Shown here: piece after piece, positions 1 to 64,000 of the stretch | Layout of the letters: every line of letters starts with the position of its first letter | How positions within the stretch are numbered: the stretch's first letter is position 1 | Origin: Flavivirga rizhaonensis | GTDB taxonomy: Bacteria > Bacteroidota > Bacteroidia > Flavobacteriales > Flavobacteriaceae | Assembly (NCBI RefSeq): GCF_004791695.1 | Contig: NZ_SRSO01000023.1 | Coordinates: 1-64,000 of the forward strand | Direction: 5' to 3' | Length of the DNA stretch: 64,000 nucleotides | Notes under the pieces: generated by a model | Databases searched by the model: none | Seen by the model: the letters and a program-made list of their open reading frames with translations, nothing else | Told to the model about the DNA's origin: nothing | Position numbers and translations under genes: made by a program

Positions 1-105
1 TCGGCGGAATCTTTCAATGCTAAAATTAAAGCCTTCAGGGCTCAGTTCAGGGGTGTCAAAAATGTAGAATTCTTCCTCTTCAGATTAACTAGGATTTTTG
101 CCTAA
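1..105 (+). CDS. IS transposase, C-terminal end (partial)
   Basis: The frame is open from the first base and stops with TAA at 103-105. It reads as a 34-residue end containing ESFNAKIKAFR and FFLFRLTRIFA, which resembles the C-terminus of DDE transposases of ISAon1/ISL3-like elements common in Bacteroidetes. Only the tail is present because the window starts inside the gene. The match is from memory of the family and the family name is uncertain; that it is a transposase tail is fairly likely. Confidence 0.65.
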   Translation, partial: SAESFNAKIKAFRAQFRGVKNVEFFLFRLTRIFA

Positions 106-127
106 ACACAACTTTTGCACATGATCC
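1..127 (+). mobile_element. Right end of an insertion sequence
   Basis: The transposase tail stops at 105 and about 20 further bases follow before a signal-peptide-like reading frame resumes at about 128. I infer that the IS terminus lies at roughly 120-127. The matching left terminus and any target duplication are outside the window, so the boundary is approximate. Confidence 0.5.
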
Positions 128-151
128 ATTTTTATTCTTTTACCATTTTCA

Positions 152-868
152 ATGCTTTCGCAAAATATAACAGGAAAAGTATATGATAACGACGCTACAG
201 TAAAAGGAATAGATGTTTTTAACCTTAGTAAACAAACCAGAACTCATACAGATAATTACGGCAGCTTTACTATTAAAGCGGTTATAGGTGACACCCTTTC
301 ATTTCATTCTATATTCCATAATAAAAAGATTGTAAAACTTACTGAAACCGATTTTAATAATGTTATAGTTGTTGAATTAAGAAAAACCATAAACAGACTT
401 AATGAGATCTTAATACAGAATGATATAAAACCTAAGGAATTTAATCAGGTTCAGGTGCAAACTTCACTTGGGAAACAAATTAAAGAAGATATCAAGAAAA
501 ACCCACATAAATATGGTTCTTCTTCAAAATATGGGCTTGATATTGTTAGATTAGCCATATTAATTGGCAAGCTTTTTAAAAAGAGCAAAAGAAAAAATAT
601 TTCTACGATTCCTGTATCACATAAAGACTTAGATTCGTTATTTTCCAGTAATACATTTTTTAATGAAGAATTACTTATTAATGACCTAACAATTCCTAAA
701 GACTACAAACAACTCTTTTTTGAATATTGTGGAACCAAAAACCTAGAAAAAAAATTACTCAAAAACGAAAATAAAATTATACTTCTAGATAGCCTGGTAA
801 CCTACAGTAAAACATTTTTAAAAATTATCGAAGAATCTAAAAAAAAAGTAAATCCTACTCTTTTTTAG
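152..868 (+). CDS. Secreted CarboxypepD_reg-like protein, 5' end cut by the IS
   Basis: This 238-residue frame begins NITGKVYDND and continues with TDNYGSFTIKA and GDTLSFHS, the pattern of a carboxypeptidase-regulatory-like (CarboxypepD_reg) beta-sandwich of about 75 residues. A lysine-rich helical part with no recognised domain follows. The ATG at 152 is probably not the native start: the same frame upstream (128-151) reads IFILLPFS, so IFILLPFSMLSQ looks like the core and cleavage region of a signal peptide. A TGA at 122-124, next to the inferred IS end, cuts off the rest. Export is therefore probably lost and the gene is likely inactive, although a cytoplasmic product could still be made. 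Confidence 0.6.
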   Translation: MLSQNITGKVYDNDATVKGIDVFNLSKQTRTHTDNYGSFTIKAVIGDTLSFHSIFHNKKIVKLTETDFNNVIVVELRKTINRLNEILIQNDIKPKEFNQVQVQTSLGKQIKEDIKKNPHKYGSSSKYGLDIVRLAILIGKLFKKSKRKNISTIPVSHKDLDSLFSSNTFFNEELLINDLTIPKDYKQLFFEYCGTKNLEKKLLKNENKIILLDSLVTYSKTFLKIIEESKKKVNPTLF

Positions 869-960
869 ATTCCCGTTTTATTCATTACATGCTATTTTTA
901 TAATATAATAATGAACTCATGAATCTTACGATTTCATGGGAATGACAATTTCTACGGAAA

Positions 961-990
961 CCTCAATGCTTAACCTTGAGGAATAATTTT
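961..990 (+). terminator. Possible terminator after the truncated secreted protein gene
   Basis: CCTCAA at 961-966 pairs with TTGAGG at 976-981 around a 9-base loop and is followed by a T-rich stretch (AATAATTTTT). The stem is only 6 bp, so support is modest. A degenerate copy of the GGAATGAC-type hairpin repeat lies just upstream, around 918-949. Confidence 0.4.
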
Positions 991-1070
991 TGATTAAAAT
1001 AAAGCGCATCATACTAAATCATTGTTTCAAAAGTTATACTTTTATCCTCTAATAGGCTTTAAATTTATAT

Positions 1071-2642
1071 ATGTCAATGAAACGTTACCTATATTTCACA
1101 CTTACATTAGGATTTTTAATACTTTGGAGTTCTTGTCGTAAAGATTTTGAATTTTCTCCAAGTACCGGTAACCTTGAATTTTCAAAGGATACAGTGTATT
1201 TAGATACTGTTTTTACTAATATTGGTTCTAGCACTTATAACTTAAAAGTCTATAATAGAAGTAATGAAGATATCTCTATCCCTTCGCTAAGATTAGCATT
1301 AGGTGAAAACTCTAATTACAGACTGAATGTAGATGGCCTTGCTGGTAAAGTTTTTGAAGATGTACAAATATTAGCTAAAGACAGCCTATTTATCTTTGTA
1401 GAATCAACCATAGATATTAATAATTTCCCAAATCCAGACGGGAACTTCCTATATACCGATCAAATTGAGTTTGATGCCAATGCCAATCTTCAAAAAGTAG
1501 AACTTGTTACCTTAGTTCAAGATGCCATCTTTATTTACCCTAATCGAGATAATACAACTAAAGTTATAGAAACATTAACACTTGATATAGGTGGCGAAAC
1601 GGTTGAAACCGAATTGCAAGGACGCGAATTATTACCAACAGAACTTACTTTTACAAATGAAAAACCCTATGTTATATATGGATTTGCAACTGTACCAAAT
1701 GGAGAGACTCTAACCATTAATGCTGGAGCTAGACTACATTTTCATAATAACTCGGGAATTATCGTGTCTAATAACGCCTCATTGCAAGTTAATGGTTTGT
1801 ATAGTAACGATCAGGATTTATTAGAAAACGAAGTTATCTTTGAAGGAGATCGCTTAGAACCTAATTTATCAGATGTTCCTGGGCAATGGGGAACCATTTG
1901 GTTATTAGATGGTAGCATCAACAATTCAATAAACTATGCCACCATTAAAAACGCATCCGTTGGTATTCTATGTGATGGTAGCCCTAATGCTATTTCAGAT
2001 GTGCTTACTATATCCAATTCGCAAATTTACAATTCTAGTAATTTTGGTATTCTAGGAAGAAATACCTCCATCTCTGGAGAAAACATCGTTATTAATAATA
2101 CGGGACAATCATCTTTTGCTGGCACATTAGGAGGTAAATATAATTTTACACACAGTACAATTGCAAACTATTGGAATAATGGATCTAGACAATTCCCTTC
2201 TGTTTTGCTTAATAATTTTGTTTTAGATGAAGATAATAATGCTACCATAGCAGATTTAACCGAAGCCAACTTTAATAATTGTATCATTTACGGAAATAAT
2301 AATCCGGAAATTCTACTTGATGAAATCGAAGATGAAGCAGTCGCATTTAATTTTAAATTCACCAATTGTTTAATTCGTTTTGAAGATAGGAATAATAACT
2401 TTACTGGACCTAATTACGATTTAAATGATATGAGTCATTATGAAGGAAATATTTTCAATGAAACCCCTGATTTTCTTGACACATCATTAAACAAATTGAT
2501 CATAGGTAACAAATCTGCAGGCAATAATCAAGGACTCCCTGTTTTTGCCACACAAGTGCCTTTAGATATTTTAAATGTAAATAGAACAACGTCTCCTGAT
2601 TTAGGGGCGTATCAGCATATAACTTTTCCTAAGGAAGACTAA
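1071..2642 (+). CDS. Surface lipoprotein with probable right-handed beta-helix
   Basis: The 523-residue product starts with a lipoprotein signal (hydrophobic FTLTLGFLILWSS followed by C22), so it is probably anchored in the outer membrane. Residues 30-170 look like an immunoglobulin-like, choice-of-anchor style domain (DTVFTNIGSSTYNLKVYN). From about 195 on, short beta repeats rich in Asn, Ile and Gly (NAGARLHFHNNSGIIVSNNASL) suggest a parallel beta-helix, ending with LGAYQH as in many such proteins. Flavobacteria often carry one copy, usually called hypothetical. MSMKRY offers two close ATG codons. No function is assigned. Confidence 0.75.
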   Translation: MSMKRYLYFTLTLGFLILWSSCRKDFEFSPSTGNLEFSKDTVYLDTVFTNIGSSTYNLKVYNRSNEDISIPSLRLALGENSNYRLNVDGLAGKVFEDVQILAKDSLFIFVESTIDINNFPNPDGNFLYTDQIEFDANANLQKVELVTLVQDAIFIYPNRDNTTKVIETLTLDIGGETVETELQGRELLPTELTFTNEKPYVIYGFATVPNGETLTINAGARLHFHNNSGIIVSNNASLQVNGLYSNDQDLLENEVIFEGDRLEPNLSDVPGQWGTIWLLDGSINNSINYATIKNASVGILCDGSPNAISDVLTISNSQIYNSSNFGILGRNTSISGENIVINNTGQSSFAGTLGGKYNFTHSTIANYWNNGSRQFPSVLLNNFVLDEDNNATIADLTEANFNNCIIYGNNNPEILLDEIEDEAVAFNFKFTNCLIRFEDRNNNFTGPNYDLNDMSHYEGNIFNETPDFLDTSLNKLIIGNKSAGNNQGLPVFATQVPLDILNVNRTTSPDLGAYQHITFPKED

Positions 2643-2769
2643 TTTTAAATGCCTTTATTAGTCTTTTTACTAGGTAAGTTATAAACATACTTGATTTTGT
2701 AAAAAAATTCGACTAACTTCGTTTAAAAACGGAACTTTATCTTTGCATTAGTTGCAATCACCAAATAAT

Positions 2770-2955
2770 ATGAACTTTTTCAAGAAACTTTTTATAAAGC
2801 GCAAAGTAGAAGTCAAAAAAGTCACAGATACAAACAGACATTATTGTATTACCTGTGGTACTTGCCTTGGAACTGGTAGAATAAAGACTTCTGATAAAAT
2901 GCAAATTTGCCCTTACTGCGGAGGTAACAATTTTTTACGAGATGAGAAAAAATAG
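2770..2955 (+). CDS. Small zinc-ribbon protein
   Basis: The 61-residue product has a basic N-terminus (MNFFKKLFIKRK) and two cysteine pairs, CITCGTCLGTGR and CPYCGG, like a DnaJ-type or rubredoxin-like zinc ribbon. I chose the ATG at 2770; the frame could also start at a TTG at 2752, adding six residues. It overlaps the next gene by 14 bases (2942-2955), so the two are probably translated together. Metal binding is inferred from the cysteine spacing; the role is unknown. Confidence 0.6.
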   Translation: MNFFKKLFIKRKVEVKKVTDTNRHYCITCGTCLGTGRIKTSDKMQICPYCGGNNFLRDEKK

Positions 2956-3529
2956 ACTTCTTGAAACAATAACTACAAGGTTTTTCTTCTGGACAGTTAT
3001 ATTAATTGTATGTGTTTTCTTAGGCTTATACTTTTTCCTTTCTACTCAATTAGGCTACAGTATTTCTGAATTTAATAAAGTTGTTGATACTATATTAAAA
3101 TCTCTGGCTGTAATACTTGGATTAATTTGGTTTGGAAATAGATATTTCAAGGAAAGAAAAGACATTCCCAAATTTGATATTCAGGTAGATTTTAACACTA
3201 TTAAATTAGAATCAGGACAAACATTGCTAATATACAGATTAGATTTATTCAACAAAGGAAACACCTTATTCAATGATTATAACTTTTTTTTCAGTATTGA
3301 CGGATTCAGAGTAGATTCTAACTCTATACACAAGGATAATATTAAAAGATACCCAGATTCAGGATTTCAAGAAGGGCGACCCATTGAGCCAAATTCATGG
3401 ACAGCAATTAATCATGAAATTCTAATAGGGAGTGAGTATCCAGCAATAAGATTTTATTACGAAATAAATAATAAGAATGATGTCATTGTTTGGTCATGGC
3501 ATAAAACATTTAAATTAGACTGCAACTAA
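2942..3529 (+). CDS. Hypothetical membrane protein with two N-terminal helices
   Basis: The 195-residue protein has two membrane segments near the N-terminus (about 14-34, FFFWTVILIVCVFLGLYFF, and 47-65, TILKSLAVILGLIWFG). A soluble domain of about 125 residues with alternating beta-type sequence follows (KFDIQVDFNTIKLESGQTLLI). No family was recognised. It overlaps the zinc-ribbon gene and shares its direction, which suggests a two-gene transcription unit ending at the hairpin at 3706-3732. Confidence 0.6.
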   Translation: MRKNRLLETITTRFFFWTVILIVCVFLGLYFFLSTQLGYSISEFNKVVDTILKSLAVILGLIWFGNRYFKERKDIPKFDIQVDFNTIKLESGQTLLIYRLDLFNKGNTLFNDYNFFFSIDGFRVDSNSIHKDNIKRYPDSGFQEGRPIEPNSWTAINHEILIGSEYPAIRFYYEINNKNDVIVWSWHKTFKLDCN

Positions 3530-3705
3530 CAACGTGTCCAAGATAAAATCCTAATTAAAAAACAATTATTTCAAGCCACATGTTGTTGAAGAACCACATA
3601 AGGTGTTCCTCTTTTCTTCTAGTAAATTAATAAATCAAAATACAGAAAACCGTTAAACGAACATCTAAAAATATTTGATTAACAAATATTTACATATTAA
3701 AAACA

Positions 3706-3732
3706 AAAAATCCTGCATAAAGCAGGATTTTT
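3706..3732. terminator. Bidirectional terminator between the membrane protein gene and glyA
   Basis: AAAAATCCTGC (3706-3716) and GCAGGATTTTT (3722-3732) form a perfect 11-bp stem with a 5-base loop. Both strands end in a T-run, which suits the convergent genes on either side. Confidence 0.85.
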
Positions 3733-3753
3733 AATTAACACCATATAAAAAGT

Positions 3754-5025
3754 TTAAACAAACAAAGGTTTATCCTTCATCATTGTATTAACTTTATCTT
3801 TTATAGCCTCTAAAACTGATTCATCTTCAAAATTAGTGATCACTTCATCTACTAGTTCTACAATAGCCAACATATCGGCTTCTTTTAAACCACGTGTTGT
3901 AACAGCAGAAACACCTAAACGAATTCCAGACGTAACAAACGGTGACTTATCATCAAAAGGTACCATATTTTTATTTACCGTAATATCCGCCTTAACTAAA
4001 GCCTGCTCAGCATCTTTACCAGAAAGGTTTTTGTTACGCAAATCAATCAACATACAGTGATTATCGGTTCCTCCAGAAATAATATTATAGCCTTTAGAAA
4101 CCAAAGCCTCAGCCATGGTAGCCGCATTTTGCTTTACTTGTAATTGGTAGTTTAAAAAATCGTCCGTTAAAGCTTCACCAAAAGCAATTGCTTTAGCAGC
4201 AATAATATGTTCTAAAGGACCTCCTTGATTTCCAGGAAAAACAGCAGAATCTAATAATGATGACATTTTACGCAAGTTTCCATTTTTTAAAGTAATTCCA
4301 AATGGATTATCAAAATCTTGCCCCATCATTATAATACCTCCCCTAGGACCTCTTAAAGTCTTATGAGTTGTTGTTGTAACTATGTGGCAATGTGGTAGCG
4401 GATCATTTAAAATGCCCTTAGCTATTAATCCTGCAGGATGTGATATATCTGCCATTAAAATAGCGCCAACGCTATCAGCAATAGTTCTAAAACGTTTAAA
4501 ATCAATATCCCGAGAGTATGCAGATGCCCCTGCAATAATTAATTTTGGTTGCTCTTTAGTAGCTACCTCTTGAATTTTATCATAATTTAAAACACCTGTC
4601 TCCTGCTCCACTCCATAAAATACAGGGTTATAAAGTTTACCAGAAAAATTTACTGGAGACCCATGAGTTAAATGACCTCCATGAGATAAATCGAAACCTA
4701 AAATTTTATCACCAGGTTTTAAACAAGCATGATACACCGCTGTATTTGCCTGACTCCCTGAATGTGGTTGCACATTTACGTATGCAGCTCCAAACAATGC
4801 TTTCGCTCTATCAATAGCAATCTGCTCAACTTCATCAACAACTTCACAACCTCCATAATACCTTTTTCCAGGATAACCCTCAGCATATTTATTAGTTAAC
4901 ACAGAGCCTGCAGCTTCCATAACCTGGTTACTAACAAAATTCTCTGACGCAATAAGTTCAATACCATGTAGTTGGCGTTCTTTTTCTGCTTGAATAAGTT
5001 CAAAAATTTGTTCGTCGCGTTGCAT
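3754..5025 (-). CDS. glyA: Serine hydroxymethyltransferase
   Basis: The enzyme interconverts serine plus tetrahydrofolate and glycine plus 5,10-methylene-tetrahydrofolate, using PLP, in the cytoplasm. The 423-residue length is normal. Clear family blocks are [34 protein letters not shown] and DISHPAGL, and [14 protein letters not shown] holds the PLP-binding lysine. The ATG at 5025 gives the expected [11 protein letters not shown] start. It stands alone, convergent with the upstream unit and divergent from fahA. A TAnnTTTG-type promoter lies 28 bases upstream. Confidence 0.98.
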
Positions 5026-5052
5026 AAAATTAAATTATCGTTAAATATTCGG

Positions 5053-5087
5053 CAAAAATAGGAAATAGAATAGTTAATAGCATCAAA
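5053..5087 (-). promoter_or_regulatory. Bacteroidetes-type promoter of glyA
   Basis: Read on the minus strand, TATTTTTG (5060-5053) matches the -7 consensus TAnnTTTG. A TTTG at 5087-5084 lies 23 bases further upstream and could be the -33 box, slightly wide of the usual spacing. Confidence 0.5.
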
Positions 5088-5228
5088 AAAAGTTTATTTA
5101 CTACGAAGTTTTTAACCATTTTATTAACGGCTATATTAAATCCATATTTTCATCCATTTTTTCATTTAAAATAAAAAAAATGTGTAGGTTTGATACGAAT
5201 TTAATAAACTATAAATATATTTTAAGTT

Positions 5229-6515
5229 ATGCCATTATCAGCTAACAATCCAGATAGAAAGTCGTGGTTACACGTAGATAAAAATTCAGATTTCCCAATT
5301 CAGAATATCCCTTTTGGGGTTTTCCTAACCAGAGATGATATTATTACCATAGGAACTCGTATTGGTGATACGGCTATAGATCTAGGTGCTTTACATCAAT
5401 TAGGTTATTTTAAGGGGATTCCTTTAACAGAAGATATTTTTCTTCAAGATACTTTAAATGATTTTATTGCAGACGGAAGAAAAACATGGCGTTTGGTACG
5501 TAATAGAATTGCAGAAATTTTCGATTCAGAAAACACGACGCTTAAAAACAACAAGAAACATAAAGAGATTGTATTATTTCGTTTAGATGAAATTGAAATG
5601 CAATTACCCGTACATATAGGAGATTATACAGATTTCTATTCAAGTAAAGAGCATGCTACAAATGTAGGTACTATGTTTAGAGACCCTGATAATGCCTTAT
5701 TACCAAACTGGCTACACATTCCTGTTGGGTATCATGGCAGAAGCTCTTCCATTATTCCTTCTGGAATTCCAGTTTACAGACCTCAAGGACAAACATTACC
5801 CGCTGATGCAAAAGAACCTGTTTTTGGTCCAAGTAAATTAGTCGATTTTGAATTAGAAATGGCATTTATAACGACTGACGCTAATGATTTAGGTGAACCC
5901 ATTCCTATCGAGGAAGCTGAAGAGTATATTTTTGGACTCGTTTTATTTAACGATTGGAGTGCTAGAGACATTCAAAAATGGGAATATGTTCCATTAGGAC
6001 CATTTTTAGCGAAAAACTTTGCCTCTTCAATCTCTCCATGGATTGTAACACTTGATGCCTTGGAGCCTTATAGAGTTGAAGGTCCTAAAACTATAAAACC
6101 ACAACTAGATTACCTTCAATACAAAGGAAAGAAGAGCTTCGATATTAATTTAGAAGTATCCATTCAACCTCAAGGTGCTAAAGAAACCGTTGTAAGTAAA
6201 TCAAACTTTAAATATATGTACTGGAATATGGCACAACAATTAACACATCATACTGTTAATGGTTGCCCAGTAAATTCTGGAGACATGATGGGAAGTGGTA
6301 CTATTTCTGGTCCTACTCCAGATTCTTATGGCTCCATGTTGGAACTTTCGTGGCGAGGTGAAAAACCGCTTAAAATGAAAGATGGTACAGAACGTAAGTT
6401 TATTAATGATCATGATACTGTTATTATGAGAGGGTTTTGTGAAAAAGATGGAACACGCATTGGTTTTGGTGAAGTTTCTACGAAATTACTTCCGGTTTTT
6501 AATCCTAAAAAATAA
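5229..6515 (+). CDS. fahA: Fumarylacetoacetase
   Basis: This enzyme splits fumarylacetoacetate to fumarate and acetoacetate, the last step of tyrosine degradation through homogentisate. The 428-residue length fits the family. Visible features are the N-terminal SH3-like domain (PFGVFLTRDDIITIGTRIGD), DYTDFYSSKEHATNVG with the metal and catalytic residues, HIPVGYHGRSSSI, FELEMAFI and FNDWSARDIQKWEYVPLGPF. The start at 5229 gives MPLSANNPDRKSW, as in homologues. Other pathway genes (hmgA, hpd) are not in the window. It appears to be transcribed alone. Confidence 0.97.
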   Translation: MPLSANNPDRKSWLHVDKNSDFPIQNIPFGVFLTRDDIITIGTRIGDTAIDLGALHQLGYFKGIPLTEDIFLQDTLNDFIADGRKTWRLVRNRIAEIFDSENTTLKNNKKHKEIVLFRLDEIEMQLPVHIGDYTDFYSSKEHATNVGTMFRDPDNALLPNWLHIPVGYHGRSSSIIPSGIPVYRPQGQTLPADAKEPVFGPSKLVDFELEMAFITTDANDLGEPIPIEEAEEYIFGLVLFNDWSARDIQKWEYVPLGPFLAKNFASSISPWIVTLDALEPYRVEGPKTIKPQLDYLQYKGKKSFDINLEVSIQPQGAKETVVSKSNFKYMYWNMAQQLTHHTVNGCPVNSGDMMGSGTISGPTPDSYGSMLELSWRGEKPLKMKDGTERKFINDHDTVIMRGFCEKDGTRIGFGEVSTKLLPVFNPKK

Positions 6516-6716
6516 AGTAACAAAAACTTAATTTCATGTAGCTCATAGTAAGTTTCTCTAAAAAGTTGTTTTTCTTAATATGATTTATAATAAAAACCCT
6601 ACAATACAAATAATTTAAATTCATTTAAACGTATTTATTGGTATTTAATCTGGTTTTTTTAGTATTTTGGCATAACTATTGGGTTAGTGCCCTAAGTAAC
6701 CAATAACATCCAATCT

Positions 6717-7898
6717 ATGAAAAAACTACTACTTTTTACAATAAGTCTTTTTGTACTTATGTCTTGTGGCGGAAAAAAACAAGTAGAAGCTGCAGTTAAT
6801 TCAGGTAATTACGATCAAGCAATTACGACTGCTTTAAATAAGCTTAGAACAAATAAAAACAAAAAACGTAAAATCGATTACGTTTTAATGTTACAAGACG
6901 CTTATCACAAAGCAGCAGAACGTGACTTAAACAGTATAGAGCATTTAAAAAAGGATAAGAATCCTGAGCTTTATAGAGAAATTTATGAACTCTATATGGA
7001 CTTAAATGCACGTCAGGAAGCTATCAAACCTATTTTACCATTAAATGTAAACGGCAGAAATGTTTCTTTTAAATTCAGCGATTATAGTAATGACATTGTA
7101 CAATCTCGCGAGACTGTTTCAAATTATTTATATGAAAAAGGATTGGATTTATTAGAATTAGAAGATAAATCACAGATTAGAGAAGCTTATAGTATATTAA
7201 GTTATGTTGAAGCTATTAACCCAAATTACGAGTTGACCAGGGATTTAATGAAAGAAGCTCATGAACGAGGAACTGCGTATGTTAATGTAACGATAGAAAA
7301 TCGTACTAATCAAATTATTCCACAACGTTTAGAAGACGATTTACTAAACTTTGATACATATGGATTAAATCAATTCTGGACCATATATCATGCACAAACA
7401 AGTAAGGATATCACTTACGATTATGCTATGCAATTACAATTAAAACAAATTAATATTTCACCAGGACGTGTCAAAGAACGTGAGTTTTTAAGAGAAAAAG
7501 AAGTTATTGACGGTTGGAAATATAAATTAGACAGTAAAGGCAACGTTGTTAAAGATAGTTTAGGCAACGATATAAAGATTGATAAAATAGAAAAAGTAAA
7601 AGCACGATATAATGAATTTACCCAAATAAAATCCACACAGGTCATTGCAGATGTTGTGTATCTGGATATAAAAACAAATCAATTGTTAGACACTTTTACT
7701 ATTGATAGCGAATTTGTTTTTCAAAATCTTTTTGCTAGAATGCGAGGCGATAAAAGAGCTTTAGAACCTGAAGATAGAAAAATACTGAATAACAGAAGAG
7801 TTCCCTTTCCTAGCAATGAACAAATGGTTTATGATACTGGTGAAGATTTAAAATTAAAGCTTAAAAACATTATTAATTCTTATACCATTAAACAATAA
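6717..7898 (+). CDS. Lipoprotein with TPR-like N-terminal half
   Basis: The 393-residue product begins with a lipoprotein signal (LLLFTISLFVLMSC, lipidated C17). Residues 20-165 are helical, with GNYDQAITTALNKL and AYHKAAERDL resembling tetratricopeptide helices. The second half (about 180-393) alternates beta strands and charged loops (YVNVTIENRTNQIIP, VIADVVYLDIKTNQLLDTFTI). Similar single-copy lipoproteins occur across Flavobacteriaceae without a known role. A scaffold role in the envelope is possible but not shown. It ends at a strong hairpin shared with the convergent GH98-like gene. Confidence 0.7.
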   Translation: MKKLLLFTISLFVLMSCGGKKQVEAAVNSGNYDQAITTALNKLRTNKNKKRKIDYVLMLQDAYHKAAERDLNSIEHLKKDKNPELYREIYELYMDLNARQEAIKPILPLNVNGRNVSFKFSDYSNDIVQSRETVSNYLYEKGLDLLELEDKSQIREAYSILSYVEAINPNYELTRDLMKEAHERGTAYVNVTIENRTNQIIPQRLEDDLLNFDTYGLNQFWTIYHAQTSKDITYDYAMQLQLKQINISPGRVKEREFLREKEVIDGWKYKLDSKGNVVKDSLGNDIKIDKIEKVKARYNEFTQIKSTQVIADVVYLDIKTNQLLDTFTIDSEFVFQNLFARMRGDKRALEPEDRKILNNRRVPFPSNEQMVYDTGEDLKLKLKNIINSYTIKQ

Positions 7899-7964
7899 GT
7901 ACCAAAACCAATTAGACAATTTTATGAATAATAAAAATATGTGATGCTCATTTCAGAAAACAAA

Positions 7965-8016
7965 TTTATGCGGTATAACTAGAATTAGTAAATTCATTCT
8001 AGTTATACCGCATAAA
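7965..8016. terminator. Long perfect hairpin between convergent genes
   Basis: Bases 7965-7985 are exactly complementary to 7996-8016, giving a 21-bp stem with a 10-base loop. It sits between two convergent genes and most likely ends transcription from both sides. The stem is much longer than a typical intrinsic terminator and there is only a short T or A run outside it. Confidence 0.7.
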
Positions 8017-8060
8017 AACTATTAATTGTTCATAATAGAATTACTATTGCCTAAATAAAA

Positions 8061-10841
8061 TTATTCAATTAGTATAGACTTATTATACGATCCGTTAGAA
8101 CCAATGACTTTTATGAAATAAGTTCCTTTATTCAGGTTTAATTGCGATAAATCAATCTGAATATTTTGTTGGTTAATAAATCTATTAGTATAAACAGACC
8201 TCCCGGTGATGTCGAATACTTTTATGACCGTAGCGGTATCATCATATTTAGACTGTACTATATTAAGAAGGCCATTGGAATTAGGGTTTGGATATACTAC
8301 AATATTCCTTTCTTTATAAGAGCCCTTTGAAAATCCATTACTCAGAATGGTTCCTGTATCTTTTACCAATTCAAAATCATCTCCCCAGGCTTGATCACTT
8401 GCATTCGCAACATAAAAATAAACTTGGGCAATCGTTGCATTAGGTCCCGTAGTAAAACTAAAAGAACCTTTAGAATAGCTTGTACTTTTAATCGCTAAAG
8501 TTTTTTCTGGAGCATCATGGTTTTTAACCCCTAAAAGAACTTGTTGACCTATTGCTGAAACTTTTCCGTAAGCCGATAAAAGATACGTAGTGTTGGGTTC
8601 AACCGGTACCATTTGGAATAAAGATCCAGCCCCATCAATATTGGCTGAATAGCTGCCATTATTTACATTATTGGATCCAACTGTAATATTGCCCCAGTTA
8701 CTCCAAGAGCTTAAATCGCCGAGTTCAAACCCATTATTAGATATAAAATTAGCTGGTTCTGTTGGTACATTTTCAGATATGGTAAAATCCACTGCACCAG
8801 CCACAGAATGATCAATCTCTACAGTAAATATATTATTGGTGCTATCCCATTCTTGCTTCTTAATCGCTGCAATTTCATCACTTTCTATATAAGGTTTTTT
8901 CTGGCACTTAAATTTTAATATACTTGGGTAAGTAGGTAAGGTATATCTACCCCCTCTTAAACCAAGGTTTGCAACATAAGCATTTGCTTGAATAAACAAC
9001 GTTTCACCATCATCTCTTAATTTACCAATAACATAACTCATTAAATCAATGTTACCACTTAGTGATTCTATAATACCATGGTTAATGTCAACATTATAAC
9101 TTTGCTTGATATTATCATTTTCCAACGTATTATACACAAAAATAGATTTGTCAATTTTTCTGGCATAGGCTTGGTTAGAACTGACCGGATAGTGAACGTT
9201 TAAATTGGCATTGACTTCAGACTGGGTGTTTAAATCCGAAATTTTCACAACCTCTAAGGGAGTTCCTTTTATTATGGGTGGAGCTACTCCTTGCTTAGGT
9301 AAGAATGGAATACCAGACGGATAACGATCTGTATTAGGAGTCATCTCAAGGTAAGCACTTTGATATATTGTTCCCCTGCCAGTTTCCAATGTCTTATTAT
9401 AAGTTTCTGAATCCGTTATTCCATAGGTTGAGCGAAGAAAATCACCCCATATATTTCCTTCCAGGTATGTTAAAAACTTTCTATCTTCTCTCTCAATATC
9501 CTCGGTATTAACAATTACGTGAAAATTTTCATTGATAGCTTCCTGTGAAGGAACTATACGCTCTGAAATAACAGCATTCACAAATGGAGTAAGATATCGG
9601 GAGTGATTATCATTAGGCTCTCCTGTTTGGTAACTCCACTGCAGATTACCTTCCAGTGCAAACACGGTAGATCCATAAGTCATTCCGTAAATGTATTGTT
9701 TAATGTGTTGCATAAAAGGATATACACGTTGTGTACCATTTGGGTCATGACCATTCTCATGCCAATTTTCTAAATTATACTCATTTGGTTGTCCAAATTT
9801 TTCCCAACACCATTCATCAGACCATATTCCAATATTTTTAACCATTCCAGTAAGTTTCATACCTTGCAAAGCACTAACGCATGTATATGCACCCCACGGA
9901 TCAGTATTTTTATAAAGCGGTATCAGGTAATCAGCATAACTTTTATTTTTAAACTTATCCCAATTGAGATCTGTGTACAATACCCACTTTGGTCGAACAT
10001 GGTTCATATCTGCGTATACAAACATTTTACCGTACTTTCGGCAGAGCTCAAGTGCGCCCTCATATGTGGATCTTGCTTTCTCTTCAAAATAGTATCGGTA
10101 AAATAGCTCCGAAGTTGCAGCACCAACACAATTTGGCAGTTCTTTAAATACTTGCTCCAACTCTGCCAAGGACCCTACTCTATCTTTTCTATCTTCGGTT
10201 CCAATATCAAAAGTAAACTTATATCCTAAATCGTTAAAGAAGCGTGAATATTCAAGCAAGTCACGACCTTTGGTCATATGGTATAAAAACGAATGACCTA
10301 AATCTAAAACCACATAGTCCTTTATCGCGTCTGGCACCATTTTTTTTAACTGTGCAGCAGCTGTTGCCGGATTATCCATTATTAAGCTTCTAAGACGCCA
10401 ATGAAACAACGGTTTCTCAGGAGTGATTACCCAGGGTTGAGGTTTTGGTGAATGATCATTGTTTACTCTAAGACTACGGGTAGCACTCCAGCTTGCCTCG
10501 TTATCATCAGAGACCCTCCAATACCATACACCAGGTTCTAAAAGAAATTTTTCGCTAGGATTATGTATACCTTGACTTGTTATAAAGTAGACATGATCGT
10601 ATAAATGCTTAATAGTTGTTTCCTGTGTTAAAACCTGACCTGTAAAATCACTGTTTTTGCTCACTTGCAATTTATAAGGCCCATCGGTACTTACTTTTAC
10701 TTTAAATGCTACTGCAACATCCGTTAACTCTTCTCCATTTTTGGGAACCAGAGGAATAACATTTTGTGCAAATACACTACCTACGGCAAGCATAAACTTA
10801 ATACATAATACCGTGAATCTTAGTTTAATTTTTTTTTTCAT
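8061..10841 (-). CDS. Secreted GH98-like glycoside hydrolase with CBM and T9SS sorting domain
   Basis: The frame is open from 10913, but the signal peptide starts at the ATG at 10841 (MKKKIKLRFTVLC...SVFAQ), giving 926 residues. Order of parts: signal peptide; an Fn3-like domain (PYKLQVSKNSDF, PGVWYWRVSDD); a TIM-barrel-like catalytic part with DYVVLDLGHS, VGAATSELFYRYY and GIWSDEWCW, which I compare with glycoside hydrolase family 98; a carbohydrate-binding domain of CBM4/9 type (NNGFELGDLSSWSNW); and a C-terminal type IX secretion sorting domain (VVYPNPNSNG...DITGRSVY...GTYFIKV). It is therefore probably exported to the surface or medium to cut a polysaccharide or glycan. The GH98 call is moderate; substrate unknown. 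No SusC/SusD pair lies nearby. Confidence 0.6.
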   Translation of the reverse strand: MKKKIKLRFTVLCIKFMLAVGSVFAQNVIPLVPKNGEELTDVAVAFKVKVSTDGPYKLQVSKNSDFTGQVLTQETTIKHLYDHVYFITSQGIHNPSEKFLLEPGVWYWRVSDDNEASWSATRSLRVNNDHSPKPQPWVITPEKPLFHWRLRSLIMDNPATAAAQLKKMVPDAIKDYVVLDLGHSFLYHMTKGRDLLEYSRFFNDLGYKFTFDIGTEDRKDRVGSLAELEQVFKELPNCVGAATSELFYRYYFEEKARSTYEGALELCRKYGKMFVYADMNHVRPKWVLYTDLNWDKFKNKSYADYLIPLYKNTDPWGAYTCVSALQGMKLTGMVKNIGIWSDEWCWEKFGQPNEYNLENWHENGHDPNGTQRVYPFMQHIKQYIYGMTYGSTVFALEGNLQWSYQTGEPNDNHSRYLTPFVNAVISERIVPSQEAINENFHVIVNTEDIEREDRKFLTYLEGNIWGDFLRSTYGITDSETYNKTLETGRGTIYQSAYLEMTPNTDRYPSGIPFLPKQGVAPPIIKGTPLEVVKISDLNTQSEVNANLNVHYPVSSNQAYARKIDKSIFVYNTLENDNIKQSYNVDINHGIIESLSGNIDLMSYVIGKLRDDGETLFIQANAYVANLGLRGGRYTLPTYPSILKFKCQKKPYIESDEIAAIKKQEWDSTNNIFTVEIDHSVAGAVDFTISENVPTEPANFISNNGFELGDLSSWSNWGNITVGSNNVNNGSYSANIDGAGSLFQMVPVEPNTTYLLSAYGKVSAIGQQVLLGVKNHDAPEKTLAIKSTSYSKGSFSFTTGPNATIAQVYFYVANASDQAWGDDFELVKDTGTILSNGFSKGSYKERNIVVYPNPNSNGLLNIVQSKYDDTATVIKVFDITGRSVYTNRFINQQNIQIDLSQLNLNKGTYFIKVIGSNGSYNKSILIE

Positions 10842-11406
10842 AATTAATAGTTTCATTTTAAATTTGAGGATTTTTTGACTTTTTAAAATCAAAAATATAA
10901 CTACTACTTTCAAATAATTCTTTTATTTAAATGTAGTTTAGTTTCAATACAAATTTTAGAATTTATACCTACTTTCAAGGCTTTGTATGAATTTTATTTT
11001 ACAACAAATGATTTAAGAATAAATACTCAAGCAATTATTTGTAAGAATTTACACTATTTTTATAAAAATGTACGTTGAAGTCGTTTAAAAACTTTCCAAT
11101 GGATTGTAAAATATATCTTTTCTCCCTTTTTTGTCTTTCTTTCACTCTCTGCAGCCTAACTGTGAAATTCGAAAAAGATATCAAAAAGGAATAAAAAATC
11201 GTTCACTTTAAAAAGCGAACCGTGCACACTTACAAAAGTTGTATTACTAATATATAATAACTGGAAACCATGATATTTTGTATGGCTTCCCATAAAAATA
11301 ATCATTGTCAATAAAACGAGTGTAGATATTTAAAAACTCAGACATTTCGTTACCCGTATCTTTGAACAGTAACCATATACAAATAAGAAATTAGAATGGA
11401 ATATAA
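10842..11406. other. Gene-free stretch upstream of the GH98-like gene
   Basis: About 565 AT-rich bases lie between the GH98-like gene start and the ytxJ stop. I see no supported gene, RNA or strong hairpin. A weak inverted repeat around 11202-11222 (GTTC...GAAC) could be a ytxJ terminator, and the promoter of the hydrolase gene must lie in the lower part. Confidence 0.5.
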
Positions 11407-11799
11407 CTATAAAGCAAACCGTCTCAAATCAACTTCATTAATAGCACCATGAGAAGCATGAGCAATCACTACGCCATTTTTAATCACTAATAATTGTGGA
11501 GATTCGTGCATAACTTGAAATTTATACCCTACTTCATTAGAAACATCTCTATAATTTATTAAATCCAAATAATACAAGTCTAAATCTTTCTCGGTCAAAT
11601 TGTAGCTACTAACAAATTGCCTCATAACCATACTACTAATTCCACAACGCGTAGAATGCTTAAAAATAACTTGCGTTTTGGTAGCAGATTTTTTTTCTAT
11701 AAAATCTAATTGAGGTATTTCATTTAAAGGAATCCAAGGTATATCCCTCTCCTCTTTTGTGTCATTAGTCCCTCCAAATATTTTATTTAATAATCCCAT
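11407..11799 (-). CDS. ytxJ: Bacillithiol-system redox protein YtxJ
   Basis: The 130-residue protein matches the YtxJ/DUF2847 family: a thioredoxin-like fold with the signature FKHSTRCGISSMV, where the single cysteine lies in a TRCxIS motif in place of CxxC. Family members are thought to act as monothiol bacilliredoxins, removing bacillithiol from protein cysteines; many Bacteroidetes make bacillithiol. MHESPQLLVIKNG corresponds to the cis-proline strand. It is cytoplasmic with no signal peptide. It is divergent from clpB, with a repeat between them. Confidence 0.88.
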   Translation of the reverse strand: MGLLNKIFGGTNDTKEERDIPWIPLNEIPQLDFIEKKSATKTQVIFKHSTRCGISSMVMRQFVSSYNLTEKDLDLYYLDLINYRDVSNEVGYKFQVMHESPQLLVIKNGVVIAHASHGAINEVDLRRFAL

Positions 11800-11845
11800 A
11801 ATTTAAAAATTTCTCCCCTCAAAACGTGTTTTGAAGAATCATTAA

Positions 11846-12090
11846 TTTGTCATTCCTATCCTCCGCAGGAATCTATTCTTTTTATTTCAGCAAAAAGTAT
11901 AAATTCACTTTTCATCTAATAAGTCGTACTTGTTTCAGAATCTTACAAACTGACTAAAAGTCACTATATTATTAACTTTTCACGACATTTTGTCTTTTAA
12001 AATGTGTTGGTAAGGTTATTGACTTAAAGATGTTGTAAAAGTAATTAAATAGAATTGATGAACAGATTCCCGCTTTCGCGGGAATGACAA
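11846..12090. repeat. GTCATTCC/GGAATGAC hairpin repeats flanking about 190 bp
   Basis: TTTGTCATTCC at 11846-11856 is followed by AGGAATC, and an inverted partner GATTCCCGC...GCGGGAATGACAA ends at 12090. The second copy forms an 8-bp stem (12066-12073 with 12078-12085). Such units are dispersed in flavobacterial genomes. The ATG inside GGAATGACA creates a false early start for clpB. Confidence 0.6.
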
Positions 12091-12101
12091 AAAACATACA
12101 A

Positions 12102-14705
12102 ATGAACTTAAATAATTATACAATAAAATCACAAGAAGCCATTCAGCAAGCACAGCAAATTGCTCAAGGTTTTGGACATCAGCAAATCGAAAATGAACAT
12201 ATTTTTAAAGGTATTTTTGAAGTTGATGAAAACGTATTGCCATTCCTTTTAAAAAAATTGAATGTCAACGTTTCCATTCTAGAACAGGCTTTAGATAAGC
12301 AATTGGAAAGTTTTCCTAAAGTGTCCGGAAGTGAATTGATGCTATCTCGCGAAGCTGGAAAAAGCTTAAACGAAGCATCAATCATCTCTAAAAAAATGAA
12401 AGATGATTTTGTGTCTATTGAACACTTAATCCTAGCAGTTTTTAAATCGAATAGCAAAATAGCACAAATGCTAAAAGACCAAGGTGTTAATGAAAAAGGT
12501 TTGAAAACAGCTATTGAAGAATTACGCAAAGGCGAAAACGTGACGTCTCAAAGTCAGGAGGAAACTTATAATTCATTAAATAAATATGCGAAAAACTTAA
12601 ATCAGTTAGCTAAAGATGGTAAGCTGGATCCTGTAATTGGTCGAGATGAAGAAATACGTAGAATTCTTCAAATTTTATCACGGAGAACCAAAAACAATCC
12701 TATACTTGTTGGAGAGCCTGGAACTGGCAAAACAGCAATTGCAGAAGGTTTAGCACACAGAATTATTGATGGTGACATTCCCGAAAATTTAAAAGACAAA
12801 CAAATTTTCGCACTCGATATGGGGGCATTAATTGCTGGTGCAAAATATAAAGGTGAATTTGAAGAGCGTTTAAAAGCTGTGATAAAGGAAGTAACGACTA
12901 GTGAAGGCGATATTGTATTATTTATAGATGAAATCCATACACTTGTTGGAGCTGGTGGTGGACAAGGGGCCATGGATGCTGCCAATATTTTAAAACCTGC
13001 TTTAGCACGTGGAGAACTTCGTGCTATCGGAGCAACTACCTTAGATGAGTATCAAAAATACTTCGAAAAAGACAAAGCTTTAGAGCGCCGTTTTCAAAAA
13101 GTAATGGTTAATGAACCAGATACAGAAAGTGCCATTTCAATACTCCGCGGTATTAAAGAAAAATACGAAACACATCATAAAGTTCGTATAAAAGATGAAG
13201 CCATTATTGGAGCTGTTAAACTATCAGAGCGATACATAACCAATCGTTTTCTGCCGGATAAAGCCATAGATTTAATGGACGAAGCCGCCTCTAAATTACG
13301 CATGGAAATTAATTCTAAGCCTGAAGAACTAGATGTTTTAGATAGAAAAATTATGCAATTAGAAATTGAAATTGAAGCCATCAAACGTGAAAAAGATGAA
13401 TCTAAGCTAAAATCACTTCGATCAGATCTGGCTAATTTAAAAGAATCCAGAAATGAAATCAATGCAAAATGGAAAAGTGAGAAAGAAGTCGTTGATAACA
13501 TCCAAAATACAAAACAGGATATTGAAAATTATAAGATAGAAGCAGAACGAGCAGAACGTGATGGAGATTACGGAAAAGTAGCAGAATTACGTTACGGGAA
13601 AATTAAAGACGCTCAAGAACAACTTGAGGCTTTTCAAAAACAATTACAAGCACAGTCTGAAAACTCATTAATAAAAGAAGAAGTAATCTATGACGATATA
13701 GCAGAAGTCGTTGCCAAATGGACTGGAATTCCGGTAACAAAAATGGTTCAAAGCGAACGTGAAAAATTGCTTAAGCTTGAAACCGAACTACATAAACGTG
13801 TCGTAGGGCAAGAAGAAGCCATAGTTGCAGTTAGTGATGCCGTTAGAAGAAGCCGGGCAGGTTTACAAAACTCGAAAAAACCAATTGGTACGTTCCTTTT
13901 TTTAGGAACAACTGGTGTTGGTAAAACTGAATTAGCTAAAGCCTTGGCTGATTACCTATTTGATGATGAAAATGCAATGACCCGTATCGATATGAGCGAA
14001 TATCAAGAACGACATGCAGTAAGCAGATTAGTTGGTGCACCTCCAGGATACGTTGGATATGATGAAGGCGGACAATTAACCGAAGCTGTAAGACGTAAAC
14101 CTTACTCTGTAGTTCTTTTAGATGAAATTGAAAAAGCACACCCCGATACTTTTAATATTTTGCTACAAGTATTAGATGAGGGGCATTTAACTGATAATAA
14201 AGGACGCACAGCAGATTTTAAAAACACAATCATTATAATGACCTCAAACATAGGAAGTCATTTAATACACGAACGTTTTGAAGCAACTAAAGATATCGAT
14301 TCTGCAATGGAATTGGCCAAAACAGATGTCTTAGGCTTATTAAAACAAAGTGTGCGTCCTGAGTTTTTAAATAGAATTGATGACATCATTATGTTTACAC
14401 CCCTTAGCAAAGAAGACATAACAGCCATTGTTGAATTGCAATTAAAAGCACTTACAAAAATGATAGGGCAACAAGATATCACTTTTGATGCAACACCAGA
14501 AGCTGTAAATTACTTAGCAGAAAAAGGATATAATCCGGAATATGGTGCAAGACCTGTAAAACGGGTTGTTCAAAAAGAAGTTTTAAATGCTTTGAGTAAA
14601 GAAATTTTGGCAGGAAGAGTCACTACAGATAGCATTATTTTATTAGATGCTTTTGATGATGAACTGGTTTTTAGAAATCAAAAACTACAAGCAAAATACG
14701 AGTAG
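12102..14705 (+). CDS. clpB: ATP-dependent disaggregase ClpB
   Basis: ClpB works with DnaK to pull apart aggregated proteins after stress. The 867-residue product has the N-domain ([18 protein letters not shown]), a first AAA+ domain with Walker A GEPGTGKT and Walker [16 protein letters not shown], the long coiled-coil middle domain (about 400-530, rich in Glu, Lys and Leu), and a second AAA+ domain with GTTGVGKT and [14 protein letters not shown] use the ATG at 12102; the frame also opens at 12084, but those six codons lie in a hairpin repeat. There is no CtsR or HrcA-like palindrome that I can recognise. Confidence 0.98.
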
Positions 14706-14758
14706 TCAAACCCATATAATTAGTAGTGAAAACATTTTATTGTTTTTTCGTTTAACGG

Positions 14759-14850
14759 TAAGCAACCTTTTTAATTTAACAACATCTAGAATATATAATT
14801 TAAAATATTCATGATAATAGTTAAATTAAAAATGGTTGCTTATTTTTTTC
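14759..14850 (+). terminator. Terminator of clpB, long imperfect hairpin
   Basis: TAAGCAACC plus TTTTTAATTTAAC (14759-14780) pairs with its inverted copy at 14820-14842, with one bulged base, around a 39-base loop. A T-run (TATTTTTTT) follows at once. The rest of the gap to 15000 shows nothing further. Confidence 0.65.
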
Positions 14851-15000
14851 ATGGTTGGTATTAAGTAATCGTATTATATAACAAAGTATGGTTACATAAT
14901 CTCCCAGACTACAAAAAACACGGTATAGACATAGATTACTCATACTAAAGTTAATGATTAAAAAATTTATATCGAACTCAACCTAATAAAAAAGTTAGTA

Positions 15001-15035
15001 AAAATATACCATTTGGTATATTTTAAGTATATTTG
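15001..15035 (+). promoter_or_regulatory. TetR operator and -7 box of the tetR gene
   Basis: AAAATATACC (15001-15010) and GGTATATTTT (15015-15024) are perfect inverted arms around 4 bases. Four bases later TATATTTG (15028-15035) matches the Bacteroidetes -7 box, only 7 bases before the ATG at 15043, so the transcript would be nearly leaderless. A repressor bound here would cover the -33 region. Confidence 0.75.
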
Positions 15036-15042
15036 ACAAATC

Positions 15043-15639
15043 ATGACAACAAAAGCAGAACTCACATCGCAATATATACTGGAAATAGTAGCCCCTATTT
15101 TTAATAAAAATGGTTATGCAGCAACTAGTTTAAGTGATGTAACCAAAGCCACAGGCCTAACTAAAGGTGCTATATACGGTAATTTTAAAAACAAGGAAGA
15201 CTTAGCCATTGCCTCTTTTGTGTTTACTGTAAAAAATATGCTCAAACGAATTGGTGAACATTTGTTAAATAGCGATTCTCCTATTGAAAAATTATATCTT
15301 ATAACTGATTTTTATAGAAACTACTATGACTATAGTAAAGAACTTGGTGGTTGTCCTGTTTTAAATATTGGTGTTGACGCTAATAATCAGAACAGCCTTC
15401 TTCTTCAAAAAGTTAGACAGGTTATAGAACGTATTCAAGATCAAGTAACAACAATAGTTGAGGAAGGTATTGAAGCTGGAGAAATTTCAGCAGAAATAAA
15501 TGCCCTATATTTTGCTAGACGATTAGACACCATGATACAAGGAGCCATATTCATGACTTATACCATGGATGATGATTTTTATATCCAAGACACTATGGAC
15601 TTAATAGACAGAATGATAGATAACGAACTTAAAATATAA
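15043..15639 (+). CDS. TetR-family repressor, likely autoregulated
   Basis: The 198-residue protein has the N-terminal TetR helix-turn-helix (SLSDVTKATGLTKGAIYGNFKNKEDL, residues about 27-52). Its ligand-binding helical part (FYRNYYDYSKELGGCPVLNIGVDA) resembles TetR_C members that bind small hydrophobic ligands. A perfect operator-like palindrome lies 19 bases before its start, and a second with the same ACC-N4-GGT core lies before the next gene. I infer that it represses itself and the thioesterase gene. The ligand is unknown, perhaps an acyl-CoA or fatty acid given the target. Confidence 0.88.
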   Translation: MTTKAELTSQYILEIVAPIFNKNGYAATSLSDVTKATGLTKGAIYGNFKNKEDLAIASFVFTVKNMLKRIGEHLLNSDSPIEKLYLITDFYRNYYDYSKELGGCPVLNIGVDANNQNSLLLQKVRQVIERIQDQVTTIVEEGIEAGEISAEINALYFARRLDTMIQGAIFMTYTMDDDFYIQDTMDLIDRMIDNELKI

Positions 15640-15655
15640 TATTTTTTTAACCATA

Positions 15656-15675
15656 AATATACCGATTGGTATATT
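15656..15675 (+). promoter_or_regulatory. Second TetR operator, before the thioesterase gene
   Basis: AATATACC (15656-15663) and GGTATATT (15668-15675) are perfect arms around GATT, matching the core of the operator at 15001-15024. It lies 15 bases before the next start codon. Confidence 0.75.
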
Positions 15676-15689
15676 AAATAACAATAATT

Positions 15690-16184
15690 ATGAGCGAACT
15701 TTTAAAAGTTTTAGAGAGCAAAACAAAAATCAGATTTCAAGACTGCGACCCATTTAATCATTTAAACAATGGAAGTTACACGAATTATTTCATGAACCAC
15801 CGAGAAGATGTACTTATAAAACATTATGGTATAGATATTTATAAGATGGCAAAACAACAGGGGAAAAGTTGGGTCTCAAGCAGCAATCAAATTGCTTATT
15901 TAAAACCAGCATTTTTAATGGAAACTGTTACTTTTGAATCTCAATTAGTGAACTTTACAGACAGTGAATTACATGTAGAAATGCGTATGTATAATGAGGG
16001 TAAAAGTCATTTAAAAGCTATTATTTGGTCTGGTTTTGTTCATTTTAACTTATTAAAACAAAAACGAGAAATACATACTGAAGATTTAATGCAACTTTTT
16101 GAAAATGTTAACAACCCCGTGAACGCATTTACTTTTGAAGAACGCCTTATTCAAATGAAATCTAACCTTGTTAAAGAAGCCTAA
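15690..16184 (+). CDS. Acyl-CoA thioesterase, hotdog fold
   Basis: The 164-residue protein carries the 4-hydroxybenzoyl-CoA thioesterase/YbgC-type signature RFQDCDPFNHLNNGSYTNYF near residues 15-34, with the catalytic Asp in the DxFNH segment, and VTFESQLVNFTDSELHVEMRM in the core sheet. It should hydrolyse acyl-CoA thioesters in the cytoplasm; chain length cannot be read from the sequence. It follows the tetR gene after 50 bases and has its own copy of the TetR operator, so it is the likely target of that repressor. Confidence 0.85.
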   Translation: MSELLKVLESKTKIRFQDCDPFNHLNNGSYTNYFMNHREDVLIKHYGIDIYKMAKQQGKSWVSSSNQIAYLKPAFLMETVTFESQLVNFTDSELHVEMRMYNEGKSHLKAIIWSGFVHFNLLKQKREIHTEDLMQLFENVNNPVNAFTFEERLIQMKSNLVKEA

Positions 16185-16290
16185 AATTAATCTTGAATAT
16201 AATAATTTATAAACAAATAGACTACTTTATGGTACGGTTATTGTTAATAAAAATATGCTTTTATGTAAATTTTATATCATTATAAATACG

Positions 16291-16298
16291 TAAATTTG
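16291..16298 (+). promoter_or_regulatory. -7 box upstream of the first deoC-like gene
   Basis: TAAATTTG fits the TAnnTTTG consensus and lies 88 bases before the ATG at 16386. No clear -33 box was found. Confidence 0.35.
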
Positions 16299-16385
16299 TT
16301 TTTGCGTGAGCCCTAAAATTTCACATAAAAATAAAGAATAATTCAAGTTTACCCCCTTAATAAACTTTAAAACCTACTTATAGCG

Positions 16386-17030
16386 ATGGATATTAGCAAG
16401 TATATTGATTATACACTTTTAAACCCTACTTCAACAGAGCGTAACATTATAGATTTATGCCATGTAGCAAAAAAAAATGGTTTTTATTCTGTATGTGTTA
16501 GTAGTTCTTACGTTTCTTTAGCAAAACAATTACTAGAAAAAACAAACGTTAAAATTTGTTCAGTTATTGGGTTTCCTCTTGGGTCTATGGCTACTGCGTC
16601 AAAAGTTTATGAAGCAAAACAAGCTGTTAGTGATGGAGCTGATGAAATTGACATGGTTATTAATCTTGGATTTCTTAAAAGTAAAAATTATGTATCCGTT
16701 TTTAAAGATATTAGCGATGTTAAACTTGCTATAGGAGGAAAACCTTTAAAAGTTATTGTTGAAGTTTCTGAATTGAATAAAAATGAAATTATAAAAGCTT
16801 GTGAAATTTCTCTGGATGCCAATGTAGATTATATTAAAACATCTAGTGGGTTTTCAAAAGGGGGAGCAACATTAACTGTAGTTAAGATTATAAAAAAGAC
16901 CGTTAAAAATCGTATTAAAATATGTGCATCTGGAGACATTAAGGATGTTGAAACTGCTAAAAAATATATTGACATAGGTGTTAGTAGAATTAATGTTTCA
17001 TCAGATTTTAAGATAAAACAGACTGCGTAA
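16386..17030 (+). CDS. DeoC-like protein lacking a catalytic lysine
   Basis: The 214-residue protein is clearly a homologue of deoxyribose-phosphate aldolase and of the next gene ([44 protein letters not shown]). The Schiff-base lysine is kept (YIKTSSGF, K151). The position of the second catalytic lysine reads IKICASGD, with C180 where the neighbour has K181. The DHTLLK motif has become DYTLLN, ETC has become EVS, and the C-terminal phosphate-binding GTSSG has become NVSSD. I infer a protein that is catalytically altered or inactive. It has its own terminator, so it is separate from the following operon. Confidence 0.85.
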   Translation: MDISKYIDYTLLNPTSTERNIIDLCHVAKKNGFYSVCVSSSYVSLAKQLLEKTNVKICSVIGFPLGSMATASKVYEAKQAVSDGADEIDMVINLGFLKSKNYVSVFKDISDVKLAIGGKPLKVIVEVSELNKNEIIKACEISLDANVDYIKTSSGFSKGGATLTVVKIIKKTVKNRIKICASGDIKDVETAKKYIDIGVSRINVSSDFKIKQTA

Positions 17031-17053
17031 GTTTAATTTGCAGTATAGCTAAC

Positions 17054-17096
17054 AAAAAAGGCTTTTAAAGACAATACATCTTTAAAAGCCTTTTTT
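17054..17096 (+). terminator. Terminator after the first deoC-like gene
   Basis: Bases 17054-17071 and 17079-17096 form a perfect 18-bp stem around a 7-base loop, ending in a T-run. Confidence 0.9.
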
Positions 17097-17234
17097 TATT
17101 AAATAAATCATAAAAAGCAAAACTCAATTAAATCTTAAAAACTAATTAAGACCATGACTCGTAAATACATAAAATACCTGTCTTAATTTTAATTAATTTT
17201 TATTTAAAAAATAATACTAACTTTAACATACTTT

Positions 17235-17900
17235 ATGAAACCTATTAATGAATATATAGATCACACACTTCTAAAAGCAACAGCTACAGTAAAAGACATC
17301 ATTAAACTATGCGAAGAGGCGAAACAACACCAATTTTTCTCTGTTTGCGTAAATAGCTGTTATGTTACCTTAGCTAAAGAAGAATTACAAAACAGCAATG
17401 TTAAAATTTGTAGCGTTGTTGGTTTTCCTTTGGGAGCTATGAGTACTAAAGCCAAAGTTACTGAAGCCACCTTAGCTTTAAAAGATGGAGCAGATGAAAT
17501 CGATATGGTTATTAATATTGGTTTATTAAAAAGTAAAAACTTTGATGGCGTTTTAAAAGATATTGAAGCTGTAAAAAAATGTATGCCTAACCATACCTTA
17601 AAAGTTATTTTAGAAACATGTTACCTCCAAGAATTAGAAATAGTTAAAGCTAGTGAGCTTGCCATAAAAGGAGGTGCAGATTTTATAAAAACTTCTACAG
17701 GCTTTGGACCTAGCGGTGCTACATTAAATGATGTAAAACTTATGAAAAATGCTTGCTTAAACTATACTAAAGTAAAAGCTTCTGGTGGCATAAAAGATTA
17801 TAAAACAGCTTTAGAATATATCAATTTAGGAGTTGATCGTTTAGGTACTTCATCCGGAATTAGTATTCTAAAAGGCACTTCCTCTAATTCAAACTATTAA
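17235..17900 (+). CDS. deoC: Deoxyribose-phosphate aldolase
   Basis: DeoC splits 2-deoxyribose 5-phosphate to acetaldehyde and glyceraldehyde 3-phosphate in deoxynucleoside catabolism. The 221-residue product keeps all key parts: [10 protein letters not shown], the aspartate in DEIDMV (D90), the Schiff-base lysine in FIKTSTGFG (K152), the second lysine in KVKASGGIK (K181) and GTSSG for phosphate. It is followed after one base by deoD, so phosphorolysis and aldol cleavage are made together. It is the intact partner of the degenerate paralogue upstream. Confidence 0.96.
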
Positions 17901-17901
17901 A

Positions 17902-18600
17902 ATGAGTCTACATATAGAAGCAAAAAAAGGAGACATTGCAGAAACCATTTTACTTCCGGGAGACCCTTTAAGAGCTAAATGGATTGCTGAAACTTTTTTT
18001 GAAAACCTGGTGTGTTTTAACAAAATAAGAAATATGTATGGCTATACCGGAACATATAAAGGTAAACGTGTTTCCGTAATGGGAACTGGTATGGGCGCAC
18101 CTTCTACTATTATTTATACACATGAACTTATTACGGAATATGGCGTTAAAAATTTAATACGTGTTGGCAGTGCTGGATCATACCAAGAACATGTAAAAAT
18201 TAGAGATATTGTTTTAGCTATGGCAGCTTCTTCTAGCTCTGGTATTAATAAATTACGGTTTGGTGGTGCAGACTATGCCCCAACTGCAAGCTTTGATTTG
18301 TTTCAGAAAGCAGTAGAAACTGCTAGAAAAAAAAGTATTCCATTAAAAGCCGGAAATGTTTTCACTTCTGATGAATTTTATGAAGATGATTTCGATTCTT
18401 ATAAAAAATGGTCTAAATTTGGAGTATTATGTGTAGAGATGGAAACCGCTGGTTTATATACTCTTGCTGCAAAACATCATGTTAATGCCTTAACCATTTT
18501 AACCATTTCTGATTCTTTGGTGACTAAAGAAAGTATTACTAGTAAAGAACGCGAAACCACTTTTAAAGAAATGATAGAAATTGCATTGGAACTAGCATAA
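17902..18600 (+). CDS. deoD: Purine-nucleoside phosphorylase, DeoD type
   Basis: The enzyme cleaves purine (deoxy)nucleosides with phosphate to base and (deoxy)ribose 1-phosphate. The 232-residue length fits the hexameric DeoD type. Motifs are [14 protein letters not shown] at the N-terminus, [18 protein letters not shown] for phosphate, [13 protein letters not shown] for ribose and ISDSLVTKE with the catalytic Asp. It follows deoC almost directly and precedes a GNAT gene by four bases. Confidence 0.96.
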
Positions 18601-18604
18601 CTCT

Positions 18605-19144
18605 ATGATATTAATTTCAGAAACACTTCTTCTTCAAAATATCAAATTTGAAAACCATTCTGAATTAGTCAAACTTATGGAACGTATTTATCCGCCTTCC
18701 TATAAACATCTATGGAAAAATGAAGATTGTAGCTGGTATTTAGATAAGTCTTATGGTTTAACTAATTTTAAACAAGAATTAAATAATACCGATGCTTTTT
18801 ACTACTTCGTGATTAATAATTCAGAAATTGTTGGAATATTAAGGCTAGTAATCAACCAACCATTAAAAGAATTCCCTAATCAATTAACAACCTATTTACA
18901 CCGCATATACTTAAGCGAAGAGAGTCAAGGAAAAGGGATAGCTCAACAATTATTTAATTGGGTTGAAAAAACAGCAAAACAAAACAATAATAAGCATATT
19001 TGGTTGGAAGCTATGGATACACAGCTTCAAGCCATTAAATTTTACAATAAACAAGGGTATAAAGCCATTAACAAAATGTCGTTAGAGTTTAATCGTATTC
19101 ATAAGCACTTAAGAGGCATGTTTCTTATGAGCAAAACTGTATAG
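18605..19144 (+). CDS. GNAT-family N-acetyltransferase
   Basis: The 179-residue protein shows the GNAT fold: strands around YFVINNSEIVGILRLVI, then LHRIYLSEESQGKGIAQQLF with the acetyl-CoA pyrophosphate loop (QGKGIA), and IWLEAMDTQLQAIKFYNKQGY in the C-terminal part. It should transfer an acetyl group to an amine or an N-terminus; the substrate cannot be told. It lies four bases after deoD and probably belongs to that operon. It converges with the next gene, whose stop codon is eight bases away. Confidence 0.9.
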   Translation: MILISETLLLQNIKFENHSELVKLMERIYPPSYKHLWKNEDCSWYLDKSYGLTNFKQELNNTDAFYYFVINNSEIVGILRLVINQPLKEFPNQLTTYLHRIYLSEESQGKGIAQQLFNWVEKTAKQNNNKHIWLEAMDTQLQAIKFYNKQGYKAINKMSLEFNRIHKHLRGMFLMSKTV

Positions 19145-19151
19145 GAAAGCA

Positions 19152-19889
19152 TTATTTAACTTCTACCAGATCAAGATCAATTCTTGATAATTCTTTTAAG
19201 CTTCCTGCTTCATATAAACTATCTAAGGATAACAAATTAGCATTTTCACTAATAGGTTTAAAGTTAATATAATCCACAAATCGTATGCCTTTTATATAGC
19301 GTTCGTTATAAGCTTCTCGGAAGCGTAAACCAATACCATCATCTTCTGCATAAGAATACGCTAAGTAATCTACCTTAAAAGCCTTAGTATCTACCCAATA
19401 AACAAACTCATCTTCAAAATCTTCTCCACCTCCATCTTTATTAAACGTAATTTTAATTTTATAATATTGTTTATTTTTAATGTCAACATTCCCCAAATAC
19501 TTTTTATTTACTGCTGAAGCATTTAAACCATATGGCAATACCGAAAAATAATGAACTGAATTTACAGAGGCACTATATTTTACAACCATACTATCTGGTA
19601 TAGAGACAAAATCGTCATTTATAAAACGTTCAAACCCGCTATTTTTTAAAACATCTAAAATTGAATCGGTTGAATTTATGGACAATCGTCCGTATAGGAA
19701 ATCACCTTTATTACGCTTGGCAAAATAATACTTATCTCTAAAGTTAAAATTAATGCTTGAAGAATCTAACAAAGTCCCTCCAGACACCTCAATAGCTTTA
19801 TCTATAATAAATCGAGCATCATTATCCTCACAACTCAAAAGAGCAGTTACAACAAAACTAAATAGCACGACTTTCTTAAAAAATTTCAT
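19152..19889 (-). CDS. DUF6503-like lipoprotein
   Basis: The 245-residue product has a lipoprotein signal (VVLFSFVVTALLSC, C20). The mature part begins ARFIIDKAIEVSGG and continues with INFNFRDKYYFAKR and YWVDTKAFKVDYLAYSY, which I recall as the DUF6503 family, often near nucleoside or outer-membrane genes in Flavobacteriia. The fold looks like a beta-barrel of LolA/LolB type, with alternating strands that could bind a hydrophobic ligand. This is inference only; no function is known to me. Confidence 0.65.
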   Translation of the reverse strand: MKFFKKVVLFSFVVTALLSCEDNDARFIIDKAIEVSGGTLLDSSSINFNFRDKYYFAKRNKGDFLYGRLSINSTDSILDVLKNSGFERFINDDFVSIPDSMVVKYSASVNSVHYFSVLPYGLNASAVNKKYLGNVDIKNKQYYKIKITFNKDGGGEDFEDEFVYWVDTKAFKVDYLAYSYAEDDGIGLRFREAYNERYIKGIRFVDYINFKPISENANLLSLDSLYEAGSLKELSRIDLDLVEVK

Positions 19890-19993
19890 ACACCTTTTTA
19901 TTGTAAGTCGTAAAGCTAACCATTACTTACTATCGTAATAATAAAATTATTTTAATGTTTATTTTTTAAGGTTTTTAACCAATTATAAAATGA

Positions 19994-20836
19994 CTAGATA
20001 AGGTTAAAATGTATCATATTTCCTGTAAATTTTTGTGCTAAAATATTAATAGAAGCTTCCTTTAATTGCAAAATTCTTGGATATCCACCAGTAGTTTGAC
20101 AATCTCTCATTAAAATAATAAGCTTTCCTGAAGGTGTTAATTGCACGGTTCCAGGCAGTACTGATGATGTAATTATAGGCTCTAAATTATTCGTTAACGG
20201 CTCTTTTAATTGATATGCCATCCTATTGTTTTCTTTAGAAATTGTAAACCCTTGGGTTACTAATATGTTTTGCTGAGTTTTTGGAAGTTTATAAAACTCT
20301 GGTCCTTTAAAAACTTCTATCTGCTTAGTAGTATGCCTCTTTATAACTTTAATTGCAGCATGCTTAATACCTAGACCTTTTAATGATGTATCAATTAACA
20401 GCTCATCATTTTTAAATAGCGTGGATTGCTTTGTTATGCCTTGGTACATACTGTAACTATTCATAACATTTTCAGTCTTAAAACCACCCAAAACAGCCAA
20501 ATAAGCCCTAAACCCAGAAACAAGCTTACCAAAAGATACGATATCACCACTTTTTATTAAAATTGGTTTATTTAATTTTATTGAGGTTCCATTTATTTTT
20601 GGAGATATGTCTGCTCCAGATATGCAAATACTTGTTTCACAACTAAACTCAAGTGTAGGTCCTGTCATTGTTATTTCAATGACTGCTGCATGCGCATCGT
20701 TTCCTAATTGTATATTTGCTATAGATGCCGAATAAATATCCATAACGCCTGAATATGGTACCCCATAATCCTGGTATCCATGACGGCCTAAATCTTGAAT
20801 TGAGGAATATAAGCCCGTTTTTAAAACCCTAATCAT
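19994..20836 (-). CDS. pxpC: 5-oxoprolinase subunit PxpC
   Basis: PxpC, with PxpA and PxpB, hydrolyses 5-oxoproline to glutamate using ATP. The 280-residue product carries SSIQDLGRHGYQDYGVPYSG, GNDAHAAVIEITMTGP and the biotin-carboxyltransferase-like KipA part (LLVLGGF-type AVLGGFKT, QTTGGYPRI). The frame can also start at 20848, but MIRVLKTGLYSSIQDLG from 20836 matches homologues. It overlaps the end of pxpB, so translation is coupled. It is the last gene of a four-gene operon. Confidence 0.93.
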   Translation of the reverse strand: MIRVLKTGLYSSIQDLGRHGYQDYGVPYSGVMDIYSASIANIQLGNDAHAAVIEITMTGPTLEFSCETSICISGADISPKINGTSIKLNKPILIKSGDIVSFGKLVSGFRAYLAVLGGFKTENVMNSYSMYQGITKQSTLFKNDELLIDTSLKGLGIKHAAIKVIKRHTTKQIEVFKGPEFYKLPKTQQNILVTQGFTISKENNRMAYQLKEPLTNNLEPIITSSVLPGTVQLTPSGKLIILMRDCQTTGGYPRILQLKEASINILAQKFTGNMIHFNLI

Positions 20837-21560
20837 CAATGATCTCACTTTCTAATTGATAAACACCAGCATCTACTAGCGTTTTAATATCCATATATTC
20901 TTTAAGTGATATTGGCTTAAAAACAATTTTATCTCCCACATTTGCAAAACATGGTAACTTCTTTTGGGGGTTAAAAAATTCTATAGGTGAATTACCTATA
21001 ATATTCCAACCGCCAGGACTTTCACTAGGGTATATTCCAGTTTGCCCACCTCCTATTGCCACAGTTCCTTTTAATACCTTTAATCTGGGGGTAGATTTTC
21101 TTGGCGTGTACAGTTTTTCATTTAATCCTCCCAAGTACATAAACCCAGGTAAAAAGCCAATAAAATAAACCGTATATACTGTGTTGGAATGGATCTCAAC
21201 AATGGACTCTTTAGAGATACCTTTTTCGTTAGCCACCTCTTTTAAATCAACAGCAAAAGTATCTTCATAACATACAGGTATTTTCCATTGTTTTAGCGAA
21301 AAACTAATATCTTGTTTTTTTTGAAGATATAATTGATTAAGAGTAAAAACAACATCTTCAAATATATCAATGAAAATATCATATATAACTAATAATGAAT
21401 TAAATGATGATCTTAATTCAACTATACCTTTAATATTTTTAGTTTTAATTTTTTCTTTAAAAACAATGATATCAGACAAGATATTTTCATCAATGCCTAG
21501 TGGCCATTCAATTAAAACAGACCGTTCCCCAAAAGGTTTATATGTAAGTTTATAACTCAC
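20829..21560 (-). CDS. pxpB: 5-oxoprolinase subunit PxpB
   Basis: The 243-residue protein has the KipI/allophanate-hydrolase subunit 1 pattern: FGERSVLIEWP at the N-terminus, VYFIGFLPGFMYLGGL, YTPRKSTPRLKV, GTVAIGGGQTGIYP and ESPGGWNIIGNSP. With PxpC it forms the ATP-using half of 5-oxoprolinase. It overlaps pxpA by four bases (ATGA) and pxpC by eight to twenty bases. Confidence 0.95.
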   Translation of the reverse strand: MSYKLTYKPFGERSVLIEWPLGIDENILSDIIVFKEKIKTKNIKGIVELRSSFNSLLVIYDIFIDIFEDVVFTLNQLYLQKKQDISFSLKQWKIPVCYEDTFAVDLKEVANEKGISKESIVEIHSNTVYTVYFIGFLPGFMYLGGLNEKLYTPRKSTPRLKVLKGTVAIGGGQTGIYPSESPGGWNIIGNSPIEFFNPQKKLPCFANVGDKIVFKPISLKEYMDIKTLVDAGVYQLESEIIDD

Positions 21561-22297
21561 CTTATTTGAATGCCATGATTTTTTAAACGAACTTCTAAAT
21601 TCTTAATCAAATTGACCGCATTAGGGTTGTCCCCATGAATACAAAATGTCTGTGCTTTTATTCCAATGGTTTTACCTGTAATAGTCTTTACCTTTTGTTT
21701 TGAAATCATATGAAAAATATGTTCAAACAAATGATCTTCATTATGTATAGATGCAGCTATTTCTTTTCTTGAAACCAATGTTAAGTCATCATTATAATTT
21801 CTATCGGCAAAGGCTTCATAAACAATTGGGATATTTTGTGCTGTAGCTATTTTTTCAATAACTGACTTATAGGGTACGTAAAGTTTAACTGGCAACATGA
21901 TGGTTTTCATGACTTCTACAATCACATTCGCCACTTTTTCATCAACGGCAGCCAAATTATACAAGGCTCCATGCGGCTTTATATGATGCAAAGCTCCGTG
22001 TTCTTCTTTAAGAATAAACACTAAATCATCAACCTGTCCTTTAACACTTTTAAATAAAGCTGCACAGGACATTTCCATATGGATGCGACCAAAGTTTACT
22101 TTATCTGGAAAAGATGGATGTGCCCCAATCTTTACACGATGTTTTTTAGCCAACCTGGTAATATTGCGCATCGTATCTACATCACCTGCATGTCCTCCAC
22201 ACGCTATATTACACGAAGAAATAAATGGTATGAGTTCTGACTCATTACCTATTCCTTCGCCCATATCTACATTAATATCAATAACACAAGGTATCAC
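21557..22297 (-). CDS. pxpA: 5-oxoprolinase subunit PxpA (LamB/YcsF)
   Basis: The 246-residue LamB/YcsF-family protein begins IDINVDMGEGIGNE and includes ISSCNIACGGHAGD, VKIGAHPSFPD, HIKPHGALYN, YEAFADRNY and FCIHGDNPNAV. These histidine and aspartate blocks form the active site of the hydrolytic subunit. It starts within one base of the end of the transporter gene upstream and overlaps pxpB by four bases. Confidence 0.96.
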   Translation of the reverse strand: MIPCVIDINVDMGEGIGNESELIPFISSCNIACGGHAGDVDTMRNITRLAKKHRVKIGAHPSFPDKVNFGRIHMEMSCAALFKSVKGQVDDLVFILKEEHGALHHIKPHGALYNLAAVDEKVANVIVEVMKTIMLPVKLYVPYKSVIEKIATAQNIPIVYEAFADRNYNDDLTLVSRKEIAASIHNEDHLFEHIFHMISKQKVKTITGKTIGIKAQTFCIHGDNPNAVNLIKNLEVRLKNHGIQIR

Positions 22298-23535
22298 TAA
22301 AAAATATTTAAATGAAAAACTTTGCTAAGTGTTGCTACAGATAACAAGATACTAATTCCTAGAATTATAAACCCAAAGATATTCTGCTTAATATTATTCT
22401 TATAGACTCCTAAAATAGACGATTTATTCATAATCCAAATCAAAAAACCCGCAATGACAGGTAGTAAAATGCCATTAGCCACTTGTGCAAATTTAATAAT
22501 ATCAATAGGCTTTATTGCTAAAGATGAAAACAAAACGCCTAATAATAAAATAAACATCCATACGCCCCTGAATCTTTTAGATTTCAAATTAGAACTCCAG
22601 CCTAAACATCCACTCGCAACGTAGGCTGCCGCTAAAGGTGCAGTAATCGCGCTAGTGATCCCTGCAGCAAATAACCCCATAGCCAAAAAATATTTTGAAA
22701 AACTTCCAAATAAAGGTTCCAGTCCTTTTGCCAAATCAGAAGCACTATTTATGTCTTGAGACTGAATAGCCGCTGCAGATATAATAATACACATAGACAC
22801 CAAACCTCCTAAAACAATTGCTATAACAGTATCCCTTCGCGCATACTTTAAATCGCTGTTTTTATGCCACTTTTCTTTAACTAAAGCTGCATGCAAAAAC
22901 AAATTATAAGGAACTACGGTAGTTCCTATTAATCCAATTACAGTTAATATACTATCGTTTGAAAATTTTGGAATGAAAAGCCCATTGAAAACATCTAATA
23001 TGTTGGGTTTCGTTATAACAGCAGTTATTAAAAAAGCTAAACTCATTATTATTACTAGTCCAACCAATACTTTTTCTAGAAGTTTATAACTACCTATATA
23101 CAACAAAATAAATGCCATTAATCCAATAACCACGCTTAAAATATTTATAGAAAAACTACCAATTTTAATATTCGGATTCCCTACAATAGTTTGTAGTCCT
23201 AAAACACCACCACTAATATTACCTGCTTCATAAGCAGCGTTGCCTATTACTATAGCCGATAAAATTAATATAATCGCTAGTCCTTTTAAAATAGGATTCT
23301 TAACCTCAGTTCTAATAATCTGTGATAAACCTTTCTGGGAAATAATGCCCAAACGTGCAGACATTTCTTGAAGAATCACTGTAGCTATTATAGACAATAA
23401 CATAGCCCATAATAATGAATACCCAAAATTAACACCTGCAAGTGTACAAACTGTTACAGTACCTGGCCCTATAAATGCAGCTGCTATCAATGGACCTGGG
23501 CCTATATTTTTAAAAATATTTTTCAAACTATTCAA
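22297..23535 (-). CDS. NRAMP-fold transporter without the metal-binding motifs
   Basis: The 412-residue membrane protein has about 11 helices and aligns by eye with NRAMP transporters (IGPGPLIAAAFIGPGTVTV, QEMSARLGIISQKGL, LIGTTVVPYNLFLHAALVKE). The metal-binding residues of real manganese/iron NRAMPs are missing: helix 1 has GPGT where DPGN is expected, and helix 6 has VPYN where MPHN is expected. It is the first gene of the pxp operon and touches pxpA. I infer that it carries an organic substrate, perhaps 5-oxoproline, or another ion, and not manganese. Confidence 0.88.
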   Translation of the reverse strand: MNSLKNIFKNIGPGPLIAAAFIGPGTVTVCTLAGVNFGYSLLWAMLLSIIATVILQEMSARLGIISQKGLSQIIRTEVKNPILKGLAIILILSAIVIGNAAYEAGNISGGVLGLQTIVGNPNIKIGSFSINILSVVIGLMAFILLYIGSYKLLEKVLVGLVIIMSLAFLITAVITKPNILDVFNGLFIPKFSNDSILTVIGLIGTTVVPYNLFLHAALVKEKWHKNSDLKYARRDTVIAIVLGGLVSMCIIISAAAIQSQDINSASDLAKGLEPLFGSFSKYFLAMGLFAAGITSAITAPLAAAYVASGCLGWSSNLKSKRFRGVWMFILLLGVLFSSLAIKPIDIIKFAQVANGILLPVIAGFLIWIMNKSSILGVYKNNIKQNIFGFIILGISILLSVATLSKVFHLNIF

Positions 23536-23562
23536 AAATAAGAAATCTTATTAAAGAATTTT

Positions 23563-23697
23563 TTATTTTATTTGATTTAGTGAAACTTCTACAGTTTTTT
23601 TAAGCTGTGTATCTACTTTTTTAGACTTATCGTCTGAATTAATAAAGAATTTCTTGAAACGAACTATCCTCGAAACAGAGCCATAGAGGTATTTTGC
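23563..23697 (-). pseudogene. Possible remnant of a regulator C-terminus
   Basis: On the minus strand a 44-codon stretch between two stops reads AKYLYGSVSRIVRFKKFF and then a charged helix ending LNQIK. It looks like the C-terminal helices of a TetR-type regulator, but upstream codons are full of stops. It could be chance. Confidence 0.25.
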
Positions 23698-23962
23698 TCA
23701 TTTCATACCCAATCTAGTTGAGTACAGGCTTTCAGTTTTAGAATGTCATTTATTTCTGTATTATTCGATGTTGAATTAAACGTTAAAATAAGATGATTTT
23801 TTCCTTTTCTCTTTCTTCTTTTGAAGTATTACAATTAAATATTAGAATTATAAATAACAGGTAAGTATATTATCTCATGCTGTAAATTTAAGCATTGAAT
23901 TCTTTAGATTAAGAACTATTAATATATTTTAATTATGAAAAAATCATCTTTTTAAATAACTC

Positions 23963-24061
23963 GAATACAGAGTAGAAACTGCTTTTAGTGATTATATTAA
24001 GCAGAAAGCCCCTTCTGAAATATTTTCAACCTTATAGCAAAGCAGTTTCTATTCTGTATCC
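23963..24061. repeat. Long inverted repeat with 23-base arms
   Basis: Arms 23963-23985 and 24039-24061 pair over 23 positions with one mismatch and one G-U pair, around a 53-base loop. It may be a small MITE-like element or a structured RNA; neither can be decided here. Confidence 0.5.
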
Positions 24062-24256
24062 TAGTACATTCCCATTATTTTTTAACTTGTTGATAATGTT
24101 TTTTTCTCTGCTTGTAAACCTTATTATTTAAATACGAGCCTATTATCAATTTAGATTTTTTATTTTGTAAGATTTGTCATAATTATGAGTTAACACAACA
24201 AAAAATGAAAGTGGGTGGTTGTTTTTCTTACTTTTTTTAATAAATTTATATATATA

Positions 24257-25792
24257 TCACCCCAACCATCCCTCACGGTCCAAACTCCTGTATTGAATCG
24301 CTTCACTAATATGCGAGCCATTAACTTCTTCCACTCCTTCTAAATCAGCTATGGTTCTACTTACTTTTAAAATACGGTCATAAGCACGAGCAGAAAGATT
24401 TAAACGTTCCATGGCCGTTTTCAATAACTGTTTAGAAGCTTCATCCAGCAAACAATATTTCCGAATTTGCTTCGTATTCATTTGTGCGTTATAATGAACC
24501 ACATCAGAATCTTTAAAACGATTGGTTTGAATTTCTCTGGCTTTTGTGACGCGTTTCCTAATATCTACAGACGTTTCTCCTTTCCTGTCATCAGACAACT
24601 TTTCAAAAGGTACTGGTGTTATTTCAATATGAATATCGATTCTATCTAATAACGGACCGGAAATTTTGCTTAAATAGCGTTGCATTTCCGCAGGGCTAGA
24701 AGTAACAGGAGCATCAGGATCGTTAAAATAGCCTCCTGGACTTGGATTCATACTTGCTACCAACATAAAACTACTTGGATAGGTAACGGTAAACTTTGCT
24801 CTCGAAATAGTCACTTCCCTATCTTCCAAAGGTTGTCGTAACACTTCTAAGACACCTCGTTTAAATTCTGGTAATTCGTCTAAAAACAACACCCCATTGT
24901 GAGACAATGAGATTTCTCCAGGCTGAGGAAATGCTCCCCCTCCAACTAAAGCAACATCACTAATGGTATGATGTGGACTCCTAAATGGCCGTTGTGCCAT
25001 CAATCCAGAATCTTTTATCCTACCAACAACAGAATGAATCTTTGTTGTTTCTAAAGCTTCATACAAGGTCATAGGTGGTAAGATACTAGGCAAACGTTTT
25101 GCTAACATCGTTTTCCCAGCGCCTGGAGGGCCAATTAAAATGATATTATGACCACCTGCTGCTGCAATTTCCATACACCTTTTAATACCTTCCTGCCCTT
25201 TTACATCGGAAAAATCAAATTCTGGAAATTCTAAGTTTTTATAAAATTCTTCACGTGTATTGATAATGGTTTGCTCAAGTGGATCTCCTTTGTCAAAATA
25301 ATTAATGACTTGTTTAATATTTTCAATACCATAAACTTCTAATCCATCAACTATAGCTGCTTCTTTGGCATTTTGTTTTGGTAGAATAAACCCTTTATAA
25401 CCTTCTTCTCTTGCTTTTACTGCAATAGGCAAACCTCCCTTTATAGGCTGTAAACTTCCATCAAGAGAAAGCTCTCCCATAATCAGATAATTTTTTAATT
25501 CTTCGGCTTGAATTTGTTTAGAAGCTGCTAGAATTCCTATTGCTAACGTTAGGTCGTATGCACTTCCCTCCTTTCTTAAATCAGCGGGCGCCATATTAAT
25601 GGTTATCTTTTTTCCAGGGATTTTATATCCGTTATTTTGAAGTGCTGCTGCAATTCGATAATTACTCTCTTTTATTGCATTATCTGGTAATCCAACTAAA
25701 TGATACCCTATTCCCGAATCCACATTAACTTCAACAGTAATTGTTGTGGCTTCTACTCCAAATACCGCGCTTCCAAAAACTTTTTTTAGCAT
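24257..25792 (-). CDS. yifB: YifB/ComM-family Mg-chelatase-like AAA+ ATPase
   Basis: The 511-residue protein has the N-terminal Lon-protease-like S5 domain (VFGSAVFGVEATTITVEVNV, LVGLPDNAIKESNYR), then the AAA+ domain with Walker A LIGPPGAGKTML, Walker B GVLFLDELPEF and sensor block RFRSPHHTISDVALVGGG-type sequence, and the C-terminal Mg-chelatase domain (LSARAYDRILKVSRTIADLEG). ComM, a relative in Vibrio and Haemophilus, is a branch-migration helicase in natural transformation. The frame extends to 25900, but MLKKVFGSAVFG at 25792 is the family start. It appears to be a single-gene unit. Confidence 0.95.
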   Translation of the reverse strand: MLKKVFGSAVFGVEATTITVEVNVDSGIGYHLVGLPDNAIKESNYRIAAALQNNGYKIPGKKITINMAPADLRKEGSAYDLTLAIGILAASKQIQAEELKNYLIMGELSLDGSLQPIKGGLPIAVKAREEGYKGFILPKQNAKEAAIVDGLEVYGIENIKQVINYFDKGDPLEQTIINTREEFYKNLEFPEFDFSDVKGQEGIKRCMEIAAAGGHNIILIGPPGAGKTMLAKRLPSILPPMTLYEALETTKIHSVVGRIKDSGLMAQRPFRSPHHTISDVALVGGGAFPQPGEISLSHNGVLFLDELPEFKRGVLEVLRQPLEDREVTISRAKFTVTYPSSFMLVASMNPSPGGYFNDPDAPVTSSPAEMQRYLSKISGPLLDRIDIHIEITPVPFEKLSDDRKGETSVDIRKRVTKAREIQTNRFKDSDVVHYNAQMNTKQIRKYCLLDEASKQLLKTAMERLNLSARAYDRILKVSRTIADLEGVEEVNGSHISEAIQYRSLDREGWLG

Positions 25793-25876
25793 ATTGATTA
25801 TTTTTTTCAAATGTAAGAAAATAAAACACACCTGAAATGCCCTTATTTTATATTCTAAAAGGAACATATAAAAATA

Positions 25877-25897
25877 CCACCACGTCAAGCGTGGTGG
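25877..25897. repeat. GC-rich hairpin upstream of yifB
   Basis: CCACCACG (25877-25884) and CGTGGTGG (25890-25897) form an 8-bp stem with a 5-base loop, in AT-rich surroundings. It lies in the false N-terminal extension of yifB and may be a dispersed hairpin repeat or a leader structure. Confidence 0.5.
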
Positions 25898-26129
25898 CAT
25901 AAACTATATGCTAACCATATGTTCTTTGAATACTTTTTTCGCAGATGTTGAATTGGAAGTAATGACCAAATGAGATACGGTTACACTATTTTCTTTCGAA
26001 GCATATGCGGCATCATTTACTTAGATGTTTCTTTTTAAATTATGTAATCTATGTGATAATTTCCAGTCTCAAAAGATCTTTAGCACTTGTCTCCCCTTAT
26101 ACATTTCATCGTAAATAAATTATAAGCAT

Positions 26130-26156
26130 AAAACCCTGAAATATTTTCAGGGTTTT
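26130..26156 (-). terminator. Terminator after the orphan gene
   Basis: AAAACCCTGAAA (26130-26141) and TTTCAGGGTTTT (26145-26156) form a perfect 12-bp stem with a 3-base loop, ending in T-runs on both strands. The rest of 25901-26282 holds nothing I can support as a gene. Confidence 0.75.
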
Positions 26157-26282
26157 ATTCAATACTTGACATAATAAGATCTACAACCATTCCTTAATAG
26201 AATATACCAAGTATTTTGTTTCTTTCGTAAACCTTACCTCTAGTGCCGGGGAGGCAACTTTGATTTTCACCGCATTGATGAA

Positions 26283-27053
26283 TCAGGTAATCATATCGGT
26301 TAGCGATATTAATCTACGCATAGAAACCGTGTTACGTATTCTATTTAAAAAATTCTTAATAAATATGGATACGTTTAATCCCCTTTTGAATAAACCATAA
26401 CTTTTATCTTCGCCAAATTGCAAATTACAGCTAGTAGGTAAGTAGTAAAAAAATCCTGATCTGAGATCTTTAATGGTAGATATCTCCTTTTTTGTATTTA
26501 CATTTTCATACAGGTTTTCAATATCATCATCTGCATATAAATCGTCGCAAAGCAAAATAGGTGCATTATCGGGTATTTGTATAGTTGTACCTTTTACTTC
26601 GGTAGCTAACGGCATTTTAGTTTCTACAGACATTGGCATAACAGTTGGTTCTATGATAGATGGGCTAAGTTTTGTGAAATTTTCAACAAACCTTTTTGTT
26701 TCTATAGATGTAGATTTATAGTCCTGCTCATATCTTACTTCCATATCATTATTATCAATAGTAAAGATAAATGTAGATTTTGTAATACCACTATTAAAAA
26801 TGGTCCAATACATATTTGTAGTGTAACATTCTGGAATCAGAATATTGGTTCCTATATCATAATATTTTCGATTGTATTTATCAAATATCTGAACATGTTT
26901 TCCATTGTTAGATATAATGACTTTAGTTGCATTTTTTGTGTCTTTGTTATTATTAACCCATATACCATCAATAGTATTTTTAATAGCTAACATACAATCA
27001 ACATCTTCCATCTTAAATAGTTTTTTTAACGTTGTTTGACTTAGGTTTTTCAA
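26283..27053 (-). CDS. Hypothetical protein
   Basis: The 256-residue protein has no signal peptide or membrane helix and no recognised domain. The first half is beta-rich with short motifs such as IDGIWVNNNKD, ISNNGKHVQIFDKYNRKYYDIG and STFIFTIDNNDMEVRYEQ, which might form a lipocalin-like or calycin-like sheet. The middle (about 150-175) is proline- and valine-rich, as in a linker. The last 40 residues are basic and helical. Codon use resembles the neighbours. It is isolated, with a terminator after it. A cytoplasmic role is all that can be suggested. Confidence 0.6.
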   Translation of the reverse strand: MKNLSQTTLKKLFKMEDVDCMLAIKNTIDGIWVNNNKDTKNATKVIISNNGKHVQIFDKYNRKYYDIGTNILIPECYTTNMYWTIFNSGITKSTFIFTIDNNDMEVRYEQDYKSTSIETKRFVENFTKLSPSIIEPTVMPMSVETKMPLATEVKGTTIQIPDNAPILLCDDLYADDDIENLYENVNTKKEISTIKDLRSGFFYYLPTSCNLQFGEDKSYGLFKRGLNVSIFIKNFLNRIRNTVSMRRLISLTDMIT

Positions 27054-27365
27054 TATTATTTTAACCAGATTTTAGTTTAAAATATTTGATTCAAAGATAT
27101 TTTTATAGTCATTCTAATTCAAGAGTGAAAATCCTGAAAACGATAAGGGGATCGTTCCTGAATATATTAAGTGTTTTATTTAATTTAATGGGTGTTTTTC
27201 CCCTTTTTTGACACATAAAACCCCTTAAAACAATCTTTATAATAAACATAAAATACTGTTAATCAAATAGTTAATTAGTTAGTTTTTCAGCATAGAATTC
27301 CACAGAACATAAAAATTCAAATATTAATATGTATTTTTGAAATAAACCATTTAATAAAAACTAAA
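27054..27365. promoter_or_regulatory. Divergent control region with a -7 box at 27332
   Basis: The 312 bases separate the orphan gene from the sensor module. TATTTTTG at 27332-27339 matches the -7 box and lies 26 bases before the lipoprotein ATG. No operator or hairpin was recognised. Confidence 0.4.
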
Positions 27366-27869
27366 ATGAATACAAAATCAATTCAAAAATTAGCTCTTTT
27401 TGTAATAATCATGGTATTATCTTTTCAATCATGTGAAGAAAAACCTAAACCGCAAAAAATTAAACCTCCAAAACAAATCATAGATTACGATTATGCCCAA
27501 AAGCTAGAGGAAGAATATAAAAATACTAGGGGCGCTATTATTAATAAATATCTACAAATTGAAGATACTCGAGAATTCTGGTTTGATCTTGAAGAATTAA
27601 AAAAATATATTGCATTTGTAGAACAAGAAGCTGACTCATTGGGTTACAAAAGATTAGGCATTCGTATTTATAATGGAGCCTACCCAAATGAAAAAGGTTT
27701 CCCAGACCCAGGGTACTCAACTGTATTTATAGTTCCAACAGGCCATAAAACTAAATCTAAAGCTAGTTTTTCTCCTATAAGTTCAACTTTTGTGATAAAC
27801 GATAACATCCATGAAATTCCAGCATATAATTATGGGCATGCAGGAAAACCTCCAAAACATGTAAACTAA
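27366..27869 (+). CDS. Small lipoprotein of a two-component locus
   Basis: The 167-residue product has a lipoprotein signal (LALFVIIMVLSFQSC, C23) and a lysine/proline-rich linker (EEKPKPQKIKPPKQ). Its globular part includes EFWFDLEELKKYIAFVEQEADSLGY and RLGIRIYNGAYPNEKGFPDPGYSTVFIVPT. I do not recognise the family. It starts a tight four-gene run with a membrane protein, a histidine kinase and a response regulator, so it may be part of the sensing apparatus; that is inference from position. Confidence 0.65.
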   Translation: MNTKSIQKLALFVIIMVLSFQSCEEKPKPQKIKPPKQIIDYDYAQKLEEEYKNTRGAIINKYLQIEDTREFWFDLEELKKYIAFVEQEADSLGYKRLGIRIYNGAYPNEKGFPDPGYSTVFIVPTGHKTKSKASFSPISSTFVINDNIHEIPAYNYGHAGKPPKHVN

Positions 27870-27882
27870 AGTAATCATGTAG

Positions 27883-28527
27883 ATGAGTGATTTATACCCA
27901 TATATTTTGTCGTATTCTGTTAGTGCACTTGAATTTGCTGCTGCTATAATTGCTTCAATTCATTATAAGAAATATGTGAATTCATCTGAAGCTTACTTTT
28001 TACATTTTTTATGGGTAACTTTTTTTGTAGACACCATATTAGGATCCTTATTAGGTTTATTGTTTGAAAACAAGTGGCTTTATTATGGGTATACAGGAAT
28101 GAGTTTTTTATTTTACTACTGGTGGTACTATTCTATTTTAACAGAAAAATTATACAAGAAAATCATAATAGTAATAAGCACTATATTCATAATCTTGTAT
28201 GTTTTAAATGGTATTAATGTAGAACTTCATAAGTATAGTTTTGTAATAGGTGCTTCTTTTGTATTAATCTTTGCTGGGTTTCACTTGCATCAATTATTTA
28301 ATTCAGATTACACCTTAATGATAAAACATAAATTAAGCTTCTGGATAACTACAGCGTTAGTACTGTTTAACATAGGTATGATACCATTTATATTATTGTC
28401 TAAGTATTTTAATGTTTGGGTTTTTAATTCTGTATTTGGTATTATTTTACTTTTTCTGAACATTGTATTGTATGGTTGCTACATAATAGGTTTTATATGG
28501 ACGAAAAAGAAATACAATCATTTTTAA
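27883..28527 (+). CDS. Seven-helix membrane protein, possible sensor partner
   Basis: The 214-residue protein is nearly all membrane helices (for example VSALEFAAAIIASIHYKKY, FVDTILGSLLGLLFEN, IIIVISTIFIILYVLNGIN, FVIGASFVLIFAGFHLHQLF, FWITTALVLFNIGMIPFILL and FGIILLFLNIVLYGCYIIGF). It contains no known catalytic motif. Its end overlaps the histidine-kinase gene by 31 bases. Since the kinase has no sensor domain, this protein is a candidate for the membrane sensor. No family recognised. Confidence 0.65.
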   Translation: MSDLYPYILSYSVSALEFAAAIIASIHYKKYVNSSEAYFLHFLWVTFFVDTILGSLLGLLFENKWLYYGYTGMSFLFYYWWYYSILTEKLYKKIIIVISTIFIILYVLNGINVELHKYSFVIGASFVLIFAGFHLHQLFNSDYTLMIKHKLSFWITTALVLFNIGMIPFILLSKYFNVWVFNSVFGIILLFLNIVLYGCYIIGFIWTKKKYNHF

Positions 28528-29273
28528 TTATCTCATCAGTTGTATTATTTCTTTTAATAATGACAATGATTTCCCTCTTTGTTCTTTTTCAAAAAAGAAA
28601 AAATGCATTACTCTTAAAAAATGAGTTTGCTAAAAAACATTTTGAACAGGAAATATCTAAAGCTCAAATTGAAATTAGGGAAGAGACCTTTAGAAATATT
28701 AGTTGGGAATTACATGATAACATTGGTCAGTTATTAACTTTAGCCAAAATACAGTTGCAAAGCGATTCTTCTATTAATGAGGTAAAAGGGACGCTAGATA
28801 AATGTATTAAGGAACTAAGGGTTTTATCTAAATTGATTAATCCAGAGGCTTTAAAAAATATGTCTTTAGAGCAAGCTATATCTGATGAAATTGACAGATT
28901 TAATAGACTTAATTTTATAAAATCTCAACTCACTATAAAAGGAGAACAAATAAAAATAGATAGTAAAATTGAAATTGTATTCTTTAGAATTTTACAAGAG
29001 TTTTTTTCAAATACTATAAAGCACGCCAAAGCGACTCATTTAGATATTTTGTTGGACTATCAAACAGATGTGCTAACTATTATGGCAAAAGATAATGGTT
29101 TAGGGTTTGATTTAAACAAACAAAAACATTCTGGAATAGGCCTAACTAACATAAAAAATAGAGCTAAATTGGTAAATGCAAATGCCACATTTATATCGGA
29201 GCCCAATAAAGGAACAGAATTAACGATTACATACCACCTTAATAATGAAAACTCATACCATAGTAATAGTTGA
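28497..29273 (+). CDS. Sensor histidine kinase, NarX/DesK type (HisKA_3)
   Basis: The 258-residue kinase has one N-terminal membrane helix (about 8-31), a short coiled coil, a HisKA_3 dimerisation helix with the phospho-acceptor H73 in WELHDNIGQLL, and a HATPase_c domain with the N box (FFSNTIKHAKA), the G1 box (DNGLGFDL) and the G2 box (GIGLTNIKNRA). There is no periplasmic or PAS sensor domain. I chose the ATG at 28497; a TTG at 28476 would only add residues. It overlaps the gene before by 31 bases and the regulator after by 29. Confidence 0.9.
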   Translation: MDEKEIQSFLIISSVVLFLLIMTMISLFVLFQKRKNALLLKNEFAKKHFEQEISKAQIEIREETFRNISWELHDNIGQLLTLAKIQLQSDSSINEVKGTLDKCIKELRVLSKLINPEALKNMSLEQAISDEIDRFNRLNFIKSQLTIKGEQIKIDSKIEIVFFRILQEFFSNTIKHAKATHLDILLDYQTDVLTIMAKDNGLGFDLNKQKHSGIGLTNIKNRAKLVNANATFISEPNKGTELTITYHLNNENSYHSNS

Positions 29274-29886
29274 AGATCATATTTTATTGTCTCAAGCCAT
29301 AGCGAGTCTGGTAGATTCTTTTAAAGACTTTAGCGTGCTATACACCTGTAAAAATGGCAAAGAACTCCTTACAAAACTTAAAACACCAAATAACATTCCA
29401 GACATTATACTTATGGATGTTAATATGCCCATATTAAACGGCATAGAGACTACAGAGATTATAAAAAATGAATATCCGGAAATTAAAGTTATAGCACTTT
29501 CTGTTGAAGAAAACGATGTCACCATAATAAAAATGTTAAAAGCCGGTGCAAAGGGGTACTTATTAAAAGATGTTGAAAAAGATATTTTAGAATTAGCTCT
29601 AATAGAAACCATAAAAAATGGTTATTATCATACAAAGGATGTATCTAATATTTTAATAAACTCTTTAAATGATGACGATTCGGGCAAAATTCAATTAAAA
29701 GATAGAGAAATAGAATTTATAATACACACCTGCTCTGAAATGACTTATAAAGAAATAGCCGAAAAAATGTTTTTAAGCCCAAAAACAATAGATGGTTATA
29801 GAGATAATCTATTTCAAAAATTGAACGTTAAAAATAGAATAGGGCTAGTTTTATATGCTATTAAGAATGGGATTTATAAATTGTGA
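29245..29886 (+). CDS. NarL/FixJ-family response regulator
   Basis: The 213-residue protein has a receiver domain (VIVEDHILL, phosphorylation site D58 in DIILMDVNMP, conserved Lys in GYLLKD) and a C-terminal LuxR-type helix-turn-helix (LKDREIEFIIHTCSEMTYKEIAEKM, SPKTIDGYRDNLFQKLNV). It overlaps the kinase gene, so the two are a cognate pair. Targets are unknown; the nitrate/nitrite genes start just downstream, but members of this family control many other systems. Confidence 0.92.
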   Translation: MKTHTIVIVEDHILLSQAIASLVDSFKDFSVLYTCKNGKELLTKLKTPNNIPDIILMDVNMPILNGIETTEIIKNEYPEIKVIALSVEENDVTIIKMLKAGAKGYLLKDVEKDILELALIETIKNGYYHTKDVSNILINSLNDDDSGKIQLKDREIEFIIHTCSEMTYKEIAEKMFLSPKTIDGYRDNLFQKLNVKNRIGLVLYAIKNGIYKL

Positions 29887-29915
29887 TATAATACCCTAAT
29901 TTAAACTTAAAAAAA

Positions 29916-30091
29916 GAGGCTGTCGAAAAAGTGGCATTCTTAATATTACCTTCGAAACAAAATATATTTTGTTTCGAAGGTATCAGCGAAGCTGTGAAGA
30001 ATCTCTTTAAAATATATGGCTCTGATTATGAGTGAAATAAGATTATTCGCGTTGCTCTGATGACAAGATTAACCACTTTTCAGACAGCCTC
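29916..30091. mobile_element. MITE-like element with terminal repeats and a 36-bp palindrome
   Basis: Terminal arms 29916-29934 (GAGGCTGTCGAAAAAGTGG) and 30073-30091 are inverted copies, 17 of 19 by my count. Inside, 29947-29982 is a perfect 36-base palindrome. There is no coding sequence. The terminal sequence resembles ends of IS elements that carry GAGGCTGTCT. It sits just after the response regulator and before the porin gene stop, where it could also act as a terminator. Confidence 0.65.
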
Positions 30092-30117
30092 CATAAATAT
30101 TAGTTTAGTCACTCTAA

Positions 30118-31398
30118 TTATTTCGTACCATTCAAAAATTTAGGCTTTAATACCAACATAGCCCAAGCCCAATTTTGGGTATTGGATGCAGCATCTTCTG
30201 TAATTCCTTTTAGTTCATACATCCCATCTGAAGGGAACATATGTGAATATCCAGCCACCAGGGCATAACCTTTAAATTTCTTTTTGAAAACCAAATCAAT
30301 TTCTGTTCCTAGTGATTTCTCTCCACTAGGTAATTCTTGCTCTCCACTAAAGTTCAAAGCTTTAACCATAAGGCTTGACGTTTCGCTCAATGTAAAGTTT
30401 GCACTTGCGTGAATATCAAATAAACCAACTGAATTTCCATGATTCCCTACGTAGAAATAATCCATAAATCCATTAAATTTATGATTGGTTCCGTATAATG
30501 GGAAAAATGCGCCTGTTTCGCCTGGATCTGCATCATTTCCGCTAATAATTTCTAAACCTGCTCCTAATTTTACTTTATCAGATGCTTTGTATGTTAGATC
30601 CAAACCTAAAAGGTACGCGCCTTTTACGTCTATTTCATTTTGTCTTTTACCAGTTTGTACAAATGCATTAGCTGCTAAACCAAAGCTACCCTTATTATAA
30701 TTTAAGTGCGTTCCTAACGTTTGAAGGTTACTCACCCCATCTGGATTATCATTCGTATCAAATTCCTGAAAACCATTATTCATTAATAACAAGCTCCCTG
30801 AAAAGTTTTCCCAAGCTTGTTTTAAATAAGCATACTGCATGGTTTTGTACGAAAAGAAACCTGTAGTATTATATGCAGTTCCAACAGACTGAAAACCTGT
30901 CGGGTTAGAGTAATCTTGATTAAACGCAAATGCAACATCTATTAAGAATTTATCCTTTTTATATTTTATCAATGCAGCATCGTGGTTACGCCCTTGTTGT
31001 GCCCAGTCTAATCCCCCAAGAATTCGCTGATCATCATAAGACAATACCTGACGCCCTAATTTAGTTGACCATCCAGATCCTAAATTAATTTCTGCCCAAG
31101 CTTGAAAAACAGCAAATGAGTTATTCTGGTCGTAAGGTAAAATCTGTCTGTTTTCTCCCCAAACCAAAATATCTTGAAAGCTCACATAAAATTTATAAGC
31201 ATCTATTTCATAACCTGCATTTAATCGTATACGGGTTGAAATACCATAACCAGCATCGGCATCGTCGGCTATAAGGCTTCCAAAACCGTTACGATATTCT
31301 GTACGTGGACGAAATTCACCATCTAAAGTAAATTGTGCTTGTACAAAATTTAAGCACCCTGCTAGTAATAGCCCCAATATTACATATTGTTTTTTCAT
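30118..31398 (-). CDS. Outer-membrane porin, alginate-export family
   Basis: The 426-residue product has a signal peptide (VILGLLLAGCLNFVQA) and a beta-barrel of alternating aromatic strands matching the alginate_exp family: FRPRTEYRNGFG, STRIRLNAGYEID, KLGRQVLSYDDQRILGGLDWAQQGRNHDA and KFNGFMDYFYVGNHG. In this locus it probably lets nitrate, nitrite or another anion across the outer membrane rather than alginate, because the nitrate ABC importer follows. A TGA-N5-GTCA site lies about 97 bases upstream, as in front of the nap and sulfur genes. Confidence 0.85.
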   Translation of the reverse strand: MKKQYVILGLLLAGCLNFVQAQFTLDGEFRPRTEYRNGFGSLIADDADAGYGISTRIRLNAGYEIDAYKFYVSFQDILVWGENRQILPYDQNNSFAVFQAWAEINLGSGWSTKLGRQVLSYDDQRILGGLDWAQQGRNHDAALIKYKKDKFLIDVAFAFNQDYSNPTGFQSVGTAYNTTGFFSYKTMQYAYLKQAWENFSGSLLLMNNGFQEFDTNDNPDGVSNLQTLGTHLNYNKGSFGLAANAFVQTGKRQNEIDVKGAYLLGLDLTYKASDKVKLGAGLEIISGNDADPGETGAFFPLYGTNHKFNGFMDYFYVGNHGNSVGLFDIHASANFTLSETSSLMVKALNFSGEQELPSGEKSLGTEIDLVFKKKFKGYALVAGYSHMFPSDGMYELKGITEDAASNTQNWAWAMLVLKPKFLNGTK

Positions 31399-31494
31399 TT
31401 TTTTAATTTTTAAGTTGTTTGTATTTTTTGAATTTAATTTTATTGTTTTTGATTATAGCTTGTCAAATGTAAAAAGACAAAAACATCTTATTTA

Positions 31495-31506
31495 TGACAA
31501 ATCTCA
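31495..31506 (-). promoter_or_regulatory. TGA-N5-GTCA site before the porin gene
   Basis: On the minus strand this reads TGAGATTTGTCA, followed by TAAAT. It shares the pattern TGA-N5-GTCAT seen at 47651, 54362, 56642 and 63368. A single copy could be chance; the shared position before respiratory genes is the argument. Confidence 0.4.
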
Positions 31507-31555
31507 TATAACCAAATTTTTATAATGTTATAGTTTTCAGTTATTATAGCATTTA

Positions 31556-32395
31556 TTAATGCTCTAAAAAATCTATCAAGTGTTTTCTATATTTATAATA
31601 ATCATCGTGCTCTAAAACAGCTTTACGGGTTCTAGGTCTTTCAAAATCAATGTTTAAAATATCGCCAATTTTGGCTTTAGGTCCGCTCGTCATCATCACG
31701 ACACGATCTGCTAAAAAAATAGCTTCATCAACATCATGGGTAATCATAACCGCCGTAATCTTTTCTTTATTCCAGATTTCAATTAAAATATCCTGAAGTT
31801 CTCCTCTAGTTAAAGAATCCAACATTCCAAAAGGTTCATCTAGCAATAACACTTTGGGCTTTATAGCAAAAGCTCTAGCAATCCCCACACGTTGCTGCAT
31901 GCCTTGAGATAGTTCTGAAGCCTTTTTATTAAAAGCATCCTCTAATCCTACCTTTTGTAAATAGTATTTTGCAATATCATTTCTCTGGGATTTCGTAGCA
32001 TGTGGAAAAACTTGATTTACTCCCAATAATACATTCTGAAGTGAGGTCATCCAAGGCATTAAACTAGGCGATTGAAAAATCACACCTCTATCTGGCCCTG
32101 GTCCTTTTATATGTTTTCCCAATACCGAAATATGACCTCCGGAAATGGCATTAAGTCCGGCAATCATAGAAAGCATTGTGGTTTTTCCACAACCCGAATG
32201 CCCTATAATAGTAACAAATTCCTCTTTTTTTATTTGAAGATTCAAGTTTTCAAGAACCACATAATCACCTTTAGGTGTTGGATACACCTTCTTTAGCTTT
32301 TTTAAATCCAGCATGACCTGAGATGAAGGAAAAAGACCATTATCAGTAATAACCTCTGTCTTTTTATTTTCTATTGTAGCGTTCATCTGATTCAT
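31556..32395 (-). CDS. nrtD: Nitrate/nitrite ABC transporter ATPase, NrtD-like
   Basis: The 279-residue ATPase powers uptake with NrtA, NrtB and NrtC. It has Walker A GHSGCGKTT, Q-loop FQSPSLMPWMT, Walker B VLLLDEPFGMLDS and a canonical switch histidine (ITHDVDEA). The signature motif is altered, LSQGMQQR in place of LSGGMRQR. The N-terminus carries an extra 30-residue leader. The SPSLMPW segment is typical of the nitrate/sulfonate/taurine family. It directly abuts the other ATPase gene, which has the opposite defect. Confidence 0.9.
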   Translation of the reverse strand: MNQMNATIENKKTEVITDNGLFPSSQVMLDLKKLKKVYPTPKGDYVVLENLNLQIKKEEFVTIIGHSGCGKTTMLSMIAGLNAISGGHISVLGKHIKGPGPDRGVIFQSPSLMPWMTSLQNVLLGVNQVFPHATKSQRNDIAKYYLQKVGLEDAFNKKASELSQGMQQRVGIARAFAIKPKVLLLDEPFGMLDSLTRGELQDILIEIWNKEKITAVMITHDVDEAIFLADRVVMMTSGPKAKIGDILNIDFERPRTRKAVLEHDDYYKYRKHLIDFLEH

Positions 32396-33244
32396 TTATT
32401 TAAATTGATTAACAAAATCTTTCGGACTCAAATCCGGAAGTACAAATTCTTCTTTAGCCTGCGATTTTCTTTCGTCTCCAATATCCATTAAATATTCTAT
32501 AATGGCATTTCTGGTTTCCTTAAAATTTGCATTATCGTTCATCTCCGTTTTATCACGAGGTCGTTCGATATCGATTTTAAATTCAGGCCCTAAAGTGGCA
32601 TTAGGTCCTGGTTTTAAAGGAATAATACGGTCTGCCATATAGATACCTTCATCTACATCGTTAGTAATCAATAAAGCGGTACGTTTATCTTTTCCCCAAA
32701 TATTTAATATCTCGTCCTGAAGATTGCCTCTGGTTAAAGCATCTAACGCCCCAAGAGGCTCATCCATGATGATCATTTCCGGTTTCATTGCTAAAGCTCT
32801 GGCAACGGCAACACGCTGGCGCATCCCTCCAGATAACTCTTTTGGACGTTTGTTAATTGCAGGTGTTAAACTAACCATTTCAACATATTCTGCAACCAGT
32901 TTGTTTAACTCTAGTTTGCTTGTTTTTGGAAACGCTTCTTTAACAGCCATATAAATATTCTGACCTACTGTTAACCACGGTAATAATGAGTAGTTTTGAA
33001 AAATAACCCCGCGCTCATGGCTAGTGCCAAATACCGGTTCCCCTTTAAACAATACCTCGCCTTTTGTTGGTTCTAACAACCCGTTTATGAGGTTTACCAA
33101 AGTGGTTTTACCGCTTCCAGTAAAACCTACTATAGCTACAAATTCTCCTTCTTCAATCGATAGATTAATATTTGAAAGCACCTCGGTAACATGGTCTGCT
33201 TGCCCGTAAGTCTTATATACATTGTTTAATTCTAAATATGCCAT
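32396..33244 (-). CDS. nrtC: Nitrate/nitrite ABC transporter ATPase, NrtC-like without C-terminal domain
   Basis: The 282-residue ATPase has Walker [11 protein letters not shown]-loop [11 protein letters not shown], canonical signature [12 protein letters not shown] and Walker [14 protein letters not shown]. Its switch motif reads [10 protein letters not shown], with asparagine in place of the histidine expected in ITHDVDEA. Cyanobacterial NrtC carries an additional NrtA-like solute-binding domain; this protein ends right after the ATPase domain (plus about 30 residues). It pairs with the NrtD-like ATPase next to it. Confidence 0.88.
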
Positions 33245-33261
33245 TTCTTTATGTGTATTTT

Positions 33262-33469
33262 GGCGTTACCATACCCTTCGACTACGCTCAGGGCAGAAGG
33301 TCGGGCTTATATTTTATCCTTAACGTTATTAATATCTTGTATCTGTCATTACGAGGAGAGAAACGACGTGGTAATCTTTTTATCGATTAACAGATTGCCA
33401 CGGCAAATAAAAATTGCCTCGCAATGACGTTTCAATATTAAAAAAGGATGCCACTTCAATCCCTAACGC
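33262..33469. repeat. GCGTTACC...CCCTAACGC dispersed repeat, copy 1
   Basis: The element begins TGGCGTTACC, has GGTCGGGCTT inside and ends AAAAAGGATGCC followed by CAATCCCTAACGC. The same ordered blocks occur at 49092-49215. A second repeat type (33344-33429) is nested within it. It splits the nrtC and nrtB genes. Confidence 0.7.
33344..33429. repeat. Nested palindromic repeat (GTCATTACGAGG / CCTCGCAATGAC)
   Basis: Outer arms GTCATTACGAGG and CCTCGCAATGAC and inner arms ACGTGGTAATC and GATTGCCACG are inverted copies with a few mismatches. It lies inside the GCGTTACC repeat, so it probably inserted later. Confidence 0.65.
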
Positions 33470-33485
33470 ACGGTTCCTTTATCGA

Positions 33486-34592
33486 TTAAATTGCCTCATT
33501 TTTATTAAACGACACCGCATTTTGAATAGTAAGCATAATTCGGTCTAATAAAAAACCTATGATTCCTATAACAAACATAGCTACTATAATTTTAGAATTT
33601 GAGTCATTAGCGCCATTTTGGAATTCTTCCCAAACAAAGAGTCCTAAACCTGGACTTTGTGCCAACAATTCTATCGCAATTAAAACCATCCAGGCTACAG
33701 ATAATGTAATTTTTAAACCTGTAAATATTAAAGGTAATGATGACGGTAAAATCACTTTAAATACCTTTTGAAAAGCCCCTAATTTCAATACTTTGGCGAC
33801 ATTTATATAATCTTTATCTACTGATGATACGCCCATAGCTGTATTTACTAAAGTAGCCCACATAGAACATAATCCTACACTTATAAATGAAATGATGAAT
33901 GAGCTATCTCCATTAGAATCTATTAAGATCGTTTTAACAATCATAAATACCAATAGATACCATACAACCGGAGATACGGGTTTAAAAATTTGAATAAACC
34001 AGTTAAAAGCGCTTTTCAAAGTAGGGCTTAATCCTATAAGAATTCCTATTGGAATGGCAATTAGTAACGCTAATAGAAACCCAGCAAACACCGTTTTTAA
34101 ACTCATAATAATTTGGTCTATAAAAGACGGTCTACCTGTATAAGTTATCGGAGCTTTTCCTTCTGCAATTCGCTTAGCATTTAAAGTAGCTGTCTTTTCT
34201 ATAAATGCTGCTTTATCTGCACTAATTATATTATGATCTCTCAATAATGATTTATAAGAGTCCCAAACCTGACCAGGTGATGGTAAGGTATTAGGCTGAC
34301 AACTTATATCGCCAGAAGCAATACATTCCCGCATAGCCTCTGCAGCTGCAGGCCCTTGATCTGTAAGTGCTTTTTCAATTTTAAAATTTGCTTCTCTATT
34401 ATATAGCGACATAGCGCCTACATGCCATAGTCCAATAAATAAGAGTATGGAAGCAAGTGGCACGGCTACTTTACGTAAGAAGTTTATAAAATCTTCCTTT
34501 TCCAGCTTCCCTGTAAATAGGTCTTTTAAAGTGCTTAAAAAACCTAACCCCATAAATTTGGTTACTTTTCCTAATGTTATGCTTTGCTTCAT
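33486..34592 (-). CDS. nrtB: Nitrate/nitrite ABC transporter permease NrtB
   Basis: The 368-residue permease belongs to the BPD_transp_1 family: helices at about 44-62, then 165-190 (MSLKTVFAGFLLALLIAIPIGILIG), a coupling-helix region with KVLKLGAFQKVFKVILPSSLPLIFTGLKITLSVAW, and C-terminal helices. Between the first helix and the rest there is a periplasmic segment of about 100 residues that includes two cysteines (ECIASGDISCQP) and TLPSPGQVWDS. This insert is longer than I expect for NrtB of cyanobacteria. It is separated from its neighbours by repeats on both sides. Confidence 0.92.
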   Translation of the reverse strand: MKQSITLGKVTKFMGLGFLSTLKDLFTGKLEKEDFINFLRKVAVPLASILLFIGLWHVGAMSLYNREANFKIEKALTDQGPAAAEAMRECIASGDISCQPNTLPSPGQVWDSYKSLLRDHNIISADKAAFIEKTATLNAKRIAEGKAPITYTGRPSFIDQIIMSLKTVFAGFLLALLIAIPIGILIGLSPTLKSAFNWFIQIFKPVSPVVWYLLVFMIVKTILIDSNGDSSFIISFISVGLCSMWATLVNTAMGVSSVDKDYINVAKVLKLGAFQKVFKVILPSSLPLIFTGLKITLSVAWMVLIAIELLAQSPGLGLFVWEEFQNGANDSNSKIIVAMFVIGIIGFLLDRIMLTIQNAVSFNKNEAI

Positions 34593-34646
34593 AATTGCTT
34601 CTTGTTTAGTATTTTGATTACCTTAACGTGAGTTTCTATGACTTTC

Positions 34647-34779
34647 TTTGTCATTCCAAGTGCAAGGAGGAATCTCATAACTTTTGTGATTTCTCGAAAG
34701 TTTATCTTGAGCACTTCGACTCCGCTCAGTATAAACTAAAGTCGAAAGGCTCGTTCCTTGCTCTGTCGAAAATGACAAA
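34647..34779. repeat. Palindromic repeat between nrtB and nrtA
   Basis: TTTGTCATT (34647-34655) and AATGACAAA (34771-34779) are perfect terminal arms; within are further arms (CTTCGACTCCGCTCAG and AGTCGAAAGG). The structure matches the GTCATT-type hairpin repeats at 11846 and 33344. Confidence 0.6.
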
Positions 34780-34805
34780 CACTTGTGTAATTTTAAAATT
34801 TCCTT

Positions 34806-36200
34806 TTACTGTACCGCTTTATCCTTGTTTCCTATGGTGAAACTGTTGATATATGAAATCGGATCTTTAGCATCATAGGTTGTTCCATCTATAAAATCTG
34901 TTGTAGCAGGTTTATAACCATCAGTATCCGGGATATCGGCAGCTGGAATATGTCCTTCTTCAACTATAAGCTCAGCAGCTTTTTTCCAGATATCTGGTCT
35001 GTACACATCTTTAATAGTTTCTGCATACCACTCGGCTGGTTTAGCTTCAGGTATTTGCCCCCATCTTCTCATTTGAGTTAAAAACCAGATACCATCAGAA
35101 TAGAACGGATAGGTTGCATTGTACTTGTAGAATACATTGAAATCCGGCATCTCACGTTTATCACCTTTTTCAAACTCAAACGTTCCTGTCATAGAGTTTG
35201 CTAATACAGCTTCATCTGCACCAACATATTGAGACATGGATAATATTTTAACAGCCTCTGCTCTATTTCCTGGCTCATCTAACCATTTTCCTGCTCTTAT
35301 TAGTGCTTTGGTTACAGCAATAGCCGTATTTGGATTTTCATCAATAAATTTCTTAGTCATTACAAATACTTTCTCCGGGTTGTTTTTCCAGATATCATAA
35401 TTTGTAGTTACTGGCACTCCAATCCCCTTAAATACAGCTTGTTGATTCCATGGTTCTCCAACGCAGTATCCGTAAATAGTACCTGCTTCTAGTGTTGCTG
35501 GCATTTGTGGTGGTGGTGTTACAGACAATAAAACTTCTGCATCTATTTGTCCTTGTACGTTTTCAGCAGTATACATACCTGGATGAATGCCTGCTGCTGC
35601 CAACCAATATCTAATTTCGTAGTTATGTGTAGAAACTGGAAATACCATTCCCATTTTAAAGGCTTTTCCTGAGTTTTTATAATCTTGAATTACTGGTTTT
35701 AAAGCATCCGCTTTAATAGGGTGGATTGGTTTTCCATTTGTATCTTTTGGTACGTTTGGCTTCATTTTAGACCACACATCGTTTGAAACGGTAATACCAT
35801 TACCATTAAGATCCATTGAGAAAGGTGTTACTAATTCTGCTTGTCTACCAAAACCTGCAGCTGCTGCAATAGGTTGTCCAGCTAACATGTGTGAACCGTC
35901 TAACTGCCCATCAATAACACGATCTAATACATTTTTCCAGTTAGATTGTGCTTCCACAGAAACAAATAACCCTTCGTCCTCAAAGAATCCTTTTTCTTTA
36001 GCAATGGCCAAAGGAGCCATATCTGTTAGTTTTATAAAACCAAATGTTAATTGTGGTTTTTCAATTTCTAATGTTTTTGTTTTTGAAACTTCAGTTGTTA
36101 GGTTTTCAGCTATAGCTTGTTTTTTTTCCTTACTACCACAAGAGCATAGCAAAACTACTATTGGTAGAATCCAAGATGACTTTTTAATTATAGATTTCAT
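34806..36200 (-). CDS. nrtA: Nitrate/nitrite-binding lipoprotein NrtA/CmpA family
   Basis: The 464-residue product is the solute-binding lipoprotein of the importer: lipoprotein signal ([12 protein letters not shown]), then [70 protein letters not shown] and [19 protein letters not shown], all typical of CmpA/NrtA. The frame opens at 36272, but the signal peptide starts at the ATG at 36200; the extra residues overlap two operator-like palindromes (36222 and 36253). It is the first gene of nrtABCD. Confidence 0.93.
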
Positions 36201-36221
36201 AATTTTTAGTTTTAAATTAAC

Positions 36222-36268
36222 TAAGTATTTATACTTATTTAAAACAAATATATAAGTATTAACACTTA
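36222..36268 (-). promoter_or_regulatory. Two TAAGTA-type operators before nrtA
   Basis: TAAGTATTTATACTTA (36222-36237) has perfect 7-base arms around 2 bases. TAAGTATTAACACTTA (36253-36268) is a second copy with one arm mismatch. They lie 22-37 and 53-68 bases before the start codon. The same motif stands before the globin gene and the FNR-like gene. Confidence 0.75.
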
Positions 36269-36322
36269 TCACTTATGCAAATACACATATGCAATCATCT
36301 TTTTTCACATAGTCAAACCTGC

Positions 36323-36357
36323 AAAAAAACATAAAACCAGCATAAAATACTGGCTTT
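36323..36357 (-). terminator. Terminator between the cytochrome operon and nrtA
   Basis: On the minus strand AAAGCCAG (36357-36350) pairs with CTGGTTTT (36340-36333) with one G-U pair, and a run of seven T follows. It is about 260 bases after the pentahaem gene. The rest of 36269-36616 has fragments of GTCATT/ACTCACGTT-type repeats and no gene. Confidence 0.55.
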
Positions 36358-36616
36358 AAAACAATTAAATATTAAAAAGAGATGCTAAACGCTCTACGTA
36401 ATTGGTATAAAAAAGTAACAGTATTTGTGTTTTTAGTAAAAATAAAGACCAAATATTAGTGAGATTTATTTGCCTCTAACAGGAAAACATATAGAAAATA
36501 ATTAAAAGAACGTGAGTTCGGTTTAATGATGAAACTATTCTATTAAAAATCAATAAATGACGTTCTTCGTATTAGGTTGAGCCTTTCGACTCACGTTAGA
36601 GGATATATTTATGACT

Positions 36617-37324
36617 TTATTTATCTAAAGTCTTTAACCACACCTCTTGAGATAAAGCCGTGTATTTTTTATTTGTTCCATAAGGATCTGCCCCGCCTTC
36701 AAAATAGTTTTGAATAAATTTCATAGGAATTGTATCTGATAGTTTTTTAGGAACATCATATTTGTGGTTGCCATGAAAATCATGACATTGTATACAGGTA
36801 AACCATTCTTCTTTTACAATTAAGTTTTTATGAGATATATCTAATGGATCGTTTTCTACTTCCAAATCCTGATGGCAATTAACGCAGTAATTAATTGAAG
36901 CTACAGATACTCGTTCCTCCTGATGCTCTGTATGGCAAGTAATGCAAGTGGTAGCATCAATATGTTTTACCGCTTTTTTAAATCTTGGTTCGGAAAATCG
37001 ATAGGTCGGATGTCTATCATTGGCTCTGTCATGACATTGCAGGCAGTTATCTACAGTAACATCTTTAGTTCCAAAATCTACGCTTTTATCTCTGGCCCCA
37101 AAAGTGTGTGATATATTAGACTGTACTTGTTGCAGTAAATTTCCTTTAGCATCTGCATGGCATGAAAAACAGGAAAGGTCTTGATGTCCTGTATTCATCG
37201 GACCAATCGATATGTATGCTTCAGTGCTATTCAAAGTTAAGATATAAAATATGGAAGCTCCCAAAATAACACCTATAACCCCTCCTAGAAATTGTCTTTT
37301 TCGTAATGGACTTACCTTAAACAT
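36617..37324 (-). CDS. Membrane-anchored pentahaem cytochrome c
   Basis: The 235-residue protein has an N-terminal membrane anchor (about 12-30) and five CxxCH haem sites: CFSCH (52-56), CLQCH, CITCH, CVNCH and CIQCH. Spacing and extra histidines (GHQDLSCFSCH, TEHQEER) resemble the cytochrome c3/NapC-like multihaem class. It should face the periplasm and pass electrons between a membrane partner and soluble acceptors. It is the last gene of the globin operon, 21 bases after the reductase gene. The partner enzyme is not identified. Confidence 0.88.
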   Translation of the reverse strand: MFKVSPLRKRQFLGGVIGVILGASIFYILTLNSTEAYISIGPMNTGHQDLSCFSCHADAKGNLLQQVQSNISHTFGARDKSVDFGTKDVTVDNCLQCHDRANDRHPTYRFSEPRFKKAVKHIDATTCITCHTEHQEERVSVASINYCVNCHQDLEVENDPLDISHKNLIVKEEWFTCIQCHDFHGNHKYDVPKKLSDTIPMKFIQNYFEGGADPYGTNKKYTALSQEVWLKTLDK

Positions 37325-37345
37325 GCACTAACTGATATTTTTAAA

Positions 37346-38374
37346 TTATATTTCAATTACAACTTTCTCACTTACAGGATAACTAATGCAAGTGAGAATG
37401 TCTCCATTTTCCACATCGCTATCTGGCAGCAAATGTCCTTCACTCATCATAACTTCTCCCGAAATACATTTTGCCCTACAAGAAGAGCACATGCCTGCTC
37501 TACATGAATATGGAATAACAATACTTTCTGACATAGCTTGCTCTAATATGGATTTATCTCCTCTTACTTGTATTTGATGGGCTTCTCCTTCAACTTTTAA
37601 AGTCACATCACTCAAAAGATCTTTACCAGAAACTTTTACTACAGGAGCTTTAAAAACTTCAATCATAATTTTTTCTCTGGTAACACCATTATCTTTTAAG
37701 ATCTCTTTTATTTTTTCCATATAACCAAAAGGACCGCAAATCATATAGGCATGATCATCATAAGCTAATAAGTGTTTAGAAAATATCTTATTTAATAATT
37801 TATGTGTTACCAAGCCTGCATAGTAGTTGTTATTATCTTTCTTATTTGAAGAAATGATATGTTCAATAGAAAAATTATTAGGGTACTTGTTTTCTAATTC
37901 TTTTATTTCATCATGAAAAATAATAGACTCCATACTCTGATTTGCGTAAACCAATAATATATTTGAATCCTTTTCTTCTGCTAAAACTGATTTTATAATA
38001 GAAAACATAGGGGTAATTCCACTACCTCCTGCAAATAATATATATTGCTTTTTTTGTTTACTAATTGGTTCAACATAAAAAGAACCTGCTGGATCATCAA
38101 CAACCAACTTATCTCCTACATGAAGATTATCATGAACAAAGTTTGAAACCAGCCCTTTCTCGACACGCTTTATAGTAATTTTTAAATCTTTATCAGTATA
38201 CGGATTACTACTAAATGAATAAGCACGTTTATGTACAACCTTATCAATAGGAACATAGATAGTTAAAAATTGACCTGGTTTATACTTTAATCTTTTGAAA
38301 AAATTTCCATTCTTGAAACACAAACTGATAGTATCATCGGTTTCTCCAATTATATCTTTTATTAGTAATTTCAT
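37346..38374 (-). CDS. NAD(P)H flavin reductase with C-terminal 2Fe-2S domain
   Basis: The 342-residue protein reads as a PaaE/Fdx-reductase type enzyme: FAD-binding domain (LKYKPGQFLTIYVPI, KRAYSFSSNPY), NAD(P)-binding domain (YILFAGGSGITPMFSIIKS, MICGPFGYMEKI) and a plant-type ferredoxin domain with PYSCRAGMCSSCRAKC and a later LTC. No signal peptide, so it works at the cytoplasmic face. The frame could start at 38401, but MKLLIKDIIGE at 38374 is preferred. It follows the cytochrome-b gene at once, which suggests an NAD(P)H to flavin to 2Fe-2S to haem path. Confidence 0.9.
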   Translation of the reverse strand: MKLLIKDIIGETDDTISLCFKNGNFFKRLKYKPGQFLTIYVPIDKVVHKRAYSFSSNPYTDKDLKITIKRVEKGLVSNFVHDNLHVGDKLVVDDPAGSFYVEPISKQKKQYILFAGGSGITPMFSIIKSVLAEEKDSNILLVYANQSMESIIFHDEIKELENKYPNNFSIEHIISSNKKDNNNYYAGLVTHKLLNKIFSKHLLAYDDHAYMICGPFGYMEKIKEILKDNGVTREKIMIEVFKAPVVKVSGKDLLSDVTLKVEGEAHQIQVRGDKSILEQAMSESIVIPYSCRAGMCSSCRAKCISGEVMMSEGHLLPDSDVENGDILTCISYPVSEKVVIEI

Positions 38375-38381
38375 ATGGTAT

Positions 38382-38861
38382 CTATTTATAATAAAATACA
38401 ATGGTTATATGAAATACCATCATAATCGTGACTATTATGGATAGAGCTACATGAGCAATCATCCAGCCTTTAAATAACAAATCGCTATTATTTTTTATAA
38501 CATCGAGATTAAAATATCCCAATAATGTATTCGAAAAAAATATATAAGACAGCAATAACAAATACCCGTACCCTAAAGACATACTGTGTATATAAAAGAC
38601 CAAGGGGCTAATGGCTCCTAACCACTTATGTATTGTCTGCATAGATATAGCATGTTTTCTAAGCTTTTTAATAATCCGAGTTAATGTAAGAACCCATTGA
38701 AAGACTATAAACAAAGCCAAAACCATACCAGACCAGCGCTTATACATTTCTTGTTGCTGGAGTTCAAATAACCAATTCCATTTTAATTTTAAAAAAAATT
38801 GCAAAAAGAAAGCACTTAGGAAAATTAATCCGATTAAAGAGGATTTGTTATTAATTAACAT
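38382..38861 (-). CDS. Small di-haem b membrane cytochrome (ferric-reductase-like)
   Basis: The 159-residue protein has four to five helices. Two helices each carry a His pair 14 residues apart: H78 and H92 (IHKWLGAISPLVFYIH) and H137 and H151 (AHVALSIIVTIMMVFH). This is the H-x13-H pattern of the two-haem ferric-reductase/NADPH-oxidase/MsrQ core, so the helices can hold two stacked b haems and carry electrons across the membrane. The flavin/2Fe-2S reductase is made by the next gene, so the two may be a split form of those fused reductases. Family assignment is my inference. Confidence 0.7.
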   Translation of the reverse strand: MLINNKSSLIGLIFLSAFFLQFFLKLKWNWLFELQQQEMYKRWSGMVLALFIVFQWVLTLTRIIKKLRKHAISMQTIHKWLGAISPLVFYIHSMSLGYGYLLLLSYIFFSNTLLGYFNLDVIKNNSDLLFKGWMIAHVALSIIVTIMMVFHITIVFYYK

Positions 38862-38965
38862 AAATTATCTGCGATTTCAGGTAAACAATAGCAACTTGCC
38901 CATCACCATTATGAAGCATAAGGAATGAGCAGAGTTGCAATTGAATAATCAAAACTAAACTTCAC

Positions 38966-39775
38966 TTATTTCGTTGCTACAAGATGTTTCATAGTCTCAT
39001 AAGATGCTAACTTTTTAACACTATCAAGAAAAACTTCAGCTGTTGGCAAATAATTTCCTTCTGCTGGCCATTTTTTGCCTATCTCCGGCTTTTCACTTTC
39101 CTTAAAGGCTTTAATTTCATCCAAATATTCCATGTATATATCTACAGTCCCTTTAGCATAAGAGTTTAAAACCGCTATAGTTTCTTTATATGTTAATGAA
39201 TCTTTTGGGTATTGCCATGTCGTAGCGCCCATAACATCTCCTAATTTCCAATCTGATTTTGTTGTCTGAGGATGTTCATTATGACAACTTACACAAGCCC
39301 CTGCACTAGCTAAATCTGCAAACATTGCGGTATGTAGTTTTTGTTCTTCGTCATAGAAAAATTGTGGTTTTTGATCCTCTTTTATTTGTTTAAATAAATC
39401 TGCTTGCTTTCCTTCAAATTTATTGGCCGCATTTACCGGAAAATCAGATCCCAGATACAAGCCTAAAGGCACTGGGTTCTTTCTAATACTTGTTGCTACA
39501 CCCCTTAAAAATAGTGCTGGTAATGGTCCTGCTTCTACATCGTCCTTTCTCCAGTCTTCATCAAACTTCATTCCTTGTTTTTTACCTTTACCTACTATAG
39601 CTTTTGTATAGAGTGTTCTTGTAACGTCGTTCTCTTTAGATACCATTTCTAATACTTCTTCTACAGAAAAAGCATTTTCTATGCTTGTTGTTTCTGATTT
39701 TTCTTCCGGAACTCCACCACATGAAACTAAAATGAAACATGTTAATGGTAATATGGGTTTGTAAATATTTTTCAT
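38966..39775 (-). CDS. DUF3365 (Tll0287-like) haem lipoprotein
   Basis: The 269-residue product has a lipoprotein signal (LPLTCFILVSC, C19) and a DUF3365/Tll0287-like domain: ALFLRGVATSIRKNP, then AMFADLASAGACVSCHNEHPQTTKSDWKLGDVMG with one CxxCH haem site. Known DUF3365 domains bind a c-type haem in a PAS-like fold and are proposed as redox or gas sensors. It sits between the globin and the membrane cytochrome genes. A role in sensing or transferring electrons to NO or oxygen is possible. Confidence 0.85.
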   Translation of the reverse strand: MKNIYKPILPLTCFILVSCGGVPEEKSETTSIENAFSVEEVLEMVSKENDVTRTLYTKAIVGKGKKQGMKFDEDWRKDDVEAGPLPALFLRGVATSIRKNPVPLGLYLGSDFPVNAANKFEGKQADLFKQIKEDQKPQFFYDEEQKLHTAMFADLASAGACVSCHNEHPQTTKSDWKLGDVMGATTWQYPKDSLTYKETIAVLNSYAKGTVDIYMEYLDEIKAFKESEKPEIGKKWPAEGNYLPTAEVFLDSVKKLASYETMKHLVATK

Positions 39776-39795
39776 ATTTCTGATTTTTTGAGTTA

Positions 39796-40209
39796 TTAAT
39801 AAGCAGCTTCAATCATGACTTTAGACATTGTACCATATACACTTGTCCATGCATCTTTTACTTCGGGAGTAAAATCGTCTCCCAAACCAACTTCAAGGGT
39901 TCCCAATAATGCTTCGCCTACGGTAGTATAATGAAAAGCTTCTACCTTATATTCTGTATGTCTTTTTCCTAAATCCTTTAAAATTGGAATTAATGCATCC
40001 AAGTTGCTCAAGCCAGCTACAGCTGTACCAAGCATGCTCATCAATTTGTTTCCTTGTATTTTCATAGCATCTTCATCACTTGGAAATAATGGTTTTAGCT
40101 GTGGATCTAAATCAAAAAGTTTTTCATAAAATATTTTTGCTGCAGTTGGGGCTATCGGCTTTACTTTTTCAAATGATTCTTGAACTAGAGTGATGGTTGT
40201 TGATTCCAT
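39796..40209 (-). CDS. Single-domain globin (Vitreoscilla-type)
   Basis: The 137-residue protein is a bacterial single-domain haemoglobin: FYEKLFDLDPQLKPLFP (B/C/CD region), a distal glutamine (Q52), the proximal histidine H84 in LGKRHTEYKVEAFHYTTVGEALLGTL and a C-terminal helix. It resembles the haem domain of flavohaemoglobin without the reductase part. Its gene starts an operon that also encodes an FAD/NAD(P)H reductase, so a two-protein NO dioxygenase is possible. A TAAGTA-N4-TACTTA operator lies 36 bases upstream. Confidence 0.92.
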   Translation of the reverse strand: MESTTITLVQESFEKVKPIAPTAAKIFYEKLFDLDPQLKPLFPSDEDAMKIQGNKLMSMLGTAVAGLSNLDALIPILKDLGKRHTEYKVEAFHYTTVGEALLGTLEVGLGDDFTPEVKDAWTSVYGTMSKVMIEAAY

Positions 40210-40244
40210 AAATCTTATGTATTTGGTTTGTATTTATAAAAAAT

Positions 40245-40260
40245 TAAGTATTAGTACTTA
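40245..40260 (-). promoter_or_regulatory. TAAGTA-N4-TACTTA operator before the globin operon
   Basis: TAAGTATTAGTACTTA is a perfect palindrome in its 6-base arms. It lies 36-51 bases before the globin start and matches sites before nrtA and the FNR-like gene. Confidence 0.75.
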
Positions 40261-40468
40261 TTTAAGACAAAAATAAATAGTAGTTTCTTAATTAATTATG
40301 AAATAATACAGTTGTAAATGGTCTTTTACCACATGTAAAAAGCTATTAAAACGCAGTAAATTTTTTCATAATGGAGAAAGGGAAGGGTTTTAGAGTTACC
40401 GTGTATACATAAATATGGGCACGTATAATGAACAATAGGAATTAGACACGAATATGACTGATTTTCAC

Positions 40469-40608
40469 TAATTAACGTCAGTTCTATTTATTGTAAGAGG
40501 AGGCATCTCATCATGATGAGATGTCTCGTCACTCATGCTTCGTTCTGTCGGATGACAAACATCTCTTGGTTCTTTTGAGTATTATTTACGTCAAACTGAC
40601 GTTAATTA
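40469..40608. repeat. 140-bp MITE-like repeat with 15-bp terminal arms
   Basis: TAATTAACGTCAGTT (40469-40483) and its exact inverted copy (40594-40608) enclose a perfect 20-base palindrome at 40504-40523 and a GTCGG-ATGACAAA stretch. A wider imperfect arm pair (ACACGAAT...CACTAATT and AATTAGTGTAATTCG) extends it to about 40445-40680. The rest of 40261-40725 holds no gene. Confidence 0.65.
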
Positions 40609-40725
40609 ATTTGTCTATCGCCAGATTTAAACTCTAAGCAAGCTTCAATTCGTGCAAATTAGTGTAATTCGTATCTATTGAAAAGCTATGCCCAAAACGA
40701 CAAGAATTAAAAGATGGTTAGAAAA

Positions 40726-41484
40726 CTAGCTATCCAAGAAGTAATTATGCTCGCTGATCTCTTTTTTAAGTAGTGGAATATCATTTATACCAATCTTCTT
40801 TCCTTTTGCTATAATAAGCTTTTCCTTTTTAAGTGCAGAAAATGCACGAATAACCTGTTCTTCGGTAGTTCCCGCGTAGTCGGCATACTCTCTCCTACTT
40901 AATGGTAAGTTTAAAAAGCCTTTTAAATGGCCAAATTTTCGATGGATATATAATAAGGTATCAATAACACGTTCTCGAACAGTCATTTGCGAAATGGATT
41001 TTACTTTATTTTCACTTCTATTAAGCTCATCTGCATAAAATAGCATCATATCATAAGTGAACTTAGGGTTTTCGAGTAACGCTTCTTGTAAATCGTTCTT
41101 TGAAAAATAGCACAAAACGGTGTCTTGCAATGCAATAGCACCTATAGAATAGTATTCTTCAGTTCCAAAACCACGATGACCGATAATTTCTCCTTCTTTG
41201 GCAAATCTTACAATTTGTTCTCTACCATTAATACCCGTTCGAAAGACTTTAACGGTTCCTTTTAAAATAAAAAATAAACCATGTACGGGAGCACCTTCAA
41301 TGATGAACTGCTGCCCTTTTTTGCACTTGATATTGTTCTTTTTATTCGTGAAATTAGAGCTTTCTAAAGTAGACAGATTCTTTTTGATTAAACAGTTAGT
41401 ATTATCACATAAATTGCAAGCTAAACCAGACAACGGATTTGCTCTCTGTTTTACCTCATTTATGCTTTTAAATGTTGACTGCAT
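40726..41484 (-). CDS. FNR-like Crp-family regulator with N-terminal cysteines
   Basis: The 252-residue protein has an N-terminal cysteine cluster C23-x2-C26-x4-C31 plus C54, then a cyclic-nucleotide-binding-type beta roll (GQQFIIEGAPVHGLFFILKGTVKVFRTG), a dimerisation helix and a winged helix-turn-helix (LSRREYADYAGTTEEQVIRAFSALKKE). E. coli FNR holds a 4Fe-4S cluster with C20-x2-C23-x5-C29 and C122, so an oxygen- or NO-sensitive cluster is plausible here. The recognition helix has EEQVIR where FNR has VETISR. It most likely binds the TAAGTA palindromes nearby, including one before its own gene. Confidence 0.88.
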   Translation of the reverse strand: MQSTFKSINEVKQRANPLSGLACNLCDNTNCLIKKNLSTLESSNFTNKKNNIKCKKGQQFIIEGAPVHGLFFILKGTVKVFRTGINGREQIVRFAKEGEIIGHRGFGTEEYYSIGAIALQDTVLCYFSKNDLQEALLENPKFTYDMMLFYADELNRSENKVKSISQMTVRERVIDTLLYIHRKFGHLKGFLNLPLSRREYADYAGTTEEQVIRAFSALKKEKLIIAKGKKIGINDIPLLKKEISEHNYFLDS

Positions 41485-41527
41485 TCTTTTTAAGTACTCA
41501 TTTAAGTATTAAGCGATATCACTAATA

Positions 41528-41543
41528 TAAGTATTAATACGTA
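41528..41543 (-). promoter_or_regulatory. TAAGTA-type operator before the FNR-like gene
   Basis: TAAGTATTAATACGTA has the same pattern as the sites at 36222 and 40245, with one mismatch in an arm. It lies 44-59 bases before the start codon. Half-site-like TAAGTA sequences also occur between it and the gene. Confidence 0.65.
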
Positions 41544-41737
41544 TAATAATAAATACCGCATTCACTTTTAAGAGAAAACTAAAAATCAATATTCAAATTC
41601 ACAACATAGTAATTTTGAATATTGATTTATGGCAAATTCGTAAAATAAAAAATTTCTTTAAACGAGGAATTCTAGTGCTATCATAGGGTTTAATTAAACT
41701 AAAAGTATAATAACTACATTTTTCTGTATATAAGATG

Positions 41738-41980
41738 AGTTTTGTATTTACTTTTCTTTGCTCGTCCAAAGAAAAATAACAAAAGAAAAGACGCCCTTTC
41801 GAGAGGAATTTCTTCTCATACTATCGCCTTGAGAAGAACCAAGCCCAAAACTTCGCGTCGCCCTACTACATTACCCAACATTAATGCTCCTGTAATCGAA
41901 GCTTTTGTGCTTTATTCTTCCGAAAGGTCGGGACAGCCTAATAGTCTTTCCTTAACGACAAACGAAGTCGCTTGATGAAG
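41738..41980. repeat. Probable dispersed repeat (TTCTTTGCTCGTCCAAAG type)
   Basis: The stretch TTTCTTTGCTCGTCCAAAG, GACGCCCTTTCGAGAGG and GAAAGGTCGGGACAGCC resembles a non-coding repeat I know from many Bacteroidetes genomes. An open frame of 77 codons covers it but looks accidental. No other gene lies in 41485-42014. Confidence 0.45.
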
Positions 41981-42014
41981 AAAAAAAGAACTTCTCTGCT
42001 AGTGCATATGCCTA

Positions 42015-45000
42015 TTATTTCTCCGAGGCTACTTTAGAGCCATACGTTTTCTTGTTTCTAAAAGCAGCTACAACAGCCACAACTATCATAAAAACAGCCA
42101 GCACATAGACAAACACTGGAATAGGCAGAGGATCACCCGCTGCATAACTATGCAAACCAGACAGATAATAATTAACTCCAAAAGATGTCATTATAATAGA
42201 CCAAAAAGCAAACATACTGGCTACGTTAAGCACATACATATTATTTAATTTCGGAATAAAACGTAAATGTAAAACAATGGCGTATACAATAATACTTATT
42301 AACGCCCAGGTTTCTTTAGGATCCCATGCCCAGTACCGTCCCCAGGATTCATTCGCCCAAATACCTCCTAAAAAAGTACCTACTGCCAATACAAACAAAC
42401 CAATAGTCATGGCTATTTCATTAATATAAGTAAGCTCTTTAATTTTAATGTCTATGATAGTTTTTGTCTTCGGTGTTTTAAAAATTAACAATAACAAAGC
42501 CATAAACCCCAGAATGGCCGACAATGCCAAAGGCGCATAACTACTCACAATCGTTGCTACATGAATTTTTAGCCAATACGACTTTAATACAGGCATTAAA
42601 TTGGTGATTTCCGGACTTAACCAATCTAAATAGCTTACAAATAATAACGCGCCAGAAAACAAAGTGGATAAAGGCAGTGAAAAATCAGATTTCCTAAATG
42701 TAAATAATCCACATAATACTAATACCCAAGCTACAAAAATCAACATTTCATAACCATTACTCCATGGCGCATGCTGCGCAACATACCAACGTAAAAGAAT
42801 ATTTCCCGTAAAGCATAAAAAGGAAATTAATGTTAAAACAATAAACGTATTATTTAAAACTTCTACCCATTTTTTCTGAGAAAACATTCTAACTATAGCC
42901 AAAATTAACAAGACAAAACCAAGCGTAAAAAACACTTGAAACAGCCAGAAATTGATATTAGCCTTATTATACCATAGCTCAGCTTCAATACGCTCTGGTG
43001 TTGGTATAACCTCAGCTCCTAAAACCTCTTGGTATTTTTTAATATACATAAGTTTTTCATGGGCTCCTTCATAGTTTCTGGTCGTAATATCTTTAAAATA
43101 AGATGGCACAATTGTTTGGGCAAATTGCGCGTCTTCCTCAGGAAAATCATTAAAATGATGCGTGTAGCTAAACCATGTATTATTGGAATCGTTTTTATTT
43201 GGGAAAATTTTTAGGTAGTTACCTATAAAAACATTGTAAAGAATATTAAAACGCTCATCTATTTTTAAAACTTCCTTATCAAATTCATTACGTTCTGATG
43301 GTTTCTTTTTATTAGCGTCTTCAACTTGATTCGTTAAAAGATAATCTCCTTTTTCATCTAATAAATTGGTGAATGCTATTAAGTTATTTTTTCCTTTAGG
43401 GATACTATCAAATAAGGTTCCTGTTTTCTTGAAATCTGCCTTTATAATGGGTACGCGTTGCCATATTTGAGGTAACATGTGCATGGCTAAAAAAGTTTGA
43501 TTGGCATCAAGTACTATTTTTTTATCAGTTAAAGGGTAAGTGAATTTAGACTTTCTGGAAATTTTTCTAAGAAACTCGGATGCTAAGGTATTTATTGGTT
43601 TTATACGTCCGTCTAAATCCTGAACTAAGAGTCTACCGAAAAAATCAGCATGCCCTTTATCTATTTCCTGACTTTCAATCGCTTTTTCAACAACTGTAAA
43701 TAGTGAATCTGTTGACGTTTGTGCAAATAAGCTAGTTAAACCAAAAAGAAGCAAACATACTGTTGTTACAGATTTTTTCTTTAGTTGTTTTAATTTTTTA
43801 TTGATGAATTTAAAACGTGATGTTTTTCCAAAAAGCGTAAAAAACATGCCAATCATCATTAACAAATACCCCAAATAAGTAACAAAAGTCCCTATTCTAT
43901 CATGGTTTACAGATAATACTGTTCCTTTTTCGTCGGTATCATAGCTTGCCTGAAAAAAGCGATAGCCTTTATAATCCAGCACATTATTCATAAAAATTCT
44001 AAACGGTATCTTTGTATCGTTATCTAAAATAGTGACTTCACTGGCGTAAGCAGAAGGACTTGAAGATCCTGGATATCTTTCTAATTGAAAATCATCTAAT
44101 TGAATTGAAAAAGGCGTTTGAATAGCCGCTGCTCCATAGGATAGAATAACTCTTATATCATTAATTTCTAAATCATGGTGTGTTGGTAAAAAACCTTCTC
44201 TATATAAGATATTTACAGGTTGTTCTTTACCATCAACAGATACGTTTACAATTAAAGCATCATCTTTCGTTTGATCATTGTCCTTAGGTTTCTCTGAAAT
44301 GCTTTTTAATTGAAACCTTCCCTTTTCATGGTAGACTAATGGTACAAAAGAAATATCGCCATCTCTATACAAAGTTCTTAAAGTAATAGCTTGCAAGCTA
44401 TCTTTAGAAACTTTTCCTGCTTGTTGTGATGACATGATAAAAAAGTCTAAATCGTGTGGTGTTTTAATACTAAATGCACCCTCTTTTTCTACAATATTAA
44501 TAATGCCTTCTTTATCGGAATTAAACCCTATTTCATGCTGGTGTTCTCCAATTTTTTCAATTTCACCCTTTTTAAGATATACTGTATTTCTACCGTTACC
44601 GACTGTTACAACCATTTCTAAGAGTGGTTCTCCTGAAGTATCGTCATGTATAACTTCCGGAACAGCGTCAGCTATAAATTCATTGTATGAAATAATAACT
44701 GGTTTATTGTTAAAGCTTATTTTTAAGGTAAAGTCATTATCACTTATAGGTGAGAATGATAGCTTTTCTTTTATCGTTTTAGTATTCTTACCATCGGTTA
44801 TTGTTGCTGTTAAAAAATTAGCATCTGAGATAACAATATTAGAAGACGCGCCTTCTCTTATTCTCATAATCCCTCCATAAGAGGCATATCTTGTAATAGC
44901 GGCTCCTAAAATAATAACAATAAACGCTACATGAAATAACAGTGTCGCCCATTTTTCTTTACGGAATAGCTTATATTTAAAGATATTGGCAGCAAAACAA

Positions 45001-45176
45001 ATGGCTAATCCTAGCAAAACAACCTCAAACCACCAAGCATCATAAATAGCGACCCACGCAGTTGCGGTACCGAAATCATTTTCTACAAAAGTAGCGGTTG
45101 CCATAGCGATTGCAAAAACTAAAAGTAGTAACAATGCTAAACTAGAAGATGAAAAAAAGTTATATAATTTTTGCAT
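42015..45176 (-). CDS. ccsBA: Fused ResB-CcsA cytochrome c haem lyase (NrfI-like)
   Basis: The 1053-residue membrane protein fuses the two system II cytochrome c synthesis subunits. The N-terminal ResB part has helices at about 12-30, 45-62 and 75-95 (SLALLLLLVFAIAMATATFVE) and a large periplasmic domain (about 100-440). A further periplasmic insert spans about 480-740. The C-terminal CcsA part has the tryptophan-rich haem site WGRYWAWDPKETWALISIIVY and several histidines. It lies after nrfH and nrfA; Wolinella NrfI, needed for the CxxCK haem of NrfA, is also a CcsBA fusion placed after nrfHA, so this copy may serve NrfA. Confidence 0.93.
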   Translation of the reverse strand: MQKLYNFFSSSSLALLLLLVFAIAMATATFVENDFGTATAWVAIYDAWWFEVVLLGLAICFAANIFKYKLFRKEKWATLLFHVAFIVIILGAAITRYASYGGIMRIREGASSNIVISDANFLTATITDGKNTKTIKEKLSFSPISDNDFTLKISFNNKPVIISYNEFIADAVPEVIHDDTSGEPLLEMVVTVGNGRNTVYLKKGEIEKIGEHQHEIGFNSDKEGIINIVEKEGAFSIKTPHDLDFFIMSSQQAGKVSKDSLQAITLRTLYRDGDISFVPLVYHEKGRFQLKSISEKPKDNDQTKDDALIVNVSVDGKEQPVNILYREGFLPTHHDLEINDIRVILSYGAAAIQTPFSIQLDDFQLERYPGSSSPSAYASEVTILDNDTKIPFRIFMNNVLDYKGYRFFQASYDTDEKGTVLSVNHDRIGTFVTYLGYLLMMIGMFFTLFGKTSRFKFINKKLKQLKKKSVTTVCLLLFGLTSLFAQTSTDSLFTVVEKAIESQEIDKGHADFFGRLLVQDLDGRIKPINTLASEFLRKISRKSKFTYPLTDKKIVLDANQTFLAMHMLPQIWQRVPIIKADFKKTGTLFDSIPKGKNNLIAFTNLLDEKGDYLLTNQVEDANKKKPSERNEFDKEVLKIDERFNILYNVFIGNYLKIFPNKNDSNNTWFSYTHHFNDFPEEDAQFAQTIVPSYFKDITTRNYEGAHEKLMYIKKYQEVLGAEVIPTPERIEAELWYNKANINFWLFQVFFTLGFVLLILAIVRMFSQKKWVEVLNNTFIVLTLISFLCFTGNILLRWYVAQHAPWSNGYEMLIFVAWVLVLCGLFTFRKSDFSLPLSTLFSGALLFVSYLDWLSPEITNLMPVLKSYWLKIHVATIVSSYAPLALSAILGFMALLLLIFKTPKTKTIIDIKIKELTYINEIAMTIGLFVLAVGTFLGGIWANESWGRYWAWDPKETWALISIIVYAIVLHLRFIPKLNNMYVLNVASMFAFWSIIMTSFGVNYYLSGLHSYAAGDPLPIPVFVYVLAVFMIVVAVVAAFRNKKTYGSKVASEK

Positions 45177-45195
45177 GAGGGTCTCTTAAAAGAAG

Positions 45196-45236
45196 AAAGA
45201 TAACATTTGTGGTTTTACCCTTCAAATGTTATCTTT
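45196..45236. terminator. Hairpin between nrfA and ccsBA
   Basis: AAAGATAACATTTG (45196-45209) and CAAATGTTATCTTT (45223-45236) make a perfect 14-bp stem with a 13-base loop. On the minus strand it follows nrfA and may lower read-through into ccsBA. The T-run is on the plus strand, so it is not a classic terminator for nrfA. Confidence 0.55.
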
Positions 45237-45270
45237 TTTTAATTAATTATAACAACAAGGTTGTGTAGCC

Positions 45271-46767
45271 TTATTTATTCATTGATACTTCTTTAGTACC
45301 ATAGTTAGCTTCACGAGCTTTAGCCTCTTCTAACCATTTCGGTACTAAATTTTGTTTAAATGCTTCTTTATCCTGCTTCATTTTTTCAGCATCTAAACCT
45401 ATATATTTCTGTGCTTTTTCTTTAGTAGAAATATCTGGCATCTCAACAGGTTTATTGTATCCTAATTCAGATAATAAACGAGCTAATTTTAAACGCCCTT
45501 CTTGAATAACAGTAAATGCACTTCCCATAACTCTTGCTGTTTCAACCGGAGAGTGGAATGATGCTCCATGTGCTGCTGCAGAATAATCCCAGCGCCATTG
45601 CGCATGACGAATATCCATTAAGATGTCCTTCATTTGCTCTTCTGTGGCACCTAAATCCCAGGCTTTTTTAGCTTCTATATGTGCCTTAACAATGAAGTCT
45701 TCTAATTTCAATCTGTTTTCTGCTGCCTTACGCTGACGTTCGTAAACATTTTTCTTTAGCTTATCGGCATCTTCTCTATGACACACTTGACATGCATTAG
45801 CAACATTGTTTAAGGGTGATTGGATATGATGATCCGTGAATTTCTGTCCCCCTTCACTCTTGTAAGGCATATGACAATCTGCACAAGACACGCCTCTATC
45901 TGCATGAACACCCGTTAAATACGTTTCGTAACCAGGGTGTTGCGCTTTAAGCATAGGTGCACGACTTAACTTATGTGTCCAATCTTTAAAATTAATATCA
46001 TCGTAATATTTTTCCATAGCTTCAACAGACATACCATTTTTCCATGGAAATTTTAAATAAGGGACACCTTCATTTCCTGGCATTTTCTTATCAAAGTAAT
46101 ACTCAACATGACATTGCGCACAAACTAAAGAACGCATTTCCTGATGGGTTGCCTGGTTGATATCTTTACCCATTTCTTCAAAAGCTTCTACTAAGGCTGG
46201 TCTGGAAATAGTTAGCTTCATCGTTTTTGAATCGTGACAATCTGCACAACCAATAGGATTAACAACTTCAGCTCCTTTGTCCGCCCATTTTCCTGAGTAA
46301 AACTCAGCGATACCATTTTCGTTCATTAAACGTGGTACATCTGGACTTTTACAAGTCCAACATGTCGCAGGCATAGGACCGTCACCTTTTCCTTTAGGTC
46401 CTCCTGTTCTTAAAGAGTTACGTAAATCTTCAATAGCATACTGGTGTCCTCTTCCTTGATTATAATCTTTTGCAAACCCGTATCCAGCCCAAAGTACAAC
46501 TAAACGTGAATCTTCATGTAGCACATCTCTCATGGCTGAACCACCTTGCTGTGATGCAAAATCAGTTTCTGCTGTTTGTAAAAACGATTGATATTCGGCT
46601 GGGTAATTTTTTCCCCATTCTTCATTTCGTGGTTCGTTTTCACTTATTTCAACTTGCGGAACGTATTTATATTTAGCCTCATTTTTTCTGTTAACAATAC
46701 TAGATGCTAACAAGCCTAGTAAAAATACTACTATTGCTGTAACGATAAATAATACTTTGTTTTTCAT
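45271..46767 (-). CDS. nrfA: Ammonia-forming cytochrome c nitrite reductase
   Basis: NrfA reduces nitrite to ammonium with six electrons in the periplasm. The 498-residue product has a membrane-anchor-like signal (VLFIVTAIVVFLLGLLASSI), the catalytic haem site CWTCK with its lysine ligand, and four CxxCH sites (CADCH, CAQCH, CADCH, CQVCH), making the usual five haems. HGASFHSPVET and YLTGVHADRGVSCADCHMPYKSEGG are family blocks with active-site histidines. The frame opens at 46809, but the ATG at 46767 leaves an 11-base gap after nrfH and a good signal. It forms a complex with NrfH. Confidence 0.97.
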   Translation of the reverse strand: MKNKVLFIVTAIVVFLLGLLASSIVNRKNEAKYKYVPQVEISENEPRNEEWGKNYPAEYQSFLQTAETDFASQQGGSAMRDVLHEDSRLVVLWAGYGFAKDYNQGRGHQYAIEDLRNSLRTGGPKGKGDGPMPATCWTCKSPDVPRLMNENGIAEFYSGKWADKGAEVVNPIGCADCHDSKTMKLTISRPALVEAFEEMGKDINQATHQEMRSLVCAQCHVEYYFDKKMPGNEGVPYLKFPWKNGMSVEAMEKYYDDINFKDWTHKLSRAPMLKAQHPGYETYLTGVHADRGVSCADCHMPYKSEGGQKFTDHHIQSPLNNVANACQVCHREDADKLKKNVYERQRKAAENRLKLEDFIVKAHIEAKKAWDLGATEEQMKDILMDIRHAQWRWDYSAAAHGASFHSPVETARVMGSAFTVIQEGRLKLARLLSELGYNKPVEMPDISTKEKAQKYIGLDAEKMKQDKEAFKQNLVPKWLEEAKAREANYGTKEVSMNK

Positions 46768-46778
46768 TTTTGTTATAA

Positions 46779-47378
46779 TTATTTGTCTTCTATTTGTTTT
46801 TCTAACCAATCCGGGATAACAGTTTCCTCTGTATCTGTTGGAATAGGCGCAATGTTATTCTTTATAGTGGATATTCCATGTACAGTGCCATGTGGTACTT
46901 CTTGATGACAACTCCAACATTTCCGCTCTGTTCTGTTTTTTGCATGATCATCTATCCAACCGTCATACTTGGTTTGTGTGACCTGCTGTACATGACAACG
47001 AATACAATTGTTTTGTACAACTTCCTGAGATTCTTCCCGCATAAACATAACTTCTGGTTCTGCTCTTAAAGTAAATACCGAAGCGTGAAACAAGCCATCT
47101 TTTGCTTTAAAATAATATTTATTAAAAACATTGTTATGAGGTACGTGACAATCGTTACAATTTGCCCATTCTCTATGCGAACTGTGCATCCAGCTATTGT
47201 AAACAGGGGTCATAACGTGACAGTTAACACAGGCTAAAGGGTTGTCTGACATATAAGAAACCACGGAGGCTTCTTTTGCCATAAAAAACCCTAACCCAGT
47301 AATTACTGCAATTAAAAAAACCGCAACTGTTCTCCATCGCGATTTTTTATCTGGTAGTATGTTTTTTTTGAGATTCAC
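46779..47378 (-). CDS. nrfH: NrfH quinol dehydrogenase, tetrahaem
   Basis: NrfH takes electrons from menaquinol and passes them to NrfA. The 199-residue protein has one N-terminal membrane helix (about 17-35), followed by four CxxCH sites: ACVNCHVM, CNDCH, CIRCH and CWSCH. The order, the short spacing after the helix (SDNPLACVNCHVMTPVYNSW) and HVPHN are as in NapC/NrfH proteins. It is the first gene of the nrfHA-ccsBA unit. It may also supply electrons to Nap, since no napC or napH is present. Confidence 0.95.
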   Translation of the reverse strand: MNLKKNILPDKKSRWRTVAVFLIAVITGLGFFMAKEASVVSYMSDNPLACVNCHVMTPVYNSWMHSSHREWANCNDCHVPHNNVFNKYYFKAKDGLFHASVFTLRAEPEVMFMREESQEVVQNNCIRCHVQQVTQTKYDGWIDDHAKNRTERKCWSCHQEVPHGTVHGISTIKNNIAPIPTDTEETVIPDWLEKQIEDK

Positions 47379-47728
47379 TTTATTATATTTTTAAGTAAAC
47401 GATTTTGTTTTATAATATGTATCAATAATTATTTACTTGATTATAAAGTTGGCTTAATTTGGATATGAGCTTCCGGGATAAGTAAATTTTTATTTTCTAA
47501 AGGAATAAATTGATAATTATCTTCCCTGAATAAAGTTCTGATTAGGGTCATTTTTATGATTTCTCGAAGGTGGTTAAAGTAATTTTTTATATGCATGAAA
47601 GTACATTTAAACTTAGGTGTAAATCTCTTGTTTTTTCGTAATAAATAAGCTGATATATGTCATATTCGGTCAGTAATTCTTATTTAGTCTCAATTAATTT
47701 TTTTAAAAATACAAAACATTTTTTACAC
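47379..47728 (-). promoter_or_regulatory. 350-base control region before nrfH with a TGA-N5-GTCA site
   Basis: The gap between the nrfD-type gene and nrfH has no gene. TGATATATGTCA at 47651-47662 belongs to the TGA-N5-GTCAT family of sites. It is about 270 bases before nrfH, so its role there is uncertain. AAGTAAA and TTTACTT arms about 40 bases apart lie just before nrfH. Confidence 0.4.
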
Positions 47729-48946
47729 TCATTTTTTATATCTTAATTTTCCTAGTTCTATACCAATAGCTGTTTTAGCAAGGATTGTAAATACAAAGGC
47801 TCCAAGCGCCCATATCCCTAGTGTTACACCTATTTCAATACCTGTAGGCATATACTCAGCTATTTTTCCGTAAGGTCCAGGAATAAATCCAGGAACAATT
47901 AGTCCGAATCCTTTTTCAATCCAAATAGCAACAAATAATATGAAGCAACAAAAGAAGAGCACTTTAAAATTATTTCTAAGCTTATGGAACGTTAATAAGA
48001 CCGTGGCTAATACATTTAAAGGTATGGCCGTCCAAATCCATGGTAATAAAGCATCCTTACCATCTAATCCAAAGAAAAGATAATAGGCACTTTCACTATG
48101 ATGTGTTGGCGCATAAAACTCTTTAAATAATTCTGAGATAAGCATGATTAAATTAATTTGAGCTGCCACAGTAACAACCATTGCAATCTTTTTGATGGTC
48201 TTATCTTGAATTTTAAATTCCGTAAAGCTTCTAATAATAGCTAAAACTAAAATAATAAGTGCTGGTCCAGCTGCAAATGCAGATGCTAAAAACCGAGGAC
48301 CTAATAGGGCATTATTCCAAAACGGACGTGCTTGTAGCCCTTGATATAAAAATGCAGTAACTAAGTGAATCGCAACAGCCCAAAAAACAGATAAAATAGC
48401 TCCTGGGATATATACACTGCGTTTAGCTTCTTTACCTTGATAATGTCTAAATAAAATATAAAATGGAATGGTAATATTTAAAAACAGATAGCCGTTAAGC
48501 ACCAATACATCCCAGGTTAACATGGAGTTTGGAAAGTTAAACACGCCAATCCCTGGAATCATATGCCATAACACTGAAGGTCCTCCCATGTCTGCTATTA
48601 CAAAAGCTAAACACATAATAAGTGCTGCAACTGCTAAGCCTTCACCAATAAGCACTGCTTGTTTAAAATCGATATCTTTTAAAACGTAAGTGGGCATAAC
48701 AAGCATAACTGCCGCGGCCGCCACACCAACTAAAAAAGTAAAATTAGAAATATACAAGCCCCAACTTACTCTATCTGTCATACCAGTAACACTAAGCCCG
48801 TGCTCTAATTGAATGGAATAACAATACATCCCAGCCAACATGACAAAAGTTAAGAGTGCCATCCATAAATGATACTTTTTTGAACCATGTGTTATCGTGT
48901 CTAAACTGTCTTTAACTAAACTTCCAAAAACTTTTAATCGTTTCAT
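47729..48946 (-). CDS. NrfD/DsrP-type quinol-oxidising membrane protein of the nap operon
   Basis: The 405-residue polytopic protein has about ten helices and resembles the NrfD/PsrC superfamily, closest by eye to DsrP/HmcC types: TGMTDRVSWGLYISNFTFLVGVAAAAVM, FPNSMLTWDVLVLNGYL, GLQARPFWNNALLGPRFLASAFAAGPA and GFIPGPYGKIAEYMPTGIE. It should oxidise quinol in the membrane and hand electrons to the FeS protein encoded next to it. It is the last gene of the napDAB run, replacing NapC or NapGH. A dispersed repeat separates it from the FeS gene. Confidence 0.88.
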   Translation of the reverse strand: MKRLKVFGSLVKDSLDTITHGSKKYHLWMALLTFVMLAGMYCYSIQLEHGLSVTGMTDRVSWGLYISNFTFLVGVAAAAVMLVMPTYVLKDIDFKQAVLIGEGLAVAALIMCLAFVIADMGGPSVLWHMIPGIGVFNFPNSMLTWDVLVLNGYLFLNITIPFYILFRHYQGKEAKRSVYIPGAILSVFWAVAIHLVTAFLYQGLQARPFWNNALLGPRFLASAFAAGPALIILVLAIIRSFTEFKIQDKTIKKIAMVVTVAAQINLIMLISELFKEFYAPTHHSESAYYLFFGLDGKDALLPWIWTAIPLNVLATVLLTFHKLRNNFKVLFFCCFILFVAIWIEKGFGLIVPGFIPGPYGKIAEYMPTGIEIGVTLGIWALGAFVFTILAKTAIGIELGKLRYKK

Positions 48947-48978
48947 CTGTTTTTATTTATTTTATTTATTCGGTCAGA

Positions 48979-48998
48979 CCTGCCGGCCGGTAGGCGGG
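48979..48998. repeat. GC-rich CCTGCCGGCCGG-type hairpin
   Basis: CCTGCC and AGGCGGG enclose GGCCGG in a short, GC-rich, imperfect palindrome in AT-rich DNA. It matches hairpins seen scattered in Flavobacteriia. Confidence 0.45.
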
Positions 48999-49091
48999 TG
49001 TCATTCGCTAATAACATATAGATTGGTATCACTCCTTGTTATTGCTCGTTTCACGTAAACTTCTATTATAACTTTTTAATTTTTATACTTT

Positions 49092-49215
49092 GGGCGTTAC
49101 CACAAGGGTCGGGCTTTCCTCTATATCTTTTTTATTTGTTCTCGATACATTTTGTTCATACTTCACAAAACACTCGAACTGACATAAAAAAGGATGCCGT
49201 TACAATCCCTAACGC
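49092..49215. repeat. GCGTTACC...CCCTAACGC dispersed repeat, copy 2
   Basis: Ordered blocks GGGCGTTACC, GGGTCGGGCTT, AAAAAGGATGCC and CAATCCCTAACGC match copy 1 at 33262-33469, here without the nested repeat. It again lies between two genes of one operon. Confidence 0.7.
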
Positions 49216-49223
49216 AAACGGTG

Positions 49224-50351
49224 TTAATCCATAAAATACCAGAACTTAGGCTCCGTACCTAAATCTTCTTTTAATCTAAATACTTTTTTATTTTCTAAAA
49301 CCCACCTTATTGTACTATCTGGATCTAATAAATTTCCAAAAATTCTAGCTCCTGTAGGACAGGCTTCAACACATGCAGGGTTTTTACCAGCTCTGGATCG
49401 TTGTACACAGAAGGTACATTTTTCCATAACGCCTTTTTTACGCATACGATTTCCTAAATAATGCTGATTATGATTAATTTCTGCTTCAGGTACTTCTGGT
49501 TTACTCCAGTTAAAACGTCTACCGTCATAAGGGCAAGCAGCCATGCAGTATCTACATCCTACACACCAATCATAATCGACAACCACCAAGCCATCATCTT
49601 CTCTCCAAGTTGCTTGCACTGGACATACTTCTACACATGGTGGATTATCACAATGAAAACATTGAGTCCCCATATAAAAATGACCTTCAGCTGGTACTTC
49701 ATGATAGTAATTATCATCAGCTTCATTAAAATTGAAACCCTTACCATCCTTCATTTCATGAATTCGTATGTATTGCATTTGGGAGTTTCGGTCTTGATTA
49801 TTCTCCTCAACACAAGCATTCACACAATCCATATACCCCTGACACTTAGAAATATTAAAAGCATAACCAAATAACACATCTTCTTCTGCATTTTTAGATG
49901 ACATGCTAATATTTTTTCCTGTTCTTAATTGATACGAACGTACCAATCTATCAACAGTACCTTCTTTTTCTTTATCGGTCATCAATTTATAGTTCCCCTT
50001 AAATTGCTCTTCCCAATCTATTTGTGCCTTTTCTTTACTTTCATCACCACTAATCACACTACAAGACGTGCTCACTGCTCCTGCTCCAATTAGCAAACTA
50101 GCCGTTAACTTTTTAAAAGCACTTCGTCTATCCATTTTCACATCAAAAACCTGCTCAAAGCCATCTTTAGTTCTTTCTTCTCCTATAGATGCATGTATTG
50201 CTGCTTCATTAAATGCTTCATCTGTCATATGATGAGAATCTGATGATGATCCACAACCTCCAGATGTTTTTCCACAACTACAAGAACCAGAAGACGTTTT
50301 TTCCTTCCTGCCAAGATTTAATGAAAACCATTTTTTGTTATTATTACTCAT
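49224..50351 (-). CDS. DsrO-like 4Fe-4S protein with a late Tat-type signal
   Basis: The 375-residue protein carries four ferredoxin-type cysteine groups (CQGYMDCVNAC, CFHCDNPPCVEVC, CVGCRYCMAAC, CTFCVQRSRAGKNPACVEAC), typical of the FeS subunits that partner NrfD/PsrC membrane proteins. A twin-arginine-like motif RRSAFKKL with a hydrophobic stretch (TASLLIGAGAVS) occurs only at residues 75-93, after a hydrophilic N-terminus that has SCSCG and GGCG. Bacteroidetes have other proteins with Tat signals about 80 residues in. It probably transfers electrons from the NrfD-type protein to NapB or the tetrahaem lipoprotein. Confidence 0.9.
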   Translation of the reverse strand: MSNNNKKWFSLNLGRKEKTSSGSCSCGKTSGGCGSSSDSHHMTDEAFNEAAIHASIGEERTKDGFEQVFDVKMDRRSAFKKLTASLLIGAGAVSTSCSVISGDESKEKAQIDWEEQFKGNYKLMTDKEKEGTVDRLVRSYQLRTGKNISMSSKNAEEDVLFGYAFNISKCQGYMDCVNACVEENNQDRNSQMQYIRIHEMKDGKGFNFNEADDNYYHEVPAEGHFYMGTQCFHCDNPPCVEVCPVQATWREDDGLVVVDYDWCVGCRYCMAACPYDGRRFNWSKPEVPEAEINHNQHYLGNRMRKKGVMEKCTFCVQRSRAGKNPACVEACPTGARIFGNLLDPDSTIRWVLENKKVFRLKEDLGTEPKFWYFMD

Positions 50352-50385
50352 ACCTAAATATTATTAATTCCATAAATGGTGTTAG

Positions 50386-50994
50386 CTATTCTCTTTCTTT
50401 TACCTTTTGGGTATTAAAACTAGCTGGCCACCTTGACTCAAAATGAGGCTTATGTGGGTCATGACAGTTTACACAAGTCATAGACGCTCTTGGCGGTGCC
50501 CAGCCTCCAATACGTTTACCATGTGCGCCACCTTTCCAATCTTCAAATTGTTTGGTATGACATTGATTACACAGATTATAACTAGTATTAAAATCAATTT
50601 CATTTCCTGTCAAACTTTTTAAATCATCCATGTTATCTGGATTATGACAAGTCACACAATTCATTGTATTTGCATTGGCATGATCCATTTTAATATCCCA
50701 GTGTGCCTTTTTAAGATCCTTACTCTTCATTTGTGACAAAGGTTTAGAATGGCACTCGGTACAGGCATAAGACTTAATTTGGCTTTTTCTTTCGGGAATT
50801 AAAAAGGTGTGATCGCCTTCTGTGATTTCTATTGTTTGTATCTCACCTATGTATGCTTCAGATGAGATTGAAGTTCCGTGATAATCTTTGCTTTCAGCTT
50901 CTATCTTATCAGTGATACTATGGTATTCATTTTCATGGTGTTTACAAGAAAAAAATGCCACTAAGAAAAAAGAAAAACAAACTATTTTATTCAT
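50386..50994 (-). CDS. Tetrahaem cytochrome c lipoprotein of the nap operon
   Basis: The 202-residue product has a lipoprotein signal (FSFFLVAFFSC) and four CxxCH sites: CTECH, CVTCH, CNQCH and CVNCH, spaced about 20-45 residues apart, ending MTCVNCHDPHKPHFESRWPA. I prefer the ATG at 50994, 10 bases after napB, to 51015. No closer family name was recognised; it resembles cytochrome c3/c7-like proteins. It sits between napB and the FeS gene and may relay electrons between the FeS protein and NapB. Confidence 0.85.
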   Translation of the reverse strand: MNKIVCFSFFLVAFFSCKHHENEYHSITDKIEAESKDYHGTSISSEAYIGEIQTIEITEGDHTFLIPERKSQIKSYACTECHSKPLSQMKSKDLKKAHWDIKMDHANANTMNCVTCHNPDNMDDLKSLTGNEIDFNTSYNLCNQCHTKQFEDWKGGAHGKRIGGWAPPRASMTCVNCHDPHKPHFESRWPASFNTQKVKERE

Positions 50995-51004
50995 AACATT
51001 TATA

Positions 51005-51697
51005 TTATTCTTCATTACCAGCTCTTTTAAAAGTTCCTACCTCGGTCATCTCTTTAGTACTAGGTACGTGACATTGTCTACAGTTAACACGCTCTGGATG
51101 TGAGACTCTAATTTCTTTAGGTGCACTTGGGCCTGCATGGCAGGATAGGCAATTCTCTCTTAATTGAATTTGATGAGGAATCATTGGTGGGCTTCCTAAT
51201 AAAGCGTTGTTAACTCCTACTTCTGGAGCCGCAACATGTGCATAGTTCCCACTTTTAAACAAGGTCTGCGTGTTTTGCTCAACATGGCATTGCTTACAGC
51301 TTACCAACTCTGGATGTGGTGTTACAGGGGCATAAGCTTGGAATTTCTCAGTAAAGCCACCATTTTCATGGCATTTCAAACAACTTTGTCCTCCCATGTT
51401 TTGTTGTTCGTCCACTGCATGTGGAATACTAGGAGGCGCTCCATGATACGCTCTGTTTTTATAGTAAGTGGTTAATGACCTTTGATGATTCTTATCTACA
51501 GGCATATTCTCGTAATCCATAGCGTGTTCAGAACGTTTAAAAACACCTGATTCCGATGGAATTGCATAAACATTACTATTGTTTTCAATTGGAATATAAG
51601 CTTCTTCAAGCCCTATTTGATAGCTGTAATTCCAAATAGTAATAAATGCTATAAAGAGAATTACAAATAACGATATGATACCTAATCTTTTTTTCAT
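51005..51697 (-). CDS. napB: NapB-like cytochrome with a duplicated module, four haems
   Basis: NapB is usually a dihaem partner of NapA. This 230-residue protein has an N-terminal membrane segment and two tandem NapB-like modules. Module 1: APP at 87-89, IPH at 91-93, CLKCH at 106-110, HPE at 128-130, CKQCH at 134-138. Module 2: SPP at 169-171, IPH at 173-175, CLSCH at 183-187, HPE at 200-202, CRQCH at 206-210. Module 2 (CLSCHAGPSAPK...HPERVNCRQCHVP) is the canonical NapB form. It is three bases downstream of napA. Confidence 0.9.
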   Translation of the reverse strand: MKKRLGIISLFVILFIAFITIWNYSYQIGLEEAYIPIENNSNVYAIPSESGVFKRSEHAMDYENMPVDKNHQRSLTTYYKNRAYHGAPPSIPHAVDEQQNMGGQSCLKCHENGGFTEKFQAYAPVTPHPELVSCKQCHVEQNTQTLFKSGNYAHVAAPEVGVNNALLGSPPMIPHQIQLRENCLSCHAGPSAPKEIRVSHPERVNCRQCHVPSTKEMTEVGTFKRAGNEE

Positions 51698-51699
51698 TG

Positions 51700-54027
51700 C
51701 TATGCTTTTTCAACTTTAACAGCGCATTTTTTATAGTCTGGTTCTTTAGAAATAGGACAAAAAGCATCTAACGTGACATCATTAATCAACATGTTCTCAT
51801 CAAAGAAAGGCACAAAAACCTGTCCTCTAGTAGGTAAGCCTCTTTCATTTATGGAGGCTGGCAATACACATGAACCTCTTCTTGAGCTTACTTTTATTTT
51901 TTCGCCATTTCTAACGCCTAGTTTTTTTGCATCGTCTGGATGAAATTCCACATAGGCTTCTGGCATCGCTTTATGTAATACTGGAATTCTACGAGTCATC
52001 GAGCCTGTGTGCCAATGTTCAATAACACGTCCTGTATTTAACCAAAATGGATATTCTGTATCTGGTGATTCTGCTGCTGGTTCATATGGTCGTTGCCAAA
52101 TAACAGCTTTACCGTCTGGTTTTCCATAAAAATGGAAATCTTTATCATTACTACAGGCTGGGTCATATTTTGCGTTAAAACGCCATTGCGTAGATTTACC
52201 ATCTACGTAAGGCCAAATAGCTCCAGATTCTTTTTTAAGAACTTCTAAAGGCGCCATGCCGTGTTTAGCCCCTTCATGAAACTGTCTGTATTCGTTATAT
52301 ATTTCTTCTACGTGATTTTCTTCACTGTATGGGAATAAATCACCGTAGCCCATTCGTTTTGCAATTTCAATAGTCATCCAAGCATCCGGAGTTGTTTCTC
52401 CCGGACCTTCTACCATTTTATCCCAGTGCTGTGTTCTTCGCTCTGAGTTTCCATACAATCCACTTTTTTCTATATGCCAGGACGCTGGTAAAATAACGTC
52501 TGCAACATCCGATGTTGGTGTTGGAAATACATCTGAAACGACAACAAAACAAGAGTCTTTTTCCATACCTGGACGGTAACGGCTTGTCTTTGGTAACGAT
52601 ACTAAAGGGTTAGTAACTTGTGTCCAGATAAATTTAATATCACCTCGGTCTACAGCTCTAAACATTTCTGTAGCATGATAGGTAGGTTTTGCTGGAATTC
52701 TTTCATAAGGTACCTTCCATATTTTAGCTGCTAAACGTCTATGTTTTTCATTCGTTACCACACCTTTTGGTAATTTATGTGTAAACGTACCAACCTCTCT
52801 GGCTGTACCACAAGCTGATGGCTGACCTGTTAAAGAAAATGGTCCGTTTCCCGGTTGTGAAATTTTACCAGTTAATAAGTGAATGTTATACACTAAGTTA
52901 TTCATCCAGGTGCCTCTGGTATGTTGGTTCATACCCATACACCAATAAGAAACTACCTTTTTATTAGGATCTCCATAAATAGCAGCCAAATATTTAATGT
53001 CTTTTACAGATACTTTTGAATATTTTGCTACTTTCTCAGGCGTATAATCTTCTAAAAATTTTTTATAGGCTTCAAAATCAATTTTGGTAGGCTTGTCTTT
53101 AAAATTATATTTATCTTCAACACCATACCCCATGTTTGTTAGCCCTTTACTAAAGTTCACATGGTTTTCTACAAATGATTTGTTCACCCAACCATTATTA
53201 ATAATCTCATAACAAATGGCATTTGCAACAGCTAAATCTGTTTGAGGTTCAAACAAAATCGATTTATTGGATGCTGTACTTGAACGTGTCGTTCTTGTGG
53301 CAAAATCTATAATTTTAGCGCCCCTCCTGTTTTTTTGTTCCAACATTCTTGAGAATAATACAGGATGCATTTCTGCCATATTATTACCCCAGGTAATGAA
53401 ATAATCTGCGTGGTCTATATCTTCATAACAGCCCATAGGTTCATCTGCACCAAAAGTGGTTAAAAATCCAGCTACAGCACTTGCCATACATAATCGCGCA
53501 TTACAGTCTAAATTATTAGTTCCAATAGCCCCTTTCATCAATTTTGAAGCGACATAACCTTCAGGAATTGTTGATTGTCCTGACGTATACATTGCTACTG
53601 AATCTTTGCCATGCTTTTCAATAGTTTCCTTCATTTTATTAGCGACAATGTCTAAAGCTTCATTAATAGGTGTTTGGACATACCTTCCATTCTTCTTAAC
53701 CAAAGCATGCGTTAACCTATCTTTAGCCTGCGTACACATAATTTGATGGTAGCCTTTTACACAAAGCAACCCTTTGTTTACGGAGCAATTTGGATCTCCT
53801 TTTACCGCTACTGCTTTTCCTTGATCGACTCCTACTAAAATACCACACCCTACACCACAAAATCTACAAGGACCTTTTTTCCAATCTAGATTTGCACTAT
53901 CTGGAATACCTGCCTCCTGTTCACTAGCAAATAGTATCCCAGGAAACATCGTTGCTGCTGCCGTCATAGCAGATAGCTTTGCCATTTTTTTTATAAAACT
54001 TCTTCTGCTTGATAATGAATTATACAT
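51700..54027 (-). CDS. napA: Periplasmic nitrate reductase catalytic subunit
   Basis: NapA reduces nitrate to nitrite at a bis-MGD molybdenum centre. The 775-residue protein has a Tat signal (SRRSFIKKMAKLSAM), the 4Fe-4S motif with C54, C57, C61 (CRFCGVGCGI) and a fourth Cys in GLLCVKGY, and the Mo-ligand Cys in CNARLCMASAVAGF. GMNQHTRGTWMNNLVYN and VIEHWHTGSMTRR are NapA blocks. It follows napD by seven bases. It is somewhat shorter than the E. coli protein, as in other non-proteobacterial NapA. Confidence 0.97.
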   Translation of the reverse strand: MYNSLSSRRSFIKKMAKLSAMTAAATMFPGILFASEQEAGIPDSANLDWKKGPCRFCGVGCGILVGVDQGKAVAVKGDPNCSVNKGLLCVKGYHQIMCTQAKDRLTHALVKKNGRYVQTPINEALDIVANKMKETIEKHGKDSVAMYTSGQSTIPEGYVASKLMKGAIGTNNLDCNARLCMASAVAGFLTTFGADEPMGCYEDIDHADYFITWGNNMAEMHPVLFSRMLEQKNRRGAKIIDFATRTTRSSTASNKSILFEPQTDLAVANAICYEIINNGWVNKSFVENHVNFSKGLTNMGYGVEDKYNFKDKPTKIDFEAYKKFLEDYTPEKVAKYSKVSVKDIKYLAAIYGDPNKKVVSYWCMGMNQHTRGTWMNNLVYNIHLLTGKISQPGNGPFSLTGQPSACGTAREVGTFTHKLPKGVVTNEKHRRLAAKIWKVPYERIPAKPTYHATEMFRAVDRGDIKFIWTQVTNPLVSLPKTSRYRPGMEKDSCFVVVSDVFPTPTSDVADVILPASWHIEKSGLYGNSERRTQHWDKMVEGPGETTPDAWMTIEIAKRMGYGDLFPYSEENHVEEIYNEYRQFHEGAKHGMAPLEVLKKESGAIWPYVDGKSTQWRFNAKYDPACSNDKDFHFYGKPDGKAVIWQRPYEPAAESPDTEYPFWLNTGRVIEHWHTGSMTRRIPVLHKAMPEAYVEFHPDDAKKLGVRNGEKIKVSSRRGSCVLPASINERGLPTRGQVFVPFFDENMLINDVTLDAFCPISKEPDYKKCAVKVEKA

Positions 54028-54034
54028 ATGCTTG

Positions 54035-54271
54035 TTAATTTTGTGGACTATTAAAACCTGAAACCATTGCTAACAATTTCAGGCTATCTATTTTTTCTAT
54101 TTTTTCTTTGAGTATATCTTCGGATGCATCATCTAAAGTATCTGTTACAACTACCAAAACATCTTCATTGGTAGCTGGCATAACTTCACATTCTTTTAAT
54201 TCTGATAATGCTTTTATAAGGTCTTCCTTTTTACCTTCTTGTGGATGTGCTAAATAACTTTTTATAGGCAT
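54035..54271 (-). CDS. napD: NapD chaperone
   Basis: The 78-residue protein fits NapD, the small ferredoxin-fold chaperone that binds the NapA Tat signal and helps cofactor insertion. It has IKALSELKECEVMPATNEDVLVVVTDTLDD and LLAMVSGFN at the end, as expected. It starts the operon napD-napA-napB-tetrahaem cytochrome-FeS-nrfD. The upstream gap contains candidate operators at 54310 and 54362. Confidence 0.88.
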   Translation of the reverse strand: MPIKSYLAHPQEGKKEDLIKALSELKECEVMPATNEDVLVVVTDTLDDASEDILKEKIEKIDSLKLLAMVSGFNSPQN

Positions 54272-54617
54272 AAAAAATTTGTTTGTCTTTATGGTTAGAT
54301 ATCAATGAATTAACATTTGTTTTAAAAAGATAAAAATATCTTAATTAGAATATACAAAAACTGATAAATGTCATAGAAAAGTCACAGTGATGTAATTTAT
54401 ACTTAATCTAAATAAATTCCCTGTTAACTTCCTTCTAAACGTGTAAAAAACTGATAACTATGATAATCGAATAAAAACGTATTCGTTATCTTTTCAAGAA
54501 CATAATGAGATGATTGGTAAACGGTAAGTATAAGTGAGGCACTAGATGCAGTTAAAGTAATGATATTAAACCGCTTTTCAAAGAAGACATTAAAAGTTTG
54601 GAAAAATGTTGTGGTTA
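54272..54617 (-). promoter_or_regulatory. Control region of the nap operon
   Basis: TGATAAATGTCA (54362-54373), about 90 bases before napD, is of the TGA-N5-GTCAT type. A degenerate match to the GTAACA-N2-TGTTAC site (TTAACATTTGTTTTAA, 54310-54325) lies nearer the gene. No gene or strong hairpin is visible. Confidence 0.5.
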
Positions 54618-56531
54618 TTACTTATGATCAATAGGTAAAACACAATCGTTACTAATATTTTTTAGCACTACTTTTAATCCAAATTCTAAAGATTGCTTCA
54701 TCGCATTAGAATCATCTTTATGACATTGCAAACAAGCGCCTACAAGCAGAAGTCTCTTTTGTTCCATTAAGGTAAATGGTCTAAAATCTGATCTTGTAGA
54801 GTTCACAACATTCTTATTAACGTCTTTCAAAAAAGGGATCCAGGCATCCTCTGGTAAGTTATCATTACTATTCAATGCATATTCAGGAGTAAAAACCCAT
54901 CTTCCCTCATTGTCTTTAATATTGTAAACTAACTCACCATTACCATAGCCTAAAGAAGAAGCGCTAGCATGGCAAGATTTACAATCTCGCACACTTTTTG
55001 TAGTGGTATGCGGAGAATTAGGAGCATATAGCCTATGAAAAGTCACATCTTTGTCATTCTCTTTATTTGAGTAACTTCCTTTATCAATAGTTAAAATCAT
55101 CCCAGGTATTGCTGGCTCAATAGTTCTTTCATCATTATTCTCGCGTACCCCCATTGCTGGTTGTGAATGTGAAAACTCAGCAACGTACTCTTTCCACTGG
55201 CCTTTTACATTCATTTTATCCAATAAGTCAAATCCATTAGGTTCATCCTTATCAAATTGGTTATGACAACCTATACATTTGGGTGTCCAGGAAGAATGAC
55301 AACTGGCACAACTCACATTTTTATGTGCATGATCTCTAGAACATACTACAGATTGCTTTTTTAAAGGATGTATAGCTCCCTCTTTTTTACCAATTAAAAA
55401 TGCTTTACCAAGAGAATCAACATAAGTATTCACTAATGGGTGATTGTCTTTTTTAACCGCTATAATTTGTTTATCACGATGCTTATAATCGCGATGCAAA
55501 AACACCAATCTACTTTCAGTATCTAAAGAATCATAAGGAATCGTATTTGGGGTTTCCTTATAATGACAATCTATACACTGTATTTTCACTGCCTGCTCTG
55601 CATGCAGATATTGTTTCCCATCCCCCATGACTTCATGAGATGAATGACAATCTATACATAACAACCCTTTTGCATGATGTACATCTTCCTCAAGATATTT
55701 ATAAACCCTTTTGTCTTCTAAAACCTTGTAATCACTTTTATTTTTGATGTCATCTTCATTTAATAAAGTTTCTTGCAAACCCATATAATTTGTTGAAATT
55801 CTACTTGAACGACTATGACAACCAAAGCAATGTGTATCATTAACAAAAATATCTGTTGATGGATGAAAACCTGGTAGTACTTTTTTATTTGATGCTAAGA
55901 ATATATTTAAGTCCTTTTTTGATGCTTCAGAATAATTTAAATGACAAGCATTACAACCACCACCACGACTCAATTGATTAATTTCCCCATAGCTTGTTTT
56001 TTCTGCCCCTAAATGGCAATTTGCGCATAGATCTCTTAAATGCTTATCTGCTGCCGATTTTTTTATGTCCTTAATATGGTAATGATAATCTTGATGGTTT
56101 GCTTCACCAAAAATAAACTTATCGACTGCTACTATACCACTATTAGTAGTCATCAAAGAAGCATTAACCTTATTTAATTCATTTGGATGGCATGTACCAC
56201 AGGTTTCTTTAGCATCAGATAAATTGCCAGGAATTAAGATCATGCCTTTATGAGCTTCATCTTTATCAAGTGATGTCGTATTTCCTAAGTGACAACTTGC
56301 GCAACCTATTAGCTCTGGATCATGGTAATTAGAATAGCCTTTGGTATTTTGATGACATTGTAAGCATGATTCTGAATTTGAAACTTTAATATCTGTCGAT
56401 CCATTTTCATAACTAACATTTTCATAACCAACATTTTCGCTAAAAAAACTTTTATTTCTTACATAGAATAATGCTACAAATAGCAACAATACTAATGCAA
56501 AAATTCCAATCAAATACTTTTTGTTTTCCAT
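54618..56531 (-). CDS. Membrane-anchored dodecahaem cytochrome c
   Basis: The 637-residue protein has an N-terminal membrane anchor (about 6-23, IGIFALVLLLFVALFYV) and twelve CxxCH sites: CLQCH, CASCH, CGTCH, CANCH, CNACH, CFGCH, CIDCH, CIDCH, CASCH, CIGCH, CKSCH and CLQCH. It has no recognised catalytic signature; the N-terminal half has a dense spacing like cytochrome c3/c554 types. It should face the periplasm. It is divergent from the sulfur-type molybdoenzyme operon and shares its control region, so it is probably made under the same conditions, perhaps as a partner of that enzyme. Confidence 0.85.
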   Translation of the reverse strand: MENKKYLIGIFALVLLLFVALFYVRNKSFFSENVGYENVSYENGSTDIKVSNSESCLQCHQNTKGYSNYHDPELIGCASCHLGNTTSLDKDEAHKGMILIPGNLSDAKETCGTCHPNELNKVNASLMTTNSGIVAVDKFIFGEANHQDYHYHIKDIKKSAADKHLRDLCANCHLGAEKTSYGEINQLSRGGGCNACHLNYSEASKKDLNIFLASNKKVLPGFHPSTDIFVNDTHCFGCHSRSSRISTNYMGLQETLLNEDDIKNKSDYKVLEDKRVYKYLEEDVHHAKGLLCIDCHSSHEVMGDGKQYLHAEQAVKIQCIDCHYKETPNTIPYDSLDTESRLVFLHRDYKHRDKQIIAVKKDNHPLVNTYVDSLGKAFLIGKKEGAIHPLKKQSVVCSRDHAHKNVSCASCHSSWTPKCIGCHNQFDKDEPNGFDLLDKMNVKGQWKEYVAEFSHSQPAMGVRENNDERTIEPAIPGMILTIDKGSYSNKENDKDVTFHRLYAPNSPHTTTKSVRDCKSCHASASSLGYGNGELVYNIKDNEGRWVFTPEYALNSNDNLPEDAWIPFLKDVNKNVVNSTRSDFRPFTLMEQKRLLLVGACLQCHKDDSNAMKQSLEFGLKVVLKNISNDCVLPIDHK

Positions 56532-56607
56532 GAATCAAACTGTTAATCAAATCTACAACAATTTAAAAATTTAGCACGCCTAAATAGTATTAATTAATTA
56601 AACCTTA

Positions 56608-56653
56608 TGTAACATTTGTTACACATAAAATGCTGATTACATGACTTTTATCA
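56608..56653. promoter_or_regulatory. Divergent control region with two palindrome types
   Basis: TGTAACATTTGTTACA (56608-56623) is a perfect palindrome. TGACTTTTATCA (56642-56653), which reads TGATAAAAGTCA on the other strand, is of the TGA-N5-GTCAT type. Both lie between the dodecahaem gene (starts 56531) and the molybdoenzyme gene (starts 56707). The same pair occurs before the rhodanese at 63457. Confidence 0.65.
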
Positions 56654-56706
56654 TGATTTTAAACTTTAATTATGAATATTTTTATCACGGATAAATAATT
56701 AAATTT

Positions 56707-58950
56707 ATGGTTACTTCAAGAAGAAAATTTATTAAAATTTCTGCCTTAGGTTTAGGGGGTATAGCAACCGCTTCAAGTGCATTTCAAATGTTTGGTACTA
56801 ATTCATATTTAGATACTATAGCAAAACAAGATATTGCTAATAAATTTAAAAGATCTGCAACTTATTGTGAAGTTTGTTTTTGGAAATGTGCAGCTTGGGC
56901 CTTTAGCGATGAAGAAGGAAAAATTAAAAAAATTATTGGTAATGATGAAGATCCACATTGCTATGGCAGACTTTGTCCAAGAGGAACTGGAGGTGTAGGT
57001 ATGTACGCTGATGAAGATAGACTAAAAACACCTTTAATTAGAACGACTGTTGATGGAGAAGAAACCTTTAGAGAAGCAAGCTGGGATGAAGCACTGGATT
57101 TAATTGCAACAAAATTTAAACATATCAAAGACGCTTATGGAGCAGAATCATTTGCTTTACTCAAACATGGTTCCCCTGGTAGTCATTTAGAACATTTATT
57201 CAAAGCATACGGATCGGAAACCATAGCAGAACCTGCTTACGCACAATGTCGTGGTCCAAGAGAAGCTGGCTTCAATCTAACATTTGGCTCTTGGGTAGGT
57301 TCTCCAGAGCCTACAGACATTAGAGATACAAAATGCCTGGTATTAATAGGTTCTCACATTGGAGAAAATATGCATAATACACAAGTACAGGAAATGTCTG
57401 ATGCTATAGATAATAACGCCACTATTATTACTGTAGACCCTCGGTTCTCAACCGCCGCTAGTAAATCAAATCATTGGCTGGCCATAAAACCAGCCACAGA
57501 CATTGCCTTAATGCTAGCCTGGATGCATGTATTAATTGAAGAAGATTTATACGACAAAGAATACATTGCAAAATATGCCACTGGTTTTAATGAGTTAAAA
57601 GACCATGTCTTAAATTTCACCCCAGAATGGGCATATGGCATCACAACCATAAAACCAGAAGCTATTAGAAAAACTGCCAGAGCCATGGCACATGCAGCAC
57701 CATCTGTAATTATACACCCTGGACGCCATGTTACATGGTATGGAGATGATACACAACGTGCTAGAGCCATGGCCATATTAAATGCCTTATTAGGTTCTTG
57801 GGGACGACGAGGCGGTTTCTACTTTAAAGAGAAAATAAGTGTCCCTAAATTCCCGCATCCTAAATATCCACAACCTAAATGGGATTGGACTGATATTGGA
57901 GAACAATATCCTCTGGCTGAAATGGGTATTACTACCGAAGTAATGAAACGTGCTATCCCTAGTAAAGACAACAAATATCCTGTAAAAGCTTTAATGGTTG
58001 CAGGTACAAATATTACCAAATCCATTCCAAATAAAAAATTACTGGAACAAGCAATGGATGCGCTTGACTTTATTGTGGTATTGGATACTATGCCAATGGA
58101 CGTTACCGGTTATGCAGATGTGGTATTACCAGAATGCACCTATTTAGAACGTTATGATGGTATTCGCTCTTCACCAAACAGAGAACCCTCTATTGCTGTT
58201 AGAGTTCCTGCTTTAAAACCAAAGTATGATTCTAAACCAGGCTGGTGGGTCGCAAAACAAATTGGCGAACGTTTGGGACTGGGCGATTATTTTAATTATA
58301 ACGATTTTGAGGAAGTTATTGAGTGGCAACTAAGTAAAATGGGTACTTCTTTAGAAGAGATGAAAAAGATTGGCGTGAAAAAATTCCCTAGAAAATCTGG
58401 ACCATTATACTTAGTTGAAGGCGAAAAGCATGAGTTCTCAACTCCAAGTGGGAAAATAGAATTGTATTCAAAAGAATTAAAGAGTTTAGGATTCGACCCA
58501 CTGCCTGTTTTTACTAAACACCCCGAACCACCACAAGGTTTTTACAGATTAAATTATGGAAGATCTCCCATGCATACATTTAGCAGAACCGCTAATAACC
58601 CAAATCTTAATGACCTAAAAAGTGAAAACAATCTTTGGGTAAACCCTAAAGTAGCAAGAATTATAGGATTAAAAACAGGACAATCTGTTTGGTTAAGAAA
58701 TCAAGATAAAATAACCTCTACATTTTCTATTAAAGTTAGAGTTACAGAACGAATTCGATGGGATTCTGTCTATATGGTTCATGGTTTTGGCCATAATAAC
58801 AAAAAGTTAACCAGAGCCTTTGGTAAAGGTATTAACGACACCGAAATGATATCAAATGTTGCCATAGACCCTATTATGGGAGGAACAGGCATGCGAGGAA
58901 ATTTTGTAGAAATCTTAACTGAAGATCCACATAAAAACACTGAGATATGA
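56707..58950 (+). CDS. PsrA/PhsA-like molybdopterin oxidoreductase
   Basis: The 747-residue protein belongs to the bis-MGD oxidoreductases and resembles polysulfide/thiosulfate/tetrathionate-type catalytic subunits. It has a Tat signal (TSRRKFIKISALGLGG), a 4Fe-4S motif (CEVCFWKCAAWAF, then CYGRLCPRG) and a probable Mo-ligand Cys in AEPAYAQCRGPREAG. Its likely partners follow in the same operon: an FeS subunit overlapping by four bases and an NrfD-type membrane subunit. The rhodanese and YeeE/YedE genes downstream suggest a sulfur substrate. Whether it reduces polysulfide, thiosulfate or tetrathionate cannot be told; arsenate or selenate is less likely from context. Confidence 0.85.
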   Translation: MVTSRRKFIKISALGLGGIATASSAFQMFGTNSYLDTIAKQDIANKFKRSATYCEVCFWKCAAWAFSDEEGKIKKIIGNDEDPHCYGRLCPRGTGGVGMYADEDRLKTPLIRTTVDGEETFREASWDEALDLIATKFKHIKDAYGAESFALLKHGSPGSHLEHLFKAYGSETIAEPAYAQCRGPREAGFNLTFGSWVGSPEPTDIRDTKCLVLIGSHIGENMHNTQVQEMSDAIDNNATIITVDPRFSTAASKSNHWLAIKPATDIALMLAWMHVLIEEDLYDKEYIAKYATGFNELKDHVLNFTPEWAYGITTIKPEAIRKTARAMAHAAPSVIIHPGRHVTWYGDDTQRARAMAILNALLGSWGRRGGFYFKEKISVPKFPHPKYPQPKWDWTDIGEQYPLAEMGITTEVMKRAIPSKDNKYPVKALMVAGTNITKSIPNKKLLEQAMDALDFIVVLDTMPMDVTGYADVVLPECTYLERYDGIRSSPNREPSIAVRVPALKPKYDSKPGWWVAKQIGERLGLGDYFNYNDFEEVIEWQLSKMGTSLEEMKKIGVKKFPRKSGPLYLVEGEKHEFSTPSGKIELYSKELKSLGFDPLPVFTKHPEPPQGFYRLNYGRSPMHTFSRTANNPNLNDLKSENNLWVNPKVARIIGLKTGQSVWLRNQDKITSTFSIKVRVTERIRWDSVYMVHGFGHNNKKLTRAFGKGINDTEMISNVAIDPIMGGTGMRGNFVEILTEDPHKNTEI

Positions 58951-59480
58951 GATATGCAATGGTAATAGACACCTTAAAATGTGTTGGATGCAGTGATTGC
59001 GTAGTGGCTTGTCAAACCGAAAATGATGTGCCCATTGGATATTGCAGGGACTGGATTACTGAAACCGTGGATGGCACGTATCCAAACATTGTTTTAGAAT
59101 TAAAATCTGAACGATGTAATCATTGTGATAATGCACCTTGTGTAAGATGTTGTCCAACCGGAGCAAGTCATATAGTTGACGGAGGAATTGTTCTTGTAAC
59201 ACCTAATGAGTGTATTGGATGTGGAGCTTGTATTCAATCTTGTCCTTATGATGCACGTTACCAGCATCCCGAAGGATACGTTGATAAATGTACGTTCTGT
59301 CATCATAGATTAGAAAAGGGACAATTGCCTGCATGCGTATCTGTTTGTCCAACTAAATGTATGTATTTTGGAGATTTAGACAACCCGAATAGTGAGGTTT
59401 CCAAACTATTAAAAAACAGAAAATGGAAAACATTAGCACCAGAAGCAGGTACCAAACCAAATGTATATTATTTAATATAA
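58947..59480 (+). CDS. PsrB/PhsB-like 4Fe-4S subunit
   Basis: The 177-residue protein is the four-cluster electron-transfer subunit of a molybdoenzyme: CVGCSDCVVAC, CNHCDNAPCVRCC, CIGCGACIQSC and CTFCHHRLEKGQLPACVSVC, each supplying parts of four 4Fe-4S clusters. Without its own signal it should be co-exported with the catalytic subunit by Tat. It overlaps the catalytic gene by four bases (ATGA), which links the two tightly. The NrfD-type subunit follows after 10 bases. Confidence 0.94.
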   Translation: MRYAMVIDTLKCVGCSDCVVACQTENDVPIGYCRDWITETVDGTYPNIVLELKSERCNHCDNAPCVRCCPTGASHIVDGGIVLVTPNECIGCGACIQSCPYDARYQHPEGYVDKCTFCHHRLEKGQLPACVSVCPTKCMYFGDLDNPNSEVSKLLKNRKWKTLAPEAGTKPNVYYLI

Positions 59481-59490
59481 AAATATAATC

Positions 59491-60432
59491 ATGCAAGAAG
59501 AATTATTTACAAGTGGCAGAAACATTCCGCATATAGATCCTTCATTAGAAATATGGCATTGGCCGATTTCCGTTTATCTCTTTTTGGGTGGTTTAGCTGC
59601 TGGTTTACTATTATTTGCCGGACTTGTTACAATTTTAGGAAAGGAAAAAGAATATCCAACGCCCGTAAAATATGCTTCAATAATAACCCCAATAGCACTT
59701 TCATTAGGTTTATTAGCATTGGTTTACGACTTAACACATCCATTATACACTTGGCAATTGTATACAACTATTCGATTAGAATCTCCAATGTCTTGGGGTG
59801 CATGGGTTTTATTAGTAACAACTCCCTTATCGTATTTATGGGTTTTTAGTTACTTCTCCGAAATATTTCCTAAGCGTAATTTAAAATTCAATTTTCTAAA
59901 AAACTTTGAAAAATTTCTCAAAAAGAATAGAAAAAACATGGCATATGCGTTAATCCCTTTATCTATTATTTTAGGTGTTTATACTGGGGTTTTGTTATCG
60001 GCATTCAACGCCAGACCTTTATGGAACAATGCTATTTTAGGGCCTTTATTTTTAGCTTCCGGATTGTCAACAGGAGCTGCAACTATTATATTATTATCAA
60101 AAACAGCAAAAGAAAAATACTTGTTTAGCAAAATTGATTTAGCACTTATAATCATAGAGTTAGGATTAATAGTACATATGATCATGGGCATGTATGCAGG
60201 ATCTCAGGTGCAATTAGATGCTATGAATTTATTAATTGGCGGAGAATTCACCCTTATGTTTTTCGGCTTTGTTATTATACTGGGATTAATAGTTCCAGGT
60301 ATTCTCGAGCTTTTAGAAATCAAAGGGTACAAAGTTCCCGTTGCCATTCCTGCCATACTAATTTTGATTGGCGGATTAATATTCAGGTTTGTAATTGTAG
60401 AAGCTGGACAATTAACAAGATATCTATACTAA
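59491..60432 (+). CDS. PsrC/NrfD-like membrane subunit
   Basis: The 313-residue protein has eight to nine helices of the PsrC/NrfD type: WHWPISVYLFLGGLAAGLLLFAG near the N-terminus, LALVYDLTHPLYTWQLYTTI, SPMSWGAWVLLVTTPLSYL and SAFNARPLWNNAILGPLFLASGLSTGA. It should anchor the molybdoenzyme and exchange electrons with menaquinone. It shares the RPxWNNAxLGPxFLASxxxxGxA motif with the nap-operon NrfD at 47729, yet is about 90 residues shorter. Confidence 0.93.
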   Translation: MQEELFTSGRNIPHIDPSLEIWHWPISVYLFLGGLAAGLLLFAGLVTILGKEKEYPTPVKYASIITPIALSLGLLALVYDLTHPLYTWQLYTTIRLESPMSWGAWVLLVTTPLSYLWVFSYFSEIFPKRNLKFNFLKNFEKFLKKNRKNMAYALIPLSIILGVYTGVLLSAFNARPLWNNAILGPLFLASGLSTGAATIILLSKTAKEKYLFSKIDLALIIIELGLIVHMIMGMYAGSQVQLDAMNLLIGGEFTLMFFGFVIILGLIVPGILELLEIKGYKVPVAIPAILILIGGLIFRFVIVEAGQLTRYLY

Positions 60433-60442
60433 AATTGGCACA

Positions 60443-60970
60443 ATGAAAATTAAGAAACAAAACAAACATCTATATTGGAATCCATATTATGGAGGGTTCC
60501 TTCTTGGTATACTAATTATTTTTACATTCTACATTACTGGTAGAGGTTTAGGCGCAAGTGGGGCTATGAAAAGTAGCGTAGTTGCTATAGTAAATTCAGC
60601 AGCTCCAGAACATGCAGAGAGTAGCGCTTATTACAGTAAGTTTTTAGATGATACAAAATCACCAATGAATAACTGGCTTGTATTTGAAACATTAGGTGTT
60701 TTGATCGGTGCACTAATTTCCGGGGGGATATCCGGCAGAATTGGTTGGAGAACGCAACACTCACCAAAGATTACCCGAAGACGTCGTTTAATTTTTGCTT
60801 TTAGCGGTGGTATTTTATTTGGGCTGGGGGCTCAAATTGCTAGAGGCTGTACAAGTGGCGCAGCTTTAAGTGGCATGGCTGTACTTTCTTCAGGAGGTTT
60901 TATTACGATGCTTGCCATTTTTGGTACGGCATACTTATTTGCGTATTTCTTTAGAAAAAATTGGATTTAA
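60443..60970 (+). CDS. YeeE/YedE sulfur transporter, first half
   Basis: The 175-residue protein matches half of the YeeE/YedE (TsuA-like) family: membrane helices at about 17-35, 78-96, 110-130 and 150-170, and the cysteine motif GLGAQIARGCTSGAALSGMA. Full-length relatives import thiosulfate and have two such halves, each with a key cysteine. Here the halves are two separate genes. Between the first helices there is a soluble loop (SSAYYSKFLDD). It lies directly after the membrane subunit gene. Confidence 0.9.
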   Translation: MKIKKQNKHLYWNPYYGGFLLGILIIFTFYITGRGLGASGAMKSSVVAIVNSAAPEHAESSAYYSKFLDDTKSPMNNWLVFETLGVLIGALISGGISGRIGWRTQHSPKITRRRRLIFAFSGGILFGLGAQIARGCTSGAALSGMAVLSSGGFITMLAIFGTAYLFAYFFRKNWI

Positions 60971-60989
60971 TTAACTAAAAAATAAAAAT

Positions 60990-61580
60990 ATGGGACCATT
61001 ACTTCCTAACGACATAATTCCTTTTGAATGGAGCAGTATCATTGCTATAGTAATTGGAATATTTTTTGGATTTATTTTAGAATCATCTGGGTTTTCATCA
61101 TCCAGAAAATTAGCAGGTGTATTTTATGGTTATGATTTTGCCGTTTTAAAAGTATTTTTCACGGCAGCATTAGTATCACTAATTGGACTTTTGTATATGG
61201 ACTATCTCGGTTATGTAGACATGAGTAGTTTATATGTACACCCAACATATTTGTGGGCAGCAATAATTGGGGGAGCCATAATGGGCATAGGTTTTGTAGC
61301 AGGTGGATTTTGCCCAGGTACTAGTTTATGTGCTGTAGCCATAGGAAAAATTGATGCTATAGTCTATGTTATTGGTATTATGGTTGGCGTCTTTATTTTT
61401 TCTGAACTATATTCAGTTTTTGAACCCATATATACGGGCTATTTTTATGGAAACATTACTTTAGTAGATTCATTGGGCATAAATCCATATTGGTTTGTTT
61501 TCCTATTTACAATAGCTGCTGTCATCATATTTGTATTAGTAGATATGATTCGTAAACGTGTAAAAAAAGTATTTTACTAA
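60990..61580 (+). CDS. YeeE/YedE sulfur transporter, second half
   Basis: The 196-residue protein is the other half: IIAIVIGIFFGFILESSGFSSSRKLAGVFYG at the start, then WAAIIGGAIMGIGFVAGGFCPGTSLCAVAIGK with the conserved Cys, and three more helices. With the first half it would form a complete sulfur-compound channel (thiosulfate or sulfane sulfur). In the purple-sulfur PmpA/PmpB type the halves are also separate. Spacing of 19 bases on each side suggests translation with the neighbours. Confidence 0.9.
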   Translation: MGPLLPNDIIPFEWSSIIAIVIGIFFGFILESSGFSSSRKLAGVFYGYDFAVLKVFFTAALVSLIGLLYMDYLGYVDMSSLYVHPTYLWAAIIGGAIMGIGFVAGGFCPGTSLCAVAIGKIDAIVYVIGIMVGVFIFSELYSVFEPIYTGYFYGNITLVDSLGINPYWFVFLFTIAAVIIFVLVDMIRKRVKKVFY

Positions 61581-61598
61581 TCATATAAATTATAAAAA

Positions 61599-62258
61599 AT
61601 GATTAATAGAAAATTAGTTAAATTCTTATCATTCAGATATGTAATTCTTGCATTACTATTTATAATACTTGCTGGTGGGTTAGTTTTGTTACCAAAATTT
61701 GAAAAACAAGAAGGCATTAAACCAGAACAGTTGTTAAGTAATATTATTAGTCCTGAAAGGTATATTACTACGGATGAACTTGCCGACAGAATTATAAATC
61801 AAGACCCTTCATTATTATTGATAGATTTAAGAGACGAGGAAACTTTTAAAAAGTATTCCCTTCCAAATGCTATAAACATGCCTCTTAAAAATTTATTCGA
61901 TGAAGATTCATCTGCATTTCTAAATCAAGATGCATATGATGTAGTATTCTTTTCAAATGATAATTTTGATGCAGATCAAGCCTGGATTCTTTGCAATCGT
62001 TTAGATTATAAAAACTTATATGTATTAAAAGGAGGTATTAACAGATGGTTTAAAACCATAATAAATCCACCACATCCAAAAGAGAATATGCCTTTAGAAG
62101 CTTTTAAGTTATACGCAACTAGAAAAGCAGCAAGCATGTATTTTGGTGTTGCATATCCAGATCAAGTTAAAACTAATGTCCCTAAACGACCACGACCAAC
62201 TCCTAAAAAAGTTATTACAGTTAAAAAGAAAAAGAAAGCTCCCGAAGGAGGTTGTTAA
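61599..62258 (+). CDS. Membrane-anchored rhodanese-fold protein, Cys-less, APEGGC tail
   Basis: The 219-residue protein has an N-terminal membrane helix (about 15-31), a rhodanese-like domain (ITTDELADRIINQDPSLLLIDLRDEETFKKY, about 55-145) and a lysine-rich tail ending KKKKKAPEGGC. At the active-site loop, where rhodaneses have Cys (CYSGQS in the protein at 63457), it reads FFSNDNF, so the catalytic Cys is missing. The only remaining cysteines are one in ILCNRL and the very last residue. The domain should face the periplasm. It follows the YeeE/YedE genes in the operon. Confidence 0.85.
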   Translation: MINRKLVKFLSFRYVILALLFIILAGGLVLLPKFEKQEGIKPEQLLSNIISPERYITTDELADRIINQDPSLLLIDLRDEETFKKYSLPNAINMPLKNLFDEDSSAFLNQDAYDVVFFSNDNFDADQAWILCNRLDYKNLYVLKGGINRWFKTIINPPHPKENMPLEAFKLYATRKAASMYFGVAYPDQVKTNVPKRPRPTPKKVITVKKKKKAPEGGC

Positions 62259-62277
62259 TTACATAAAAACACTTTTT

Positions 62278-62886
62278 ATGAAAGAATTAGAAAAAATAAA
62301 ACGCATATCAATAGTCTCTATTCTTTTTATATTGGCTGTATTAATAGGTCTTTTAACCTATAAACGTCCCAAAAACACGTATGCTATAAATACAGAAAAA
62401 ACACTCGAAAAAATAACAAACAATCATTTTTTCATAACATTAGAAAACATAAACACCCCTGATTATGTTTTAATAGATGTAAGAAGTCAAAATGAATTTG
62501 AAAAAGGTCATTTAGAACATGCTATAAATATTCATACTCCTGAAATTTTAAATAATTCTGCTTTCTTTAAAGAATTAAAAAAATCAAATAAAATAGCTAT
62601 ATTGTATGGTGAAAATCCACAGCAAGTTAATATCCCTTTTTTATTCTTATATCAATTGGGTTATGATAACATTAAATTATTAACCGTTAAAAACAGTTAT
62701 TCTCAAAATAAACTAATTACCAAAACCTGTGATATTGAAAAGCTTGAAGCTGATATTAGTGCTTTTATAAATGAATCTGTTAAAAACTCAAAGATAAAAG
62801 TGACTCCGAAAAAAACAATTCAGCCTCCTAAAAAAATTATTACTGTTCAAAAAAAGAAGAAAAAAGCTCCTGAAGGAGGTTGCTAA
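62278..62886 (+). CDS. Second membrane-anchored Cys-less rhodanese, same tail
   Basis: The 202-residue protein has the same layout as the previous one: N-terminal helix (about 10-25), a rhodanese-like domain (YVLIDVRSQNEFEKGHLEHAINIHTP), and a lysine-rich tail PPKKIITV...KKKKKAPEGGC. The active loop reads ILYGENPQQ, without a Cys. Apart from one Cys in TKTCDIEK, the terminal Cys is the only one. The frame opens at 62143, but that part overlaps the previous gene; the ATG at 62278 starts the membrane helix. It ends at a terminator about 95 bases downstream. Confidence 0.85.
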   Translation: MKELEKIKRISIVSILFILAVLIGLLTYKRPKNTYAINTEKTLEKITNNHFFITLENINTPDYVLIDVRSQNEFEKGHLEHAINIHTPEILNNSAFFKELKKSNKIAILYGENPQQVNIPFLFLYQLGYDNIKLLTVKNSYSQNKLITKTCDIEKLEADISAFINESVKNSKIKVTPKKTIQPPKKIITVQKKKKKAPEGGC

Positions 62887-62979
62887 TAAAAAGAACATCT
62901 CAAAAGTAAACTAGTTTGTAATTCTATGGTTGAATAGAAAATTTTGTTCATTATTTTTTAAAATTTAAAGATTAATAGT

Positions 62980-63025
62980 AAAGGGGAAGAGTAAGACAAA
63001 GCGTCTATCTCTTTCCCTTTTTACT
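62980..63025 (+). terminator. Terminator of the sulfur operon
   Basis: AAAGGGGAAGAG (62980-62991) pairs with CTCTTTCCCTTT (63009-63020) with one mismatch, followed by T-rich sequence. The rest of 62887-63456 has no gene; operator-like sites lie at 63324 and 63368. Confidence 0.65.
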
Positions 63026-63323
63026 TAAAAATAGAATAGCCCATTTTAAGCATTCCCAAAACAAAATACATGCTGTTTGGAAGTAGCTGTTTAAAACTTC
63101 AAATACGCAATCCTTTCAAGAGGTTCCCTCCTACCTCAGACAATTTTAGTTCACCTCAAAAGCCCCTTGAATAGTTCATTTTCAATAAAAAAATACGGCT
63201 TCAAATTCATTATTTGCGCTCTAAAAAAGGAGCTTAATAAATAATTAAACCTCTTAACATAAGGTGCTTTTCACCAATCATACCTCTTCCTACACAACTA
63301 GTTGATTTACAGATATTTACTCT

Positions 63324-63379
63324 GTAACAAATGTTACTGAATTTATCGATTATTTATAAGAAAAAGTTGACGAAAGTCA
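63324..63379 (+). promoter_or_regulatory. Two operator types before the secreted rhodanese
   Basis: GTAACAAATGTTAC (63324-63337) is a perfect palindrome in its arms and matches 56608-56623. TGACGAAAGTCA (63368-63379) is of the TGA-N5-GTCAT type. They lie about 120-133 and 78-89 bases before the ATG at 63457. Confidence 0.6.
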
Positions 63380-63456
63380 TAAAAACAGTTGGATTTACGG
63401 TATAACTTAAACCATAATAAAACCAATTAAACAATTGAATATTAAATAATTATATC

Positions 63457-64000
63457 ATGAAAAAAACATCTTTTTTTGCAATGGTATTATCTATTTCTGC
63501 AGCTGCTTTATTTAGCAGTTTTACAAGTTCAGATAATACTGTTAACAGAACCAATAGTAATCCACCTAATGAATTTGAGATATTGGTAAATTATCTTGAA
63601 ACCAATAATACCTTCATTAATGGAGAATCATTGCCAATAATAATGGCAGATGAAGTTAAGAAAAACATGAAAAACCCAAAATTTCATATGATTGACATTA
63701 GAACCGAAAGTTGGTTTGAATATGGTCATATTAAAAATGCGGTTAATGTAAAATCTGAAAACCTGCTTACTTATTTTGAGAACACCATTAATCCGACAGA
63801 TTTTGACAAAATTGTTTTGGTATGCTATTCTGGCCAATCGGCTGCATATTTTTCCAGTTTATTGAAAATAGCCGGATACGACAATGTATATAGTATGAAA
63901 TGGGGCATGAGTTCCTGGAGAGAGGATTTTGCCGAAAATTCCTGGATTAAAAACACTAAGAATAATAACGGTACAAAGCTGGAAACTACAGAAAAGCCTA
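63457..64000 (+). CDS. Secreted rhodanese (partial, runs off the window)
   Basis: The frame starts MKKTSFFAMVLSISAAALFS, a signal peptide, and continues open for 181 codons to the window edge. The rhodanese domain includes FHMIDIRTESWFEYGHIKNAVNV and the active loop VLVCYSGQSAAYFSSLL with an intact Cys. It therefore looks catalytically able, unlike the two proteins upstream. The gene is preceded by the same two operator types as the molybdoenzyme operon, so it probably belongs to the same regulon. Its C-terminus, and whether it ends in GGC, is not visible. Confidence 0.88.
   Translation, partial: MKKTSFFAMVLSISAAALFSSFTSSDNTVNRTNSNPPNEFEILVNYLETNNTFINGESLPIIMADEVKKNMKNPKFHMIDIRTESWFEYGHIKNAVNVKSENLLTYFENTINPTDFDKIVLVCYSGQSAAYFSSLLKIAGYDNVYSMKWGMSSWREDFAENSWIKNTKNNNGTKLETTEKP

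Follow-up and report, generated by a model that had tools for sequence, protein, structure and literature searches.

The window, a stretch of 64,000 nucleotides of Flavivirga rizhaonensis (contig NZ_SRSO01000023.1), carries near its end two adjacent genes, Rhd1 and Rhd2, each encoding a rhodanese-fold protein with one predicted N-terminal membrane helix. Genes for PsrA-, PsrB- and PsrC-like proteins and for two half-size YeeE subunits lie upstream of Rhd1 on the same strand, and a third rhodanese gene, Rhd3, begins beyond Rhd2. The features are listed below.

56707..58950, + strand: PsrA/PhsA-like molybdopterin enzyme with a twin-arginine-like start, SRRKFIK (PF00384, 3e-41)
58947..59480, + strand: PsrB-like 4Fe-4S subunit (PF13247, 1.2e-23)
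59491..60432, + strand: PsrC-like NrfD membrane subunit (PF03916, 4.4e-51)
60443..60970, + strand: YeeE1, half-size YeeE/TsuA subunit, C-terminal half, with the GCTSG Cys (PF04143, 8.6e-23, profile positions 174-309)
60990..61580, + strand: YeeE2, half-size YeeE/TsuA subunit, N-terminal half, with the CPG Cys (PF04143, 2.9e-15, profile positions 8-153 of 310)
61599..62258, + strand: Rhd1, rhodanese with a membrane anchor, no loop Cys and a C-terminal Cys arm (219 aa ORF; orthologues with a like tail)
61638..61694, + strand: predicted membrane helix of Rhd1, residues 14-32, with a positive N-flank (hydropathy)
61767..62051, + strand: rhodanese domain of Rhd1 (PF00581, AlphaFold2 model, Foldseek)
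61947..61967, + strand: active-site loop of Rhd1, FFSNDNF, with Ser119 at the place of the catalytic Cys (alignment with Rhd3)
62094..62153, + strand: conserved helix after the Rhd1 domain, residues 166-185 (alignment and model)
62154..62255, + strand: Rhd1 arm, low-confidence and probably disordered, ending APEGGC (low pLDDT from about residue 185)
62253-62255, + strand: terminal Cys codon of Rhd1 (Cys in 142 of 142 relatives)
62278..62886, + strand: Rhd2, second rhodanese with a membrane anchor, no loop Cys and the same arm (202 aa ORF)
62599..62625, + strand: active-site loop of Rhd2, ILYGENPQQ, no Cys (Cys there in 0 of 50 tailed Rhd2, by alignment)
62788..62883, + strand: Rhd2 arm ending APEGGC (terminal Cys codon 62881-62883)
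63457..63999, + strand: start of Rhd3, a two-domain rhodanese with the loop Cys (CYSGQS) in its first domain; the gene runs past the window and shows no tail here

Both ORFs lay where a preliminary description of this DNA had placed two adjacent rhodanese-fold proteins with one membrane helix each, and this assignment held using a Pfam scan (PF00581 at 4.8e-14 for Rhd1 and 8.9e-12 for Rhd2) and hydropathy. The most likely start of Rhd2 is ATG 62278, where its relatives begin with MKELEK or MKNLSK. The AlphaFold2 model of Rhd1 (mean pLDDT 87) consisted of a membrane helix at residues 4-29, a full rhodanese fold, a helix and a low-confidence tail, and the low confidence suggests that the arm is probably disordered. 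The Rhd2 model resembled that of Rhd1. Rhodanese and sulfurtransferase entries dominated the 50 Foldseek matches listed for the Rhd1 model, with a few others such as CDC25A. Pfam, model and Foldseek together place Rhd1 and Rhd2 in the rhodanese superfamily fold, and NCBIfam gave only below-cut-off matches for both. Within the helix that follows the Rhd1 domain, Y172, R175, K176, A178 and F182 were invariant among 54 sequences. As the N-flank of the Rhd1 membrane helix is positive, the domain is predicted to lie outside the cytoplasm. A helix was found in 108 of 111 stand-alone Rhd1 proteins and its N-flank was positive in 93 of these 108, and lipoprotein-type signals were present in 6 of 79 Rhd2. 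Hydropathy and charge, together with these Rhd2 signals, predict that the domains of both proteins are outside the cytoplasm.

To collect relatives, an alignment of Rhd1 was used to scan genome contigs, with two domain peptides as keys and the tail left out, and this gave 76 loci. These came from Flavobacteriaceae (Lutibacter, Winogradskyella, Mangrovimonas, Jejuia and others), Bacteroidales (Draconibacterium and Maribellus), MAGs labelled Chlorobiota, a Cyclobacteriaceae MAG, a Calditrichota MAG and a KSB1 MAG. We also searched 395 genomes of the phylum and obtained matches at 1e-8 in 72, comprising 59 genomes with a tailed Rhd1 (the window's included), one with a frameshifted Rhd1 (G350) and 12 with generic rhodaneses only. 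The 142 Rhd1 ORFs analysed here are the 76 from the domain-peptide scan, 61 from the phylum genomes and 5 others; they include near relatives and near-copies (L034 and L105 probably represent a single contig), and the frameshifted Rhd1 (L194) is outside the 142. A non-redundant set held 111 sequences below 80% identity. As a generic-rhodanese control we used 24 loci, left from 29 after removal of L003 and L007 (Rhd1/Rhd2-type proteins), L002 and L005 (repeats of L001 and L004) and L194.

Rhd1 and Rhd2 of the window have the identical end KKKKKAPEGGC. GGNGGNTGYTRR matched 26 places in the window's whole genome, and among these matches Rhd1 and Rhd2 were the only ATG-started ORFs of at least 50 aa that closed with GGC, placing the shared end beyond chance. 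The tail was kept in the relatives, which are mostly Bacteroidota, with Cys as the last or second-last residue in 142 of 142 Rhd1 (last in 128, second-last in 14). The two residues before this Cys were GG in 115, EG in 21, MG in 4, DG in 1 and FQ in 1. In the non-redundant set the Cys (111/111) and the preceding Gly (110/111) formed the two best-conserved columns, and a domain Arg and Asp, at 0.98, ranked behind them. The tail forms included EGGC, SGGC, AGGC, EEEGGC, GGGCD, GGGCE, QGGCS, SGGCG, AEGC, DEGC, KKKKEGC, RVLGGC and RMGC, and the last 25 residues held 3 to 13 Lys and Arg (n=142). Since the linker before Gly-Cys varies, it is the Gly-Cys end that appears to be selected. The preliminary description had proposed selection of the tail; this stood for Gly-Cys but not for the lysines, some tails ending EEEGGC, nor for PEGG, which is one of many forms. 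The terminal Cys was the sole Cys in 77 of 142 Rhd1 (counted within the last 205 residues for fused proteins). An invariant Cys with Gly on a C-terminal peptide is as expected of a swinging arm, flexibility being predicted from low model confidence.

The tail was confined to rhodanese-like proteins. Among 1094 non-overlapping ORFs of at least 120 aa from the 76 loci, 148 had a GC or GCx end, each of them rhodanese-like (best match to Rhd1 in 79, Rhd2 in 63 and Rhd3 in 6), with no such end on non-rhodanese ORFs. None of the 24 generic rhodaneses, which come from these genomes and related ones, ended in GC or GCx (L014 ends TCS, with Cys second-last), while 21 of the 24 had a CxxG loop motif. 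We therefore rejected the idea that rhodaneses in general have such a tail. The preliminary description had noted that its idea would fail if the tail were not conserved in orthologues or were equally common in unrelated proteins, or if relatives had a loop Cys and a varying tail. The idea survived, as the first two did not occur and the loop Cys was kept in just 5 of 142.

At the place of the catalytic Cys the 142 Rhd1 had Ser in 99, Ala in 21, Gly in 15, Cys in 5, Asp in 1 and a gap in 1, as read from one MAFFT alignment with Rhd3 in which Ala and Gly are assigned with less certainty. The loop Cys was gone in 136 of 141 aligned Rhd1, with Ser in most stand-alone proteins and Ala or Gly in fused ones (described below), and the five that retained it held both the loop Cys and the tail Cys. 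Rhd1 and Rhd2 lack the catalytic loop Cys of an active sulfurtransferase, whereas Rhd3 keeps it, as had been described, but the two window proteins lack Cys only at the loop, each having one further Cys away from it (Cys132 in Rhd1 and Cys151 in Rhd2). Loci of Rhd1 and Rhd2 do have normal loop-Cys rhodaneses, as at least one CxS/TGQ loop was kept in 44 of 45 Rhd3 and two were kept in 26 of 26 Rhd4.

The tails of Rhd1 and Rhd2 matched within a genome. Among 72 loci, the last 8 residues of Rhd1 and the adjacent Rhd2 shared on average 7.25 identical positions within a genome vs 4.19 between genomes, and 0 of 2000 shuffles, which ignore kinship, reached 7.25. At identical tail residues the same codon was used in 387 of 644 cases vs 320 expected from codon usage, suggesting that some gene conversion may help to keep the tails alike. 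All codons of identical tail residues were shared in just 4 of the 72 loci, and the Gly-Gly codons varied. The codon test therefore indicates that the likeness of the tails is maintained chiefly in the protein sequence, as though a single partner recognised them both. Of 79 loci in which an Rhd2 adjoins Rhd1, 72 had the Rhd2 tail. Rhd2 was without any tail in L042, L054 and L056, the frame was broken before a tail lying in another frame in L061 and L090, the Rhd2 of L037 runs off its contig and that of L101 is unclear. Alignment A4 was chosen to hold tailed Rhd2 only and its invariant tail is by construction. A second tailed rhodanese was found beside stand-alone Rhd1 in 74 of 111 stretches, the other 37 including some short ones.

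The most constant neighbor of Rhd1 was YeeE. YeeE1 matched the TsuA structure 6leo (234-314, 2.6e-4), and YeeE2 gave no match to PDB sequences. The motif Cys was kept in 73 of 73 YeeE2 (CPG) and in 67 of 68 YeeE1 (GC[TMS]SG), the remaining one having an ambiguous base, so that with their PF04143 matches both halves have what is expected of a YeeE/TsuA channel. YeeE1 and/or YeeE2 adjoined 138 of 142 Rhd1, and contig ends cut three of the four loci without YeeE (L060, L093 and L103). The clear exception was G352, a 99% complete genome with PsrABC-Rhd1-Rhd2, both tails and no PF04143 match. The arm can thus persist without a recognisable YeeE, and its first role may be toward the enzyme, with the channel coming second. 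In 31 loci Rhd1 was fused in frame to the C-terminus of YeeE2 (394 to 461 aa). The partner was YeeE2 in 31 of 31, with PF04143 and PF00581 both seen in L126 using Pfam, and the fusions ended in GGC or GGCx, with one EGC. In the three fusions examined an extra helix followed the last YeeE2 helix, in agreement with a domain outside the cytoplasm. We found no other tailed rhodanese next to any of the 31 fusions. In a tree, Rhd1, Rhd2 and fused Rhd1 grouped together at a support of 64, their side also taking in 3 of the 24 generic rhodaneses, which is weak support for a single tailed lineage. The fusion L146, which occurs with PsrABC, nested among stand-alone Rhd1 (supports 88 and 97) and may represent a second fusion event.

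The sulfur enzymes nearby varied. PsrABC or PsrC matches were found in 88 loci and an octaheme cytochrome match in 33. The octaheme protein belongs to the tetrathionate-reductase family (TIGR04315, 578 bits in L174, above the cut-off of 375) and adjoins a cytochrome b like that of thiosulfate reductase (105.7 bits, below the cut-off of 204). It was matched in 27 of the 31 fusions, the remaining four being one with PsrABC and three covered only by 3.5-kb stretches. PsrABC or octaheme matches occurred in 116 of 142 stretches and neither in 26, mostly short or cut. In L142, L155, L156 and L170, 8 kb were covered and contained YeeE1 and YeeE2 with neither enzyme; a two-domain rhodanese is encoded upstream in L155, L156 and L170, and the upstream gene of L142 is a rhodanese with three matched stretches. 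L076 had no PsrABC, octaheme or YeeE1, and a run of N lies just before its YeeE2. Because enzymes vary while YeeE stays, the most constant unit is the arm plus the YeeE halves, G352 aside. Of the co-occurrence anticipated in the preliminary description, that with YeeE stood (138 of 142, fusions included), but PsrABC was not constant. A TusA-like partner, as in the YeeE-YeeD/TusA system, was not found in the window's genome (0 matches to PF01206, which matched 11 of 14 controls). Across 12 genomes PF01206 was present in 3 and absent in 9, the window's genome included.

A half-size YedE1E2 pair is described as importing zero-valent sulfur and needing one Cys per half (PMC10812762), and in SoxY the Cys of a C-terminal GGCGG binds sulfur (PMC6067878). 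This import, the kept motif Cys, the absence of a TusA match and the SoxY precedent led us to propose the terminal Cys as the sulfur-bearing group. We favor with moderate confidence a reading in which Rhd1 and Rhd2 are periplasmic sulfur carriers with a Cys on a disordered SoxY-like arm, passing zero-valent sulfur between a periplasmic enzyme and YeeE. They would be carriers and not ordinary sulfurtransferases, the reactive Cys having been displaced from the rhodanese loop to the tip of an arm of about 35 residues, predicted to be disordered, that ends in Gly-Cys. The arm thiol would take up, as a persulfide, sulfane (zero-valent) sulfur made or used by the periplasmic enzyme, which would be PsrABC here and the octaheme cytochrome or a two-domain rhodanese elsewhere. 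Rhd3 and Rhd4, with their loop Cys, may load the arm, and the loaded Cys may dock in the empty rhodanese loop. We infer the direction of transfer as toward the channel, with the arm giving its sulfur to the conserved YeeE1 and YeeE2 cysteines for import. The observation on which the preliminary description was built is confirmed, and its interpretation, a periplasmic terminal Cys that bears sulfur or is modified and works with the PsrA-like enzyme or YeeE/YedE, is partly supported.

It is unlikely, in our view, that the arm serves the periplasmic redox enzyme alone (PsrA or octaheme), moving polysulfide sulfur as Sud does, with YeeE linked merely as operon company. The intact tails of G352 beside PsrABC and the enzyme matches in 116 of 142 stretches fit such a role, but unrelated enzyme types swap while YeeE stays, all 31 fusions are to YeeE2, and four loci with 8 kb covered have both YeeE halves and neither enzyme. 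Nor do the data argue strongly for the terminal Cys as a redox or assembly handle that carries no sulfur, forming disulfides (between Rhd1 and Rhd2 or with a thioredoxin-like partner) or tethering a complex. A mixed disulfide would fit a lone terminal thiol and the tails are alike within a genome, but the Cys is kept where no second tailed rhodanese was found (the 31 fusions and 37 of 111 stand-alone stretches, some short) and the usual neighbor is a sulfur channel whose two halves each hold a conserved Cys; we consider this role quite improbable. Binding of a metal, heme or selenium species by the tail, as part of a selenite/tellurite-type system, is less probable still. It is suggested by the multiheme cytochrome at 54618-56531, which resembles ExtM of the selenite/tellurite operon, and by selenium YedE as the best NCBIfam match of YeeE2, but these matches are far below their cut-offs (225 bits vs 800 and 34 bits vs 200). 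The PsrA-like enzyme instead best matches thiosulfate reductase PhsA (472 bits, below the cut-off of 694), and the fused type has the tetrathionate-reductase-family octaheme above cut-off.

Two further explanations concern the Gly-Gly and the DNA encoding it. A ThiS/MoaD-like precursor, from which the Cys is cut off to leave a Gly-Gly thiocarboxylate, would account for the GG before Cys in 115 of 142 tails, but the second Gly was replaced in 27 of 142 (EGC, MGC, DGC, FQC) and the Cys in none, and one residue follows the Cys in 14. We rejected this candidate on the replacement of Gly and never of Cys, and consider it extremely improbable. We give as little credence to the shared tail being a DNA-level accident, whether from recent duplication, gene conversion or a Shine-Dalgarno-like GGAGG site. 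GGAGGT is present in both window tails and codon identity is mildly raised, but sharing of all codons in 4 of 72 loci only and persistence of the tail in 142 genes speak against it. The codon test gives no support to gene conversion or duplication alone as the reason why the tails are alike, and the Shine-Dalgarno-like signal was rejected as the Gly-Gly codons vary.

If Rhd1 and Rhd2 are sulfur carriers, as we favor, the SoxY-type arm was invented once more, this time on a rhodanese stripped of its own active Cys. A wider proposal, for which we find the case about evenly balanced, is that putative rhodanese-derived carriers, whose Cys has shifted from the loop to the end of a mobile arm, act in the periplasm as a dedicated loading subunit, at times covalently fused, of the two-part YeeE channel, and that the same module works with different sulfur enzymes across Bacteroidota and beyond, replacing a TusA-type partner. 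This suggests an undescribed bacterial way to hand sulfur across the inner membrane. The natural YeeE2-Rhd1 fusion fixes the carrier-channel pair, making the hand-over testable by one cysteine mutation, and if the proposal is true the tail signature can be used to annotate rhodanese-like and YeeE/YedE genes in Bacteroidota.

Sud is a periplasmic rhodanese with a loop Cys that acts as polysulfide-sulfur transferase for PsrABC in Wolinella. The profile search also matched 1qxn, a "sulfide dehydrogenase" that we take to be Sud, at 3.6e-4. Rhd1 and Rhd2 share family and fold with the single-domain sulfurtransferases of the GlpE, PspE and Sud type. They differ from these in that Ser, Ala or Gly replaces the loop Cys in 135 of 142 Rhd1 and Rhd1 adds a membrane anchor, a conserved helix and the Cys arm; the loop Cys of Sud is missing from Rhd1 and Rhd2 and is found in Rhd3 and Rhd4. 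Like Rhd1 and Rhd2, LbpA and DsrC are sulfur proteins with a Cys near the C-terminus, on a C-terminal arm in DsrC, but both are cytoplasmic and have folds other than rhodanese. LbpA is described as having, in most cases, a conserved Cys close to the C-terminus, often beside Gly (PMC6067878).

YeeE1 and YeeE2 resemble YeeE/TsuA, YedE1E2 and PmpAB, matching the two halves with one motif Cys each. The known YeeE partner, YeeD, is TusA-like and YeeE-YeeD fusions exist (PMC11073785), whereas the partner here has a rhodanese fold and is predicted to be periplasmic. The SoxT paper describes the import of sulfur into the cytoplasm as poorly understood, by a route "by unknown means", and calls it conceivable that SoxY hands sulfur on to cysteines of a YeeE-like channel (PMC11582611). 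As the preliminary description had expected, the literature searched, subscription papers and preprints aside, held no recognisable description of a Cys-terminal rhodanese or of a YeeE-rhodanese fusion. There is also a likeness to SoxY, in which a Gly-flanked Cys ends a C-terminal peptide in periplasmic sulfur metabolism, the latter being predicted for Rhd1 and Rhd2. The fold differs, PF00581 being the sole Pfam match of Rhd1 and Rhd2 with the SoxY domain PF13501 not matched; PF13501 had 0 matches in 12 genomes, and the control genomes gave none either. The Rhd1 ends are GGC, EGC or GGCx and never GGCGG, as the Cys is always last or second-last, and the proteins are membrane-anchored or, for Rhd1, channel-fused. 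We regard Rhd1 and Rhd2 as a new family on a new scaffold that is tied to a channel, and the principle of a Cys on a C-terminal arm is already known from SoxY.

Across the genus, a high-scoring Rhd1, the first of the two membrane-anchored rhodanese-fold proteins without a loop Cys, was found in only G000 and G003 out of 12 genomes (G000 to G011), and the distribution of the Rhd1 locus in this genus is therefore patchy. Among the loci in relatives, YeeE1-YeeE2-Rhd1 (the two half-size channel genes followed by Rhd1) also occurred in a third gene context, in L142, L155, L156 and L170, where the upstream gene encodes a two- or three-domain rhodanese. Rhd1 ends in RMGC in L155, L156 and L170 and in RFQC in L142. 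Downstream of this trio L156 carries an aminotransferase class-V gene (PF00266, the fold family of the cysteine desulfurases), and L155 has a gene of similar look.

In some lineages a tail of the Rhd1/Rhd2 type (SGGCG or EEEGGC) was also present on Rhd3, the two-domain rhodanese that keeps its loop Cys:

L033, 7025-8146: tailed Rhd3
L034, 11031-12149: tailed Rhd3
L092, L095, L099, L104 and L105: tailed Rhd3

Rhd3 of L094, L096 and L102 ends in VCD, whereas Rhd1 and Rhd2 there end in GGGCD. Directly after the loop (YYSDQCGACGPW), 2 of 50 aligned Rhd2 proteins have a CGAC motif, and the other 48 differ:

L092, 2776-3414: Rhd2 with CGAC motif
L099, 7522-8166: Rhd2 with CGAC motif

Three relatives have a reading-frame break after which the GGC/EGC tail is out of frame:

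L061, 10511-10975: frame-broken tailed gene (Rhd2), tail in another frame
L090, 10682-11230: frame-broken tailed gene (Rhd2), tail in another frame
L194, 3448-3852: frame-broken tailed gene (Rhd1), tail in another frame

A-rich DNA encodes the lysine run preceding the tail, and the breaks may reflect either sequencing error or a switch turning the arm off.

Two further observations concern the window itself:

49224-54271, minus strand: gene cluster reading like a periplasmic nitrate reductase
54618-56531, minus strand: divergent multiheme cytochrome resembling ExtM

The cluster encodes a 775 aa molybdopterin enzyme (PF00384, 7.6e-63), a small NapD-like protein, a ferredoxin and cytochromes, and is presumably Nap (periplasmic nitrate reductase). 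The multiheme cytochrome scored 225 bits, below the cut-off of 800, against ExtM of a selenite/tellurite reduction operon, and 42 of the 76 loci have a labelled relative.
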